From the NCBI GenBank assembly GCA_029582155.1, contig CM055901.1, positions 2,977,001 to 3,041,000 of the forward strand: 64,000 nucleotides of DNA, read 5' to 3'. The notes below the pieces were generated by a model. The model was not told where the DNA came from and searched no databases. It was given only the letters and a program-made list of their open reading frames with translations. Position 1 is the stretch's first letter. The number at the start of each line of letters is the position of its first letter. Origin of the DNA: Panopea generosa. Taxonomy: Eukaryota > Mollusca > Bivalvia > Adapedonta > Hiatellidae. The position numbers and the translations under genes were made by a program. This document shows, piece after piece, positions 1-64,000 of the stretch.

Positions 1-253
1 TACATCCGCAACTGTGATTTCTTATAAGTTGAAGGGAGAACGCTATATTCACACCTGTGCAATTCTGTTACAAGTTGAAATAATAGCAATACTTCCGCAG
101 CTGAACATTTTTGTTATAAGTTGAATGGATAACAATATTTCCGCAGCTGAACATTTTTGTTATAAGTTGAATGGATAACAATATTTCCGCAGCTGAGCAG
201 TTTTGTTATGAGTTGAATGAATAACAATACTTCTGCAGCTGTGCAGTTTTTAT
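1..253. repeat. 46-bp tandem repeat, about 5 copies
   Basis: The unit contains CCGCAGCTGAACATTTTTG and TATAAGTTGAATGGATAAC. The three middle copies are nearly identical and the outer ones more diverged. The array runs off the left edge of the window, so its true length is unknown. No coding potential is seen. Confidence 0.85.
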
Positions 254-1434
254 TTCGACTGTTTAATAGGGACCCGTGTGATTTGCAGAAAAATTCATTT
301 ATGGCATCAAGGAAACACTTCCAATCGAGGTAACATATCTCTATACTATTGATGTTGGCAAGGAAAGAATATTATCACAGGCATAAGGGCTTAGGCGGCT
401 TGTAAAGTTAATACAAATGTATTTTAAACTTTTCCATTCATTTGCTCAATCCGTGAAATGTTACCTGTTTAGATATCAAACAGACGCTTTAAAGTATGCG
501 CATAACTAGATTTTTTTGTGAAAAACATGGCATATCCAGTCGTTCTTTATTATGTTAGTTAAATAACTTTATTACACATGTAGGATTGTTGTCTATGTTA
601 TTTATCATACTATTAACATTAAAACAAGTTAAAAGTTTTTTAGTTTTATTCGGCAACAAGGCCCATAAGGGAATCAGTGATGATCAGTCACATACAGCAA
701 AATATTTATAAACATGAAATTAACTTCGTGTATATAATCAAACAGTTACAGAAGCATATTGACTAGTTATAAAACTTAAGGAGCGGACTAGTATATATTG
801 ACTAGATATCAAACATTCTACATATGACGTTACCCATCACTAAATCTTATATCAGTATTATAATTTTGTAATTCAAAACACATATAGTATGATATAATGT
901 AAGGAAGATGATATTGTTACCTAAGAACTTGCATTATTTTCTCAAACGATGATTTAAAAAGTTTTAGTTTGTATACGTTCGTGATTCATTTCTTTAACTG
1001 TTCCATTATTGAACGAATTGGTCTTCAGTTTTACAATATCTCGAAACAAAGTTGGAGATGGTACACATTGATTTAACCAATATTCTTTAAATCCTAAGTA
1101 ATTTAATAAAGATTTAGCATAAACTATCAATCGGCTGTGGTTAATATTTTTTGTCAAGTTCAAACAATAACGTATACAGCAAATTACTGATTATGTCTTG
1201 CTTAACATTAACTACTTAACACCAGTAGTTTAAAACTCTACACTTAATACCAAATTCACCCCAAACAGTGATTTTCCAATGTCAACTATATTTCATATGG
1301 TATCCCCTTAGCGTCATAGTTCTATCGTTTTGTCATCGGGTTCACACGAATAACACGAACGCTCGATAGCACGACTGCGGTGGAGCGATGCCACGATCGT
1401 GATGGGGTGAAGATTGAAAATAGCTCAATTTATA
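254..1434. other. AT-rich non-coding stretch
   Basis: I see no exon-like ORF here. Bases 1255-1430 carry a CG-richer patch with short CGATAGC/CGATGCC-like words that resembles the patch at 4540-4860. Confidence 0.5.
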
Positions 1435-4245
1435 ACTTCGGAAGCATTTATGAGACTACTTTATGTGTTTTGTATTTGTTTATGTATCAATATACCAAAT
1501 TATATTAGTAAAAATACAAGTTGATGTTATAAAATTTGCTTAGTACGTAGCATAAGAAGGTATCTCGTATAGTGTACACTTCATACTTGTAAGTCGGTGG
1601 ATTGTGACATTTAGCAGTATTCTAATAACATGAAATAATAGTACTATCCAACTATTTCAGAGTTGTTTTTAAGTTGTATTGTTGTTTACACTCTACAAAT
1701 AAACTAAATCACAGTATTTTTCCGTTTTAGACTATTATCGTCCTTCAACTATTTTGTATGACATATAGCAGCTGTTTCAGACCCGTAGACCATTACCTGT
1801 TCTTCATGTAATACATGTACTATATTTACATTGTACTATTCGTCTATAAACCCTCGATGGCATAAACTGACGCTAAATATTCAAACAAAACATTGTTCTA
1901 ATAATCTTTCTTTTAGCTGTTAAGAGTCGAAGATTATAAATATATATAAGCCACACTTGGGCAAACGGAGGCACTTGTTTCATATTTTGTAAAAATAATA
2001 AAGTTATTCCCAAAATATTAATTATTCTTGCAAAATATGGCATATCCTTCACATATAGTATATTCTGTATGAATGTATCATAATACACAGCAAATATGTG
2101 TCTTACAGTGTATTACTATGAGTTACTATGTACTGTTATGTCGGGTCTAAAAAGCCACCAATGTGTATTCAAAATAAAAGTGTAAAAATGGGCAAGTATA
2201 TAAAATGTAGTCTGTGTTATAGATTTGAACGACTTAAAATGTCTGAAATATCAGAAAAAAATGTAGGAAATGCATACCACGAACTAAATATCTTTTCGTG
2301 GCAGCATGCCCCCGGACACCTCTAGTAAAGTTGTTATTGTGCCTCCTGTAAAATCAAACAGGACAATATAATAGAATACTTAAACATGTCCGATACCTAA
2401 GCATAATAATATTGCTTTTCATACAAACACAACATTGATACTTCTACATCACAGGATTGCGCGAAAGATTGTGATTTTGCCGTTGCTTTAAGTTTTTAAG
2501 TGTGTTAGTTGAATACCGGTAACAGTTTCATTAAAAAAAGATAAAAAAAAGAATAAAATAAAATTAATAAATGTATTATTATTTTTGTATTTGTTTAGCA
2601 TTGACTGAGGTTTGAACGTTCGACATCCTGAGTGACAGTCAAAGGCGTATATCATTAGATCACTTTGGAGCCTTATAATAATGTATGAGTTAACACCTTT
2701 TAAAGCTGTTAGGTCTTGAAAGGAGCGTCATTCTAGTTGACCGGAACTTGAATTAATTCATTCGTTTGATATACATTTTATGTTATGCAAATCGTTGTAA
2801 CCGATTAAAATATTTTGCTGGTGAATATATTATACCTCGAAATGTTTACGATGCATCCAAACGTTTCGGCGGTTCGCTAGTACTGCAAATAGCCTAATTT
2901 TGAAATCCTCATTGATTTGAGGTCAACCCATCCAGTGGGATGCGGTTGTTTTACAATTGCTACAATCACCGGTCGTGGAGGATTGAGTGCCTTTTACTGT
3001 CTTCTCTGTCTATATTTCTTATGTCTAATAAAATAACATAAGCTGATTTGAGTTAATATTTATAATGGATATCATATCTGATAACTGTTGTTTTTTTTAA
3101 ACAATATTAGTACTCCTTTTTGGTTTCAGATGTGTCTGTTAAAACTTTCGTTCTTCATCCTAAAGTTTTTAATTCTGTACATTCCAGTAGTAGTCTGTTT
3201 CTCTAAATTAACTATCTTCCATTCTGGGGTGTGCTTACTCGTGTTCTATATACTTGCTCCGATATAAAACCGTCCATATTTCTTACCTTTCACTTGTGTT
3301 CGGTACAGTACCCTGTACCACAGGTCACCAATATAGTGACCCGTTTAATGTTCAGGTTAGGTGGGCCAGAATTTCTCATACACTCTCTCCTCAAACTCTC
3401 TTACACCCATGAATATATGATCACGATGAATTCAAAAACAATAAGTGTTATATTAAACAGTTGTTATGCCGCACATATTCAGTAAATATTGTGTCAGCAT
3501 TTTATAGTAATATATTTTCTTTGACATTCGCAGATTTAAAGTCATTTTCGTGTAATACATTTTTAGCGATTTGATTTATTTGATATTTGAAAATAGTTTG
3601 CACATAATGGTATTAGATAACTAACAATCAAAGCAGGGCAGATTGAAACTAAGTATATACAATTCAATACTGATTGCGGATTTAATATATCTAGAGAATA
3701 AGTTGCAATTTTCATATTGCATGAATGTGAATACATTTCATTCTGATGTTTTCAATAAAGTAGTTTAATGTATTTTTGTTGATTAACGTCTCGAAAAATA
3801 ATTCGTGTCAAAACAAGTTACATTTTCAACAAAATATACCATTCTTTAAAAAATTACAAGAGATAAAGGATTTGTATAAGTGTTTGTTTCGACAGGTGTC
3901 GCTTTGTTGCATAATGTATAGTTCATCAAGGACTTTCGATTTTAAATAATCATCTTATCCGGCTCGCCAAAATGACTTAGTTCAAAGTGCGAGGGTAAAG
4001 AAACACTTATACATACACGATTTTAGCACCTTTTGTCATAACAATGATTGTTATTTAAAATAATCTATAGTTTATCTGTATGTAGCGTACAATATACTAG
4101 GCACCTACTTATGCTACGTACTAAGCAAATTTTGGCGTTTAGCATTCTTATAACCTCAACCTGTTTTTTTAACGATATAACCTGGTGTATTGATACATAA
4201 AACAAATATAAAACACATCAAGTTGTCCAAGAATTGCTTCCGAAG
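1435..4245. mobile_element. Candidate non-autonomous element bounded by long inverted repeats
   Basis: The left arm (about 1435-1580) and the reverse complement of the right arm (about 4085-4245) share, in order, CTTCGGAAGCA, TTATGTATCAATA and TTTGCTTAGTACGTAGCATA, with scattered mismatches and small indels. The arms are about 2.5 kb apart and the interior has no convincing ORF. It holds a SINE tail at about 1850-1890 (CGATGGCATAAACTGACGC then TAAATATTCAA) and a tRNA-like patch on the minus strand at about 2605-2680. Exact ends and any target-site duplication were not resolved. It could also be two unrelated insertions of one repeat in opposite orientation. Confidence 0.5.
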
Positions 4246-4539
4246 TGATAAATGGATCTGTAAATTACGTGTTTTCAATATGAAAGTGGTTCATACCTTC
4301 ACTTTTCTCGGATGTGTGAGGAAACTGTCATGTACCCATTCAACAACACATGTCCGCTTGAAACTTAAAAAGTGCGCCGCTCGTAACGTATTTATCTCTG
4401 ATTTAAAAACGAAATAATAATACGAAAATAAAGGGGGTATCCCACCTCACTTCCCAACTGCAAGGAGTACTGGTTTATCGTGTGTAGTTATCACCGATAA
4501 TGCGGCGTAGTAGTCGTTTATGAAATGTATACGTTGGAC

Positions 4540-4690
4540 GGAGTGATCGTGCCGTTGCTCCATTACCAACGTGCCATCGCTCCATCATTATCTTCCAATT
4601 GCTTCATCACCATCGCGCCATCGCTTTATCGTCATCGTCCCATCGCCCCATCACCATCGTGCCGTCACTCGTGTCGTTTCTGGCGTGCGC
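4540..4690. repeat. Cryptic CATCGC-type simple repeat
   Basis: Many imperfect repeats of CCATCGC, CCATCACCATCG and CGTCCCATCG occur over about 150 bp. A short ORF through it follows from the repeat and is not considered coding. Confidence 0.6.
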
Positions 4691-5329
4691 ATAAACTCAC
4701 AACGTGCATCACCATGTAATTGCATGCTATCAACATAGCACAGCGGGTTGGAATACTAAATTTTCAGGGTTCAACTACAATGTACGGTATTCCGTTTGAG
4801 TCATCGTGATATCCCTTTTCCTGCATGCACAAACGATGCCACGACAAACCGATGGCATGACAATGCTGGAACAACGACACGAGACTAGTTACAACCGTTG
4901 CGCGTACTAGTCATACCATATTTGGACATCTCGATGGAAATAATTTTACATTAGTTTATCAAGCTTGTTTTCGGACCCTTTCCAGTTTGTACCTCTGAAT
5001 TTATATGTGAAATATACAACTGAATAAATATTGTTTGAATGAAAAATACATTAATGAATCTACTTGGATTATGTGGCGTGATCGAATCCTTCGCGGGTGT
5101 AATTTCGTTATATGTTATGTTATACGATACGTTAAAATAATGTTGTATGGTGTTTAGCTCGCGACGGTGTCTATTTGAGACAGTATTATGATCGTTGTCA
5201 CACTTGAGTATTATGCCGCAGACACTTGGAATGATAACGCACATAGTCAAATTATACTGACAGCGCGCCGACCAGACCTAGAACTATCCTCTAAATGCTA
5301 AGCGCCAAGAGCGGAAGCGTCAGGTACCA
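4691..5329. other. Non-coding stretch upstream of the Tctex1 gene
   Basis: No exon is recognised. If the Tctex1 protein has upstream exons or a promoter, they would lie here or further left, but I cannot point to them. Confidence 0.4.
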
Positions 5330-5427
5330 TTTTTTTTTCAAGTCTTTAGCATGATGAACCCAGTGATCGAACCAACCTTCCCCGTGCGAGGCAAACGCTC
5401 TACCCATAGACCAACGCTGCGGTACAT
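5330..5427 (-). mobile_element. tRNA-headed SINE fragment
   Basis: On the minus strand the sequence has a box A-like word GTTGGTCTATGGGTAGAGCG followed by a box B-like GGTTCGATCAC, spaced as in a tRNA. It resembles the heads of the SINEs at 48758 and 52657 but lacks their bodies. It ends within 50 bp of the acceptor of the Tctex1 coding exon. Confidence 0.6.
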
Positions 5428-5495
5428 TAAAATAAAAGCTTTCTATACATTTAGTCACATTATATTCTTTCAGAGACAAGCTAGAACGGTTGAAC

Positions 5496-6203
5496 ATGAA
5501 AGACACAGCTACACATAGAAAAAGGCACAAGTCAGAAAGTGAGTCTGTGAAAACCACAGACCATAAAGACTCGCACCATAAGGCTGGGAGTAGAGCTAGT
5601 CAACACAGTAGTCAAAAACATGGCGGACATCATCAAAAAGGTGATCATGGTCACAAAGGGGACCGCGGACATGGTCATCACAACGACCATGGCCATCACC
5701 AAGACCACGATGGCGACCATCACCAGAGTTCCGCTTCGTCTCACCCAATACGTCCTCGCAGGGATACGATGATGTCACGCGCACACTCAACTCACCACGA
5801 AAGCGATAGAAGAAGTACTGGCACAGGAGAGATGCCTTCTCCCGTGGTATTCTACGAAAATACATATAAGCTTATTCCTGATTGTAAAATTAATGAGGGA
5901 AAAGTAAGAAATATCATTCACGATGTGTTTCGGGAGAATATCAAGGAAGAGAAGTATGATCCCGCCATTTGCGGCGCGAAATGCAAACTTCTAAGCGAAA
6001 TAATAAAAGAACGCATAAAACATCTAAACATGGACAGATTTAAAATTATAAGCATGGTTATGATTGGTCAGAAATTTGACCAATCAATGCTTGTCACATC
6101 TCGCTGTCTATGGCACCACCGTTTCGACAATTCCATCAGTGTAGAATTTAAATTGGGAGATATAGTTGCCATCGGACTCGTGTTCGTTGTTTATGCAGAA
6201 TAG
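5496..6203 (+). CDS. Tctex1-domain protein with histidine-rich N-terminus (TCTEX1D/DYNLT5-like)
   Basis: Predicted 235 aa. Residues about 120-235 form a Tctex1 (dynein light chain Tctex-type) domain: it opens with YENTYKLIPDCK and contains YDPAICGAKCKLLSEIIKER, MVMIGQKFDQSM and SRCLWHHRFD, the conserved TIGQ and SRCLWD-like motifs of the TCTEX1D family. Family members bind dynein intermediate chain or axonemal partners; a ciliary or dynein role is inferred. Residues about 25-80 are an extreme His/Asp/Gly-rich tract (e.g. HGHHNDHGHHQDHDGDHHQ) that I do not know from the family and that could bind metal. ATG 5496 is the first Met. The reading frame is open back to a good acceptor (TATATTCTTTCAG, ending 5473), so an upstream coding exon is possible. 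The whole domain lies in one exon, so a retrocopy origin is also possible. An AATAAA lies 12 nt past the stop. Confidence 0.85.
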   Translation: MKDTATHRKRHKSESESVKTTDHKDSHHKAGSRASQHSSQKHGGHHQKGDHGHKGDRGHGHHNDHGHHQDHDGDHHQSSASSHPIRPRRDTMMSRAHSTHHESDRRSTGTGEMPSPVVFYENTYKLIPDCKINEGKVRNIIHDVFRENIKEEKYDPAICGAKCKLLSEIIKERIKHLNMDRFKIISMVMIGQKFDQSMLVTSRCLWHHRFDNSISVEFKLGDIVAIGLVFVVYAE

Positions 6204-6214
6204 ACATAGCTCGT

Positions 6215-6220
6215 AATAAA
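6215..6220 (+). terminator. Poly(A) signal AATAAA of the Tctex1-domain gene
   Basis: A canonical hexamer lies just after the TAG at 6201-6203. It would give an unusually short 3' UTR; use is inferred. Confidence 0.5.
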
Positions 6221-6411
6221 ATGTTTGTTTGACGTATATTGGCTAGAATAATTGTATATTCCATAAAGTCGTCTATGTTTGATATGACAAAACCACGTTT
6301 CTGACACTGGTCCTTGTGGAAAGTTTGAAGAGACATCGTTTCTCATTTATGTAACCTTATCAGAGATCTTCTCCAATCTGGGAGCTCCAATGCAAGTGTC
6401 TTTTATCTCAT

Positions 6412-6623
6412 TTAACCCTTTACTTCATATAGACACCTTTAGACACCTGTACTAAAGATGCCTTTTGACACCTGATATAGAATGCTTTTGAATTATTGGT
6501 TGAATTATGTTTATATTAACTGACAGAGTGGAGTCACGAGCAATTTGAACTCTTCCTGCACTGTTTTCAAAGGCTTTCAGTGATTGGTACGGGAAAACGA
6601 GTATCTATGGAGTAAAGGGTTAA
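6412..6623. mobile_element. piggyBac-like MITE, copy 1
   Basis: The element (6416-6619) begins CCCTTTACTTCATATAGA and ends TATGGAGTAAAGGG. It is flanked on both sides by TTAA, the target site of piggyBac transposons. No transposase is present. Four relatives lie at 13302, 16407, 45879 and 57171. Confidence 0.8.
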
Positions 6624-7967
6624 GTCAAAGTTTGTAGTACAGGCTGCCATTGTGTGATAGTGGCTAATGTGGCTGGTTGCGTCACGTGGTTCGTTCCCGC
6701 TGGTTACATATTAGAACGTACGTTAAGTTTTGTATATCATTACAGTGAATTATAGCCAATTGTTTTAAAACTACATGGCTAACGGCTCCAGAATGGTGGA
6801 TAGTGCAAGAAGCAGTAAAACTGATTGTTTCGTCACCACCAGCGAAACAACCCAGTGCAAACAACTCTTAACGTGTTCCGTCAACGTGTATGCAACCTTG
6901 GTTTTAGACACTATAACTCAATGAATTGTTCTCTTTAATAAACATATAAAACCTACAAAAAATGAGATCACGTGACTGTACATAATTTAGATAATTATTT
7001 AGAATATGTGACTTTATTATATTTCAAATATTATTTACTTCATTTTTGTAATAGAAATACAAATGGTATGTGAGTAAGTCAATTTTATTGTGAATGCATA
7101 TGAATCTCGTATACACACTATACCAGACATGTCAACATACGTGTAACAGGGTATATACTCTCTGTTTGAGAGCTCTATTTCAGCTTCCAAGCAATACGAC
7201 ACGCCTTCGCAACATTATTCCCATCTCAACTTGTGTGTATGGAATAAATGGATGGGTTTGACCTACTCAAGAGTAAAGCTGTAGGAGTTTTTATTATCTT
7301 GCATTTTAGCTATATTTGTATATTACATGAACATGTTTTGCTTGGCTGTGTCTTCTCTTTTGTTTGTTGTCAAACTGATGTTATATTGTGATGGTGGATT
7401 TGTTTCATCAAAGAGTTGTGTATACGTCCTTGGTTTCATCAATCTGATCACCTCGGTTTTATGCTACGGAGGATACGGAAATACCAGATGTTTCACGATT
7501 GTGGTTTCGTGTTGAATATCGAAAGAGATGAAACACGAATAACAAATAAAGTCCCGTGTAAAGCTTGATTATGGACACTCTCAACCATTCCAGCAACTGT
7601 AACTATGCAGCCGTTTAATATAGCAGCTTTATCTGCCAATAGACAACCGATTTGCCTAACAACAAAAGACAAGAACAATACAAATGATAATACATTTATG
7701 ATATGGATCGTTTTAGATGATTTTGAGTTCCACGTGATAGGATTTTGTATTTTTTTTTATATTTGTAAACTTTTATGCTGCTGTAATTGACAACACATGT
7801 AGATTTAAATTTAATTAAATGAAGTAATGTATTGTTATACATGACATTAATAATAAAGTTATTTTTACATCTAGTAAATATATATTTGTTGGATGTATTT
7901 GTCTTGTTATGTTGGCTTTCCCGCCCTTTCCCAACAGTATCTCAGTTATATAACGACGATAAGTGTA
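6624..7967. other. Non-coding stretch, no gene recognised
   Basis: Only short ORFs without domain features occur (the longest about 60 codons, around 7327-7515). No splice-framed exon is convincing. Confidence 0.4.
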
Positions 7968-8175
7968 CAGTAGAAATTCGTTTACTCGCACACGGATGGC
8001 TGAAACACCACATATAGCACGAATCACTTATCTGGTCCCGGCCGAATTTCTATTTCGATGTATATACATGTACATGACTGTATGGTATGGAGTTGAACAA
8101 TACCTGGCTCGAACAACCTTTAACTCGAACTGTTTTGTGGAGTCCCGTTGGGTTCGAGCTATCGAAGTTCTATTG
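7968..8175. mobile_element. Candidate pogo/Tigger-like MITE
   Basis: The left end CAGTAGAAATTCGTTTACTCG-type sequence and the reverse complement of the right end (CAATAGAACTTCGATAGCTC...) match at about 16 of 21 positions. The left flank is TA, as expected for Tc1/mariner-pogo insertions; the right-hand TA is not clean. No transposase ORF. A (TA)n run follows at 8179-8193. Confidence 0.5.
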
Positions 8176-8397
8176 AATATATATATATATATAGTATGAA
8201 TGGTTTTGAGATAAATTGTTCAAGGTCACTTTTACAAAAAATAAAAAAAACTACCGTTCTCTATATTTTTAATATATTTTCTTTTAAAATAGTTTGGGGT
8301 CCTCATGTGACCAATGGTCAAAACAGCCGTCACAATAGCACTTATCTCTTGCCGCGAGCCTATCGCTCGGCCCAAATACTTTATGTGATCATTTGTA

Positions 8398-8493
8398 AAG
8401 TTTGCTAGTTACTTGTTGCGGACAGACGATTGTTCTACTCAGAATTATTCTGAGGTTTACCTCCGTCAGTAAAACTTGATATGCCATATATAA
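8398..8493. mobile_element. Old SINE fragment (CTGAGGTTTAC family)
   Basis: Shares TTGCTAGTTACTTG, TTCTGAGGTTTACCTCC and AAACTTGATATGCCATAT with copies at about 13100-13200 and, reversed, at 47985-48140 and 48455-48625. Diverged. Confidence 0.5.
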
Positions 8494-8924
8494 TCTGCAA
8501 TGTTTTGAAAATGCTAGGGGCATTACATTAATAAAAAGATATTTGATGACAATTCGTCCATAGGTTCCTGATATGAAATAGATAAAATAAAATGTATAGA
8601 CGTGAAATCCTTATGTCAATAGTAAGTAATGTAAATCACGAAATCTAAATCAAAATTGGATCTGAGTCAGCAACAAATCGATTTTATAAAACAATCAATA
8701 AAAACGATCTCTGATTCCGACATAAGGCGACTTTAAAATACGTTTTTATTTTAATGTAAAGTGAGGAAGTATACCGAAAATTACGAATTTCGGGGACCTA
8801 ATGTACGAACTTTAATGCTTATGCACTATTAATGGACTAATAGTATATGAATTTGCTGAAACCGATATTTAACAACACATGTTATTGTATTATACTTTAA
8901 ACATATTTTATTGCTTTTTCATAT

Positions 8925-9375
8925 ACATGTGGTAGCAAAAGGGCTGGGCCACAAGTTATCCAACATTAAAATCGGCCCTTCCCTACAATATTATTTACAA
9001 ATAAGCAATCAAGAAGGCAATAAAACATATTCATACAGGAAGAAGGGGTAAAACATGAAATAGGGTGTATTGCTTGAATATACGTTTCCTATGCCGATCT
9101 TAAATGAGGGGCTCCACCATGAGGTAAATACTAAGATTTAATAGGATCTATTGTTTATCAAAACGTTTAGTGTCTTTAATGTAAGTTTGGACATTGTTAA
9201 ATATATTAATATTTTCATTGTCTGAGATATCATCATTCCCGTGTAATAAGGTTTTAACACTTAAAGGATGAAGATGACGTGTAGCATGAAAGAGACGAAG
9301 TCGATCATTTAAAAAAGAAGGACATTGCATGAAATAGTGTACGGCGTCCTCTTTTTCATTGTATTATATTAATAC
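8925..9375 (-). mobile_element. 5'-truncated LINE, 3' end of ORF2 and 3' UTR
   Basis: On the minus strand a frame from about 9375 to 9148 reads NEKEDAVHYFMQCPSF, then DRLRLFHATRHLHPL, LLHGNDDIS and QTYIKDTKRF. This is the usual C-terminus of CR1/L2-type reverse transcriptase ORFs, with a CxxxH-like zinc knuckle region and the GN...N...IF...TKRF tail. It ends in a stop at 9148, followed by about 220 bp of 3' UTR. Everything upstream is missing, as expected for target-primed truncation. The clade assignment is tentative. Confidence 0.6.
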
Positions 9376-9582
9376 ATACGGATGATCTGCAATGCTTAGG
9401 TTAAAAAAGCTTTATTTTCTGTGTTTGGTTAAAAATGTGTAAACTGTTCAGTTTCTAGAAAATGAAAATACAATCGTATAAACATTTTTTGGGCGAATTT
9501 CACGATCTAAAGGTTTTCACGCATCGCCGGGACTACCGGCATCACGTGATGTGTCTATTTTCAGATAATAATGTGACTTAAA

Positions 9583-10098
9583 ATGGCCGCAGAAGATGGG
9601 TACGTTCAAAATTTTCTACTTTACAAGGTCGGATCTTTAGTAGCCATCATGGGAACTATGTGGTATTTTAGACAATCTATCAGATATCATACAAATCAGC
9701 GATTATATGCATGGGCAATTGAAAAAATCTCAAAGAGAATGAATAAAGGAATGAAAATGGAAAAAACAAAAGTCTTCCAACATATGCATGATTACAAACA
9801 AAAAGTAAACAAAGCGTTGACAGTGCTGGAAGTAGGATCGGGATCTGCCGCCAACTTGGACTTTTTCCCAGTCAATACCAAACTGGTCTGTTTGGATCCT
9901 AACCCTCATTTCTTGGGTTATATTAAAAAGAATCTTCGTAAAAGTGAAACTGTCGTGGCAGCTGAAATAGTCCAGGGCTACGCAGAAGACATGCCATTGG
10001 AAAGTGAGAGATTTGACATTGTAGTCTGTACATTGGTTTTGTGTACTGTTTCTGATCCACAAAAATCTCTGGCAGAAATGAAACGTGTTTTAAAGCCT
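9583..10098 (+). CDS. METTL7/TMT1-type SAM-dependent methyltransferase, exon 1
   Basis: Encodes residues 1-172 of a predicted 250-aa protein (human METTL7A is 244 aa). A hydrophobic N-terminal segment at about residues 11-30 fits the ER or lipid-droplet anchor of this family. SAM-binding motif I is VLEVGSGSAANLDF (81-94), the acidic residue of motif II is in LVCLDPNPHF (101-110), and DIVVCTLVLCTV (135-146) with DPQKSLAEMKRVLKP follows, as in class I methyltransferases. METTL7A/B act as alkyl-thiol S-methyltransferases; that activity here is inferred by homology. The exon ends AAGCCT|GTAAGT in phase 0 and joins exon 2 at 10755. Confidence 0.92.
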
Positions 10099-10499
10099 GT
10101 AAGTACAATGATTCTATTTTTTTTTCTTCTAAAAATACGACACTTGTGCAGTACAAGTATATTCATTATTTGGATATTAAACTTGCTGTCCATAACTTAA
10201 AAAAATCTCTGATAATGAACAATGAAAAATTGTGAAAGAGATCTTTAGAGATGTGGAATATGTTGCAATCATACATTTTGATGTTATGTTTTCTTTCTGA
10301 TCAATATGATTATCAATAAATAATTCCATCATTTAAACTGATCCTTCAGGCTTCCAGCAGAGCTAAAAGGAATGCTTTCATTTTAATTTTTTATACTAAA
10401 TAACGATTTATTCTACTAATTCACGATTTATAAGCTATATTGAAAAGTAAATTGCAAGCTTTTAAGAATCGCCATTGCCGAACCATTACTTGGCATTGT

Positions 10500-10590
10500 T
10501 TTTTAGGTCATGCATTCAAGTCAGGGATCAAACCTGCAACATCTGCCTTTGGCAGCCAACACAAGTGACCTTATCCATTACATTGCTGTT
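10500..10590 (-). mobile_element. tRNA-headed SINE fragment in the METTL7-like intron
   Basis: On the minus strand box A-like GTAATGGATAAGGTC and box B-like GGTTTGATCCC are spaced as in a tRNA. The intron also carries, at about 10165-10275, a copy of the 'tatccaacttgctgtcc' dispersed repeat. Confidence 0.55.
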
Positions 10591-10754
10591 CCGCATTTAG
10601 AATGCTTTCGCACATGTTTTACCATAATATTCCAATTTTTTAGTTCTGGTATCTCAGAATTCTTACACAATAAAAATAGGTTGAGGGATCTTTTATATAA
10701 AAAATTATGTTATATTAATTTTATACTTATTTTTACATGTATATGTATTTCCAG

Positions 10755-10991
10755 GGAGGTCATGTCATTTTTCTTGAGCATGTAGCTGCAAAAGATGGAT
10801 CATGGACCTTGTGGTTCCAGAGACTTGTCACTCCCGTTCATGTTGCAGTAGCAGATGGGTGTAATCCACAAAGGAAGTCTGCAGATTATATCAAACAAGC
10901 AGGTTTTTCATCTGTAAATTTAGAGCACTTCAATGCAAGAAAAATGCCATTTTGGTTGCGTCCTTGTATTTTAGGCACTGCAGTAAAGTAG
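10755..10991 (+). CDS. METTL7/TMT1-type methyltransferase, exon 2 (C-terminus)
   Basis: The acceptor ATTTCCAG|GGAGGT keeps phase 0, so the join reads LKP-GGHVIFLEHV, which matches the family's RPGG...F.EHV segment. The exon supplies residues 173-250: VAVADGCNPQRKS corresponds to the family's FDGCNLTRE, and the protein ends WLRPCILGTAVK, equivalent to the VRP.IYGYAVK tail. TAG stop at 10989-10991. Confidence 0.92.
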   Translation, partial: GGHVIFLEHVAAKDGSWTLWFQRLVTPVHVAVADGCNPQRKSADYIKQAGFSSVNLEHFNARKMPFWLRPCILGTAVK

Positions 10992-11067
10992 AGTAATATT
11001 TTATTTTGTACGATAGTATGAGGGTACAAAGAATACAGATATTTATTTAAGTCTGTTGTATTTTTAC

Positions 11068-11073
11068 AATAAA
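11068..11073 (+). terminator. Candidate poly(A) signal of the METTL7-like gene
   Basis: AATAAA lies 77 nt after the stop codon. Further AATAAA hexamers lie downstream (about 11594 and 12962), so longer 3' UTRs are possible. Confidence 0.5.
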
Positions 11074-13090
11074 ATTTGTTTGTTGACGTTTCTTTGATTA
11101 TTGACTAAAACATGTAATGAGTATACATGTACTTTTGTTTGCTTTATAAAAGTTTATTCTCAGTTTTTAAACAAACTAATGAAATTTATAAATGAGGTAA
11201 TAAGTATGCCTTTGTTTATTTTAATCTACATCTGAATACAGATTAACAATCAGTGTTAATTTAATGCATTTATGGTACTTTAACTTATTTTTATAAGATA
11301 CTATAATATATTTTAGGATTTGTACTACTTTTTAGTATATATTCATATTGCTTCAGTTTATTAAGAATTTTTAACAGACTATAATTTCAATTTCAAAGAT
11401 GTACTGGTATAAAAAATCTATTTCAACTACGGTAGCTCTTCCTGCAAAAATTTAGTTTTCAATATATAAAGTTTCAAAAATGTATATATGCACATTCATT
11501 TGTAGTTGTTGTTTTTTTATAAAGTGTCTATGTCACAATTAATTTGACTATTTTTAAGTTATTTGTAGTTGTTTTAAATTTGTAAATTTTTAATAATAAA
11601 TAAGTTTCTGTATGGTATAGCCAATTGTTTTATTTGTCCCCTGTAAATCGTTTAAGAGTGGCATTGTTTTATATTTTGTATTACATGTTCTTTATATGAA
11701 GTTCAATAATCTACTATTTTAATATTATATCTTGAAAATAGTTTTTATGTTGCTTCTATTGTTTTGCATCACGTTTTATTTGCTCGATATTATTCTGGCT
11801 GTTTACATTGCTGTTTTGTTGTTTGTTTTTTTTTTGGGGGGGGGGCTGTTTTGTGTATCGATCAGCCAAAAATATAGGTTAAAATATTACTGCAAATGTC
11901 TGTAAAGAAGGGCAGATGGTAGTGTTTTTATGTACCAGAATATCTAATTGTAAAGTTCTAGCTCAAAGTATCTTATTTTCAATCATTTTACAAAGTCTTT
12001 TGTATTTTTTTTAAATGTTATATGCTTTGTATTATCTGTTTTTTTCTGTGAAAATTTAAAAAAAATTGTCAAAAAGATGCTTATTATCACAGATAACTGG
12101 ATAACAGATAACAGATAACGAGACAGAGTGCAGTGCACAAAATTCATAACTCTAGCTCTTTTGTTTTTTCTTTTTACCCCCATTCCTTATTTGGTAAATA
12201 ATACATAAAACATAATTCCTTCAAATTAATACGACACATTGAGTCAGTGTTATAGTGCACAGACATCATAACTACATTGACTTTCAAAGGTATAACTTTT
12301 GCTTTTTGTAATATTCTAACTTATTTTGATTGTAGTATTATATTATACAATCCAAGTGGGTCATTTGGACTCTTTCTGTGATGAAGCAATTCAGTAATAT
12401 GCACCCAGTATGAATGATCAAAATGAAATCCTGTGACTCAATTGATATCACAGGATGATATCATAATATATGATATGTAAGGGGAGGTGGATGGGTGTTT
12501 ATTTTGCCAATTTGAATTTTTTTGAAAATCCGAATAGTATTTCTTGATTAAAACTTGTGAAGTTCTTGACTGTGATTCAGAAAAATAATAAATAAAATTC
12601 ATATATGTAAAGTGTAAACTTGAATTTCCAGTAATCAGATGTCAACACAAATCTAAGTGTGAAGAATGCTGTATTATCCATTGTTGATCACATTTCACAC
12701 TTGTAGTATGCCTATATTATATAAACATGTTGGTTCACGTATACCAAGTCATGCACTTAATTAACCTTTCTATATAAATTGTTGTTTACTTTGTTAAAAA
12801 ATTTCTAATATGTATATATACTTTTAAAATGTAAACAACATAATTTTACTTCAAGAATATGTTCCAACCAAAATGCATGTTAACTCTGTAACATAAATAT
12901 TGTAAATATGTATTTTTTATTTTTAATACAATGTTTTCATATACTTTTGTTAATTGTTTTGAAATAAAATATTTGAATGATTTTAAGTATATGGTCTTAT
13001 GTCATTTTAAACAACAATCAGTACATTGAATGTATATTGGATATTGGTCACTTATGATGATTTCATAACACAGAGGTAGTGGAAACATAC
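11074..13090. other. Very AT-rich stretch, possibly long 3' UTR or intergenic
   Basis: No exon or structured repeat is recognised apart from a T8G10 run at about 11828-11846. Several poly(A)-signal-like hexamers occur. Confidence 0.4.
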
Positions 13091-13099
13091 CCAGACCAA

Positions 13100-13205
13100 T
13101 TCAAAAATTTTTTATGAGAAAGTTTGCCAGTTACTTGCAGAAGTTTATACTCTAAACTGTTCTGAGGTTTCCTTCACCAGTAAAACTGGATATGCCATAT
13201 GTTAG
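13100..13205. mobile_element. Old SINE fragment (CTGAGGTTTCC family)
   Basis: Contains AAGTTTGCCAGTTACTTGC, TTCTGAGGTTTCCTTC and AAACTGGATATGCCATATG, shared with 8398-8493 and, reversed, with 47985-48140 and 48455-48625. Confidence 0.5.
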
Positions 13206-13301
13206 GAGAACTAGAAACCGGTGCAGAAAAATGGTCTAATTGGTTCAGGCTTAAGTTTTTCTTATCGATCTTCAATGAGGTTGCTTTTTATCAACATGTC
13301 T

Positions 13302-13538
13302 TTAACCCTTTACTCCATAGATACGTGTTTTCCCACACCAATCACAGAAGGCTTTTGAAAACAGTGCAGGAAGAACACTTTCTGCACTGTTTTCCACTCT
13401 GTCAGTTAATATGAACATAATTCACCCAATGATTCAAAAGCCTTCTATATTAGGTGTCCAAAGGCATCAATATAACAGGTGTCTAAAGGCGTCTATATTT
13501 GAGGTGTCAAAAGGCATCTATATGAAGTAAAGGATTAA
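13302..13538. mobile_element. piggyBac-like MITE, copy 2
   Basis: TTAA at 13302-13305 and 13535-13538 flank an element that begins CCCTTTACTCCATAGATACG and ends TATATGAAGTAAAGGA. It lies in the opposite orientation to copies 1, 3 and 4. Its interior carries the CAGTGCAGGAAGA / TCTGCACTG inverted core. Confidence 0.8.
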
Positions 13539-13609
13539 CTGTGCCATGACTTAGAATGCAAGGCCTTTAACAAAACAAGGTTTTTTTGCAACATGAAGAA
13601 TATAACAAG

Positions 13610-15030
13610 AAATGTCACTGGTAAGTGTCGCATGCCCCCCAAAATGGTCTGTGAAAATAACAATATAATCTATAATAGGTAACAATGTATCCATAATTAT
13701 CAAGAGTTATAGGCCGACGTTTCAGACTAAGACACACAATTTTATGTGTTTTTTTACATTAAAGTATGACCTTGACCTATGTGAAACCTTGACCATGTAA
13801 AACAAAGTTACAGATCAAACATGAAATACCAAACAAACTGAAAATGTGACCTTGACCTTTGAGGTATGGTTCTGGGTCTTAACGTGACACTTCGTCATGT
13901 CATGGTTATCAATTGATAAATTGAGGCCAGTGTTTTTGAAATCCATCCATGTATGATAAAATTACAGACCAGACTTGAAATCTCTAACAGACTCAAAATG
14001 TTGTTGAAAAACTCCAAGTGTGACCTTGACCTTAGAGGTACGGGTCTGGGTCTTACATGCGACACATCGTCATATCTTCTTGATCAATTGAGCCAAGTTA
14101 GACAACATTACAGACCAGACACGAAATATCAAACAAATTGTAAGTGTGACCTTGACCTTTGAAGAAAGGTTCTGTGTCATATCATGTTGATCAACTGAGC
14201 CAAGTGTTTTCCAAATTTATCCATAGGTGACAAAGGTACAGACAAGACACTAAATCTCAAACAGACTGAAAGTGTCTTCAAAAAATGTAAAATTGTGACC
14301 TTGACATTTGAAGTGGGAGTCTTGGTGTAATGCGCAGCACGTCGTCATGTTATGCTGATCATATGCTGTGTGGGTATTGCGTGCAACATGTCGTCCTGAT
14401 GAATTGAACCAAGTGTTTTTGAAATTTATCCATATGTGATAAGGTAACAGACTGGACACAAAATCACTAACAGACTGAAAGTGTCATCAAACAAAGTTAA
14501 ATGGTGACCTTGACCTTTGAAGTGGGAGTCTGGTTGTTATGAGTGAAATGCCGTCATGTTATTTTGATCATTTGTAGCAAGTATTTAGAAAATCCATCTA
14601 TGCGTGACAAAGTTACAGGCCGGATGTGTAATGTCAGACTCATAGTGTTGTCAAACAAACTCAAAATGTGACCTCTGAGGTATGGGTGTGGGTCTTACGC
14701 ACATCATGTCATGCAGATGTATTGTAATGTTGATCATTTGAAGCAGATATTTATAAAATCAATCTATGCATGCCAAAGATACAGTCCAGACACGAAATCT
14801 CACACAGATTCATATTTTTGTCAAACTCAAATTGTGACCTTGACATTTGAGGTATGGGTGTGTGCCTTACTCGTGACATGTCATCATGTTATGATGACCA
14901 TTTGTAGCAAGTATTAACAAAATCCATCCATGCATGACAAAATTACAGGCCAGTCACTACATACCGGACAGAAGGACGGACACCGTGATTACTATATGCC
15001 ACCCCTGGCCCAAAATTTTTGGTGGGACAT
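13610..15030. repeat. Diverged tandem repeat, about 7-8 units of 130-210 bp
   Basis: Each unit carries GTGACCTTGACCTTTGAGG, then GGTCTGGGTCTTA, CGTCATGTTATG, TTGATCA, AATCCATCCATG and CAGACCAGACACGAAATC with many differences. It ends in ACGGACAGAAGGACGGACACC and CCAAAATTTTTGGTGGGACAT. I associate this arrangement with dispersed bivalve repeats. No intact ORF. Confidence 0.75.
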
Positions 15031-15924
15031 AAAAACACTAAGTCTGTTTATTTGCTAGAAATAATCTTTGTATCACTGACAATTATAACAAACAATACTT
15101 TAGTTTGATTTAAATTTATTATATATGGAATGAAAAACTTGTTGTTTTTTTTGTATAAAATACAATAAAATAAAAGTGTGCAGATATAAAACATCAACAA
15201 AATCATATCACAATGGAAGTTCAAAATCACCTTCATGTAAAACAATTCTCATCCTTATCACTTTTACTGTTCTCGTTTTTAAGCAACCCAACAATTCCTT
15301 TGCTTAACAAAGCAATAAGAGAACAACATCAACACACACATTCCTTATAATAATAATTAATGGATTTGGGTAATCCTAAACAAAACACTGGGAGGAATAA
15401 TCATCAATTTACAAAAAAAAAGACAATAGATTTAAGGTAGCTTGTGGTGTTACATTTTCAACTTTGTTCTTTTAATAAAGTACCACAGTTTCTCATTAAC
15501 AGCGCCCCCTAGCAGTACATATTTTTTGGTTGATTATCATGCTAGTACAAATATGCATATTAAACAAAATGAAAAAACATAAACAACTGAATACACAAAA
15601 TAAACAGGGTCATATAGGGTAATTTTCAACAAAACTAAACATGTTCAAATCATATTTACATTATATATAACCTCCATAGAATGAAATAATCAAACACTAC
15701 AGACTGATTTATATCAAATGTTTTTTTAGACAAAAACTGCTGTAAATGCATGCTAAAGTAAATGCATTTTTCCTTTCATATCTACCAAGAGTCTCCCTAG
15801 ATCATTGTAAACAGCAGATGATGTGAAAAAATAATTCAATAAACATTTCTCTAAGCATCTGTTTTGAAAACAAAACAAACGTCACTTTTTGAATAAAGAG
15901 TTGCTCACACAATCGGCAATATCA
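15031..15924. other. AT-rich stretch, no gene recognised
   Basis: Nothing exon-like is seen on either strand. Confidence 0.4.
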
Positions 15925-16090
15925 GTAATCAAGGCCATTCTTAAAAAAAAGTTTGTCATGCTCCTAACTACTAATCAAAATTGCAGCTACCCACTTTTTC
16001 ATTAACTTTCAAAGTGTTGAATTATTATTTTCAAGATTTCTGTCCATTTTTGTTTAAAAATGACAAAAAAAATTCAAAATCTTGCACAAA
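15925..16090. repeat. Dispersed repeat shared with 38580-38745
   Basis: Shares ATTCTTAAAAAAAA, AAATTGCAG(C/T)TACCCA, GACTTTCAAAG-like and TTTCTGTCCATTTTT in the same order with the downstream copy. Family unknown. Confidence 0.55.
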
Positions 16091-16406
16091 ACAATTATCT
16101 CCCTAGATACCTACCCATGTGAAAAATACTGGGTCCAAGCAAATAAACATTTTGTAAGGATGGACCAATTTTGCAAATTAAATATTCTCGTAACCCGTTA
16201 TAAACTTATAATTATTCATATCTGGCTTGCAAATAACCTGTGTTAAGACACTGGTATGAGGCATGTGTAAGTACTTGTTTTGCTTAAAAAATTATGGTAA
16301 CAATGTTCCATGCTTTCATTTTCCCGATATTTTAAATAAAAGATTCATATTGAATAGTTTAATACGTAAATGATGACAAGATGGTTGGTGCAGAAATAGA
16401 TGGTGC

Positions 16407-16634
16407 ATAGCCCTTTACTTCATATAGATGCCTTTGGAAACCTCTAATATTGAAAGCATTCATTCACCACGTATCAGCAATGGGTGAATTATGTTTATAT
16501 TATCTGACAGAGTGGAAAACAGTGCAGGAAGTGTTCAGATTGCTCGTCACAAGCAATCTGAACTCTTCCTGTACTGTTTTCAAAGGCCTTCTGTGACTGG
16601 TGCGGGAAAACACATAGCTATGGTGTAAAGCGAT
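16407..16634. mobile_element. piggyBac-like MITE, copy 3 (ATAG flanks)
   Basis: The element (16411-16630) begins CCCTTTACTTCATATAGATG and ends TATGGTGTAAAGCG. The flanks are ATAG on both sides rather than TTAA. The interior is a strong palindrome: GCAGGAAGTGTTCAGATTGC then GCAATCTGAACTCTTCCTG. Confidence 0.75.
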
Positions 16635-17549
16635 AGCCAAAACACTCCAGTTCACAATTCAAACACTAGTGTGCATAAAAAAAAATTCAATAACCTTCAT
16701 TACAGTGTAAATCAGAAATGATGTTTACAGCTCCATTAAAACAGGGTCTATTTTTATTTGGAGTTCATTCATTTACATATAATTCATATAAAAGCTATCC
16801 CAAAGGACAGAATTTTGAATTTTCTATCTGAACCTAAAAAGCCTAGAATGATTCATTGTTTTTCAATCCTCTTTTGTCATCAAATCACATAATTTACGTC
16901 GCATATGTTGAAATATCTCATCACAGAGTGAGGAGTGTAGAAAACAGGAACAGCACAGTTAAACATGTTTACTCTGTTTATAAATGCAAATGGTGGCCTA
17001 AGGAACGACAAGTAAATGGAAATCGGTCTACTCAGCATTGTCCCTCCACTTCCCATAAAGTCACGTAAAATAAACACAAACAAACAGCTCGCGGAGGTGT
17101 TCAATATGTTAGCAATCATTTAAAGCAAACATATCGTTCAGTTCACTTCTGTTATCAAATGTTTGAAAACAAATTAAACGTTTAAGCAAACTGACCCAGC
17201 CCAGCTACATGGATGGGGCTTAAGAAAGAATTAGTAAAAAAATTAAAACCCATTTTAAGCATGCAAGAACAAGATCTCTGTGCCATTAAAATATACAGTT
17301 ACACATAAAATTACAAAATAATGTTGCTGTTTTTGATAATTAAAGACATGTAAACTACCAAAACAAAATAAAAATGGTTATAACAATGTTAACAAGTCTC
17401 TGTTTTTCAGTGTAACAGGCCTTTCAGAAAACGTCACAAACATCTCAAATTTTGATTGAAATTTTCAAAAGCACTGCAGTGTTTTTTTTCAACCATTTTT
17501 ATCATATTCCCAATGGCAAACAGTATCTTTTTCTCTCAGTTGAGTGGTA
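16635..17549. other. AT-rich stretch, no gene recognised
   Basis: Possibly the distal 3' flank of the minus-strand WD40/SOCS gene. No exon is seen. Confidence 0.35.
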
Positions 17550-18170
17550 AAAATTCCCTATTTAAAGCCTGAATAATTGTAAATTGAAACTTGCAATAAT
17601 TCCTTGATAAAATAAACAAAGTTTTCCTAATTCTTAGTTGAGTATGACATTGATTCTTTAATTATATGGCCAGAGAAGCAAGGGTACACATTTTTATGCT
17701 AAACAAATATATTCAATGCAAAGCCTTTCCCAATGTTAATGAAAATGCCGTTAAAATTCCTAATTGAAAGCTTCAATAATTGTAAATTGAAAGTTGCAAT
17801 AATTCCTTGATAAAATAAACAAAGTTTTCCTCATTCTTAATTGAGTATGACATTGATTCTTTAATTAAATGGCCACAGAAGCAAGTGTACACATTTTTAT
17901 GTTGAACAAATATATTCAATGCAAAACTTTTCCAAATGTTAATGAAAATGCCGTGAAAACTCCTAATTGAAAGCTTCAATAATTGTAAATTTGAATTTGC
18001 AATAATTCCTTGATAAAATAAACAAAGTTTTCCTCATTCTTAATTGAGTATGACATTGATTCTTTAATTAAATGGCCAGAGAAGCAAGTGTACACATTTT
18101 TATGTTGAACAAATATATTCGATGCAAAACTTTTCCCAATGTTAGTAAAAATGCCATTTAAATTCCGAAT
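17550..18170. repeat. 203-bp tandem repeat, three copies
   Basis: The anchor AATAATTGTAAAT recurs at 17572, 17775 and 17978, a spacing of exactly 203 bp twice. Other words in every copy include CAATAATTCCTTGATAAAAT, GAGTATGACATTGATTC and AACAAATATATTC. The array ends about 65 bp beyond the stop codon of the minus-strand gene and so probably lies in its 3' UTR or flank. Short minus-strand ORFs inside it are repeat-derived. Confidence 0.85.
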
Positions 18171-18235
18171 TCCAAGGGTTATCATCCGAAAATGGTGAAA
18201 AAAAACACAGCGCTTTAACAAACATATTTCTGTCA

Positions 18236-19218
18236 TTAATCTGGAAAAGGTAGCAGACTTTCTATAATCTTAACTGGCAATGGTAAATGCTTAACTTTGG
18301 ACGGAGGAACGTTACCTAGGATTTCCCACTTACACAGATTGAACAAAGATATTGACACTGGTAATTGCCACAGTCGAACCTTACCATCGCACGTTGAAGT
18401 AGCCAACTGTTCTCCCTTAGAACTAAAAGACAATCTCATAACAGCTGGGAAGCTAGCTTCTGTGACTTTGATTTTAGGACATTGCAGTTTAATGTCAATG
18501 TGAAATGTCACCTCACAAGAAGATGTGTCAATGAGAAATATATTAAAGTCTCTGACAGATATTGCAATGCAGGTCCCCGATGGATTGTACAACACGCAGT
18601 CAACTGATGCTCTACTTAACGGCTGTAATTCACATGTTACTTCGTTCGATTCTGTGTCTATGAAGTATATACATCTGTCATTAGCACCTACTGCTAGAAT
18701 TTGATGGCATGACCTTGGGTCATAATCAAATGTCCCAGACCAGCTGGGGAATACATCGGGTGGTAGAATATCCGTACATATATTCACAATAAGCTCCAAC
18801 TTGGAATTCAACACAAACATAAAATTAATATTTGTGCAGACGGCAACATGCTCACTGTCGGGAGACCACTTACATTCCAGGTGTTCATTATAGTTATTGC
18901 TTCCCTTAAAGTCTTTGATCATTCTACTCAGATCAACAGAGTTGTCTGAAAATGTCGTGCCCTTGTCTGTTCTAGAGATCAACAGCTCAAATGTCCTTGA
19001 AACACTCAGAAGAATTGCCAGATATTTTCCGTTGGGAGAAAACGCACAAAACTTGTAACTACAACTGCGAAGATCTTTCAGTTTGTTGTAGATTTCTTCA
19101 TGGTTGAATGTCACAATTTTGACGGCTTCAGGACCTACATACCCAATATACTGACCGGATGGATGGCCCAGAAGCTTTGGGTAGCTTGGCATTCGTGAAT
19201 CTTTGAACATTTCACAAG
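18236..19218 (-). CDS. WD40-repeat protein with C-terminal SOCS box, exon 3
   Basis: Encodes residues from 115 to 441 of a predicted 441-aa protein. WD40-like blades include CAFSPNGKYLAILLS, CKWSPDSEHVAVCTN, ILAVGANDRCIYFID, YNPSGTCIAISVRDFNIFLID and LSFSSKGEQLATSTCDGKVR-LW. The C-terminus is a SOCS box: SLFNLCKWEI (405-414) fits the BC-box pattern (S/T)LxxxCxxx(I/L/V) for elongin C, and LPLP (426-429) fits the Cul5 box. The last blade plus SOCS box resembles WSB1/WSB2 (404-421 aa), substrate receptors of cullin-5 E3 ligases; orthology is not proven, and the N-terminus looks unlike WSB1/2. The acceptor is TTTATTCAG|CTTGTG, and phase 1 agrees with exon 2. Confidence 0.88.
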
Positions 19219-19569
19219 CTGAATAAAATACATAGATACATGTAATCAACAATAATGTATGCAGTTTTTGGTAAAAAGTGAAGCTAAAATTTAGCTTGCT
19301 TCTAAGTAGAGAGTGAAGCTAAAATTTAGCTTGCATCCAAGTTTGTTCAAAAATGAGAAATAACCTTAAAAATTTAATGTAAACCTACAGTTATGTGTGT
19401 GCAGCACACTGCCTCAGTACAAGTGTCCCAGTACCGTCCCAGTGTAACACCCTTGATTGGTACTGCATACTACGTCGGTGTGCTTCACAAGTGTACAAAG
19501 TTTCACAAAATTATCTTTTATGATTATGAAAAAAACTATATGCAGGTGCTAGAGCTTAAAGAATGCATT

Positions 19570-20225
19570 ATGATAATTAAAGGGCCTTTACTCTTTATAC
19601 ATAGATCTGCTGTCCATAACAGGAGACGCAAAAAAAATCTTTAAAAGGTTCCATAGAGACGTGCAATATGTCACACTAGAATATATAACTACTTTGCAAG
19701 TTTGGTGGATAAAATGAAAAATGAGGATGCTAGAGTGCACACATGGTCAAAAAGTGCATTTTTTTTTATGTTTCGAGGGCCATAACTCTGACATTAATGA
19801 ACCGATTTGGCCAGTTCAAGAACTTGTCCGAGATATTATGGTTATATAACTACTATATAAGTTTAGTGAAGATCCTGCACACAACAAAAAGTTCACAGAC
19901 AGACTACAGATAAAAGGTGATCAGAATATTTCACCTTGAGCTTTACTCAGGTGAGTTATTACTCAATTTTTGGTTATTTAACTACTGTGTACTAGGTTAA
20001 GAGTAAAGCCTCTGGAATAATGGTTATAACTGCTATATAAGTTTGCTAAAAATATTACAGTATTTTTAGTTATGGGGGTATTTTAAATTTTCATCTAGAA
20101 AAAATATACAATTTTTGTTTGATGAAGACGCTGAATAACAGTTTCTACAAACAAGGAAGAAACTAGTTTATGCTGGGAGTGATCAGAACAGTTCATCTTC
20201 AGCTTGCTCAGGTAAGTCTGATTTA
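19570..20225. repeat. Dispersed repeat block in intron 2 of the WD40/SOCS gene
   Basis: Contains AGATCTGCTGTCCATAACA, GAGACGTGCAATATGTCACA and TTTTATGTTTCGAGGGCCAT. The same words recur at about 20226-20360, 24590-24750, 10165-10275 and 63895-64000. Old, diverged family; type unknown. Confidence 0.55.
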
Positions 20226-20552
20226 ATAAGGTGAGGTTGGACACCTTTTTCTTATTTGGAAATTTAACTTGCTATCCATAATATTTTATCTTGGAAAATA
20301 TAATATAAAATTGTCAAACGGCTCCTTAGAGATGTAAAAATTCTGCAATATGTCACAAGATCCTAACATGCTACCATATTGTCCCATCAGTGTAAAAAGG
20401 TGAGACGTTCCTATTTATTTCATGTACACTTTGCATATTTTTTAACTAATGGGATGAAATTATTACTATAAAATTATAACTACCAAACAAATTAAGTTTG
20501 AAGAGCATAAAATACTGATAACCCTTATATTGTGTTAAAATTATTTACTTAC

Positions 20553-20738
20553 TTATTTGACCTGTTTCATGAAAGTCAAATCTTATGATACGTCCATTAG
20601 GTATGCGGCTCTCATTTATCCATGCCTGATTTGTACGGGGCTGGTATGCAGCACTGCTACAAAATATGGCGGCATCATTGTTTGGTAAAAACTGGGCATC
20701 CATCCACCAATAGGCATCTGTAGGTGCTGACCGGGAAT
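20553..20738 (-). CDS. WD40-repeat/SOCS-box protein, exon 2
   Basis: Acceptor TCAATTATCCAG|ATTCCC and donor CAAATAA|GTAAGT are both good. The exon reads SRSAPTDAYWWMDAQFLPNN, then IFCSSAAYQPRTNQAWINES and PNGRIIRFDFHETGQI. Entering and leaving phase 1 joins exon 1 (T|AT, Tyr) and exon 3 (A|CT, Thr) without a frame break. No known domain ends here; it is probably the first propeller blade. Confidence 0.85.
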
Positions 20739-21279
20739 CTGGATAATTGACGAAAACATTGTTATTTACTTTACTCGTAATCATACTAATGTAATGTCAT
20801 GTTTGCAATAAATTATATATATTATTTTGCATGCAGTCGAGGAAAATTTTGTTTCTGATATAAGTTCTTGATTGAATAGTATTACGAATATATGTGCATG
20901 TTTAAAGTTTACATATTTGTTCATGGTTTTACTACTTGATACTACTTGCTACTAGATGGTGAAAGGCATGAAACTTAATTACACTTTCTGTTTATTGAAA
21001 TAAAAGAGTAGAGATGCAGAAGCATATATTATAATAGCCATTGTTTTTGTTGTATAGTGTTTAGTGTGACAGTATATCAAGAAAAATGGTCACAAATGTC
21101 TAAACAAAATTTTTACAATTTGTTATTCCAATTTAGTCAAAAGTGACATTATATTATAATTGGACTGGTGAAAAGATCTTCTTATTCTAAATATAGAAAG
21201 AACAAAAATACTAGTCATGCGAATGTTTTCTAAGCTGAAACAAATTCTATATCATGTAAACCAGTATGACGGATCAAAT

Positions 21280-21990
21280 CCAAATCAAAATGAAATCGCA
21301 TGTCTCACTTGAAACGTCATAAAATATGCTTCAATTTTAAGCAGGAAATCTATTTTAGTCTGGTCCCAGTTTCACTAAATGACTCAACTTGAGATTTTCC
21401 TCAACTCAACTTCATTTAAATAGATCATTTTGCATGTTATACTTTTCAAGTAAATTAAGATATGTTCCAATTTAATTTGTATGTGGCCATTTGACATGTA
21501 ATGAGTTTGAGTAATAGTGATAAAATGATTCACTGTGACGTTAGACTAATTTATGATGTAACATATAAGATATATGAAGTAAAAAAAGTTAAAAGCGGCC
21601 GTTGTAAAAAATATAATGATACATTAAGTTAAAATAAAATATATTCTTATAATCTAACCCATGTAAGTTTCTTATAATCTAACCCCGGTAAAAATGCATA
21701 TATCCTTATCTGATGTGCAAGAAAACTATGATCACAGCCTCATTCCCACCCGAACAGTTTTCTTCAGGATGGAATTTTGTTTATGAACCTCAAACCCGTG
21801 TAAACAATTTCTAATCTTAAAAAGAGTCTGAATAACTATAGGTGAATCTTCTCAACTCTATTGTTTTTTAGAATGGGGATTTTGTTTAAGTTTTACCACT
21901 CCAATTAAACATTTTTTCTTGTCATGTTTTGGCAGATCTGAAATTCCAAATCATTCGTATTTAATTTTAAATGTTAATGTGATATTTATA
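21280..21990. repeat. Dispersed repeat (AAATCTATTTTAGTCT family), two opposed pieces
   Basis: One piece (about 21285-21365) has AAAATGAAATCGCATG and GAAATCTATTTTAGTCTGG. The other (about 21840-21985) has CTTCTCAACTCTATTGTTTT and TTTACCACTCCAATTAAAC. Both match the elements at 55205-55670 and 60700-61010. Lies in intron 1 of the WD40/SOCS gene. A short SINE-tail remnant follows at about 22010-22065. Confidence 0.5.
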
Positions 21991-22399
21991 TACAGGAAAT
22001 GGTGGTTGGGTTAACTGATCTTCTGTTAGCCCTCGATGCATAAAAACGATGCTAAATATTCAATCAGTGCAGAATGAAATTCTCATTGAAACAATACCAT
22101 ACCCAGCAATTTATGTTTAAAATTATTGAAGTACTTTTGATTACAACAATCGTATACTGCAGCTAAAATAATGCCAAATTACGAGAAATATTTCTTCAAC
22201 CCTCAATACTTTTAATTCAAAGATCATTTTGCGTGGTCGAAACATGTTTAAACATCTAAGATTAGATGCAACTTACAGTTTATGTAAAAGAAATCAGTCA
22301 ACATTTAGTCAGCTGATGTAAGTTTCCTATCCTTCTTTACAAGTTCTTGCTTTGGTATATACGTACGTCTGTTAGAAACAAAATACAAACAAAAGCTGT

Positions 22400-23190
22400 C
22401 AGAAGACAACAAAGCTCGCCTCTGGGTCCAAAAAGGGCAATAAGTGTGGCAAAAATGCAACCCAGAGTTATGGTTCTTGTCTGTGTGTGTTCCAATGATG
22501 ATGGTGAACACACATGTGAAGGTTCATTCACATCCAATGAGTGGTTGCATAGATATCTTAAACTTAAACGCAACTAAACTCAAAGTTTAACTTGGGTGTC
22601 TAAGTCCAAAAAGGGCCATAAGTGTGCCATAATGCAACCCAGAGTTATGGTTCTTTTCACTGTGTGTTTTACTGATGATGGTGAACACACATGCAAAGAT
22701 TCATTCATATCCAATGAGTGGTTGCATAGATATGTGAAACTTGTAGGCAACTAAACGCAAAGTTTAACCTGGGTGTCTAAGTCCAAAAAGGGCCATAAGT
22801 GTGGCAAAAATGCAATCCAGAGTTATGGTTCTTGTCTCTGTGTGTTCCATTGATGATGGTGAACACACATGTGAAGTTTCATTGACATCCAATGAGTGGT
22901 TGCATAGATAAGTGAAACTTGTACGCAACTAAATGCAAAGTTTAACCTGGGTGTCTAAGTCCAAAGAGGGCCATAACTGTGCCAAAATAAAATCCAGAGT
23001 AATGGTTCTTGTCTCTAAGTGTTCCATTGATGATGGTAAACACACATGCAAAGTTTCATTGACATCCAATGAGTGGTTGCATAGATATGTGAAACTTGTA
23101 TGCAAAAGTTTAACCTGGGTGTCTACAGAAGACGACGACGACGCCGGGGTCATGACAATAGCTCTCCTTGGACTTCTTCCCGGCGAGCTA
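22400..23190. repeat. 177-bp tandem repeat, four copies
   Basis: GTGGTTGCATAG(A) recurs at 22541, 22719, 22896 and 23073 (spacings 178, 177, 177). Each unit holds TCCAAAAAGGGC(C)ATAAGTG, CCAGAGTTATGGTTCTT and GATGATGGTGAACACACATG. It ends in GAAGACGACGACGACGCCGG. Intronic. Overlapping ORFs on both strands are repeat artefacts. Confidence 0.85.
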
Positions 23191-23375
23191 AAAAAACATT
23201 CAACGTTTTCAGAATACAAAACTTTTAGATAAGTTAAGATGAATTTCACTGGTGTCATTACTTGGTAATATTTATTAGCTTTAAATGGAGAGATTTAATT
23301 TCCTAAAATTTGAAGACAAGAAAATCAATGAAGTGATATATTACAATACAGCACTAGACTATATAACAAACTTAC

Positions 23376-23532
23376 AGCATCTTTTGGGGAGGGCAACTGT
23401 TTCAATAATTAATTGTCCTGGCTCTCTGCAGAATTTCTGGGGAAATTTACGGTACTTTTTCTCTGCCACACAGATGACTTTGCCCCTTCTATTTGTAGCA
23501 GTATCATAGCGAATACCCAGGGTGAGTCCCAT
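23376..23532 (-). CDS. WD40-repeat/SOCS-box protein, exon 1 (start)
   Basis: The ATG at 23532-23530 has a good context (AAAAGATGG) and an in-frame TAA two codons upstream, which fixes the start. The exon encodes 52 residues: MGLTLGIRYDTATNRRGK, then VICVAEKKYRKFPQKFCREP and IIETVALPKRC. It ends GATGCT|GTAAGT in phase 1, matching exon 2. This exon is covered on the opposite strand by a spurious plus-strand ORF. 157 + 186 + 983 nt give exactly 441 codons plus stop. Confidence 0.82.
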
Positions 23533-24589
23533 CTTTTATTCATCACCATAGGCTGACATTAGTTCTGCAAGTCAACAATGATACAGAACAACTATTAAAA
23601 AATAAAAAACAGATAGAAATTAATTGTTGAGATCACCATCAGTAAATGTCATTTTAAATTCATTAATGAGCAATGAAGTAGACAGGCCAATGGTGGCGAA
23701 TATGTTTACAGATTCTCCGAAACATTGTTTTCTATAGAGACTGTACTCCTTTGGGGAGAAAAATACTGTGCATGTCAGTAAGATGGATATATAAAGTAAT
23801 GTAATTGTATATAATTTGTTATAGTCGCTCATTAATTATTGTATTTTTATCAAATTAATTTAATAAATTTAATATTGGAACAATGATGGAATATCTGTAA
23901 CTTTTATAAAAAGCTTAATGGAACGCTTTATTATGAGTGGCGGCCGAGTACTTGTCCAACGATATAAAGTGTATTCACCACATAGAACAGTCATGTTAAT
24001 ATAAATCATACTCCTTGTAACTGAATGTTTGCATTTAACGAGTGATATGGGCAAACAATTAGAATGCTTTTACATGTTTGTAATTAGGCAAAAGGCCCGC
24101 ATTCATATAAAATGAGTGACAGTAGCATAAACAGGTCTATGACAGAGATGTGAACTTGGTTAATGTATATTCATTAGTCCAGTTGCACAAGTCATCATTT
24201 TTATGTCATTGAATAGTGCAAGTAGCCAGTTTTATTTTCAGTTTACTTCGAGAAGCCATTATGTTAAGGCGCGTTTTTTTACGATGGTTGGGTTGACCGT
24301 TGTGATTAGGAATGTTGGTGTTAAAGATCTGAGATGAGAACTTTGTCTGAACTATGTTTCCAAGCATATATCGTGTTTAAGAAGTGACAATTACAGTTTA
24401 AAATGAAAGATGATAAAATGTAAGAATAAATATATATGGAAAGTCCTGCACGTTGTGTAGTTTGTTGGAACAATTATTATGCAATTTTATTAAGAAATAA
24501 AGTGAGACTAAAGTAAGTGCTGATGGCTGAAGAAATTAAATGCAAGTTAAAAACAAGGACACCTTGCTCTCAACAATAATTAATTTGAC
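23533..24589. other. Upstream flank of the WD40/SOCS gene
   Basis: Promoter or 5' UTR would be expected here on the minus strand, but no element is identifiable. No coding signal. Confidence 0.35.
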
Positions 24590-24750
24590 AGATTGCCAAT
24601 CTGGAAGCCTGATTAAATAAGACATGGATGAACAGCTTATTTATCACTTTGATATCCAATTTGCTGTCCATTGGAGACAAAAGTAACAAAAAATCTTCAA
24701 AAGGTTACTTAGAGACGTGCAATATGTCATACTATTACCTCTAGGTACTT
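24590..24750. repeat. Dispersed repeat, tctgattaaataag...cttgctgtcca family
   Basis: Carries GATTAAATAAGACATGGATG, TATCCAATTTGCTGTCCATT and TTAGAGACGTGCAATATGTC. Copies lie at 19570, 20226 and 63895. Confidence 0.55.
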
Positions 24751-26717
24751 TCAAGCGCAGGATAATCAGATAATGGTATACATGAACTTACCCCAACCCC
24801 ACAAAAGACAGACTTCATGTGTGTATTGATGGGGGTTGGCAAGGGGCTTTGCAATGAGAAATATCCATTCTTGTCGCATAACCACATAAATATATTTTAA
24901 AAAAATGAATGTCCTCCCTGTATTAAAATTATAGTTTGTGAAGCTTTTTGATACTTGCATTTTACTATCCTTTGAATAAACAAATTGGTTGATATTCTCG
25001 TTGACACACAACAGACAAACGAAGTTAAAAATTTTATGACTTTATTAATAAATAAAATTTAAAAAAAAACATAACTGGTATTTGTTCACATTCGCAGGCA
25101 TAATCTACACATGATTATTTTCTGACAGTAAATTGTATTAGTAATAAAGCTTTTGACCCCTGATGACACTTCTTGTAGCTAAATAGTGAGACCTAGTACA
25201 ACTGACTCGAGACAATCATCTGTAGTGATTGGTGAAGTCTCACCTATAAAGTGCACAGGTGCCAGGCACCTGTGATATAGTGGAGTCTAATCTGAAGGAT
25301 TCACGCCAAAGTGTTGAGAAGGTGAACATTGTGACATCGTACCTAGGGTTGTGTACAATGATGCAAATAAGCTGGGACAATCGAAGAGAATGGATCGTTC
25401 TATATGCTCTAACAGTTTACAGGACAATGTGCATGTTCAACAAGGCCCAGTTCAACATACAAGGTAGAAAATCGAAATGGCATTTTCAAAGGTATATTTA
25501 CCAGAAATTACTTTTAGAAGGATTATTCGAGACAATAACGTAACTTTATTAATACTGTGTATTATTGATATCATCATTTAGGGGCCTTCTAATATACACG
25601 GTTGATAAAGTTTTAGATTTGCGTAACAGGTATAACTAGTTTACCTGTAGTTTCAATACAGAAACGCACATTCCCATTTAACGAGAGGCTATCGAGTCAA
25701 AGGTAGTAATATTATTTCTAGTTTACCTGTAGCTTGTAGTTTTGAACTTTTTTGTTGGTTTAAACATATTTATTCATTCAAATGTACATATGTACACACA
25801 AGTTTAGGTATAAATATGGATTAGAACGGAAGATAAAATCTTATAAAGTTCTTTTCCATGACATATATCAATTGTGAACAAATTTGGCAGACTATTAACA
25901 ATTTGATTTATGCTCTTAGCATTACGAATATAACATAGTTCAAAATATATTTAATAAAAACGTTTAACATACTTTTAGCAATATTGTTTCTGATATATTT
26001 AAGAAACTTAGAAAATGAAGTGAGTAATTAGAAAAAAAAAGAAAGGTGATTAAAGTAATGGATAATTATGTGAATTCACATAATAATAATGGTTAACAAT
26101 TTTGGACAAGTTCTGAACGGCTTGGGCGAAATTGAGAGACGGGCTGACCTCAACACGTAAATAGAACTTTTTTGTTGAGAAAAGTAAATGATAAATCAAC
26201 AAAAAGATAATAACAGTCGTATAAAGGTATCAAGATGCTAATGATTATTTCTTTTTGCTTAAAAATGAACGTTTACAAAGTCTGAAAGTGTGAAAATAAA
26301 AAATACCAAAATATATCCATTTGTTTGTTTGATACCAACTTCCTGTCACAACCTGATACGGTCACGAATAAATATTCATATTTTTATCGTTGTCATCATA
26401 TCAATTAGTGCATTTATGGTGGCATGGCTCTGCCGCTCTGTTACGTATGATGTCGACATCTCACTCATTATGGTGACATAATCTTCTTAAATATGCCACC
26501 TATTCAAATAGTTATGTAACATCAGTATAAGTGATTAACTGAAAGGGGCGTAGCTCTGGTCAGCACGTGTCTACACTTTTTGCTGAGAAATCGAAAAAAT
26601 AAATGCAAACAAAAAGCAATCTGAGCCCTAGGTTACTTCATTTTCCCCTTTATTAAAGTGAACAAATCTAAAACTTTTTATGGTCATAAAACAGCGATTT
26701 CAAGGTTAATATTAAGA
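24751..26717. other. Non-coding stretch, no gene recognised
   Basis: A 94-codon plus-strand ORF (25259-25543) has no family features or clear splice framing. Otherwise AT-rich and repeat-poor. Confidence 0.35.
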
Positions 26718-27406
26718 ATAACAAGGTCTCTAAAAATATAGAAATATTTGGCAAAACGCACCTACGACGGTCTAGCAGATTTTTTTTCAGGGGATCATTG
26801 CCCGGACATTCCTATAACTGTACCTGTGCATCGTTTTCAGCCAAGTTACGACCATGGATATTACGACATATTGCATGTATCTAAGGACCTTCAGGTTTTA
26901 ACCATTTTTTTGGGTGTCCCGAGCGGTTATGGACAGCAGACTTCTGAGTTACTAATGTTGACATCAGGGTTACTGGGCTAATTATAGATAAAAAAATGAA
27001 TGCTCCCCTTTGTTGATACATGTAACTCCATATGATTAAGTTGACCTGTATCTGTGATCAGTAACTAATAAGTTAGTGGCAGGAATTTTAGCGACTTAAT
27101 CACTTGCCACACTCCCTTGAATAAGTAACTTTTAAATATGAAGTGGCTATCTTTGTGACTACCAGGCTGGCAGAACTATGACACCATATGACTTTTTAAT
27201 TGACTGTCATTTTTAATACATGATGATTAAGTTTGATCGTTTTATTCAACAAATCGCAAAAGGATTTATTTTAAAGCCCACGAAGACAAAAACGATACAC
27301 AGGCACAGTTAAAGGACAGTCCGGGCAATGATCCCCTGAAAAAAATCTGCAAGACCGTCGTAGGTGCGTTTTGACATATATTTCTATGTTTTAGAGACCT
27401 TGTTAT
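26718..27406. mobile_element. Foldback element with roughly 118-bp terminal inverted repeats
   Basis: The left arm 26718-26837 and right arm 27289-27406 are near-perfect reverse complements. Both contain ATAACAAGGTCTCTAAAA, AAAACGCACCTACGACGGTC, TTTCAGGGGATCATTGCCC and ATCGTTTT. The loop of about 450 bp has no transposase. Flanking target duplication was not resolved. A short ORF reading through the left arm is not considered a gene. Confidence 0.75.
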
Positions 27407-30400
27407 AGTCTGGCAGATACAGCACTGAACCTTGCATGGAAGTGTATAGTAATTTTTTTGGTGATTAAAGTAGTTTACACATTGCTTATGCAAAATCAGC
27501 TTGATGACATTTTGTCATCATTGAGCATTTTGAAATATTCAAGATGGCCGCCAATATGGCGGCAAATTAATTGAAAATACTGTTTTCCGCACATTTTAGT
27601 TTTAAAAGTGCAAATAAAATGTTTTTGATCAATAAATTGTATTTAGTAAATATGACACTACCATCTAAAATATAAAACTTACACAATTGATTATATATGC
27701 GAATGAAATATTCTTAAATAATGTTGGAAAGTGTCCAAATTTCCCACTACAACGATATACATGTAGGTATATATATATACAGCTGTTGTAATACCTTGGT
27801 GCAGTCTATCTCTGTTTTGTTTTACTACTCTTGTTAAACTACATAATTGTTATTAGTAATAAACTTTCACGTGAAATAGAAAAAAGGTAAACGTAATGTT
27901 CATGTTAATGATAAGAAGACAGTTTTCATCATAATGTACATGCTGTAATTTGGTGGGGTAGCGAACATGTTGGATTGAAAGAAGTTCCTTGAGAATGTCA
28001 TGTCATTATTTAAGCAGTGGAGTTGTTTATGCGAAACATTTTAAAATTAAGAGTTGGAGAGTGATCTAAACAATTTCACTGATATAAGTAAAACCACGAA
28101 GTAATGAGTAGATGATGTAATAAAACATTATTTATAATGGGTATGTACATCAGAGCTGAGAGAATAGCTAACTGGCCTTTGCATTTGGTAGCAGTTAAGC
28201 TTATGAAGCCATATATTTTTCGCAGCTAGCTATATAAATTACTCATGATATGGAATCTACAACCTCAGGTCCATGGAAAGTATTTTCATTATTTTATAAA
28301 GTGATATGCTTGTTGAAACCACGTTTGTGAGATATATGCATGACAAGAGGGCAATACTTGGGATTATTCTGAAGTCAGAATGATTGAAAATATGGAGACT
28401 GAGTTTGCATGTTTGCAGTAGAGTTGAAGATATTTTGTCAAGTATGAGTCCCAATGATGATTGATGCAAAGACCTATCCAATCACGATTATAAACATGTA
28501 TTGAACAACGCGACTAAACTAAACACCCGTATTCTATTATGTTAACATCTTCAGAGGTTAAATAGCTCCACAGAAGTAAATGCTGATAAAGCAGTTGCCC
28601 ATGGTAGTAAGCAAATATGAAAAAAATTCGCCTGACAGCAGTTTCCATCAAATGATTTCGAAACTGTTAAGACATAGGCTGTGCCAAAGAGACAAATAAA
28701 GGCAGGAGGTGCTAAATTATTCGATAGGACTCTGATATACTCAAGATAAGGATTGCAGACAAATTCACGTTATATATGTATTACAAACCTGTACCGACAT
28801 CATTGTTTACAGATACAGGAGATATCAGATTTGCGAAATAAACGACATTACTGCAGAAAGAAGTATTGGAGCGACATAACTCAAATCAACTAACAGACAA
28901 CTAAGCATATTCATAGACAAGTCTGCTGTTCTGTAATGGCCAATAGATGTCTTTGGAAATATTATTTTGAGAACTTTAAGGTCTAATTCATAGAAACTAA
29001 TATGTTTGACTAGTTTTCGACAGATATTTGCGATTCAGTACAAAATCTATCACATGCTCTTGTAGAGAAAACACAGGCATGCAGGATACACCTTAACAAC
29101 TCAACCTTAATATGCCAATTCCAGCTCAGAAAATAATTTAACAGTAACTGATATGACGCCAACTGATAGCAATCAAATAGTTCCGTGAAAGACATACACA
29201 CGTTCATAATTTTGTTGTTACATGTCTTGGAGAAAATGACATACCGATTGAGATAAATAAATATATTGTAATTGAAACGGATGACATTAAAATTACACAT
29301 GAAGAGACAGAACTTAATATCCTGCACAAGTGATCATAGCAGCACATAAACTAAACAGAGGTATAACAGCAATTTCAATTGATACTGATGTATTTGTACT
29401 TTAACTTCATCATTATCTTCAGGTTCCCTAATAAATTTGTGCCAAGGGGATCACATGTTAAGGAACTGTATACATAAATATAACGACCATGGGCTGTCTG
29501 GTTGCAATAACGTGGCAAGGTATAGTGGTATCTGAAAAGGAATAGTCTTAAAAATATGAGGTTTCAGTAGTCACTAAAGTTGGCAGGCGATGTTAATTGT
29601 AAAATAATGCATACTTTAAATATTTTACCATAAACAACAGATTCTGAAACTTTGCTGGAAATGCAGAAAGAGTTCACAGACAACCATGTATATGGAAACA
29701 TGCATTGGATTCTGACCAACCAAGCATTGACACCCAAGCACTTTCCTAAGGCAGTTCCAACAGAGCTACCATTTTCTCCTGCAGAATAATTGAAGATGAT
29801 CAAATGTTAACATCCGATGGCATAAAAATGACGCTAGATAAAATGGTGGTCATATTAAAGACCATGTGCTTTTAATTGCAAATGTGTTTGTCACCTAAAC
29901 ACAAAACACATCAAGCGTATGTATAGCTTATACTTATAGTTATTTCCATCTTGATATTGCATTTCTAGCAAACTGGAGGCGATTTTGGACACCGCGTCAT
30001 CTTGTTTAGTTCAAAATAATCAATGAAACAACGTCTTCTCAGTCTGTCACCTAAACATCAAACACATTAAAAAATTATCCTTTGGTATGGAATGTTTTTA
30101 CATATCTTTATATCTTGTATATATCTCTTATCTGAATATTGCTTTTCGAGCAAATTGGCGACAATTTTGAATGCCATCTTGTTCTTTTTAAAATACTCAA
30201 TGATGACAAAATGTCATCCGACGTAAAATCAAAGAACTATATAAAGACTACCATTTTGGCCAAAAAAAATACTATACACTATCATGCACGGTTCAGTGAA
30301 AATACCCGGATTATCTGCCGGACTTCTGTGTGTAGTTAAATACCCTCGTTTTTTCAAAAATATTTTGCTAAAATTTAGTAATTAAACTAAACTAGTAGTT

Positions 30401-30516
30401 TGGATGAAGGCTACTACTCTAAAAGTCACGTGATATTCATTGCGTGCATGCAAAGAATAGCTGTTTCAGATGTGATTAATGAAAAAACGAATGGACAGTT
30501 TCCATAATTTACATTT
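27407..30516. other. Non-coding stretch between foldback element and minus-strand gene
   Basis: No convincing exon on either strand over about 3 kb. A SINE-tail remnant (ACATCCGATGGCATAAAAATG, then CGCTAGATAAA) is at about 29808-29840, and two related AT-rich segments around 29870-30010 and 30030-30200 share CTAAACA(C/T)(C/A)AAACACAT. Confidence 0.35.
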
Positions 30517-30521
30517 TTATT
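30516..30521 (-). terminator. Poly(A) signal overlapping the stop codon
   Basis: On the minus strand the last codons read GAA TAA A, so the TAA stop is part of an AATAAA hexamer. Whether this is the signal used is not known. Confidence 0.35.
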
Positions 30522-31095
30522 CATTCCATTTTGTAAACAATGCAATTAACGTGTCATAGTTCTCCTGGAATTCTAGAGATATTGGCACGTCCCCCTTGTA
30601 CACCTTCCTGTGCTTTCCCGTGCCCCTTGAATCACTCCACGCGTAATCGTATGTAGATTTAGCCTTCCGTTGACTTGTATAGTCCTCACTGGACCCCATT
30701 ATAGCTCGTCTGATGTAAACGTCACAGCCGTAGCTCAAAACATTATTAACCTGTTGTTGGACAATGTTGCTGCCTAGCAACGCCTTTTCCCAGGAGCTGT
30801 GTTTGAAACCCCGACACATTTTAGAATACACAACATTGTTTTTGGCTTTTGGTTTAATACGAACAGCTGCCTCGTAGAGAGCAGGTATCTCGTATTTCCC
30901 GTCAAATATTTCCTGCGCTTTAAACCCGGTCGCATGCCCGCGAACCTGCCGACGTGTCAAGTCCTTTCTACCAAGTTTTTTAGCACATATTGCCAGTTGC
31001 CATGGCGACCAATGAAAATTACTTAAATGGAATTTTGCAGCCGTCTCATTTTCTCGTCGAACTCTGTTATCCAGGAAAAAAGGACTTGCAACACC
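30517..31095 (-). CDS. Protein of unknown function, exon 2 (main exon)
   Basis: Residues 22-213 of a predicted 213-aa protein I do not recognise. The acceptor ATGTTTCCAG|GGTGTT is followed by GVASPFFLDNRVRRE, FHWSPWQLAICAKKLGRKDL, RRQVRGHATGFKAQEIFDG and CDVYIRRAIMGSSEDY. It ends DVPISLEFQENYDTL, LFTKWNE and stop. Composition is basic and soluble, with no signal peptide or membrane span. Codon use and an uninterrupted 192-codon frame with a clean acceptor in an AT-rich region argue that it is a real gene. The main alternative is a domesticated or lineage-specific protein. Confidence 0.72.
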   Translation of the reverse strand, partial: GVASPFFLDNRVRRENETAAKFHLSNFHWSPWQLAICAKKLGRKDLTRRQVRGHATGFKAQEIFDGKYEIPALYEAAVRIKPKAKNNVVYSKMCRGFKHSSWEKALLGSNIVQQQVNNVLSYGCDVYIRRAIMGSSEDYTSQRKAKSTYDYAWSDSRGTGKHRKVYKGDVPISLEFQENYDTLIALFTKWNE

Positions 31096-31344
31096 CTGGA
31101 AACATAAATTACAAAATACAATCACCACAACGTAGCTCGATAAGACTTGGTTTTGGAAACTTTAACAGATTATGTAATTTTGACAAAGAATTAACCAAAG
31201 TTTTTTTTTATAATTTTTACTAATATCACAGTGTAATTACTTGACCGATCTAAGCAATTTTTCTAAAACGGTCATTTTAGTGGTAAATCAATATGCATTT
31301 ACTTTATTTTTAAATCAGTTAAAGTAATAAATGAATGTTTCAGT

Positions 31345-31440
31345 CAAAGCCTGGTCCAGTGGTAGGGCATCCAACGGTTATGCGTGGTGTTCGTGAGCAA
31401 GACACTTTATCCGCATATGCTTAGTACTGGTTCTATTCAG
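31345..31440 (+). mobile_element. Old tRNA-headed SINE fragment
   Basis: CCTGGTCCAGTGGTAGGGCA is box A-like, and the piece continues GAGCAAGACACTTTATCCGC and ATATGCTTAGTACTGGTTCT. The latter is shared, reversed, with 33625-33755 and 49685-49815. Lies in the intron of the unknown gene. Confidence 0.5.
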
Positions 31441-31903
31441 AAAGTATTCGAGTATGATTTAATTTCACAATCAAAAGTGAACAAATAAGTTTCTAATTTT
31501 AAGTTGTGAACATATTTTTAGAGGGGAAACATAAATATTGAACAGTCTTTTTAGTGGTTGGTATAAATACTTCGTCTTTTTTATTCAAATTTACAAGAGT
31601 ACATTTTGAAATTTCGCACAAAAGCTGATTTCAGATGGCAAATATTACTGCAAAACTTGGTAGTATATGTGTCAAATGGCTGTTTTAATAAATGGTGAAC
31701 TATTTATTACAAAAGTAACTGTTGACGCCTATTATAATTTATTACAAAATTGTTTAATTTATGCTAATTTATTTTAGCCCCACTGCCGAGTAAGCCCAGA
31801 ACGTATATGAATCGCCATTAAGTCCGCTTCCGGGATAGAACCAGTATGAATGTTGTTGCCAACGGATAAAGCTGGGGATTAAAATATTTTTATATTTGAT
31901 TTA

Positions 31904-32081
31904 CAGCTAAACCTGTAATAATGGTCACCTCTATTAAGCAACCACTTGTCTTAAGCAGCCATATTTACTATTTCCTGTTTATAAGCTTTAAGAGCAAATG
32001 AACCTGTATTAAGCAGGAACCTGTCTTAAAATCCCACTTTTTCTCCTTTCCTTGGCTGGCTGCTTAAGACAGGTTTGACTG
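31904..32081. mobile_element. CAGT-ended TA-site MITE, copy 1
   Basis: Ends are CAGCTAAACCTGTAATA and GACAGGTTTGACTG, inverted and flanked by TA on both sides. The interior has repeated TTAAGCAG words. Relatives are at 45611-45775 and 54762-54841. Structure fits a Tc1/mariner-pogo-type non-autonomous element. Confidence 0.7.
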
Positions 32082-32625
32082 TATATAGATCTGTATATGC
32101 CACTAAACGCAGAAATAAGCCTTAGTCTGAAAGTTACACCCAAAACTTTGATTTTGATTTGAATATCACAAAAAAAAGATTTCTTTGGGAACATGCAAAT
32201 TACAATGCAAATTTTTGGTTTACGATTTTAAATGAAATTTATATTAAAACTTGATTTTCTCGATGTCAGATGCCTTTATCAAATAAAAAAAATGATATGC
32301 AATAATTTGATTGATACACATATCAAATCACATTTAAAATTAATGACTGCTTCACGACACCTCCCCAAATTTTTAAAACTCCAAAATTGTGCCCACACAT
32401 AGATCTACAAACTTTTTGTTTAGTAGATTTTGAAAGATAAACTTTCTTTTTATTAATCACAATTAGATCTAAAACATAAAAATAGGCGTATCTAGATTAT
32501 TGAAACATTCGCACTGAACATTTAAATATTGATGTTTTGTAACATTTCAATGTAAATAATTATTTCGGCATAGTATTAGTAATATTTGCATCAAAATATT
32601 TCAATTTAGCATGTCTAAAGCCTAC

Positions 32626-32688
32626 CTTTGACAAGTTTGCCTTTTTTTCTTTCAATCTAACCGACCGTTTCCGACGTACAACCGTCAT
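32626..32688 (-). CDS. Protein of unknown function, exon 1 (start)
   Basis: ATG at 32688 opens a 21-codon exon encoding MTVVRRKRSVRLKEKKANLS-K, ending TCAAAG|GTAGGC in phase 0. Joined to 31095 the frame continues without interruption as LSK-GVASPFF. The very basic N-terminus could be a nuclear or nucleolar signal, or a mitochondrial leader; neither is established. The call rests on donor, phase and composition, not on homology. Confidence 0.6.
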
Positions 32689-33469
32689 CTTTGTTTGTGT
32701 GCAAGTGACGTCAACATTAACGTAAAGTTTGGCGTTCTTTTAGCTTGTTAAACTACGACAGGACGCCAAGTGACATGATCTAGATAAAACCGCAGGTAAG
32801 TAAAGGGAAACGATCCTTGGTATGACAATTAACTTATTATTTACGAGTTATATCCCTTTATCTATATTTTATTTAAAAAAATATTTTTTTAAACACATTT
32901 TGTGTTAAATGTTTTATTGGTGGAGGAATCTGAGTAGAATGCCCATCCTTCCGCTAGTAGACAAAGAAAGATAGGCCTACATGAAATAGAGGATATTTGT
33001 TTGTTTTGGTGTTAGATCGAATTTTATTACATCAAGTGATCACCAAGAGTCATAATCTCGCGAGTGGCTTACCACGCGTGAGAGTGAGAATATTATTTTT
33101 AGTGATCACGAGATTTTATTTTATTTTTATTTTATGCATTTACAAATTGTTTGCTTATTTTTACCTCAATCCGCAGCTAGATAGTATTAGATTAATAAAA
33201 ATAGATTGCTCTATTTTTTAAATATTTTTTTTGAAATTAATATGCAAGGCCGTGACAAATTTTTTTTTTTATTTTATCATTTCACTATTTGAAACAGTGG
33301 ATTACCATAAATAATCCACTGAGAAATAATTATCAAAAAGCATAAAATAATATTTTTTTTATTGTATTATTATTCATTTGACTTCGATTGTGAATTTAGG
33401 CACACCACGCGCAATCTTCCTGGTTTAGTTTATACTAAATTTTTCTTAACTCGATTGCAATGAAAGCTC
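32689..33469. other. Upstream flank of the unknown minus-strand gene
   Basis: Bases 32640-32780 are richer in CG than their surroundings, as expected near a transcription start. The rest is AT-rich with no exon. Confidence 0.35.
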
Positions 33470-33618
33470 AGAGTTTATATGAACCGCTCTCGAGCCCGCT
33501 TCCTGTGTAGAACCAGTACTGAGTGTTGTTTTATGAGAGGCATCGGGTCGAGCTGGGGATGGAACCCGCAACCTCTGGCGTGAGCGGCCAACACTCTATC
33601 CATTAGACTACCGCCCCG
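33470..33618 (-). mobile_element. tRNA-headed SINE, minus strand
   Basis: On the minus strand: GGCGGTAGTCTAATGGATAG (box A region), GGTTGCGGGTTCCATCCCC (box B region), then a body with AACACTCAGTACTGG. A relative in plus orientation lies at 47668-47830. Confidence 0.65.
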
Positions 33619-33624
33619 TTTTTT

Positions 33625-33755
33625 TTTGTTTTAACCAGTACTAAGCATATGCAGATAAAGTGTCTTGCTCAAGGTCTCCACACATAGCGCTGGCGTAGGA
33701 TCGAACCCACTACCATCCGATTCAAGGTCCTATGCTGGACCACTGAACCACGATT
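33625..33755 (-). mobile_element. Second tRNA-headed SINE, minus strand
   Basis: Minus-strand CGTGGTTCAGTGGTCCAGCA and GTGGGTTCGATCCTACGCC give box A and B. The body contains GAGCAAGACACTTTATCTGC. It adjoins the previous SINE almost directly. Confidence 0.65.
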
Positions 33756-33927
33756 GTTATATGAGAATATGTTATTTATACTACATTATGTCAAATTAAC
33801 ATAGTAAACCAGCAGTTTGTATAACTGTGAGCATATTATTTTATGCTATCTTTTTATTCGTATTGGGCTGTTTCATGGAGGTTTCTTTTGAACCATACAT
33901 ACGGCTGCTGTTGAAGATATTTATACC

Positions 33928-34200
33928 GTCTTCCATGGCCTAATGGTTAAGGCGTCTGCCTTGGAAGCGGGAAGCCGAAAGCTCGAATCCCAGTGGAAGC
34001 ACTTGGATTTTTTCTGATGTGGCCGGCTGCTCACCCAGCAGCTAATTAAATTGAGGCGTACCGAATGTCTAACAGCCTGACGCCTGGTAATGATAGTTTT
34101 CGGGAAGTAACTGTGCACAACAAACAGGTGTCTCATAAACCCAGTGTGGCTGGCCCTTTAAATAGGGGTTACACTATAATCAACAAACACTTTACTTTAT
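33928..34200 (+). mobile_element. tRNA-headed SINE, family B copy 1
   Basis: Head CCATGGCCTAATGGTTAAGG with box B-like GCTCGAATCCC. Body contains GCTGCTCACCCAGCAGCTAA, GAATGTCTAACAGCCTGA and TAGTTTTCGGGAAGTAA, ending CAACAAACACTTTA. The same order of words occurs at 56344-56600. Small ORFs within are not genes. Confidence 0.75.
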
Positions 34201-35981
34201 ATTTTCTCTTTTCACCCACGTTTTTTAACCGGTTTGTTATTTTTCCGTTCTTCCACCAGCCAGTCTAATCTTTTCTCGGTAATAGACTAAACTTTCACAA
34301 TTTTGTCAAAAGATGTCCTGATATTGACTGCTTTTTGTGATACTTGGTAGATTTACTTTTGATTTTCACTAAGATGCCCTAATGTGAAAAGGTTCCCAAA
34401 CTAACACATGCATTGGTTGAGTCATATACCGCAGGGTGGACAAAGGGGAAAATATGTCAAAAACCAGGACTGTGTTTCACAAAATAACTTACGATAAAAA
34501 TCGACGTAAGTCAATTTGACAATTTCTCCGTTGTGTGTTCAAATTTTGATCAATATTAAAAATGATTGTATTTTCAGAAAATAGGTAACTTGCTGCATGA
34601 TTTGAGCCAACTTGTCTTTATTTGGATGGAAATTAGAAACATTATGAATAATTGTTGGTTTACGTTTACGACGATTTTTGTCGAAAGTTTTTTTGTGTGA
34701 AACGCAGCCCAGTTTCTCAGTAACGGTTTGTAGGAAAGGTTGGAACCGTAACTCACTTGTTCATGAAAATTAACATATGAAGTGTTTTGAGCGGACACAG
34801 GCATTGCAATGCTACCAACAGTTGTGTATTCTGCACTTGATGTTTAAAAAACTAAACATAATGATTGATTTACTAATTACCGACGAGACATTCCCTGACA
34901 TAGGAATGGTAGGTATGCGGCAACATATTGCAACACTCGGCTAATTAATAAACCGCTCGTAAAGCGATCATAAGATTATTTCTTGCATCTGGTGACATAT
35001 AAATCAATGCATGCTTTTGTAAATGTATGAAAATAAGTACCGTAAGAATGCTATCATTAATTGACATGTATAAGTCCCGTGTGTGTGTGTTTAAAAAAGT
35101 GTGAAAAAGTTTGCCAGATTTCTATTTTTCCTTTCGTTTTTTACTTTATTTTGTATTCGAGTAAACCAAAGCCAGCATGCATACATGCGAGCATAATTGT
35201 ATATACTTTGTATATTTCATGAACATCTGCGAAACAAAAGCATATTTAGTTTACATAATGTCAGAGGATTTTTTAAAGCCTTTAGTGTCAATCAATGGCG
35301 TATATAAATCCTTGTATGTAAAGATCCAAAGGTCATAAGTAATGTACCACTCTGTTTGTGTCTGCATTCCTATCATGCACCACTCCGTTCTCTGCGGTTA
35401 GACGTAAACAATATTTATCATATCCCATCCTTACCTACACACTTCAACACTATTGCAGTGCCTACTTCCCGGTTATGTTTCAGAACGTTACCAATTTACA
35501 CTAGAAAAAAAAAGACATTTCCAGGAGAAAATGGTATGTTTGAGTACATAGAAATCGTTTTCATCCGAAACTTGTTTTCCCTCGACAGAAATTGTTTCGT
35601 TTGCTCGTCATGTATTTATTTAAAGCAACACATCCACGTAAAATAAGGTACAGACTCCATAACAGTTACAATGGATATATCATTATTTTATCAGGACAAT
35701 TTCAATTTAAAAATGGCATAAAAAACTATTAATTTGAAACTATATGTTTTTTTGTGAGAATACCTATGTGTGTTGGTTGATAATGATGATGATGATGATA
35801 ATGAGGAATAAATAACACAAAAACAAACCAATAACAGTATATTGTAGAATACATACTCATCAATACAATTTATTTGCCTACATGAACATTCAATATATAC
35901 GTTATGAATAGTCTTTAAAAAAACTGAACTAATGGAGGTTAATCAAAATAAGATTGGATTAATCCACTCTGAGTTATGAAA
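34201..35981. other. Non-coding stretch up to the assembly gap
   Basis: A 96-codon ORF at 35356-35646 lacks domain features. No exon is supported. A short GAT-rich run is at about 35784-35800. Confidence 0.35.
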
Positions 35982-36481
35982 NNNNNNNNNNNNNNNNNNN
36001 NNNNNNNNNNNNNNNNNNNNNNNNNNNNNNNNNNNNNNNNNNNNNNNNNNNNNNNNNNNNNNNNNNNNNNNNNNNNNNNNNNNNNNNNNNNNNNNNNNNN
36101 NNNNNNNNNNNNNNNNNNNNNNNNNNNNNNNNNNNNNNNNNNNNNNNNNNNNNNNNNNNNNNNNNNNNNNNNNNNNNNNNNNNNNNNNNNNNNNNNNNNN
36201 NNNNNNNNNNNNNNNNNNNNNNNNNNNNNNNNNNNNNNNNNNNNNNNNNNNNNNNNNNNNNNNNNNNNNNNNNNNNNNNNNNNNNNNNNNNNNNNNNNNN
36301 NNNNNNNNNNNNNNNNNNNNNNNNNNNNNNNNNNNNNNNNNNNNNNNNNNNNNNNNNNNNNNNNNNNNNNNNNNNNNNNNNNNNNNNNNNNNNNNNNNNN
36401 NNNNNNNNNNNNNNNNNNNNNNNNNNNNNNNNNNNNNNNNNNNNNNNNNNNNNNNNNNNNNNNNNNNNNNNNNNNNNNNNN
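35982..36481. other. Assembly gap, 500 Ns
   Basis: Exactly 500 N characters, which is usually a placeholder for unknown length. ORFs crossing it are meaningless. Confidence 0.99.
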
Positions 36482-37086
36482 ATGCATATATATATATACT
36501 CCTATTTAACTTTTACATACTTTGACAAGGAAGTTCAGGTAGCATCAGGTTTATATTGATAATTGGAGGGAAATGAAACTTAAATTACTTTCTCTGAAAG
36601 TGATTTTTTGAAATCAGATGAGCGTGTCAGGACTGCTGTTTGCTGTCTTGATTTATAAATAATGTGTATATTCAAAACCAGTTGACAATAGAAGATTTAT
36701 GTCAACACATTTTTTTAGACTGACTGGGGCTTGCAAAATAAAAAGAATTCATAATAATAAATTAACAGTGAAAAAATTGTTGAAATCGTATACATGATCT
36801 TTGGATGATACTCATTTTGGCAGGAAACTTAAATCTGATTCTTGGGTGCAGCAGAATTTCTTCAAGATAATCAATACAAAATTCTCCCAATACTCCATCT
36901 GCATTGATTTAGCTAAGGATTGAATAATCAATAACTTTTGAATGTAAATGCTAACTATTTAACCTTATACAGTACTTTTCTAATCAGATGGTGGCATTGT
37001 TTTCCTGTCATTGTGATTGTCTTACTGTGATTAATTGTAGTCCCATTTGTTTGCCATATTTTTAATACTAAGAGAGTTTATGTCAG

Positions 37087-37225
37087 CATGTTCTTCCAAA
37101 ATACTATATGGCTGCGACATTGCTAAACAAATAATAAAAGATAGAGACAAAACTGTAAATATTTCAGATGGCTGCCACGATCATGACAGAGACTTTAAGT
37201 TTACGTTTTATCATATAAAGAAAGG
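37087..37225 (+). CDS. Weak exon candidate, unknown gene
   Basis: A coding-like stretch lies between an acceptor-like TTTATGTCAG and a donor-like AAAG|GTAAAA, reading CSSKILYGCDIAKQIIKDRD, then VNISDGCHDHDRDFKFTFYH. Composition looks more protein-like than its surroundings, but no homology is recognised and no partner exon was found in phase. It may belong to a gene partly hidden in the gap. Confidence 0.25.
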
Positions 37226-37753
37226 TAAAACATGACAACTATGTGAACTTATAGTTTGGTTGTCAGATTTATAATGACGATGATAATGTAGTTATTCTTA
37301 TAATGATCATAAGACATAATTCAGTTTTTTTTAACCTTTTACCCAAACGGCCTGTTTTCATCCCCATTTTGTACAAGTTTCAAGTAAAAAAATTACCAAT
37401 CAGCAACTAGGACAGTTCCCAAATAATTATCAAGGTTTTTATATTTCCATTCACAAAGTATGCATAATTGGGTCATTAATCATACACTTCTTTTTATATA
37501 TGAATTTTTGACTGTCTCCTTATATCCCATTGAAAATTTCATAACAATTATTATGTTGTTAAATCAGGCCAATTAATTATAAGGGGTTGTTCTACTATTT
37601 TGTTAATTACATTTCTCCAATTTACGCAAAATGTAAAATTCTATTTCTCTTAATATGGACTTGGAGTCTTTTTCTAATATTCCTAAAAAAAAACCCTGTT
37701 TACAATTATTCTTAAATTCCTATGTATAATTTCTCTTGATATCAGAGCCGGGC

Positions 37754-38006
37754 ATGATTAGATTAGTAGGTAGCGCATCTGACTATCGATCCAGCACGAT
37801 TAGATTAGTAGGTAGCGCATCTGACTATCGATCCAGCACGATTAGATTAGTAGGTAGCGCATCTGACTATCGATCCAGCACGATTAGATTAGTAGGTAGC
37901 GAATCTGACTATCGATCCAGCACGATTAGATTAGTAGGTAGCGAATCTGACTATCGATCCAGCACGATTAGATTAGTAGGTAGCGCATCTGACTATCGAT
38001 CCAGCA
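37754..38006. repeat. 42-bp tandem repeat, 6 copies, tRNA-like core
   Basis: Unit: GATTAGATTAGTAGGTAGCG plus CATCTGACTATCGATCCAGC plus AC. Copies differ only at GCGCATC/GCGAATC. The GTAGGTAGCGCATCTGACTA segment with CGATCCAG looks like the D-arm/anticodon-arm part of a tRNA-derived SINE head. Being a multiple of 3 it makes a spurious 99-codon ORF. Confidence 0.85.
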
Positions 38007-38034
38007 GAGTAACCAGACAAAAGCCCCTTGCCTA

Positions 38035-38262
38035 AAAGCTCCTTAGTAAAATAATGTACTCATGCCATGATGGACAAAACTCCTTGGTAAAATAATGTAC
38101 TCATGCCATGATGGACAAAAGCTCCTTGGTAAAATAATGTACTCATGCCATGTTGGACAAAAGCTCCTTGGTAAAATAATGTACTCATGCCATGATGGAC
38201 AAAACTCCTTGGTAAAATAATGTACTCATGCCATGATGGACAAAAGCTCCTTGGTGGATTTG
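38035..38262. repeat. 41-42-bp tandem repeat, about 5 copies
   Basis: Unit: CTCCTTGGTAAAATAATG, TACTCATGCCATGATGGACA, then AAAG or AA. Directly follows the 42-bp array. At about 38365-38405 a minus-strand tRNA-like piece (GTGTAGTGGATAGTGTGTTG) follows, so both arrays may be expansions inside one SINE. Confidence 0.8.
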
Positions 38263-38579
38263 GAAGGGTGGACAAAAGTCTCTCCATGATTTTGAAACAG
38301 TAGACAAAAGCACCCTTGGTAACTTTGAATCAGTGGACAAAAGCCACATGAGCTTTTTTTTGCTGAGCGGTCAACACACTATCCACTACACTACTGTCCT
38401 GCTGTTTGCATGTATTTCAGTTATTGTATACATAAAAATAAATAATGAATAAAAAAAAAAGTTCTGTTTTGAATATGTTTATTTATGATTGAAAACACAA
38501 TAAAATATGAAGCTGTATATATATGTATACCTTAATGTAACGCAAATACAGTAAACTTAGTAATATACAATATCAATTA

Positions 38580-38745
38580 AACCATTCTTAAAAAAAAAAT
38601 GTTCCTTCATACTCACTCAAAATTGCAGTTACCCAAATTTTTTTATTGACTTTCAAAGCATCGAAATTTATTATTCATAATTTCTGTCCATTTTTATTTA
38701 AAATGACTATATAAAATCAAAATCTGGCAGAAAAAAAAGGATTGA
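38580..38745. repeat. Dispersed repeat shared with 15925-16090
   Basis: Same ordered words as the upstream copy: ATTCTTAAAAAAAA, CAAAATTGCAGTTACCCAA and TTTCTGTCCATTTTTATTTA. Confidence 0.55.
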
Positions 38746-38770
38746 TATACAACATTGCATGTCATTATCA

Positions 38771-38917
38771 TTCATCTCTCACCGCCGATTTAAATGGGAA
38801 AGTTATGAGCTACTTATGGAAATGGAGTGTGCTCAAGTACTGGTCAACCTTCCACAATCCAAGGAACCACTGGTCATCTGTTATCCCTGTATGGCATAAA
38901 CAATAACAGTGAATATT

Positions 38918-38950
<33 letters not shown>

Positions 38951-38990
38951 GTCAATCAATCAATCAATCAATCACTCGATCGATGCCATA
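38771..38990 (+). mobile_element. SINE body with (CAAT)n tail, family D
   Basis: TCTCTCACCGCCGATTTAAA, GGGAAAGTTATGAGC and GTATGGCATAAACAATAACA match the SINEs at 41915 and 61360. The 3' tail has expanded to a CAAT microsatellite of about 60 bp (38925-38982). Confidence 0.65.
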
Positions 38991-39180
38991 ATGATATTGG
39001 ATGATCTGTAAATAAATATTTATAAACTTTATGAATATAACATACTATAACAATTCAGCGAAGTATTTATTGTTTCAGGACAACAGAAGTCACTATAATT
39101 TACCAGACATTTTTTTCCTACTGTATTGTATATATACATTGTATGTCCATACTACTTAGTACATGAAGGCATTGTTTGCA

Positions 39181-39384
39181 GGCGTAGGGAAGTAAATGAT
39201 GAAGTATAATGTAAGTGACAATGGGGAAGTATACGGAAGTGTTACAAGTGATCAAGTCATACAAGCTACTATCTTGAAAGCTCCCGGTGGTGGTCAACTG
39301 GAAATAACCTCTCCAAACATAATGGACATAAGTCAATTGGCTAATTGGCAAAATGAAGTGGAATTGTTTGAGAGACGCCCTTAA
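39181..39384 (+). CDS. Weak exon candidate, unknown gene (possible last exon)
   Basis: A 62-codon frame ends at 39384, reading VSDNGEVYGSVTSDQVIQAT, ILKAPGGGQLEITSP and LANWQNEVELFERRP before TAA. The acceptor-like TTGTTTGCAG ends at 39180, but the frame has a TAA at 39193 just before the ATG pair, so this acceptor cannot carry an open frame from upstream. It may be a short gene, a decayed exon or chance. No homology recognised; it is not the MSH5 N-terminus. Confidence 0.25.
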
Positions 39385-39414
39385 TAAGTTTGATATTTTT
39401 AAAAAAAAAAGGGG

Positions 39415-40020
39415 AGCTATTGTACTTAACGTGGTGTGTCGGTGTCAGTGTAGCTTTTCTTTTTTTTGTTTATTTTTTTTTTAGACATGCTCATATCTCA
39501 GTTATCACTGTTTATACATCAATGAAACTTTATGTGAGTGTTCACTACCATTAGGGGATTCAAGGGGCCAAGGGGAAATAACTCCAATTTGACTTTAGAT
39601 AGTACTGTGGCCATTTTATTCTTAGAATTTTTTTTATAGGCATGCTTGTATAATTTAGTAACCACTTGCTATACAGTCATGAGAGAAACTTTGTGTGGTT
39701 TCGCCACCGTAAAGGGGACTGAATGGGTTAAGTGGGATAACTCCGTTTTGATTTTATGTAGAATTATGGCCTCTCAGTTCAGTGTAGCTTTTTTGGTTCA
39801 AATTTTAGGAATGGTCATAATCACTACCCACACATCATTGAAACCTCATGTGATTGTTTACTGCCATAAAGATCGCTAAATGGAACAATTGGAAATTGGG
39901 TAAAGTTTTTTGGCAAACTCATTTCTCAGTAACTACTTAGGACTTAAGTCATTGAAAATTCACACCATCAAAGGGAATCAAGGGGATAAATGGGATCCCT
40001 TTTCCCCTACTGCTGAGAAA
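39415..40020. repeat. Diverged tandem repeat, about 3 units of roughly 190 bp
   Basis: Units share CATATCTCAGTTA/AACCACT..., ACATCA(A/T)TGAAAC, GTGATTGTT..ACTACC, AAGGGG(A)TTCAAGGGG and AACTCC(A/G)(A)TTTTGA. Non-coding. Confidence 0.6.
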
Positions 40021-41914
40021 AGTAAAAGCTCTGTCAGCTTATATATTGTTCTCTGAAGTACATAACAGTTATAAATGTACTTTAGTATACATTAAACTCT
40101 TTTTCACTCTTGTTTAAATCAAACAATCAAGCATTCTTTAATTTGAGATGGTCTTTAAACATCATACATAAAGTGACCTCTTAATTAATTTTAAATTACC
40201 TGTCATTTTACTTTACTTATAAAAACCTTATTGTAAGTCAGGTGAGGGCAGCTACCGGTAATATCTATTCAATATACATGGCTGAATTGGCATATTTAGT
40301 ATTTATTTAATAACACTTTGAATATTAGTCTGAATTAATAATTTCAGTACCAAAGTAAAGCTGATAAAAGTGTTGACCATTACTAATTATCTATTAGTTA
40401 ATAGTTTTCTTCTGAATTAAAACTAATATTGGTTAGAAACAAATAATGTTGGAATTCTTACCTTAAGGTAGTTTATTAGTTAGAACAAAAACATTTTGAT
40501 TTCACATCATAGAAATTTAAATATATTTATTTACAACGATGAAGTAAATTATCCTTTTGTGGCAATACTTTTATACTATTATTTAAATTATTTTTGAGGA
40601 GCCAGATCTTCTGGCATCTCTTTAGAATCATACTAGTCGATAAAGTCATCTCATTTCATATGCACCGTCTAACTGCTCAAGAGAAAGAAGTTCTTTATTT
40701 TTTATTTTTTATAAAGTAATTACGTGATAACGTATTTGAGTCTTTACTTTTGATGTATGATGTCTGCAGATGATTGCTATTTACTACGAAGGCTAAAACG
40801 TAGAAGTGTCCATACCAAATAGCATTTTGCTCAACAATGAAAATGGTTCCTTGTAGGAGTGTCCATACTAATTAGCATATCAACAATGAAAATAGTCCCT
40901 GCTGCAAATGTAATATTACAGGCTTTCTTTATGTCGTCGTCAATCATGGTTGACTTAGAATTTATGTAAGATTCAGAAATGTTGAAACATTATTGCAGAA
41001 AAGTTCTGTAATATGCTGTATTAATAGGCTATATGTTGTGTAGATTCAGATTCAGATCAATCCATTTAAAGGGATTATATCAACAAGTTATGCATACACG
41101 CTGTTGATAAAGGGTGTCAGGAATTTTAATCGTAGTGTATTATTGAGACCATTTTACAAGTAAACAAATCAATGCAATCGTAAAGGGTTTTCTGAGCATC
41201 TAATTTCAACAAATATAGGATAAAATTACCACTTAAAACAGTTTATTTTGTAAACAAATTGTAGAATTTGTTTGAAGCCAAAAAAATATGGGAGGTATTT
41301 ACCTTGAGAAACCTGGTCTAAAAGTCGGCACCTTCAAAAATCGGATCCTAAAAGTTGGCGCATAGGTTACTGCTGTCCCGTTTATTAGGGATGTTTGAAG
41401 ACTTAAATATTAATGTCTACTTTTATGAATTTTATATTTATTTCGAAATACACAGATACCTAATGGAAATATTTTTCACTACAGAATCAAATATTAAATC
41501 AACAACTTATCACTTATTGTATTAACTTTGAAATATGAAAAGTTGTCCATTAAAAAATTCCTTTTTTATACATATTTTTATGACAACATTATTTTAATAT
41601 AGAATAGAAAAACATATACTTGAAATGCACTATTTATGCATCGTTGGATACCGTCCGGGTGTCAGTTTATTACATCATGATGGATGGAGAATATCGTAGT
41701 TGATACTCTGGGGTATCTGACGATGCATTAATGAACACAAAACCTAAACTTTTTTCAACGCAGGATGGCATACCCATCCCGTACCCACCCAATTTCATTT
41801 CTTGTTACATGTGTTTCTAAAAGAAACACTGAAATGTACTATGTTTCTTTATTTAAATTAGCTATGATTTTCTAATGAGAATTGCTTCATAATGGTCAAT
41901 ACTAGTATTTCTCC
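40021..41914. other. AT-rich stretch, no gene recognised
   Basis: Only a local duplication is visible around 40810-40900 (AAGTGTCCATAC..ATAGCAT and CAACAATGAAAAT, twice). Confidence 0.4.
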
Positions 41915-42120
41915 TGTGGCGAGCGTATTACTATCAATCCTTGGTTCATGAGTTTGAATCCCCATCCGACCACAGTATTCGTGATGATTGATATATGACA
42001 TTACGTCTTATTGTTACGTCTCTCACCGCTGATTTAAGTGGGAACTTTATCCGTTACTTGCTGAGATGGGTGTATCACTAGATGGCATAGCAATGACTAA
42101 ATATTCAAACAAACAAACAA
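41915..42120 (+). mobile_element. tRNA-headed SINE, family D
   Basis: Box B-like GAGTTTGAATCCCC follows a degenerate box A. The body has GATTGATATATGACATTACG, TCTCTCACCGCTGATTTAAG and GGCATAGCAATGACTAAATA, ending TTCAAACAAACAAACAAA. Same family as 38771 and 61360. Confidence 0.7.
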
Positions 42121-42732
42121 ATGGCACCTCTCAGGACCTTGAGTCCTTTGATTATTTCTTGCTTTTAAAAAAGGGCTAAAAAACTAAATAACTGTAAGCA
42201 TTTCATAAAATATTAAAAATAAAAGTTACCACTGAAGATTGCAAACAAGCCCTTTCTTTTTATACCAAAATCCCACAAAACTGTTATGTTTGCATAATTT
42301 TGAAAACTTGAAATGATGAAAATGCGAAATGTTCCACAGAAAGTTTAAACAAGTAACTGCAGTTAAATCTTACTGTGTTTCTGCTTACGTTGTTGTTGAC
42401 GATTAGTTAACAATGAAACGTTTTAAAAGTGCATCTAGTTAACTTGCTTTAAGCAGTGCATTATAATACAGAAAACAATACCACTTGACAATAGTGCATC
42501 TGCATAATCTTGCAATTATGCCTCAAGCTATTAAATATTATGACGCTACTGTGTGTAATGTCAGAATAAAGAACATATCAAGTAATTCGGGTTTCTGGCG
42601 GTAAATTAATGAATCATTATACAGATCTTGCTGAAAATGGTCCAGTTTAATACTATAATAGAGAGATTCTGGTTTATAGAGGTTGATTATACCACAGAAA
42701 AAAGAAGGAACATTTCCCGACCTAAAAATTTG

Positions 42733-43037
42733 CATGGTTTATAGAGTTTCAAGTTTATTGAATGTCCTGTGGTTTACAGAGGTTACAAGTTTATTGAGTG
42801 TCCCGTGGTTTACAGAGGTTTCAAGTTTATGGGCTGTCCCATAGTTAACAGAGGTTTCAAGTTAACTGAGCGTCCCATGGTTTACAGAGGTTTCAAGTTA
42901 ACTGAGTGTCCCATGGTTTACAGAAGTTTCAAGTTAATTGAGTGTCCGGTGTTTTACAGAGGTTTCAAGTTTATTGAGTGTCCCTTGGTTTACAGAGGTT
43001 TCAAATTTATTGAGTGTCCCGTGGTTTACAGAGTTTC
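42733..43037. repeat. 36-bp minisatellite, about 8-9 copies
   Basis: Unit: GTGGTTTACAGAGGTTTCAA followed by GTTTATTGAGTGTCCC. Open in one frame because the period is a multiple of 3; not considered protein-coding. Confidence 0.88.
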
Positions 43038-43149
43038 ATTGTAAAACTCTCAAGATCTTAATTTACATAGTAAAATTGTAAAACTCTGCACTAAGAACTA
43101 CAAGTTTAGTTTAAATCAACACATCCATCAATTATGTTTAGATCTATGG

Positions 43150-44295
43150 TACACCATGTTTTGTTTGGATCTACACATCTACAAGTTTTCTGTGGATCTA
43201 CAAATTAAGAAGTCTTCATTATATCTATACATCTATATATCTACAAGTCTTGTCTCGATCTACACATATACAAGTCTTGTCTGGATCTACATCTGTAAGT
43301 ATTGTGTGGATCAACACATCTACACATTTCGTGTGGATCTACACATCTACATGTCTTGTGTGGATCTAAACATCTACGCGTCTTGTCTTGATCTACACAT
43401 CTACACGTCTTGTGTGGATCTAAACATACACAAGTCTTGTCTGGATCTACACATCTACATGTCTTTTCTGGACATACACATCTACACGTTTTGTGTGGAT
43501 CTAAACATAAACAAGTCTTGTCTGGATCTACACATCTTGTCTATATCTACAATCTACACATCTTTTGTGGATCTACACATCTGCAAGTCTTGTCTAGATC
43601 TACACATCTACACATCTTGTGTGGATCTACACATATAAAAGTCTTGTCTGGATCTACACATCTACACATCTTGTGTGGATATACACATCTACACATCTTA
43701 TGTGGATCTACACCTAAACAAGTCATTTGTGGATCTACACATCTACATGTCTTGTCTGGATCTACACATCTACATGTCTTGTCTGGATCTACACATCTAC
43801 ATGTCTTGTCTGGATCAACACATCTACTATTCTTGTGTGGATCTACACATCTACAAGTCTTGTCTGGATCTACACATCTAATCTATAAGTTACACATCTA
43901 TACATCTTGTTCAGAGATACACATCTACAAGTTTTGTGTGAATCTACACATCTATAATTATTGTGTCAATCTACACATCTTGTGCGGATTTACGCATCAA
44001 CACGTCTTGTTTGGATCTACACATATACAAGTCTTGTCTGGATCTACACATCTATAAGTATTTTGTGGATCAACACATCTACACATCTTGTGTGGATCTA
44101 CACATCTACACATCTTGTCTGGATCTAATAAGTCTTGTGTGGGTCTACACATCTACACGTCTTGTGTGGATCTACACATCTACAGGTCTTGTGTGGATCT
44201 ACATGTATACAAGTCTTGTCTGGATCTACACATCAATAAGTCTTGTGTAGATCTACACATCTACACATCTCGTGTGGATCTACACATCTTGTGTT
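43150..44295. repeat. 27-bp minisatellite, about 40 copies
   Basis: Unit: TCTTGTCTGGATCTACACAT followed by CTACAAG, with many variants (TGTGTGG for TGTCTGG, CTACACG for CTACAAG) and partial units. It generates overlapping ORFs of up to 215 codons in more than one frame, the mark of a repeat and not of a gene. Confidence 0.9.
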
Positions 44296-44727
44296 GCAGT
44301 TGTAGATATTGTTGTTGATGACAGTAGAGTAAACTATAAATGATCTTCCACCTGTTGTCCTTGTATAAACCAGGATAATGGGTGTTATTTTGTTGTTGTA
44401 ACAACTATAAGATATCATTTAATATCTCAGATTAAGGAGAAAAGCTCTCAAAGAGGAATGCTGCCAGATGATTTATTGTTTGTTTAGGTGGTTTTATTGC
44501 TCCATGATGTGTGTTGGATTGGGTGGGTGTGCTCCTGTTACCTTAAAAGTAACAAGACCACATATCACTTTTGTTGAATGTCATGGAGGGGCCAATTTTA
44601 CTTTGCATGAGTTATGTACAAGTAACTGTTGTTAATATATAGTGTCATTTTAGTTCTAATATTACTATAATAAGAAAATTACCTGCTCCACTGACAGAAA
44701 TTGTCATAAAATTCAATAAGATTCAAT

Positions 44728-44729
44728 CG

Positions 44730-44762
<33 letters not shown>
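44728..44762. repeat. (TA)n microsatellite
   Basis: About 17 TA units. Confidence 0.9.
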
Positions 44763-44768
<6 letters not shown>

Positions 44769-45049
44769 GGCCAATTCCATTATCATTCGATATATTTTTT
44801 ATGGCTGCAAGATATGATATATGTGCAAAGATATAAATGCATATAATTATGGATAAAAACTTTTTTCCATTTTGTTGAAACATTTTTTTTTTGACATGAG
44901 ATAAAATCTTCTCAGGTTGTTTTTTTTCAGAAGCCCTAGTCCTAATCCATAGAATGGTGTAACCATTACACTTTGTAGGAATATAACAGTTTTGACCCTG
45001 TAAATCTTAGTTTAAATCTAACCACTTACTGTTTACGTTATTCTACCGT

Positions 45050-45270
45050 GATGAACCCATGTGCTTCCGGGTAAGAATATAATCACTGTCATTATCTCAA
45101 GAGGGGTAGGAATCCTCCTGATGGGTGTCACGTTCATGTTATCATTTTTTGTCATGTTTATTATTGTGGTTAAATTACCAACCCCTGTGTGGTTTCGGGG
45201 AGCCATATGAGTGATGGCAAGAATAGGATCACTGTGGCTGACATGCATGTCGTAAGATTAAGCGACAATT
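45050..45270. repeat. Diverged dispersed repeat
   Basis: Contains GATGAACCCATGTGCTTCCG, GGTAGGAATCCTCCTGATGG and GACATGCATGTCGTAAG. It looks like a decayed interspersed repeat; no ORF. Confidence 0.35.
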
Positions 45271-45610
45271 TGAATAGAATTTGCTGAAACTCTGCAGGTC
45301 TGCAAGTATTAAGGTTCTAGGTTCATTCTGCATATTCATTTGTTGATGTGATCTTTTAATCTATATGATAATTTGTATTTGTACTTGTATGTATGCAGAG
45401 TGAATCTGGAATCTTTCTTCCTGTTGGCGTTGAATAACCTAAAATGTGTTGGTACGCCGTAAAACCCCATTTATTCCACCCTGATGGGTCAGGTCTAATT
45501 CAAATATTGACAATAATAAGAAGTTTAGATACAAGATTTTTATGATAAACAATGGTAGTTTGCACCACATGTGATCAGATGGCCACAATTTATGCAAGAT
45601 ATTAAATATA

Positions 45611-45775
45611 CAGTCAAACCTGTCCGAAGCAGCCACTCGAGGGAAGGAGCAAAAGTGGCCTTTCAAGACAGTTTGTTGCTTAATACAGGTTAATTTTGCA
45701 CTGAAAGCATAGAAATGGGAAATAACAAATGTGGCTGCTGTTTAATAGAGGTGACCACTTAAACAGATTTTACTG
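45611..45775. mobile_element. CAGT-ended TA-site MITE, copy 2
   Basis: Ends CAGTCAAACCTGTCC and ACAGATTTTACTG are inverted, with TA on each side. Interior has GTGGCTGCTGTTTAATAGAG and GGTGACCACTTAAACA, shared with 31904 and 54762. Confidence 0.75.
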
Positions 45776-45878
45776 TATACCTTTTTTTATTAATTTTTTT
45801 TATTGAACTTACTGGTTATGCCTGAGTAAAGAATAAATATTGTTAATTGTTTACATGTAATTGTTTTTTTAATGGAGT

Positions 45879-46107
45879 TTAACGCTTTACTTCATAAAGA
45901 CGCCTTTAGACACCTCTAATATAGAAGCCTTTGGACACTTCTAATATAGAAGGCTTTTGAATTATTGGGTGAATTATGTTAATATTAACTGACAGAGTGG
46001 AAAACAGTGCAGGAAGTGTTCAGATTGCTCGTTACGAGTAATCTGAACTCTTCCTGCACTGTTTTCATAGGCCTTTTGTGATTGGTATCTATGGAGTAAA
46101 GGGTTTA
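45879..46107. mobile_element. piggyBac-like MITE, copy 4
   Basis: TTAA at 45879-45882 and TTTA at 46104-46107 (one mismatch) flank an element that begins CGCTTTACTTCATAAAGACG and ends TATGGAGTAAAGGG. The central palindrome is CAGGAAGTGTTCAGATTGC / GTAATCTGAACTCTTCCTG. Confidence 0.8.
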
Positions 46108-46558
46108 CGCTATTTTCAACTCAAGACATAACTTTTTCAATATGGCATTATACAGTTTTATATGAGGTATATATGTTACAATAAGATTGTGAAACCAGGG
46201 ATTTCATGAAATTCCTGAAAATTTCAGTAATTTCGCGAAATTACTGTTTCACTCAGGTATATAATTTACCTTAAAATGTTTATCACAGACTTGAAATCTA
46301 GGTGTATTTTATAATTTGGATAAAAAAAACCAAATTAAGGGAAAATCAATTTTCCACCAATGAAATTGGTACGGGAGCTTTATTAAGTGGGGGAATATTT
46401 ATTCTAGGGTATATGGTATTAGAAAGAAATTGCTGTTAGAAAAGATGTTTTGATATCAATTCAAGAAATGTTATTCAAGACGTGGAAAACTAAGAGTTAA
46501 AGGTAACGTCTGATGTGAAATGTAGTAAATATGGCAATTTTATTGTTTGTTGTATCAG

Positions 46559-46682
46559 GTTTACATTGGCATCATGTGGCATACTGGGAAGATGGGTGTG
46601 GCGTATTACGATGTTGATACAACTCAGGTTCATGTAATGTTGGACACACAGGAAACAGATGAATTTAAATTATTGCTCAGAG
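46559..46682 (+). CDS. MSH5: MSH5, meiotic MutS homologue 5: first exon recognised
   Basis: MSH5 pairs with MSH4 as MutS-gamma, which clamps meiotic recombination intermediates and promotes crossovers. This exon reads VYIGIMWHTGKMGVAYYDVD, then VHVMLDTQETDEFKLLLR; human MSH5 has CVLWNSGYLGIAYYD in the same place, near its N-terminus. Acceptor TTGTATCAG|GTTTAC (phase 0), donor CTCAGAG|GTACTT (phase 1). The next exons continue in phase along the human protein, so the assignment does not rest on one exon. The true first exon (a short, usually poorly conserved leader) was not found upstream. Human MSH5 is about 830 aa, so only about the first quarter is in this window. The introns are full of SINEs and minisatellites. 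Confidence 0.9.
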
Positions 46683-47030
46683 GTACTTGTTTGTCAGACA
46701 TTTGTATTGCATAAATAACACATATTTCAAACATTTGTTAGTTCATTTGTCTTCTCTTAGAATGTATTTAGGCATGTGGGCGATTAGAGGCTGCATTGTG
46801 CCGAATACTTCAAATGGTGTTAGTAAACATCTTACCTTTGGTCTCAACATTAGCAGGATTTATTAACAGAATTATTGTCTGGTGGTGGGTGGAACATAGT
46901 TTATTGCCTTTAAATGTTTATAACGAACAAAAGGAATTGGTTAAAAGTTTTTAAAAAAGTTATGGCTTCCCCACCATCACTTGTGGTATTTAGAGTACAT
47001 ATACCATGTTTGTGTCTGCATCATGATGTA

Positions 47031-47070
47031 CTGTACTGTACTGTACTGTACTGTACCGTACGGTATGTAC
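47031..47070. repeat. (CTGTA)n microsatellite
   Basis: Five to six CTGTA units degrading into CGTACGG and TGTACTGC. It produces ORFs in several frames on both strands. Confidence 0.85.
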
Positions 47071-47667
47071 TGCACTTCCGTACCACACTGTACCACACTG
47101 AACTGTGCCATGCCTTGCTATGCTTTCATTTATACCAGATGTCGTATTGGAGACAGTTGGGTAACCACTGGCACACAGAGGTATCATGACACATACATAA
47201 TGCCTTATGGCCACCCAGTCACGTTATACTGGGAATAGGCAGACAAGTCCCAGAACTATCCTCTTTACACCAAATTTTACATGCGAATGCTACTAATAAA
47301 ACTTGTATGACACAACTTGGAATCAAACCTATACAATATTTCTCCTGTCTGTGACGTGGACGCTCTTCCAGTAGTATTTTATGATATGAGGAAAACCTGC
47401 TGTCATTCCCTCTCTTCCTCAAACATACTACCTTCAGTGGGAAATTAATGACTTAAAAATGGTAGTGTTAGAGTTAAATACAAATTGCAATATTATTATT
47501 GGAGAAGGGTCTTTAATCATAAGTTGCAACCAAATATATATATATTTAAATGTTTAAAAAAAGTTTTGTTAAATGCTATAATACTGTTGTTTATAGAGTT
47601 CAAAGTGTGAAAATATTAAAATTAGTTACCATACTAACTGTGGTTTATGGAATCTAAGAAGGGTGTT

Positions 47668-47830
47668 AAAAGTGCAGTGGATAAAGTGTTGTCCGCTCAC
47701 ACCAGAGATCCTGGGTTCAATCCAATGGCTTCTCTAAAACAACACTCAGTACTGGCTGTACCCTGGGAACAGCCGTGAGAGCCATACATATAAGCTCCTG
47801 AGCTTTTTAAATTTAATTAGTATAAATAGT
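47668..47830 (+). mobile_element. tRNA-headed SINE
   Basis: GCAGTGGATAAAGTGTTGTC (box A), CCTGGGTTCAATCCAATGG (box B), then AACACTCAGTACTGGCTGT and GTGAGAGCCATACATATAA. Same family as the minus-strand SINE at 33470. Confidence 0.65.
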
Positions 47831-47984
47831 TGAGTCTTAACATGTTAAATGGTTGCATGATAATGAAAATAATGCCTTTTATTAATGAGGAAACTCAGTT
47901 GGACCAATATTCAATCTTCCCTGTGGCCCTCGATTATATACATGTTAACAAACACCATTTTTAACACATTTCAGGTTATATGTG

Positions 47985-48140
47985 GCATATCCAGTTTTAT
48001 TGAAGGATGAATCTGAGTAGAACCACCGTCCTTCCGCAAGTAACTGGCAAACTTTTTTGCTTAAAGTTTTTGGAGTGAGCTGGACTCGACCCTACAACCG
48101 TAGCGGCGAGAGGTAAGTGGTCTTGAGACGCCTTAGACCA
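47985..48140 (-). mobile_element. Old SINE (CCGTCCTTCCGC family), minus strand
   Basis: Contains GGCATATCCAGTTTTATTGA, GAATCTGAGTAGAACC and CCTTCCGCAAGTAACTGGCA. A minus-strand tRNA-like head (GGTTGTAGGGTCGAGTCCAG) lies at its right end. Another copy is at 48455-48625. Confidence 0.55.
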
Positions 48141-48269
48141 ATCCTCGGAAGGTTGTCAAAATGAAACTGTTGATATAATATATTATGATTAATGCATATC
48201 TCTGTAGTATAGCATTGGGTTTAAGGCCAGATAGTTTTCAACATTTGACAGGTTAAGTCATTATAAATT

Positions 48270-48420
48270 AATTGCTAGATTATCATCCAAATTTTTCTTA
48301 AAAATTCAGAGGGCGGGAGGATTTTTTAAAAAAAATAATTTTTTTTTATAAAAATAAAAAGGGTCAGTGGTCCTGGCGGCAGGAAAATTAGGGGCGGACG
48401 GGGATGATAATCTAGCAATT
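48270..48420. mobile_element. 150-bp MITE with perfect 19-bp terminal inverted repeats
   Basis: Left end AATTGCTAGATTATCATCC (from about 48270) and right end GGATGATAATCTAGCAATT (48402-48420) are perfect reverse complements. The interior has a GGGCGGGAGGA / GGCGGCAGG asymmetry and an A/T-rich centre. Superfamily unknown. Confidence 0.75.
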
Positions 48421-48454
48421 TATTTATTATGGCTTTATAAAATTATGAAATATC

Positions 48455-48625
48455 GGGTTTTATTGTTGGAGGAAAACTTTAGAATGAATCTGAGTAAAAC
48501 CCGTCCTTTTGCAAGTAACTGGCAAAGTTTCTCGAGCCGGAGTTTGGTTTGAACCCATGACCTCAGTGATGGGATGCAAGTGGTGAATCTCATTAAATGA
48601 CAGTGCCCTCAGGCCACAGAAGACT
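48455..48625 (-). mobile_element. Old SINE, second copy of the 47985 family
   Basis: Shares GAATCTGAGTAAAACC, CCGTCCTTTTGCAAGTAACT and GGCAAAGTTT with the 47985 copy, with a minus-strand tRNA-like head at the right end. Confidence 0.5.
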
Positions 48626-48757
48626 CCATATCTACAGTAATAATGTCAAGTTATAGTTACAAGTAAAGTCATATAGTTAAACCTTCTGGAACAATTTCCT
48701 TTTGTATTTCCCATACACATGACTGTGTGGTATGTACAAGAACCTTTAATATACCAA

Positions 48758-49075
48758 GACTGCAGCGCTGGTCTAGTGGTAGAGCGTCCGCCTCACATGC
48801 GGAAGGTCATGGGTTCGATCCCCGGCCGGGTCATACCAAAGACTTTTAAAATGGTACTAGAAGCTTCCTCGCTTGGCGCTCAGCATTTAGAGGACAGTTC
48901 TAGGTCTGGTCGGCCCGGTGTCAGTATAATGTGACTGGGTGGGGTATCATACCACGTGTCTGCGGCATGATATCCAGTGTGACAGCGCTCAGAATACTGT
49001 CTCAAGTAGACACTGTCATGATATGACTGAAAAATTGTTGAAAGCGATGCTGAACACCATACAACAACAACAACA
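48758..49075 (+). mobile_element. Young tRNA-headed SINE, family A copy 1
   Basis: The 5' head has box A (TGGTCTAGTGGTAGAGCG), an anticodon stem-loop CCGCCTCACATGCGG with a CAC (Val-type) anticodon, and box B (GGGTTCGATCCCC). A body of about 230 bp follows and ends in (CAA)n. A 12-bp target-site duplication flanks it: TTAATATACCAA (48746-48757) and TTAATTTACCAA (49076-49087), one mismatch. Not a free tRNA gene. Confidence 0.9.
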
Positions 49076-49315
49076 TTAATTTACCAACCACCCATCCTAA
49101 AGGCCATCATTGTTTTACCCTGAGAGTCTGTTCTAAAATAATTGCTTCAGAACTAAGATATACATGTGTGAAAACTTTTTTTGGGATATGTAATGTTGGC
49201 TCCTGATTTTCAATTAATAAACACTATTAATTATTTTATTTTCTCATAAATAAAACACAAACCTCTGTTACCCTTGTAATGTTTTGTGATATGTTGTTTA
49301 TACTGTTTATTTCAG

Positions 49316-49396
49316 TGATAAAGCAAGTCAATCCATCACAGATAATCCTGAGTTCCAAGCAGGATGAGAGATTGCTGCAGGTGCTGAGAACATATG
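49316..49396 (+). CDS. MSH5: MSH5, exon: N-terminal domain continued
   Basis: Reads VIKQVNPSQIILSSKQDERL, then LQVLRTYG; human MSH5 has VLDEINPQSVVTSAKQDEN here. Acceptor TTATTTCAG|TGATAA (phase 1), donor ACATATG|GTGGGT (phase 1). 81 nt. Confidence 0.9.
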
Positions 49397-49684
49397 GTGG
49401 GTTTACAGTTACAAAACACTTTATACCCACTGTGCAGATTGATTGAAATTTATATCTTTCTTTCTTTTTTTTTTGGCCCCCAAATGTTGATGTAGGAACC
49501 TAATTTTAATACATGCATATCTAGATTATTGTTAATAGTTCTTTTTCTGGACCAAGTGTAAAGGTGTAAGAGAGTGTGTGTGTGTATTGAGGAGGATAAT
49601 TAGTTTTGTTAAAACTTATTATTTTACTTTGATTATGAAACAAGTTGTTACAACTTAGACAAATCACACTCAAAGTATTCTGGG

Positions 49685-49815
49685 TAGAACCAGTACCAAG
49701 CTTTATGCAGAACAAGTGTCTTGTTCATAGACACCACACATAGCTGCAGCAGAGTATTGAACCTACGACTCTCTGATCATGGGTTCGGTACTCTACTACT
49801 GGATGACGTGCTCTA
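49685..49815 (-). mobile_element. Old tRNA-headed SINE, minus strand
   Basis: Contains GGTAGAACCAGTACCAAGCT, AAGTGTCTTGTTCATAGAC and a reversed box B-like region. Same family as 33625-33755. Confidence 0.5.
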
Positions 49816-49974
49816 TGGGGGATAGGGGAACTGAGTCAAGATCACATACACTGCATAATGTATCTTTATATATTGGTCAGTTTTTATCAGTTTGATGGAA
49901 AGAATTCTCAAGAATATCTATAAATCTGTATTTTTAAGAATGTTTACTGATATTTCAATATCTAGTGTGTTGCT

Positions 49975-51665
49975 AGAGCAGTAGTATGCTAAAATTGTTT
50001 AGTTTGGGCTGAGCAGCTAGAGCAGTAGTTAGCTTGAATGGATTAATTTGGGCCCAACAGCTAGAGCAGTAGTATGCTCGAATTGTTTAGTTTGGGCCGA
50101 GCAGCTAGAGCAGTAGTAAGCTTGAATGGATTAGATGGGCCCAGCAGCTTCAGTAGTAGTAGGCTTGAATGGATTAGTTTGGGGCCTGTGAGCTAGAGAA
50201 GGAATATGTTTGGATAGATTAGTTTAGGGCCCAGGAACTAGAGAAGGAATATTTGTGGATGGATTAGTTTGGGGCCTAGGAGCTAGAGAAGTTATATGTT
50301 TGGATGGATTAGTTTGAGGCCCAGCAGCTAGAGCACTAGTATGTTTGGATGAATTAATTTGGGGCCCAGGAGCTAGAGCAGGAGTATGCTTGGATGGATT
50401 AGTTTGGGGCCTAGCAGCTAGAGCTATACTAGCATTGAATGGATAAGTTTGGGGCCTAGGAGCTAGAGAAGTTATTAGATTTGATGGATTAGTTTGGGGC
50501 CAAGCAGCTAGAGCAGTAGTATGTTTGGGTGGATTAGTTTGGACCCAGCAGCTAGAGCAGTAGTATGCTTGGATGGATTAGTTAGGGGCCCATCAGCTAG
50601 AGCAGGAGTATGGTTGAATGGATTAGTTTGGGGCCCAGCAGCTAGAGAAGTTATATATTTAGATGGATTAGTTTGAGGCCCAGCAGCTAGAGCAGTAGTA
50701 TGTTTGGATGGATTAGTTTGGGACTCAGCAGCTAGAGCAGGAGTATGTTTGGATGGATTAGTTTAGGACCCAGCAGCTAGAATAGGAGTATGGCTGTATG
50801 GATTAGTTAAGGGCCTAGCAGCTATGGAAGGAGTATGGTTGGATGGATTAGTTTAGGGCCCAGCAGCTAGAGAAGGAATATGTTTGGATGGATAAGTTTT
50901 GAGGCCCAGGAGCTAGAGAAGGAATATGTTTGGATGGATTAGTTTAGGGCCCAGCAGCTAGAGAAGGAATATGGTTGGATGGATTAGTTTGGGGCACGGC
51001 AACTAGAGCAGGAGTATGGTTGGATGGATTAGTTTGAGGCCCAGGAGCTAGAGAAGGAATACGTTTGGATGGATTAGTTTCGGGCCCGGCAGCTAGAGCA
51101 GGAGTATGGTTGGATGGATTCGTTTGGGGCCGAGCAGCTAGAGCAGGATTATGTTTGGATAGATTAGTTTGGGGCCCTGCAGCTAGAGCAGGAGTATGGT
51201 TGGATGGATTAGTTTGGGCCCTGTTGCTAGAGAAGGAATATGTTTGGATTGATTAGTTTAGGGCCCAGCAGTTAGAGAAGGAATATGGTTGGATTGATTA
51301 GTATGGGGCCCGGCAGCTAAAGCAGGAGTATGATTGGATGGATTAGTTTGGGGCCCTGCAGCTAGGGCAGGAGATTGTTTGGATGGATTAGTTTGTGGCC
51401 CTGCAGCTAGAGCAGCAGTTTGTTTGGATGGATTAGTTTGGGGCCCTGTAGCTACAGCAGGAGTATGCATGGATGGATTAGTTTGAGGCCCTGCAGCTAG
51501 AGCAGGAGTTTGCATGGATGGATTAGTTTGAGGCCCTGCAGCTAGAGCAGGAGTTTGTTTGGATGGATAAGTTTGGGGCCCTGTAGCTAGAGCAGGAGTA
51601 TGCATGGATGGATTACTTTGACGCCCTGCAGCTAGAGCAGGAGTAGACTTGAATGGATTAGACTT
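49975..51665. repeat. 45-bp minisatellite, about 37 copies
   Basis: Unit: ATGGATTAGTTTGGGGCCCA, GCAGCTAGAGCAGGAGTATG, TTTGG. Right-hand copies are more homogeneous (CCCTGCAGCTAG) than left-hand ones. The period is a multiple of 3, so the minus strand shows a 115-codon ORF with a 15-residue repeat (PALAAGPQTNPS). It sits in an MSH5 intron, so it is not considered coding. Confidence 0.9.
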
Positions 51666-52656
51666 TGATCTTTAATCAACAAGCTGCATGATTACAATTG
51701 AATTTGTCACGATAAATTATGCAAATATTTAAGTGGAATGTAGAAATAGTGTCTACCATCAGCATCCCATTTACCACATGACAAATGTGATGGCTGGTGA
51801 CACTGTGAGGATGAGACTGAGTGGCCATGTCCTGTTTATGTTATAACAATTGGAGATATTTGTATGTTGTGTCAGAAACTGGGTTATAAACAAATTTTAG
51901 TGATTTATATAGATATACTAAGTGATGATATATGCATGTCTGATATTAATAGATGAGCTATATGAATAGGTATAGCTAATAGATCATTTATTGATCTTCT
52001 AATGAAATTAAGTTTGTGAAAACAAAGGGTAGCAGAGTGAATCCTTAACTTAATTCATAAGAAGTTCAAGAAGTAATCTTTGACCAGTTTATAGTTCAAA
52101 TAATTTTCTGCAGTTGGGAAGCATCAGTTGGTACTTTTTTTTGAAAATCCCTTATTTGTCATTGGTTAAACAGTATTTGAACTCTAATGAGTATTTATGT
52201 AGAATTAAATTTTTGTCTGTAAGTGTTTGTATACATGGACATAGATACTGAACAATAAAACCAGATGTTTCCTATTATTGACCTTATTGCTAAATTGAAA
52301 TGTTTTCCATGGTCAGTGAAAACTTGCGTATAACTTGCTTTTTAAATATCAAAATGGCAAAAATTAACATAATAGTTTTATCTAAAATAGTTGGAAAATA
52401 TAATGTAAATATAAGGATTAAAAGCCGAATTTTGAGTTTTCATCAGGTGATGAAACTAAATAGGCCAGTTTGATGTTGCCAAGAAGCCCTTCAAGATTCA
52501 TGAACATTAAACTGGCCGAATGTTTTTCATCACACGATGAAAAACTTAATATTTGGCTTTTAATCATTAAAAATGGTCATTTGGTAAATTGCCACAAAAC
52601 ATCAACTAAGGTATTCTACAAAAAAATCTAATTGGTCTTCATCTTTGACTGTTTTG

Positions 52657-52977
52657 GGGACCGCGGCGTGGTCTAGTGGTAGAGCGTCCGCCTCACATGC
52701 GGAAGGTTGTTGGGTTCGATCCCCGGCCGGGTCATACCAAAGACTTTAAAAATGGTACTAGAAGCTTCCTCGCTTGGCGCTCAGCATTTAGAGGACAGTT
52801 CTAGGTCTGGTCGGTCCAGTGTCATTATAATGTAACTGGGTGGGGTATCATACCACGTGTCTGCGGCATGATATTCCAGTGTGACAGCGCACAGAATACT
52901 GTCTCAAGTAGACACCGTCGCGATATGACTGAAAAATTGTTGAAAGCGACGCTAAACACCATACAACAACAACAACA
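52657..52977 (+). mobile_element. Young tRNA-headed SINE, family A copy 2
   Basis: Nearly identical to the copy at 48758, including CTCACATGCGGAAGG, GGTTCGATCCCC, AGAAGCTTCCTCGCTTGGCG and CAATATGACT-like words, with a (CAA)n tail. A perfect 12-bp target-site duplication TTGACTGTTTTG lies at 52645-52656 and 52978-52989. High identity and intact duplication imply recent insertion. Confidence 0.92.
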
Positions 52978-54761
52978 TTGACTGTTTTGTTTCAAAATAA
53001 CAATATTTGATAGCAATCGTGGTTGTCCTACAATATACAGTCATTTTTTATAACTGAAGCTGTAAAGACAACACACTGCAATTTTGGTAAAATGTACACT
53101 GAGCACTAAGTTCAGCATTAAAATAATGTTTGTTTGCTTTCTTTTGATAATAGTTCTCAAAATTTGGTAGATATTGGGTAGGTAGGATTTTTTTCAAATC
53201 AAAAAATATATTTTCTTATGAAATACATTAGGATAAATGTCATACACATAAATGTAATTGCTTGGATAATTAAAGCACTGTAGTGCTGATGGGGGCGGAG
53301 CATATAAGATGTAAAATGTCGCTATTGTTTTAGACAAACAGGTCAGTTTGCATACGTTGAAGTAGAATAATCCCTATTACCTTTGAGTATATTCATTTAC
53401 TATTTTCTTTATTGATTTCTCTAGCGCAACAGTGAAACAATTCGTTTAAAAGACGAAAAGTAGAAATGTGTATGTCGACATTGATTCTTGCATTTATATT
53501 TTCTAGGGCCCTATATCACCCCGTAAACGGAACAGCACTAACCAAAATGTTATGGCGCCGATTTTTAGACACATCTGGATGTTTGCGTATTTTCGCTACG
53601 GAAACACAAATGCTTTAACTCTTATCTGTTTAAGTAAAAATTATCTACCGTTCCAATTATTGGAAATATGTGAAATATTTGCTAAATAATAAAAAAACAG
53701 CACTGACATTATTCATAACTCGATCAATCTCGAATTCTTTTTAGGAATACAAGTCTATTTTTAAACATTTGGGAGAAACCGCGAGTCACATGATCGACAT
53801 TAGCATATCTCTATTTTTAGAACGAGTATTGATTGTTAATTGACATAAGCAAGGAGTATAGTTCCTTGGCATAAGGGACATATCTAGAAAAGTTTCGTTA
53901 CCGTACACATTTTTAAAATGATAGAAAAAAGCGAAATCAAACTCCCGAATCAAGTACTTATTATCTGAAGTCCTTGCCGAAATATACGACTCTTTCAATG
54001 TGCATGTTGGCGATATAGTTCGTGACCTGGAATTTGATTTACAAGATGGCGTAATATTCTGGTTCAGCGCGTCTGTATTCATGCGCTTTCATTCCTTTGT
54101 TCTGATTAATACTACAGAATATAAACTTGGAATTTATACGATACGTAATTGTTTATAGGTATAAATCGTCGCTGTATGTTATAATATTAATATTTTCGTT
54201 GAAAAAGGCGAATCTACTGTTTATAGTGAGTTCAAGAGCTTATCAGGTGGAACTATTTGATAAGTGGTTGTTAGGTCTGCATTAACACGAAACACGGTTG
54301 TAGATTTACGGTATTGAAAATAAAATCATGTTAGCTCTGAGAGCGGCTGCTAAAGCACCGCCCCCAAAAATAATAGATTCTTACTCCAAAATCTGAAAAA
54401 AAAAGAAGATTTTGAGTGGACAGGATTTTCTATGGATAGGTAGGGAGGTAGGGTGAGGGCAAACAAAAAAACATTTCAGTTATTTCTTATAATTGAATAA
54501 CTGATTATAACTCCATCATTCAAGTATCATCATTCAAATTTAAACACAAATTTAACCAAAAATTCTATTTTGCACATTTGTGGCCATCTTTGCCTACAAG
54601 TTTAAAGTATGTTTTGACTTCATCAGATTTGATCTTAATAATGAAAAACAACAAGGAAATTTCACTGTATACTTTTTAATGTATTTTCAAAACTAGCATG
54701 ACACCTAGTGTTATAAATAAGAAAAAAACTGTAAAGATTTCTAGTATATTAAGCAAATATA

Positions 54762-54841
54762 AATTGGAAATAGCAAATGTGGCTGCTAAAGACAAGTTGC
54801 TTGCTGCTTAACAGAGGTGACCGTTTACACAGGTTTGACTG
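54762..54841. mobile_element. CAGT-ended MITE fragment, copy 3
   Basis: Right half only: GGAAATAGCAAATGTGGCTG, AACAGAGGTGACCGTTTACA and terminal CAGGTTTGACTG. Confidence 0.65.
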
Positions 54842-54988
54842 TTCTTTCATTGATATCCAGATTGATTTGGTGCATGAACATGAATAAAATCCGTTTTGAC
54901 TTTTGCCTTTTAAGTGGAAAAAATCTGCTAAATTGTTATCCCATTTTGTGATAACCTGCTAAATAGTGTTTATTTGTTTATTTCACAG

Positions 54989-55069
54989 TGAGTAATGTTA
55001 CCAATGCTGCTGCAGACAGTATGGAGGGGAACAACAACATGCTGCAGTTTTTACCCAGTATTGATTTCT
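54989..55069 (+). CDS. MSH5: MSH5, exon: start of connector region
   Basis: Reads VSNVTNAAADSMEGNNNMLQ, then FLPSIDF; human MSH5 has IIFLPSVDF at this point. Acceptor TTTCACAG|TGAGT (phase 1), donor GATTTCT|GTAAGT (phase 1). 81 nt. Confidence 0.9.
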
Positions 55070-55204
55070 GTAAGTACAAGTAAACTAATCATAAGACGAA
55101 AATCAATTCCATTTAAAGAGAGTATTATCAGGAAAACACGCTAGAAATGTCTTAAAAAATAAAATAATTATTAAAATGGATAAAAAGCATCTCGTTATCA
55201 TTAA

Positions 55205-55670
55205 TAAATCAATTCCGAATGATTTGGTATGGCAAATCCACCAAATCGTGACAAAGTCGATATTTTAATTGGAGTGGTAAACTTGAAACGAAATCCCCAT
55301 TTTAAAAATAGACAACACTTAACTACTGCTTGATGTCATTTGGAACTCTTTCTAAGATGAAACAATTTTTACTATGTGTAAAATGGCGGATTTACTTTTT
55401 AAAAAAACGTATGCACCCTCCCCCCTCCAATATGTTATTAAAATGCATTATATTTCTACTGAAAACGTGTTTGCCCATTCAGATTTTGTTTTGCACCCCC
55501 ACCCCCTCTAAACTGAAATCCTGGATACACCCTGTGTATAACGGATCAATTTGAACCCACAATGAAATCACGTGATTCATTAAATACGTCGTAAAATATG
55601 TTGCACTTTTAAGTGGGAAATCTATTTTAGTCTAACATAGGTGCGTAGCCCAAGTAAGGAAATCCTTTTT
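55205..55670 (+). repeat. Dispersed repeat, AAATCTATTTTAGTCT family
   Basis: Holds TGGTAAACTTGAAACGAAAT, GGAACTCTTTCTAAGATG, AATGAAATCACGTGATTCAT, GGGAAATCTATTTTAGTCTA and GTGCGTAGCCCAAGTAAGGA. An inverted copy is at 60700-61010. Contains a 74-codon ORF without features. Confidence 0.6.
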
Positions 55671-56343
55671 TAATACAAATGTATATTATTTTGACAGGTT
55701 TAAGTATTATACTTTTTGGCAATACTTGGTCATTGAGTATAAATAGTCATGATATATTGGAAAAAATATATTTTAGCCAATTTTAAAAGTTTGAAAAATC
55801 CTGATAAATTTCCTTTAAAGGGAGATTTGATAGGATGTTTTTTCATAAAATATACAGGTGTTCAAACAGGTACCATGCTTGATACTGGTTCTACCCAGGA
55901 AGGTATCAAACATGATATGACTAAGTTGTAATAACTTGTTTCACAATCGAGGTTAAATAAATAAGATTTAATATAAAAACATAAATAAGGTATTTGTGTT
56001 AAATGGAAGATTTGATCTTTGCTTTCAAGAGATGAAGCTGGGTAAAGGGTTGTAGATTAATTAAAGTAAATGTTTCAGAAGGTACTCCAACAAACATCAT
56101 CCTGGTTTGATACCTATATTGTCTCTGATAACTTCATAAAAATTGACTCATACATTTTGTACCATTATTATTAATGAAATGTCACTGTTGTTAGTGTAAT
56201 AACAATGCTAATTAACCAAGCACCAAACAACATATCTAATAACTTTAATTCTAGAAGAGTATATGGATAGCAGTTAAAGAATTTCAGTTTTAAATTATTG
56301 TAGTATCGGAAAATTCTTAACAATTATTTACATACATATTAAA

Positions 56344-56600
56344 GTCTTCCGTAGCCAAATGAATAAGGCGTTAGTCTTGGAAAGTTTGAATCCTGGTTGA
56401 AGCACTTGTTTTTTTTGTGGTCAGTTGCTCACCCATCAGCTAGTTAAATTAATGGGTACAGAATGTCTAACAGCCTGATGCTTGGCAAGGATAGCTTTCG
56501 GAAAATCATCATGTACAACGTAAAAGTGTCCCATAAGCCAGTTGTGGCTGACCCTTTCAACAGGGGTGACACTATACTAAACAAACACTTTATTTACTTT
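56344..56600 (+). mobile_element. tRNA-headed SINE, family B copy 2
   Basis: GTAGCCAAATGAATAAGGCG, then TTTGAATCCTGGTTGAAGCA, GTTGCTCACCCATCAGCTAG and AACAGGGGTGACACTATAC. Diverged relative of 33928-34200. Intronic. Confidence 0.7.
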
Positions 56601-56825
56601 ACTTTTTATTACTTTGAAACAAGAAGCATAGGAAAATCAGTCATGGTTGTACTTGTCACATATTGGTTGTCATGTACATGTATGGTACAATTCATGATCT
56701 TTGAAAAAATATCAATTTCCTAATATAATAACATCTTATCAACGGTGTATTAAAATTATTGAAAAAAAAAAAGATATATATCTGTGTGATGATGTCATAA
56801 TATTTAATTATCATGTTTATTTCAG

Positions 56826-56947
56826 CGATAGAAATATGCAAGAGAAGAGTGCTGTCTATAGACTTGCCTTCCATCCCAGATCATTTTATGGATACAGAGC
56901 GAACGATGTATATGTCGTCATTGATTCCCTTTGAAAATTCATGTATG
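56826..56947 (+). CDS. MSH5: MSH5, exon: connector region
   Basis: Reads SIEICKRRVLSIDLPSIPDH, then FMDTERTMYMSSLIPFENSC-M. Human MSH5 has GLEISKQRLL, then ATEKILFLSSIIPFDCLLT in register. Acceptor TTTATTTCAG|CGATAG (phase 1), donor TGTATG|GTATGC (phase 0). 122 nt. Confidence 0.92.
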
Positions 56948-57170
56948 GTATGCGATCTTTGAAAAAGTATTAATTTCCTACTATGCTATTTTTTCTGGTC
57001 TGCAGGCAATTGCTGCAAATGTAAATAATATTTATAAAGTTTTCCCAGTCAATGGTTTTTCAATCAAATAAATATATTTTTCTCATGGTGCCGATGCATT
57101 AAAGTAATTGAGTCTTATTTAACAAGAATCTGGTTAAACAATAAATTATTTATGCATACTGGTATGCTGT

Positions 57171-57400
57171 TTAACCCTTTACTCCAAAGATACGCTTTTT
57201 CCCACACCAATCACAGAAGGCCTTTGAAAACAGTGCAGGAAGAGTTCAGATTGCTCATAACTCTGTCGGTTAATATAAACATAATTCGCCCAATAAGTCA
57301 AAAGCCTTCTATATTAGGTGTCCAAAGGCATCTATATAACAGGTGTCATAAGGCATCTATTTGAGGTATCCAAAGGCGTCTGTATGAAGTAAAGGTTTAA
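57171..57400. mobile_element. piggyBac-like MITE, copy 5, with empty site nearby
   Basis: TTAA at 57171-57174 and 57397-57400 flank CCCTTTACTCCAAAGATACG ... GTATGAAGTAAAGGT-type ends. The flanking sequence GGTATGCTGTTTAA | AATACTTATTCATG is present uninterrupted as GGTATGCTGTTTAAAACACT at 58627-58646. Confidence 0.88.
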
Positions 57401-57409
57401 AATACTTAT

Positions 57410-60400
57410 TCATGATTCTAACTTTTAAATAGGAGAAAATCTACTGTTTTACATATTCAAACTTCATGTAATGCATGTGTTTTCTTTGGTAAAAATAATT
57501 CCTCCCATATTGCCAATGGTGTAAGCCAAACAGCCACCCTTTGAGACATTTATGTGAGAAAGTTGGCTAGTTGATGTTTCTACTCGATCATTTTGAGGTC
57601 TTTCTCTGCCAATAACATCGGAAACCATAATTGTATGGCATGTAAGGAGCTGAATATTGTGATAATCCTACTGGTCAAAAATACTGAGTGAACAATTTTG
57701 AATATTAAAAAAATGGATACTAATTAAAAGGAAACAACTGCTGCAATGTCCTTAATTTGTAGTTAATGGGTTATTTTTCTTGATGAAAATGGGCAGTTTT
57801 TAAATTTTGTTGTTAATCCTACTCGTCCAAAAAGATTAGTGAACATTTTTGAGTATTAGGAAATAATAGATACTGATTAAAGGGAAACAACTGCTGCAAT
57901 GTCCTTAATTTGTAGTTAATGGGTTATCTCTCTTGATGAAAATGGGAAGTTTTTAAATTTTGTTGTTAACCCTGCAGGTCAAAAAAATTAATGAAAATTT
58001 TTGAGTATTAGAAAATAATGGATACTGTTTAAAGGGAAACAACTGCTGCAATGTCCTTAATTTGTAGTTAATGGGTTATCTTTCTTGATGAAAATGGGAA
58101 GTTTTTTAAATTTTGTTTTAGCTGTCATTTATGAGTAGCTACCGGTATGTTACAGACATATACTATGGTAATTTTGTTCTAAATGCTGTTTGTATTAAAC
58201 CATTAAATTTATGTAGGTATTAAATTATCTACTTTCCATACTGGATTTCTTAACCATTTCTACTACAACACTTGGTAACACATCTGCTAATTTAAGTATT
58301 TTCTAAACTGTTAATATATTGACATAAAGGAACACATTTAAAGTTAATAATATTTAAACTGTATTATTTTCATAAAAAAGAGAGAGAAGAAATATATGAA
58401 ATAACTTGAAGACGAAAACATAATTTTACAACTTTATTCTTATATATTGATGTTGGTGGAATTTATTTCTAACATGATCATATTAAAAGAAATTTATCAG
58501 GATTTTTCCAAATTTTAAAATTTTCCAAATTAAAAAAAGTTGCATATGCATTAAAGTAAATTGAGTATCATTTAATAAGAATACATAAATATCTGGTAAA
58601 ACAATCAATTATTTATGCATACTGGTATGCTGTTTAAAACACTTACTCATGATTCTCACTTTTAAATAGTAGAATATCTACTGTTCGACATATTCAAACT
58701 TTATGTAATGCATGTATAATGGGTACCTTTGGTAAAAATAATTCCTCCCATATTGCCAATGGTGTAAGCCAAACAGCCACACTTTGAGACATTTATGTGA
58801 GAAAGTTCACTAGTTGATGTTTCTATTCAATCATTTTGAGGTCTTTCTCTGCCAATAACATTGGAAACCATTATTGTATGGCATGTAAGGAGCTGAATAT
58901 TGTGTTAATCCTACTGGTCAAAAATATTCAGTGAACAATTTTGAATACTGGTCCAAAAAAAATTAGTGAAAATTTTTGAGTATTAGAAAAAAAATGATAC
59001 TGAGATAAGGGAAACAGCTGCTGCAATGTCCTTAATTTGTAGTTAATGGGTTATCTTTCTTGATGGAAATGGGAAGTTTTTAAATTTTGTTGTTAATCCT
59101 ACTGGTCCAAAAAATTAGTGAAAATATTTGAGTATTAGAAAAAAATGGATACTGATTAAAGGGAAATAACTGCTGTAATATCCTTAATTTGTAGTTAATG
59201 GGTTATTTTTCTTGATGAAAAGGGGCAGTTGTTAATCCTACTGGTCCAAACAAGTTGGCTGCTTTTAAAAGGCATTCAATGGTTAGGTCTTATAAACGAT
59301 GTGGCAATTAAAGTGAATGAATGTTTAAGTTTGGTTCCTTGTACAGGGTACAGTACACGGGTGATACCAAATCCTGACAAGGTTCCGGCTGACACAGTGA
59401 ATTCCCAGCTGCAGGTGTGCCTGATAGTAACTTTGATGTTTAAATGTACTGATATCAATCATTATGTATTGCCATTTGCATATTTAAAAAAAACTTACCT
59501 TATATATTGTCTAACGTACTTACTGCTATGTTCTATACAATTTACTACTATGATAATATTATATTTTAAAATAATTAGTATCCATATTTTAAATTAATTT
59601 GTGGATATGTTATTTTTAAAAACAACAGTTAAAAATTAAATTTTTTTCCAAAACTTGTGCATGCGGCGATATATCTGATTCTGACAACGTGCTGAAAATA
59701 TGTCACACCAGTAAACTATCTTTATATTTCTGTTGTATCGAATAAAATAAACTACTGTAGCTGTTTAATTTTGTTATTATTTTCATTGTTATGGGTTCAG
59801 CATATTATAATGATAGAGTAAAAACATCGTTATTTGAAAATTATTTACATTGACTCGGTAGGAATCTGTCAAAAACGGCGATAAGACCTCATTTAAGCAA
59901 GGAATTTTAGAAAATTCCTTGATTTAAGGCATTACCATTTTTTTCCTAATTTAATATGCAAAGAACAATTCACTATGATCTCAATTAGTGCATTAAAACG
60001 TCACAATCAATTATTACACACACACCTCATTTGAATTTTCCTTTTAGCCGGAAAGTGGTCGGACTAGGTTTTAATATCAATAGCGGTTTGTACATTCCCA
60101 TGATGCACTGTTTAGAAAAACAATGGCGACCTCCATGTGGTGAATGAAGTGTTTTTAACACGTGATCATGATGTTTCAATATGGCAGTGGCCAGAGTCAA
60201 TTTCTTAACTCGCCCTTATATAGGGTTCGGTCGCTCATGCGACCTAACTAAAAAAATAAAAATATTTGAGTATTAGAAAAACATGGATACTGATTAAAGG
60301 GAAACAACTGCTGCAATATCCTTAATTTGTAGTTAATGGGTTATCTTTCTTGATGAAAATGGGCAATTTTGTTTAAATTTTGTTTTAGCTGTCATTTATG

Positions 60401-60620
60401 ACTAGCTACTGGTATATTACGGACATATACTATGGTAATTTTATTGTAAATGCTGTTTGTATTAAACCATTAAATTTATGTAGGTATTAAATTATTTACT
60501 TTCCATACTGGAATATACTCTTATATATTGGTGTTGGTGAAATTTATTTCTAACATGATTATATTAAAGGAAATTTATCAGGATTTTTTTCCAAATTTTA
60601 AAATTGGCTATGAACATTTT
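57410..60620. repeat. Nested tandem and segmental duplications in an MSH5 intron
   Basis: Two levels. A unit of about 150 bp (AATCCTACTGGTC, AGTGAAAATTTTTGAGTATT, GGGAAACAACTGCTGCAATG, TAGTTAATGGGTTATC) recurs at 57664, 57815, 57968, 58907, about 59095 and about 60255. Longer segments are also repeated: 57480-57660 at 58735-58905, 58120-58245 at 60387-60510, and 58440-58530 at 60531-60605. Bases 59600-60240 do not belong to the pattern. Non-coding. Confidence 0.75.
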
Positions 60621-60699
60621 TTTTCAATATATCATGCCATTATCTACTCACTGACCCTGTATTGCCAGAAGGATATATATTTAAACATGCCAAAATAAT

Positions 60700-61010
60700 A
60701 TATCGAAAAGGGGTTTCCTAACTTGGGCTACGCACCTTGGTTAGACTAAAATAGATTTCCCGCTTAAAATTGCAACATATTGTGTGACGTATTAAATGAG
60801 TCACATGATTTCATTTTGATTTCAATTTGATCTGTTACACAGATTTACACATACTTAAAATGGTTTCCTCTTAGAAAGAGTCCCAATATCGATTCGGAGG
60901 TCATCTAGTAGTATTTAAATGCTGTCTATTTTTAGAATGGTGATTTCGTTTCAAGTTTACCACTCCAATTTAACTAGCGATTTTGTCATATTTTGGTAGA
61001 TTTGAGGTAC
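60700..61010 (-). repeat. Dispersed repeat, inverted copy of 55205-55670
   Basis: TTGGGCTACGCACCTTGGTT, TAGACTAAAATAGATTTCCC, TCTTAGAAAGAGTCCCAATA and CAAGTTTACCACTCCAATTT are the reverse complement of the upstream copy's words. Confidence 0.65.
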
Positions 61011-61159
61011 TAAGCCAGTCGGATTTTATTTATTAATGATAATGAGATGTATTTTAATTATTTTAAGAATAATTTTATTTTTAAGACATTTATAGCATTT
61101 TTTAGTGATAAACCCCCTTTAAAATGAGTTTGCTTTGTTTCGTGTTTGTAACACTGTAG

Positions 61160-61269
61160 GTACGTGCGATGGGAGGTCTGCTGAAATATTTGGAGAAGAT
61201 GAGGATTGGTATAGAGCTGGAGGAAATGGGAACAAAGCTGCCAATCTTGGACGTCAAAATTTTCACTCT
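61160..61269 (+). CDS. MSH5: MSH5, exon: end of connector region
   Basis: Reads VRAMGGLLKYLEKMRIGIEL, then EEMGTKLPILDVKIFT-L(partial). Human MSH5 has VRALGGLLKFL, then [20 protein letters not shown] in the same register. Acceptor ACACTGTAG|GTACGT (phase 0), donor TCACTCT|GTATGT (phase 2). 110 nt. The leftover CT is completed to Leu by the first G of any copy of the microexon array. Confidence 0.93.
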
Positions 61270-61359
61270 GTATGTTTATTTCTGTTTAGTTTGTTATCAA
61301 TCTAATTATAGCCATCACAGTGATTACTAGCTTTTACTGAATTGTGTTTTTACCATCAA

Positions 61360-61595
61360 TTGTGTTCAAATCTCTGCCCGGCTACAGTCTCTGTGATTAT
61401 TGATATACGACTTTATGTCTCATTTCGTTTGTCTTTCACTGTTGATTCAAGTGAGAAAGTTATCAATTACTAGCACAGATGGGTGTTCTCGAGTACTTCC
61501 AGGATCCCAGGTAAGTGTGGTTAGGTTAACTGAGCATCTGTTAGACACCACTGACATAAACATGATGCTAAATATTCAAGCAATCCATCAATTGT
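61360..61595 (+). mobile_element. tRNA-headed SINE, family D
   Basis: Box B-like GTGTTCAAATCTCTGCCC, then GATTATTGATATACGACTTT, AGTGAGAAAGTTATCAATTA and GACATAAACATGATGCTAAA, ending TATTCAAGCAATCCATCAA. Same family as 41915 and 38771. Confidence 0.65.
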
Positions 61596-61599
61596 TAAG

Positions 61600-62440
61600 T
61601 TTTTCAAAATGTATTATGACATTCAAACTATCTGCACAATTGCAGATTTTCTCAATGTACTGAGATGTCTGAAAGATGAATTCGGTGGACATTTTTTATG
61701 GCATAACTTACTCATTCAATATCAAGAGCTATATCTATAAATTTTTTACCATATATATTTTGTTGAATATTTGATTTTAGCTTTTCCATTTGCAGTGGAC
61801 CGTGATAATTGTTCTAGAATGTATTCGCTGAAGTTGTACTTTTATTATAGACAATAAATATTAGATTCAACTCTTGCCCCTATCATCATGAAACTTAAAG
61901 GGTTCCTGTTAGCTTTGGAAAAGGTCACTGAAAGGTCTTTAGGATTGTCTGTTGAACAGTGTTTGTTATGTTTTATGTCAAGCTGACTTGTATAGACAAT
62001 AGATGTTAAACATAAACCTTAAAGTGAGGAAAATCATCAAGATTAAGGTCATGTTGGTTTTTATATTGAAAAGATTGTCCAAGTTTAGTGGCAAGCCGAT
62101 TTCAAAGTAATACTTCGGAACTATTGCAGGTTGATGTACCGTGTTGGTTTAAGAGAATTGTCACTGGATCCAGTATTGAAAACTGAGTGTTGATATGTTA
62201 TATGAGGAGATGTGCACATTTTACTGATAACGCAAAATGAAACAAATACAAAAAACATCCAGTGGTGCTGTCCACAGACTAATACAGCTGTTATTTGCTA
62301 TTCTATATGCATACAGTTCACATTAGAAAGGGGTCCCACAAAGATAGGAAAAATTGAAATAAGGGAAGAGAGAACTGCTAAATCTTCAGATACCACACTA
62401 AACATCTGGATATACGATATTTACGAAACATTACATACAT
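61600..62440. other. MSH5 intron before the exon array
   Basis: Contains a decayed repeat-like segment at about 61860-62130 (CTTGCCCCTATCATC, GGGTTCCTGTTAGCTTTGG). A 91-codon ORF at 62212-62487 runs into the array in a different frame and is not supported. Confidence 0.45.
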
Positions 62441-62445
62441 GGGAC

Positions 62446-63543
62446 CATATTTCTGTATTTCAGGGAAAGTCAGATGGTTTTGGATGACACGGCATTCAGG
62501 TAAGTCATATTTCTGTATTTCAGGGACAGTCAGATGGTTTTGGATGACAATGCATTCCGGTAAGTCATATTTCTGTATTTCAGGGAAAGTCAGATGGTTT
62601 TGGCTGACACGGCTTTCAGGTAAGTCATATTTCTGTATTTCAGGGAAAGTCAGACGGTTTTGGATGACACTGCATTCCGGTAAGTCATATTTCTGTATTT
62701 CAGGGATAGTCAGATGGTTTTGGATGACACGGCATTCAGGTAAGTCATATTTCTGTATTTCAGGGAAAGTCAGATGGTTTTGGATGACAATGCATTCAGG
62801 TAAGTCATATTTCTGTATTTCAGGGTAAGTCAGATGGTTTTGGTTGACACGGCATTCGGGTAAGTCATATATCTGTATTTCAGGGAAAGTCAGATGGTTT
62901 TGGATGACACGGCATTCAGGTAAGTCATATATCTGTATTTCAGGGAAAGTCAGACGGTTTTGGATGACACTGCATTCCAGTAAGTCATATTTCTGTATTT
63001 CAGGGAAAGTCAGATGGTTTTGGATGACACGGCATTCAGGTAAGTCATATTTCTGTATTTCAGGGAAAGTCAGATGGATTTGGATGACACTGCATTCGGG
63101 TAAGTCATATATCTGTATTTCAGGGAAAGTCAGATGGTTTTGGATGACACGGCATTCTGGTAAGTCATATATCTGTATTTCAGGGAAAGTCAGATGGTTT
63201 TGGATGACACTGCATTTGGGTAAGTCATATTTCTGTATTTCAGGGAAAGTCAGATGGTTTTGGATGACACGGCATTCGGGTAAGTCATATTTCTGTATTT
63301 CAGGGAAAGTCAGATGGTTTTGGATGACACGGCATTCGGGTAAGTCATATTTCTGTATTTCAGGGAAAGTCAGATGGTTTTGGATGACACGGCATTCAGG
63401 TAAGTCATATTTCTGTATTTCAGGGAAAGTCAGATGGTTTTGGCTGACACGGCTTTCAGGTAAGTCATATTTCTGTATTTCAGGGAAAGTCGGATGGTTT
63501 TGGATGACACGGCATTCAGGTAAGTCATATTTCTACCTTTCAG
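62446..63543 (+). repeat. MSH5: Tandem array: 18 copies of an MSH5 microexon with its own splice sites
   Basis: Eighteen copies, exactly 60 bp each with no indel: a 36-nt exon copy starts at 62464 + 60k (k = 0 to 17), followed by 24 nt that begin GTAAGTCATAT and end TCTGTATTTCAG. All 18 keep the AG acceptor and a GTAAGT donor. Exon variants: ESQM, DSQM (copies 2, 5), ESQT (4, 9), VSQM (7), ESRM (18); VLDD, VLAD (3, 17), VLVD (7), DLDD (11); DTAF or DNAF (2, 6). The split last codon varies: AG in 9, GG in 5, CG in 2, TG in 1, CA in 1. No copy has a stop inside the exon. Retaining any spacer gives TAA at once in the MSH5 frame. The last spacer differs (CTACCTTTCAG) and leads into CTTCCTTATGAGG, which is soon closed by TGA. 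ORFs of 129 and 236 codons in another frame are artefacts of the 60-bp period. Confidence 0.95.
62464..62499 (+). CDS. MSH5: MSH5 36-nt microexon, first of 18 tandem copies
   Basis: Spliced to the previous exon it reads (CT)G GAA AGT CAG ATG GTT TTG GAT GAC ACG GCA TTC AG, i.e. L-ESQMVLDDTAF-(S/R). Together with the upstream end the clam reads ILDVKIFTLESQMVLDDTAF; human MSH5 reads [20 protein letters not shown] over the same 20 positions with no gap. This is the helix that opens the MutS core domain (hhhD..T...L pattern). Acceptor TTTCTGTATTTCAG|GG, donor TTCAG|GTAAGT, phase 2 on both sides, so the exon is frame-neutral. The following exon (expected to start near the LQIF motif) lies beyond the window. 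Which copy is used cannot be read from the sequence. Confidence 0.85.
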
Positions 63544-63894
63544 CTTCCTTATGAGGAATACTTGAACCATTTTTTTTTCTCATTTCTTTGTTTTTGAACA
63601 TGTTTAGGTAATTTTTGATGAGGAGCCATGACGAAATATTTGCTTGATTGATCAACTGATTATTATTTCCAACCAGGGTCTGCCAAACTTCTGGGACCTC
63701 AGATTTCTATCATCTGTATGGCTTGTCAAATTATTTGAGCTAATTTTCTTATCTGTTGCTAGTTGTATGTCATAGTTTGCCATCTTTCCTTGTAGTCTGC
63801 AATTTCTTACCGCTGGGCAGATTTTATTGAAACCTGGTCACAGTGTTCCTAGGATGGTGCCCTTTCAGATTTGTGTTTTTGTTGTTGCTGCCTA
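63544..63894. other. Sequence after the microexon array
   Basis: Presumably the next MSH5 intron. I looked for an exon starting with a codon tail then LQIF-like residues and did not find one. Confidence 0.5.
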
Positions 63895-64000
63895 TAAGCC
63901 TGTAGCCTGATTAAATAAAGTGTGAATGGACAGCTTTTTTATTATTTGGATATCCAGTCGTCTGTCCATAAGGCTGGCTGGGGTGAACCGAGATGCAAAA
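63895..64000. repeat. Dispersed repeat, tctgattaaataa family, cut by window end
   Basis: AGCCTGATTAAATAAAGTG, TATCCAGTCGTCTGTCCATA. Same family as 24590-24750 and 19570-20360. Confidence 0.5.

Follow-up and report, generated by a model that had tools for sequence, protein, structure and literature searches.

The MSH5 gene of the clam Panopea generosa carries a 36-nt microexon in 18 tandem copies, each inside a 60-bp repeat unit that also contains an acceptor and a donor site. The array lies in the window analysed here, a stretch of 64,000 nt (contig CM055901.1, positions 2,977,001 to 3,041,000 of the forward strand, assembly GCA_029582155.1). It is probably a tolerated splice-boundary minisatellite of the type described as mirages in amphioxus, with the whole constitutive microexon in every unit and one copy spliced in. 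The array is a whole-exon mirage: one unit spans the entire exon, the host is a bivalve and the gene is meiotic. It is better described as a striking example of a little-known repeat type than as a proven device for protein diversity. The case shows that a highly repetitive array of splice sites can lie within a conserved meiotic gene.

Anatomy of the Array

The array occupies positions 62446–63525 on the plus strand. Cutting by hand yielded 18 units in head-to-tail order, each exactly 60 bp long and none with an indel; Tandem Repeats Finder reported 62446–63534 with a period of 60, 18.1 copies, 94% matches and 0% indels. Each unit consists of 18 nt on the acceptor side, 36 nt of MSH5 exon and 6 nt of donor. 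The exon copies start at 62464 + 60n. An AG ahead of the exon copy and a GTAAGT behind it are present in all 18 units, and no copy has a stop in the MSH5 frame. The hand cutting bears out the original prediction of 18 units, each with an exon copy and a 24-nt dual-site spacer, and of the absence of indels, stops and lost splice dinucleotides.

The 18 exon copies represent 13 distinct sequences and encode 12 distinct peptides. Exon copy 1 (62464–62499, plus strand) encodes ESQMVLDDTAFS, has the donor CAG/GTAAGT and is preceded by non-repeated intron ahead of its acceptor. Copy 18 (63484–63519, plus strand) encodes ESRMVLDDTAFS, with an arginine in position 3 that is absent from orthologues. The 18 spacers have only three distinct sequences, one of them the edge spacer behind copy 18. 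Donor and acceptor are found together in each 24-nt spacer. Thirteen of the 17 inner spacers are identical, and the remaining four have one A for T in common; the first is GTAAGTCATATTTCTGTATTTCAG at 62500–62523 (plus strand). The edge spacer GTAAGTCATATTTCTACCTTTCAG (63520–63543, plus strand) is a diverged partial unit that closes the array. Its last 18 bases are identical to the 18 bases before copy 1 in 15 positions. Direct-repeat flanks of this kind would let tandem repeats grow via unequal exchange, and they may equally be worn array ends. A search of the 1.474-Gb genome (39 contigs) located the array at a single place. Another frame, interrupted by a stop in copy 7, is open over 148 and 241 codons; because it differs from the MSH5 frame, the array was rejected as a coding repeat.

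The MSH5 Gene Model

MSH5 exons were located by tblastn with the MSH5 protein of Mya (P0001), then delimited by GT–AG bounds and an open joined frame. The model has 26 exons and 2373 nt, all bounded by AG/GT, in one open frame to a TGA with one array copy used. It spans 46559 to 116177 in window-extended coordinates, for which neighbouring stretches of the same genome were added. Its introns are 797 to 12658 nt long. The model begins at the first exon located (exon 1, 46559–46682), and N-terminal exons upstream are not part of it. Exons 2 (49316–49396), 3 (54989–55069) and 4 (56826–56947) follow on the plus strand in the joined frame. Exon 5 (61160–61269, plus strand, 110 nt), just upstream of the array, shares 97% identity with Mya MSH5 over 37 residues and ends in phase 2. 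The microexon is exon 6, and exon 7 starts at 64542, beyond the window. Exon 5 ends with two codon bases; a copy gives the third and itself ends with two, and exon 7 gives one. The joined peptide across exons 5, 6 and 7 reads ...IFTL-ESQMVLDDTAFS-ALQIF.... The expected phase fit to exon 5 holds in this joined open frame.

The model combines MutS_III (E 1.2e-29) and MutS_V (E 5.1e-53) domains in one open gene. The microexon encodes model residues 174–185, and the Pfam match to MutS domain III begins at residue 184. The placement of the microexon at the start of the MutS core is confirmed, as it lies just before the domain III match. A Pfam scan of three raw frames gave no MutS match, nor did 49 residues searched against the PDB.

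Among 397 candidate proteins, 76 had E <= 0.001, and the named ones were mostly MutS protein homolog 5 or MSH5. Of the MSH5 proteins retrieved, that of the soft-shell clam Mya arenaria came closest, with 79% across the first query. A search for partial products yielded 17 candidates, none at E <= 0.001. The microexon segment is present at the same place in 73 of 77 orthologous MSH5 proteins. The four without it are a Mercenaria model (P0002, labelled LOW QUALITY), from which precisely the 12 residues are missing, a Mya model that is partial (P0014), a later-starting fragment and one protein unaligned there. The full-length Mya protein P0001 has the 12 residues. By its sequence, the microexon is a genuine MSH5 exon and not chance, because it is needed for the 26-exon model to be continuous with the orthologues. 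MSH5 models in the public record are irregular around the microexon in Mercenaria, Mya (partial model) and Ruditapes. The Ruditapes model P0059 is without exon 5, has the segment and reads ...DFR-ESQMILDDTAYC-ALQIF; the end of the upstream intron seems to have been read as coding here.

Splice Sites of the Copies

The remaining MSH5 junctions supplied a position matrix for scoring the splice sites, and their own leave-one-out scores served as the reference range. The acceptors of the array copies score 11.1–12.6 (other MSH5 junctions 2.5–20.6) and the donors 5.7–10.6 (2.9–11.8). Since these scores fall inside the leave-one-out range, all 18 copies look usable for splicing. Site scores by themselves are weak evidence, because the scores of copy 1 are equalled or exceeded at other places in MSH5 by 11 donors and 83 acceptors, numbers that include real sites.

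Joining of adjacent copies would require a 24-nt intron. Skipping one copy leaves an intron of 84 nt, which is feasible. A spacer would serve as donor or as acceptor, not both, because the donor and any branch point would overlap within it. Human introns of 43, 49 and 56 nt were reported to be spliced (PMC4463651), and no animal intron near 24 nt was found in the open-licence literature of PubMed Central. The ciliate Paramecium bursaria has a median intron length of 24 nt (PMC12862383). Shortness alone is thus no absolute proof against adjacent-copy joining.

Variation Among the Copies

Variant states relative to the consensus number 16 in the 36 exon sites and one in the 24 inner-spacer sites (binomial P 0.002). 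Variable sites are 12/36 in the exon and 1/24 in the inner spacer (Fisher P 0.009). Both comparisons are post hoc, and with the edge spacer included, 4/24 spacer sites vary (Fisher P 0.23). The lower variation of the inner spacers is unexpected for a purely neutral array, and splice competence of all copies could be maintained.

The exon variant states comprise 13 non-synonymous and three synonymous changes. Possible single changes in the exon are 85 non-synonymous, 20 synonymous and three stops. The coding changes look unconstrained, because 13 of 16 is near the 85 of 105 expected for random non-stop changes. Ten of the 18 copies hold only residues seen in orthologues, and eight have a residue never seen there. 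Copies 3, 7 and 17 are altered at an aspartate conserved without exception in an alignment of 29 sequences; in 73 proteins, this position is D in 68, E in four and N in one. Most copies do not look protein-selected, given near-random coding changes and foreign residues in eight copies. The pattern speaks against all copies serving as protein. Copy 1 encodes the consensus peptide, and all its residues occur in orthologues; one residue of copy 18 does not.

Interpretation of the Array

With 60 bp, the unit is short enough to enclose the whole 36-nt microexon with both splice sites. We infer that the array expanded through slippage or unequal exchange, for which the near-identical 18-bp flanks may have served, in the same way as the other arrays of a genome rich in tandem repeats. 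The array could be tolerated because every unit restores the splice signals and the frame is kept with one, several or no copies. The 24-nt spacers, with donor and acceptor superposed, are probably too short as animal introns, so adjacent copies would not be joined. Splicing from exon 5 would therefore take one copy and skip the others, and one included copy is the most likely outcome. The copy used is most likely copy 1, because an ordinary non-repeated intron precedes its acceptor and it encodes the consensus peptide. Copies 8, 10 and 16 also encode this peptide, so the peptide does not single out copy 1. Copies 1, 10 and 16 even have identical unit sequences as far as their spacers.

Alternatively, the array may be a relic that is skipped, which would leave the MSH5 of this species without the 12 residues. 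Skipping is frame-neutral, and the Mercenaria and partial Mya models are both devoid of the segment. However, gene predictors often miss microexons, the Mercenaria model is the one labelled LOW QUALITY and the full-length Mya protein retains the segment. Copy 1 has kept the consensus peptide and strong predicted sites, and a relic seems unlikely. Inclusion of several copies would join donor i to acceptor i+2 and add 12 residues to MSH5 per extra copy. The intervening 84 nt would be a normal size for a short intron, and any number of copies preserves the frame, but a second segment copy occurs in none of the 77 orthologues within the aligned stretch, and the segment directly precedes MutS domain III. 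We consider this outcome improbable. An assembly artefact can hardly account for the array. The copy number of tandem arrays can be misassembled, and the window contains a 500-N gap elsewhere, but the array is only 1.08 kb long with 13 distinct exon copies and no indels. The assembly is made up of 39 contigs, with lengths of up to ~100 Mb, and arrays of this kind occur in several genes.

A regulated, mutually exclusive exon cluster would choose one of the 18 copies and provide up to 12 MSH5 peptides at the entrance of the core domain. Such clusters can use competing RNA structures, as in insect Dscam1 (PMC6071210). The clam array shares with Dscam1-type clusters a tandem row of homologous exons that agree in length and phase. 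The 12 distinct peptides fit such a cluster, very short spacers would enforce exclusivity through crowding, and the inner spacers vary less than the exons, which is not significant once the edge spacer is counted. The array differs from Dscam1 by its 24-nt spacers, by near-identical copies and by the missing coding constraint on alternative exons (13:3 versus 85:20 possible). Eight of the 18 copies carry residues unseen in orthologues, three of them at the alignment-invariant aspartate. No docking–selector pairing stands out clearly; the observed energy of unit pairing with the flanking introns was reached by 16/40 shuffles upstream and 3/40 downstream. Regulated choice among the copies is very unlikely on these grounds. 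The most far-reaching reading is a genome with thousands of splice-boundary minisatellites, a number extrapolated from a small sample of 72 exons, in which the MSH5 array is an unstable cassette of 18 splice-competent exons whose choice and number vary between individuals or germ cells. The core-domain entrance of MSH5, and hence crossover control, would then vary. We regard this reading as quite unlikely; a variable MSH5 cassette has little support.

Further Arrays Within MSH5

Two other exon edges of MSH5 are arrayed. The end of exon 14 with its donor forms a 58 bp x 8.6 array, and the acceptor with the start of exon 15 a 57 bp x 17.2 array. The acceptor TAG of exon 15 is retained in 15/15 aligned units, which were picked by their exon part. 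A 29-bp array at 93553–95561 in the intron between both exons resembles the exon-14 end. The arrays of this intron are built mainly from its own two ends, probably including the 29-bp unit. Tandem arrays make up 3471/3787 nt (92%) of this intron (region at window-extended positions 92867–96714; L004 8867–10000, L005 1–2714).

The MSH5 gene contains 19 merged arrays that cover 16.8% of its length. Three of them lie over splice junctions (four junctions); random placement gave a mean of 4.3 arrays and 7.6 junctions. At least three junction-covering arrays were obtained in 87% of 5000 random placements. An array origin targeted at splice sites is not needed, as junction coverage (3 versus 4.3 expected) shows no enrichment in MSH5. 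A repeat-rich genome and tolerance by splicing suffice as explanation, and nothing more is needed. Other MSH5 introns contain arrays as well. A 45 bp x 37.7 array at window positions 49972–51661 has open frames on both strands. A 47 bp x 27 array at window-extended positions 101950–103218 ends 4 nt before exon 18 (103222).

Comparison With Known Repeats at Exon Boundaries

Mirages were described in amphioxus as tandem repeats of intron/exon boundaries in Adh3, globin and other genes (PMC3087553). Their units are 10–160 bp long, many with AG/GT, and unstable in length. They leave regular splicing undisturbed according to Adh3 data and globin RT-PCR (PMC3087553). In amphioxus PGBD5, splice sites are covered by repeats of 60 and 108 bp whose numbers differ between two assemblies, and TnC was named as a further case (PMC3902484). 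An annotator-made exon of two PGBD5 repeats was rejected by the authors (PMC3902484). Together, the two articles describe, in Adh3, BflGb6/BflGb9, TnC and PGBD5, boundary copies of minisatellite size in several genes of one genome, as found in the clam. Both 5' and 3' boundaries are affected in amphioxus, and copy number varies between haplotypes or assemblies (PMC3087553, PMC3902484). In the clam MSH5, repeats span both boundaries of exon 6, the exon-14 donor and the exon-15 acceptor, and AG/GT is found in 18/18 repeats of the exon-6 array. In the amphioxus globin and PGBD5 cases described, the repeats overlap one exon edge. This also holds for both other MSH5 arrays, whereas the 18-copy unit includes a whole conserved exon with both boundaries. 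Splicing of the amphioxus globin genes was checked by RT-PCR; the clam array was analysed in genomic DNA.

Other systems are less similar. The oyster alternative oxidase gene has a duplicated terminal exon whose alternative use was demonstrated with mRNA (PMC5589949). The likeness is a tandem exon duplication in a bivalve; the two terminal-exon copies are diverged and form no minisatellite. Human minisatellites at exon–intron boundaries can create new introns (PMC2812944). These expanded segmental-duplication repeats can likewise lie at exon–intron boundaries and affect splice sites. Half of the human cases are in the coding sequence of recent paralogues, in contrast to the whole microexon of a conserved meiotic gene in the clam. 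The original prediction that this kind of minisatellite was undescribed needs to be narrowed. Boundary minisatellites are published as amphioxus mirages and recur here in MSH5, kinesin, myosin and SNF2 genes. The whole-exon unit stands out: a repeat unit holding an entire exon with both splice sites was not found in open-licence PubMed Central. Searches of the same literature found no bivalve mirage, no MSH5 microexon and no minisatellite exon duplication in a mollusc.

The genome offers a test bed for how the spliceosome selects one of numerous near-identical sites and how new introns or exons arise from minisatellites. It is equally suited to studying why exons of this sort drop out of gene models, as in the Mercenaria model without these 12 residues.

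Boundary Repeats in Other Genes

Boundary minisatellites are frequent in this bivalve: tandemly duplicated boundaries were found in 6/72 sampled exons of other gene families, in addition to 3/26 exons of the MSH5 model. By family, these were kinesin 1/30, myosin 2/12, SNF2 3/19 and MutS_V 0/11. The sample included 11 of 12 MutS_V matches (the twelfth is MSH5), the best 30 of 126 kinesin matches, the best 12 of 81 myosin matches and 19 of 57 SNF2 matches, chosen by hand and mostly from the top of the list. The 72 exons come partly from one gene or from near-identical paralogues and are not all independent. Flanks of 1500 bp were analysed for 53 exons (Tandem Repeats Finder, >= 2.5 copies) and of 250 bp for 19 exons (>= 1.9 copies).

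Exon end and donor are repeated in one kinesin exon (L041, 43 bp x 35) and in two myosin exons (L061, 41 bp x 5.2; L056, two copies). In SNF2 exons, the repeats include a donor in L073 (51 bp x 2.7) and an acceptor in L075 (98 bp x 2.4) and L079 (118 bp, two copies). A uniform self-comparison of the sampled exons gave seven candidates. Two were rejected: L040 is of low complexity, and the repeat of L028 abuts the acceptor without including it. L075 escaped the self-comparison, as its domain match begins within the exon.

The kinesin array (L041 1–1519, C11 near 30826718) repeats the exon end EIYNEKVHDLLDLKG with its donor. Before ATAT, 29 of its units read GGGTTAGT and two read GGGTAAGT. Two further loci, L053 and L085, were chosen for their repeated look and are outside the 6/72 count. 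L053 (878–1419, C3:29577001–29580000) contains a protein tyrosine phosphatase exon with both sites three times (197 bp x 2.8); matches at C3:30225280–30225834 are similarly spaced. The genome-wide pattern TTTCAG-gap-GTAAGT-gap-TTTCAG occurred 319 times forward and 306 times in reverse, versus 282 and 147 for the reversed-pattern control. As an array finder it was rejected as unspecific against this control, though it led to L085. L085 (603–3130, C4:41825001–41828400) repeats a unit of ~55 bp at least 38 times, and in most of the units 34 nt separate TTTCAG from GTAAGT. Its last unit continues into an open stretch, a possible terminal exon.
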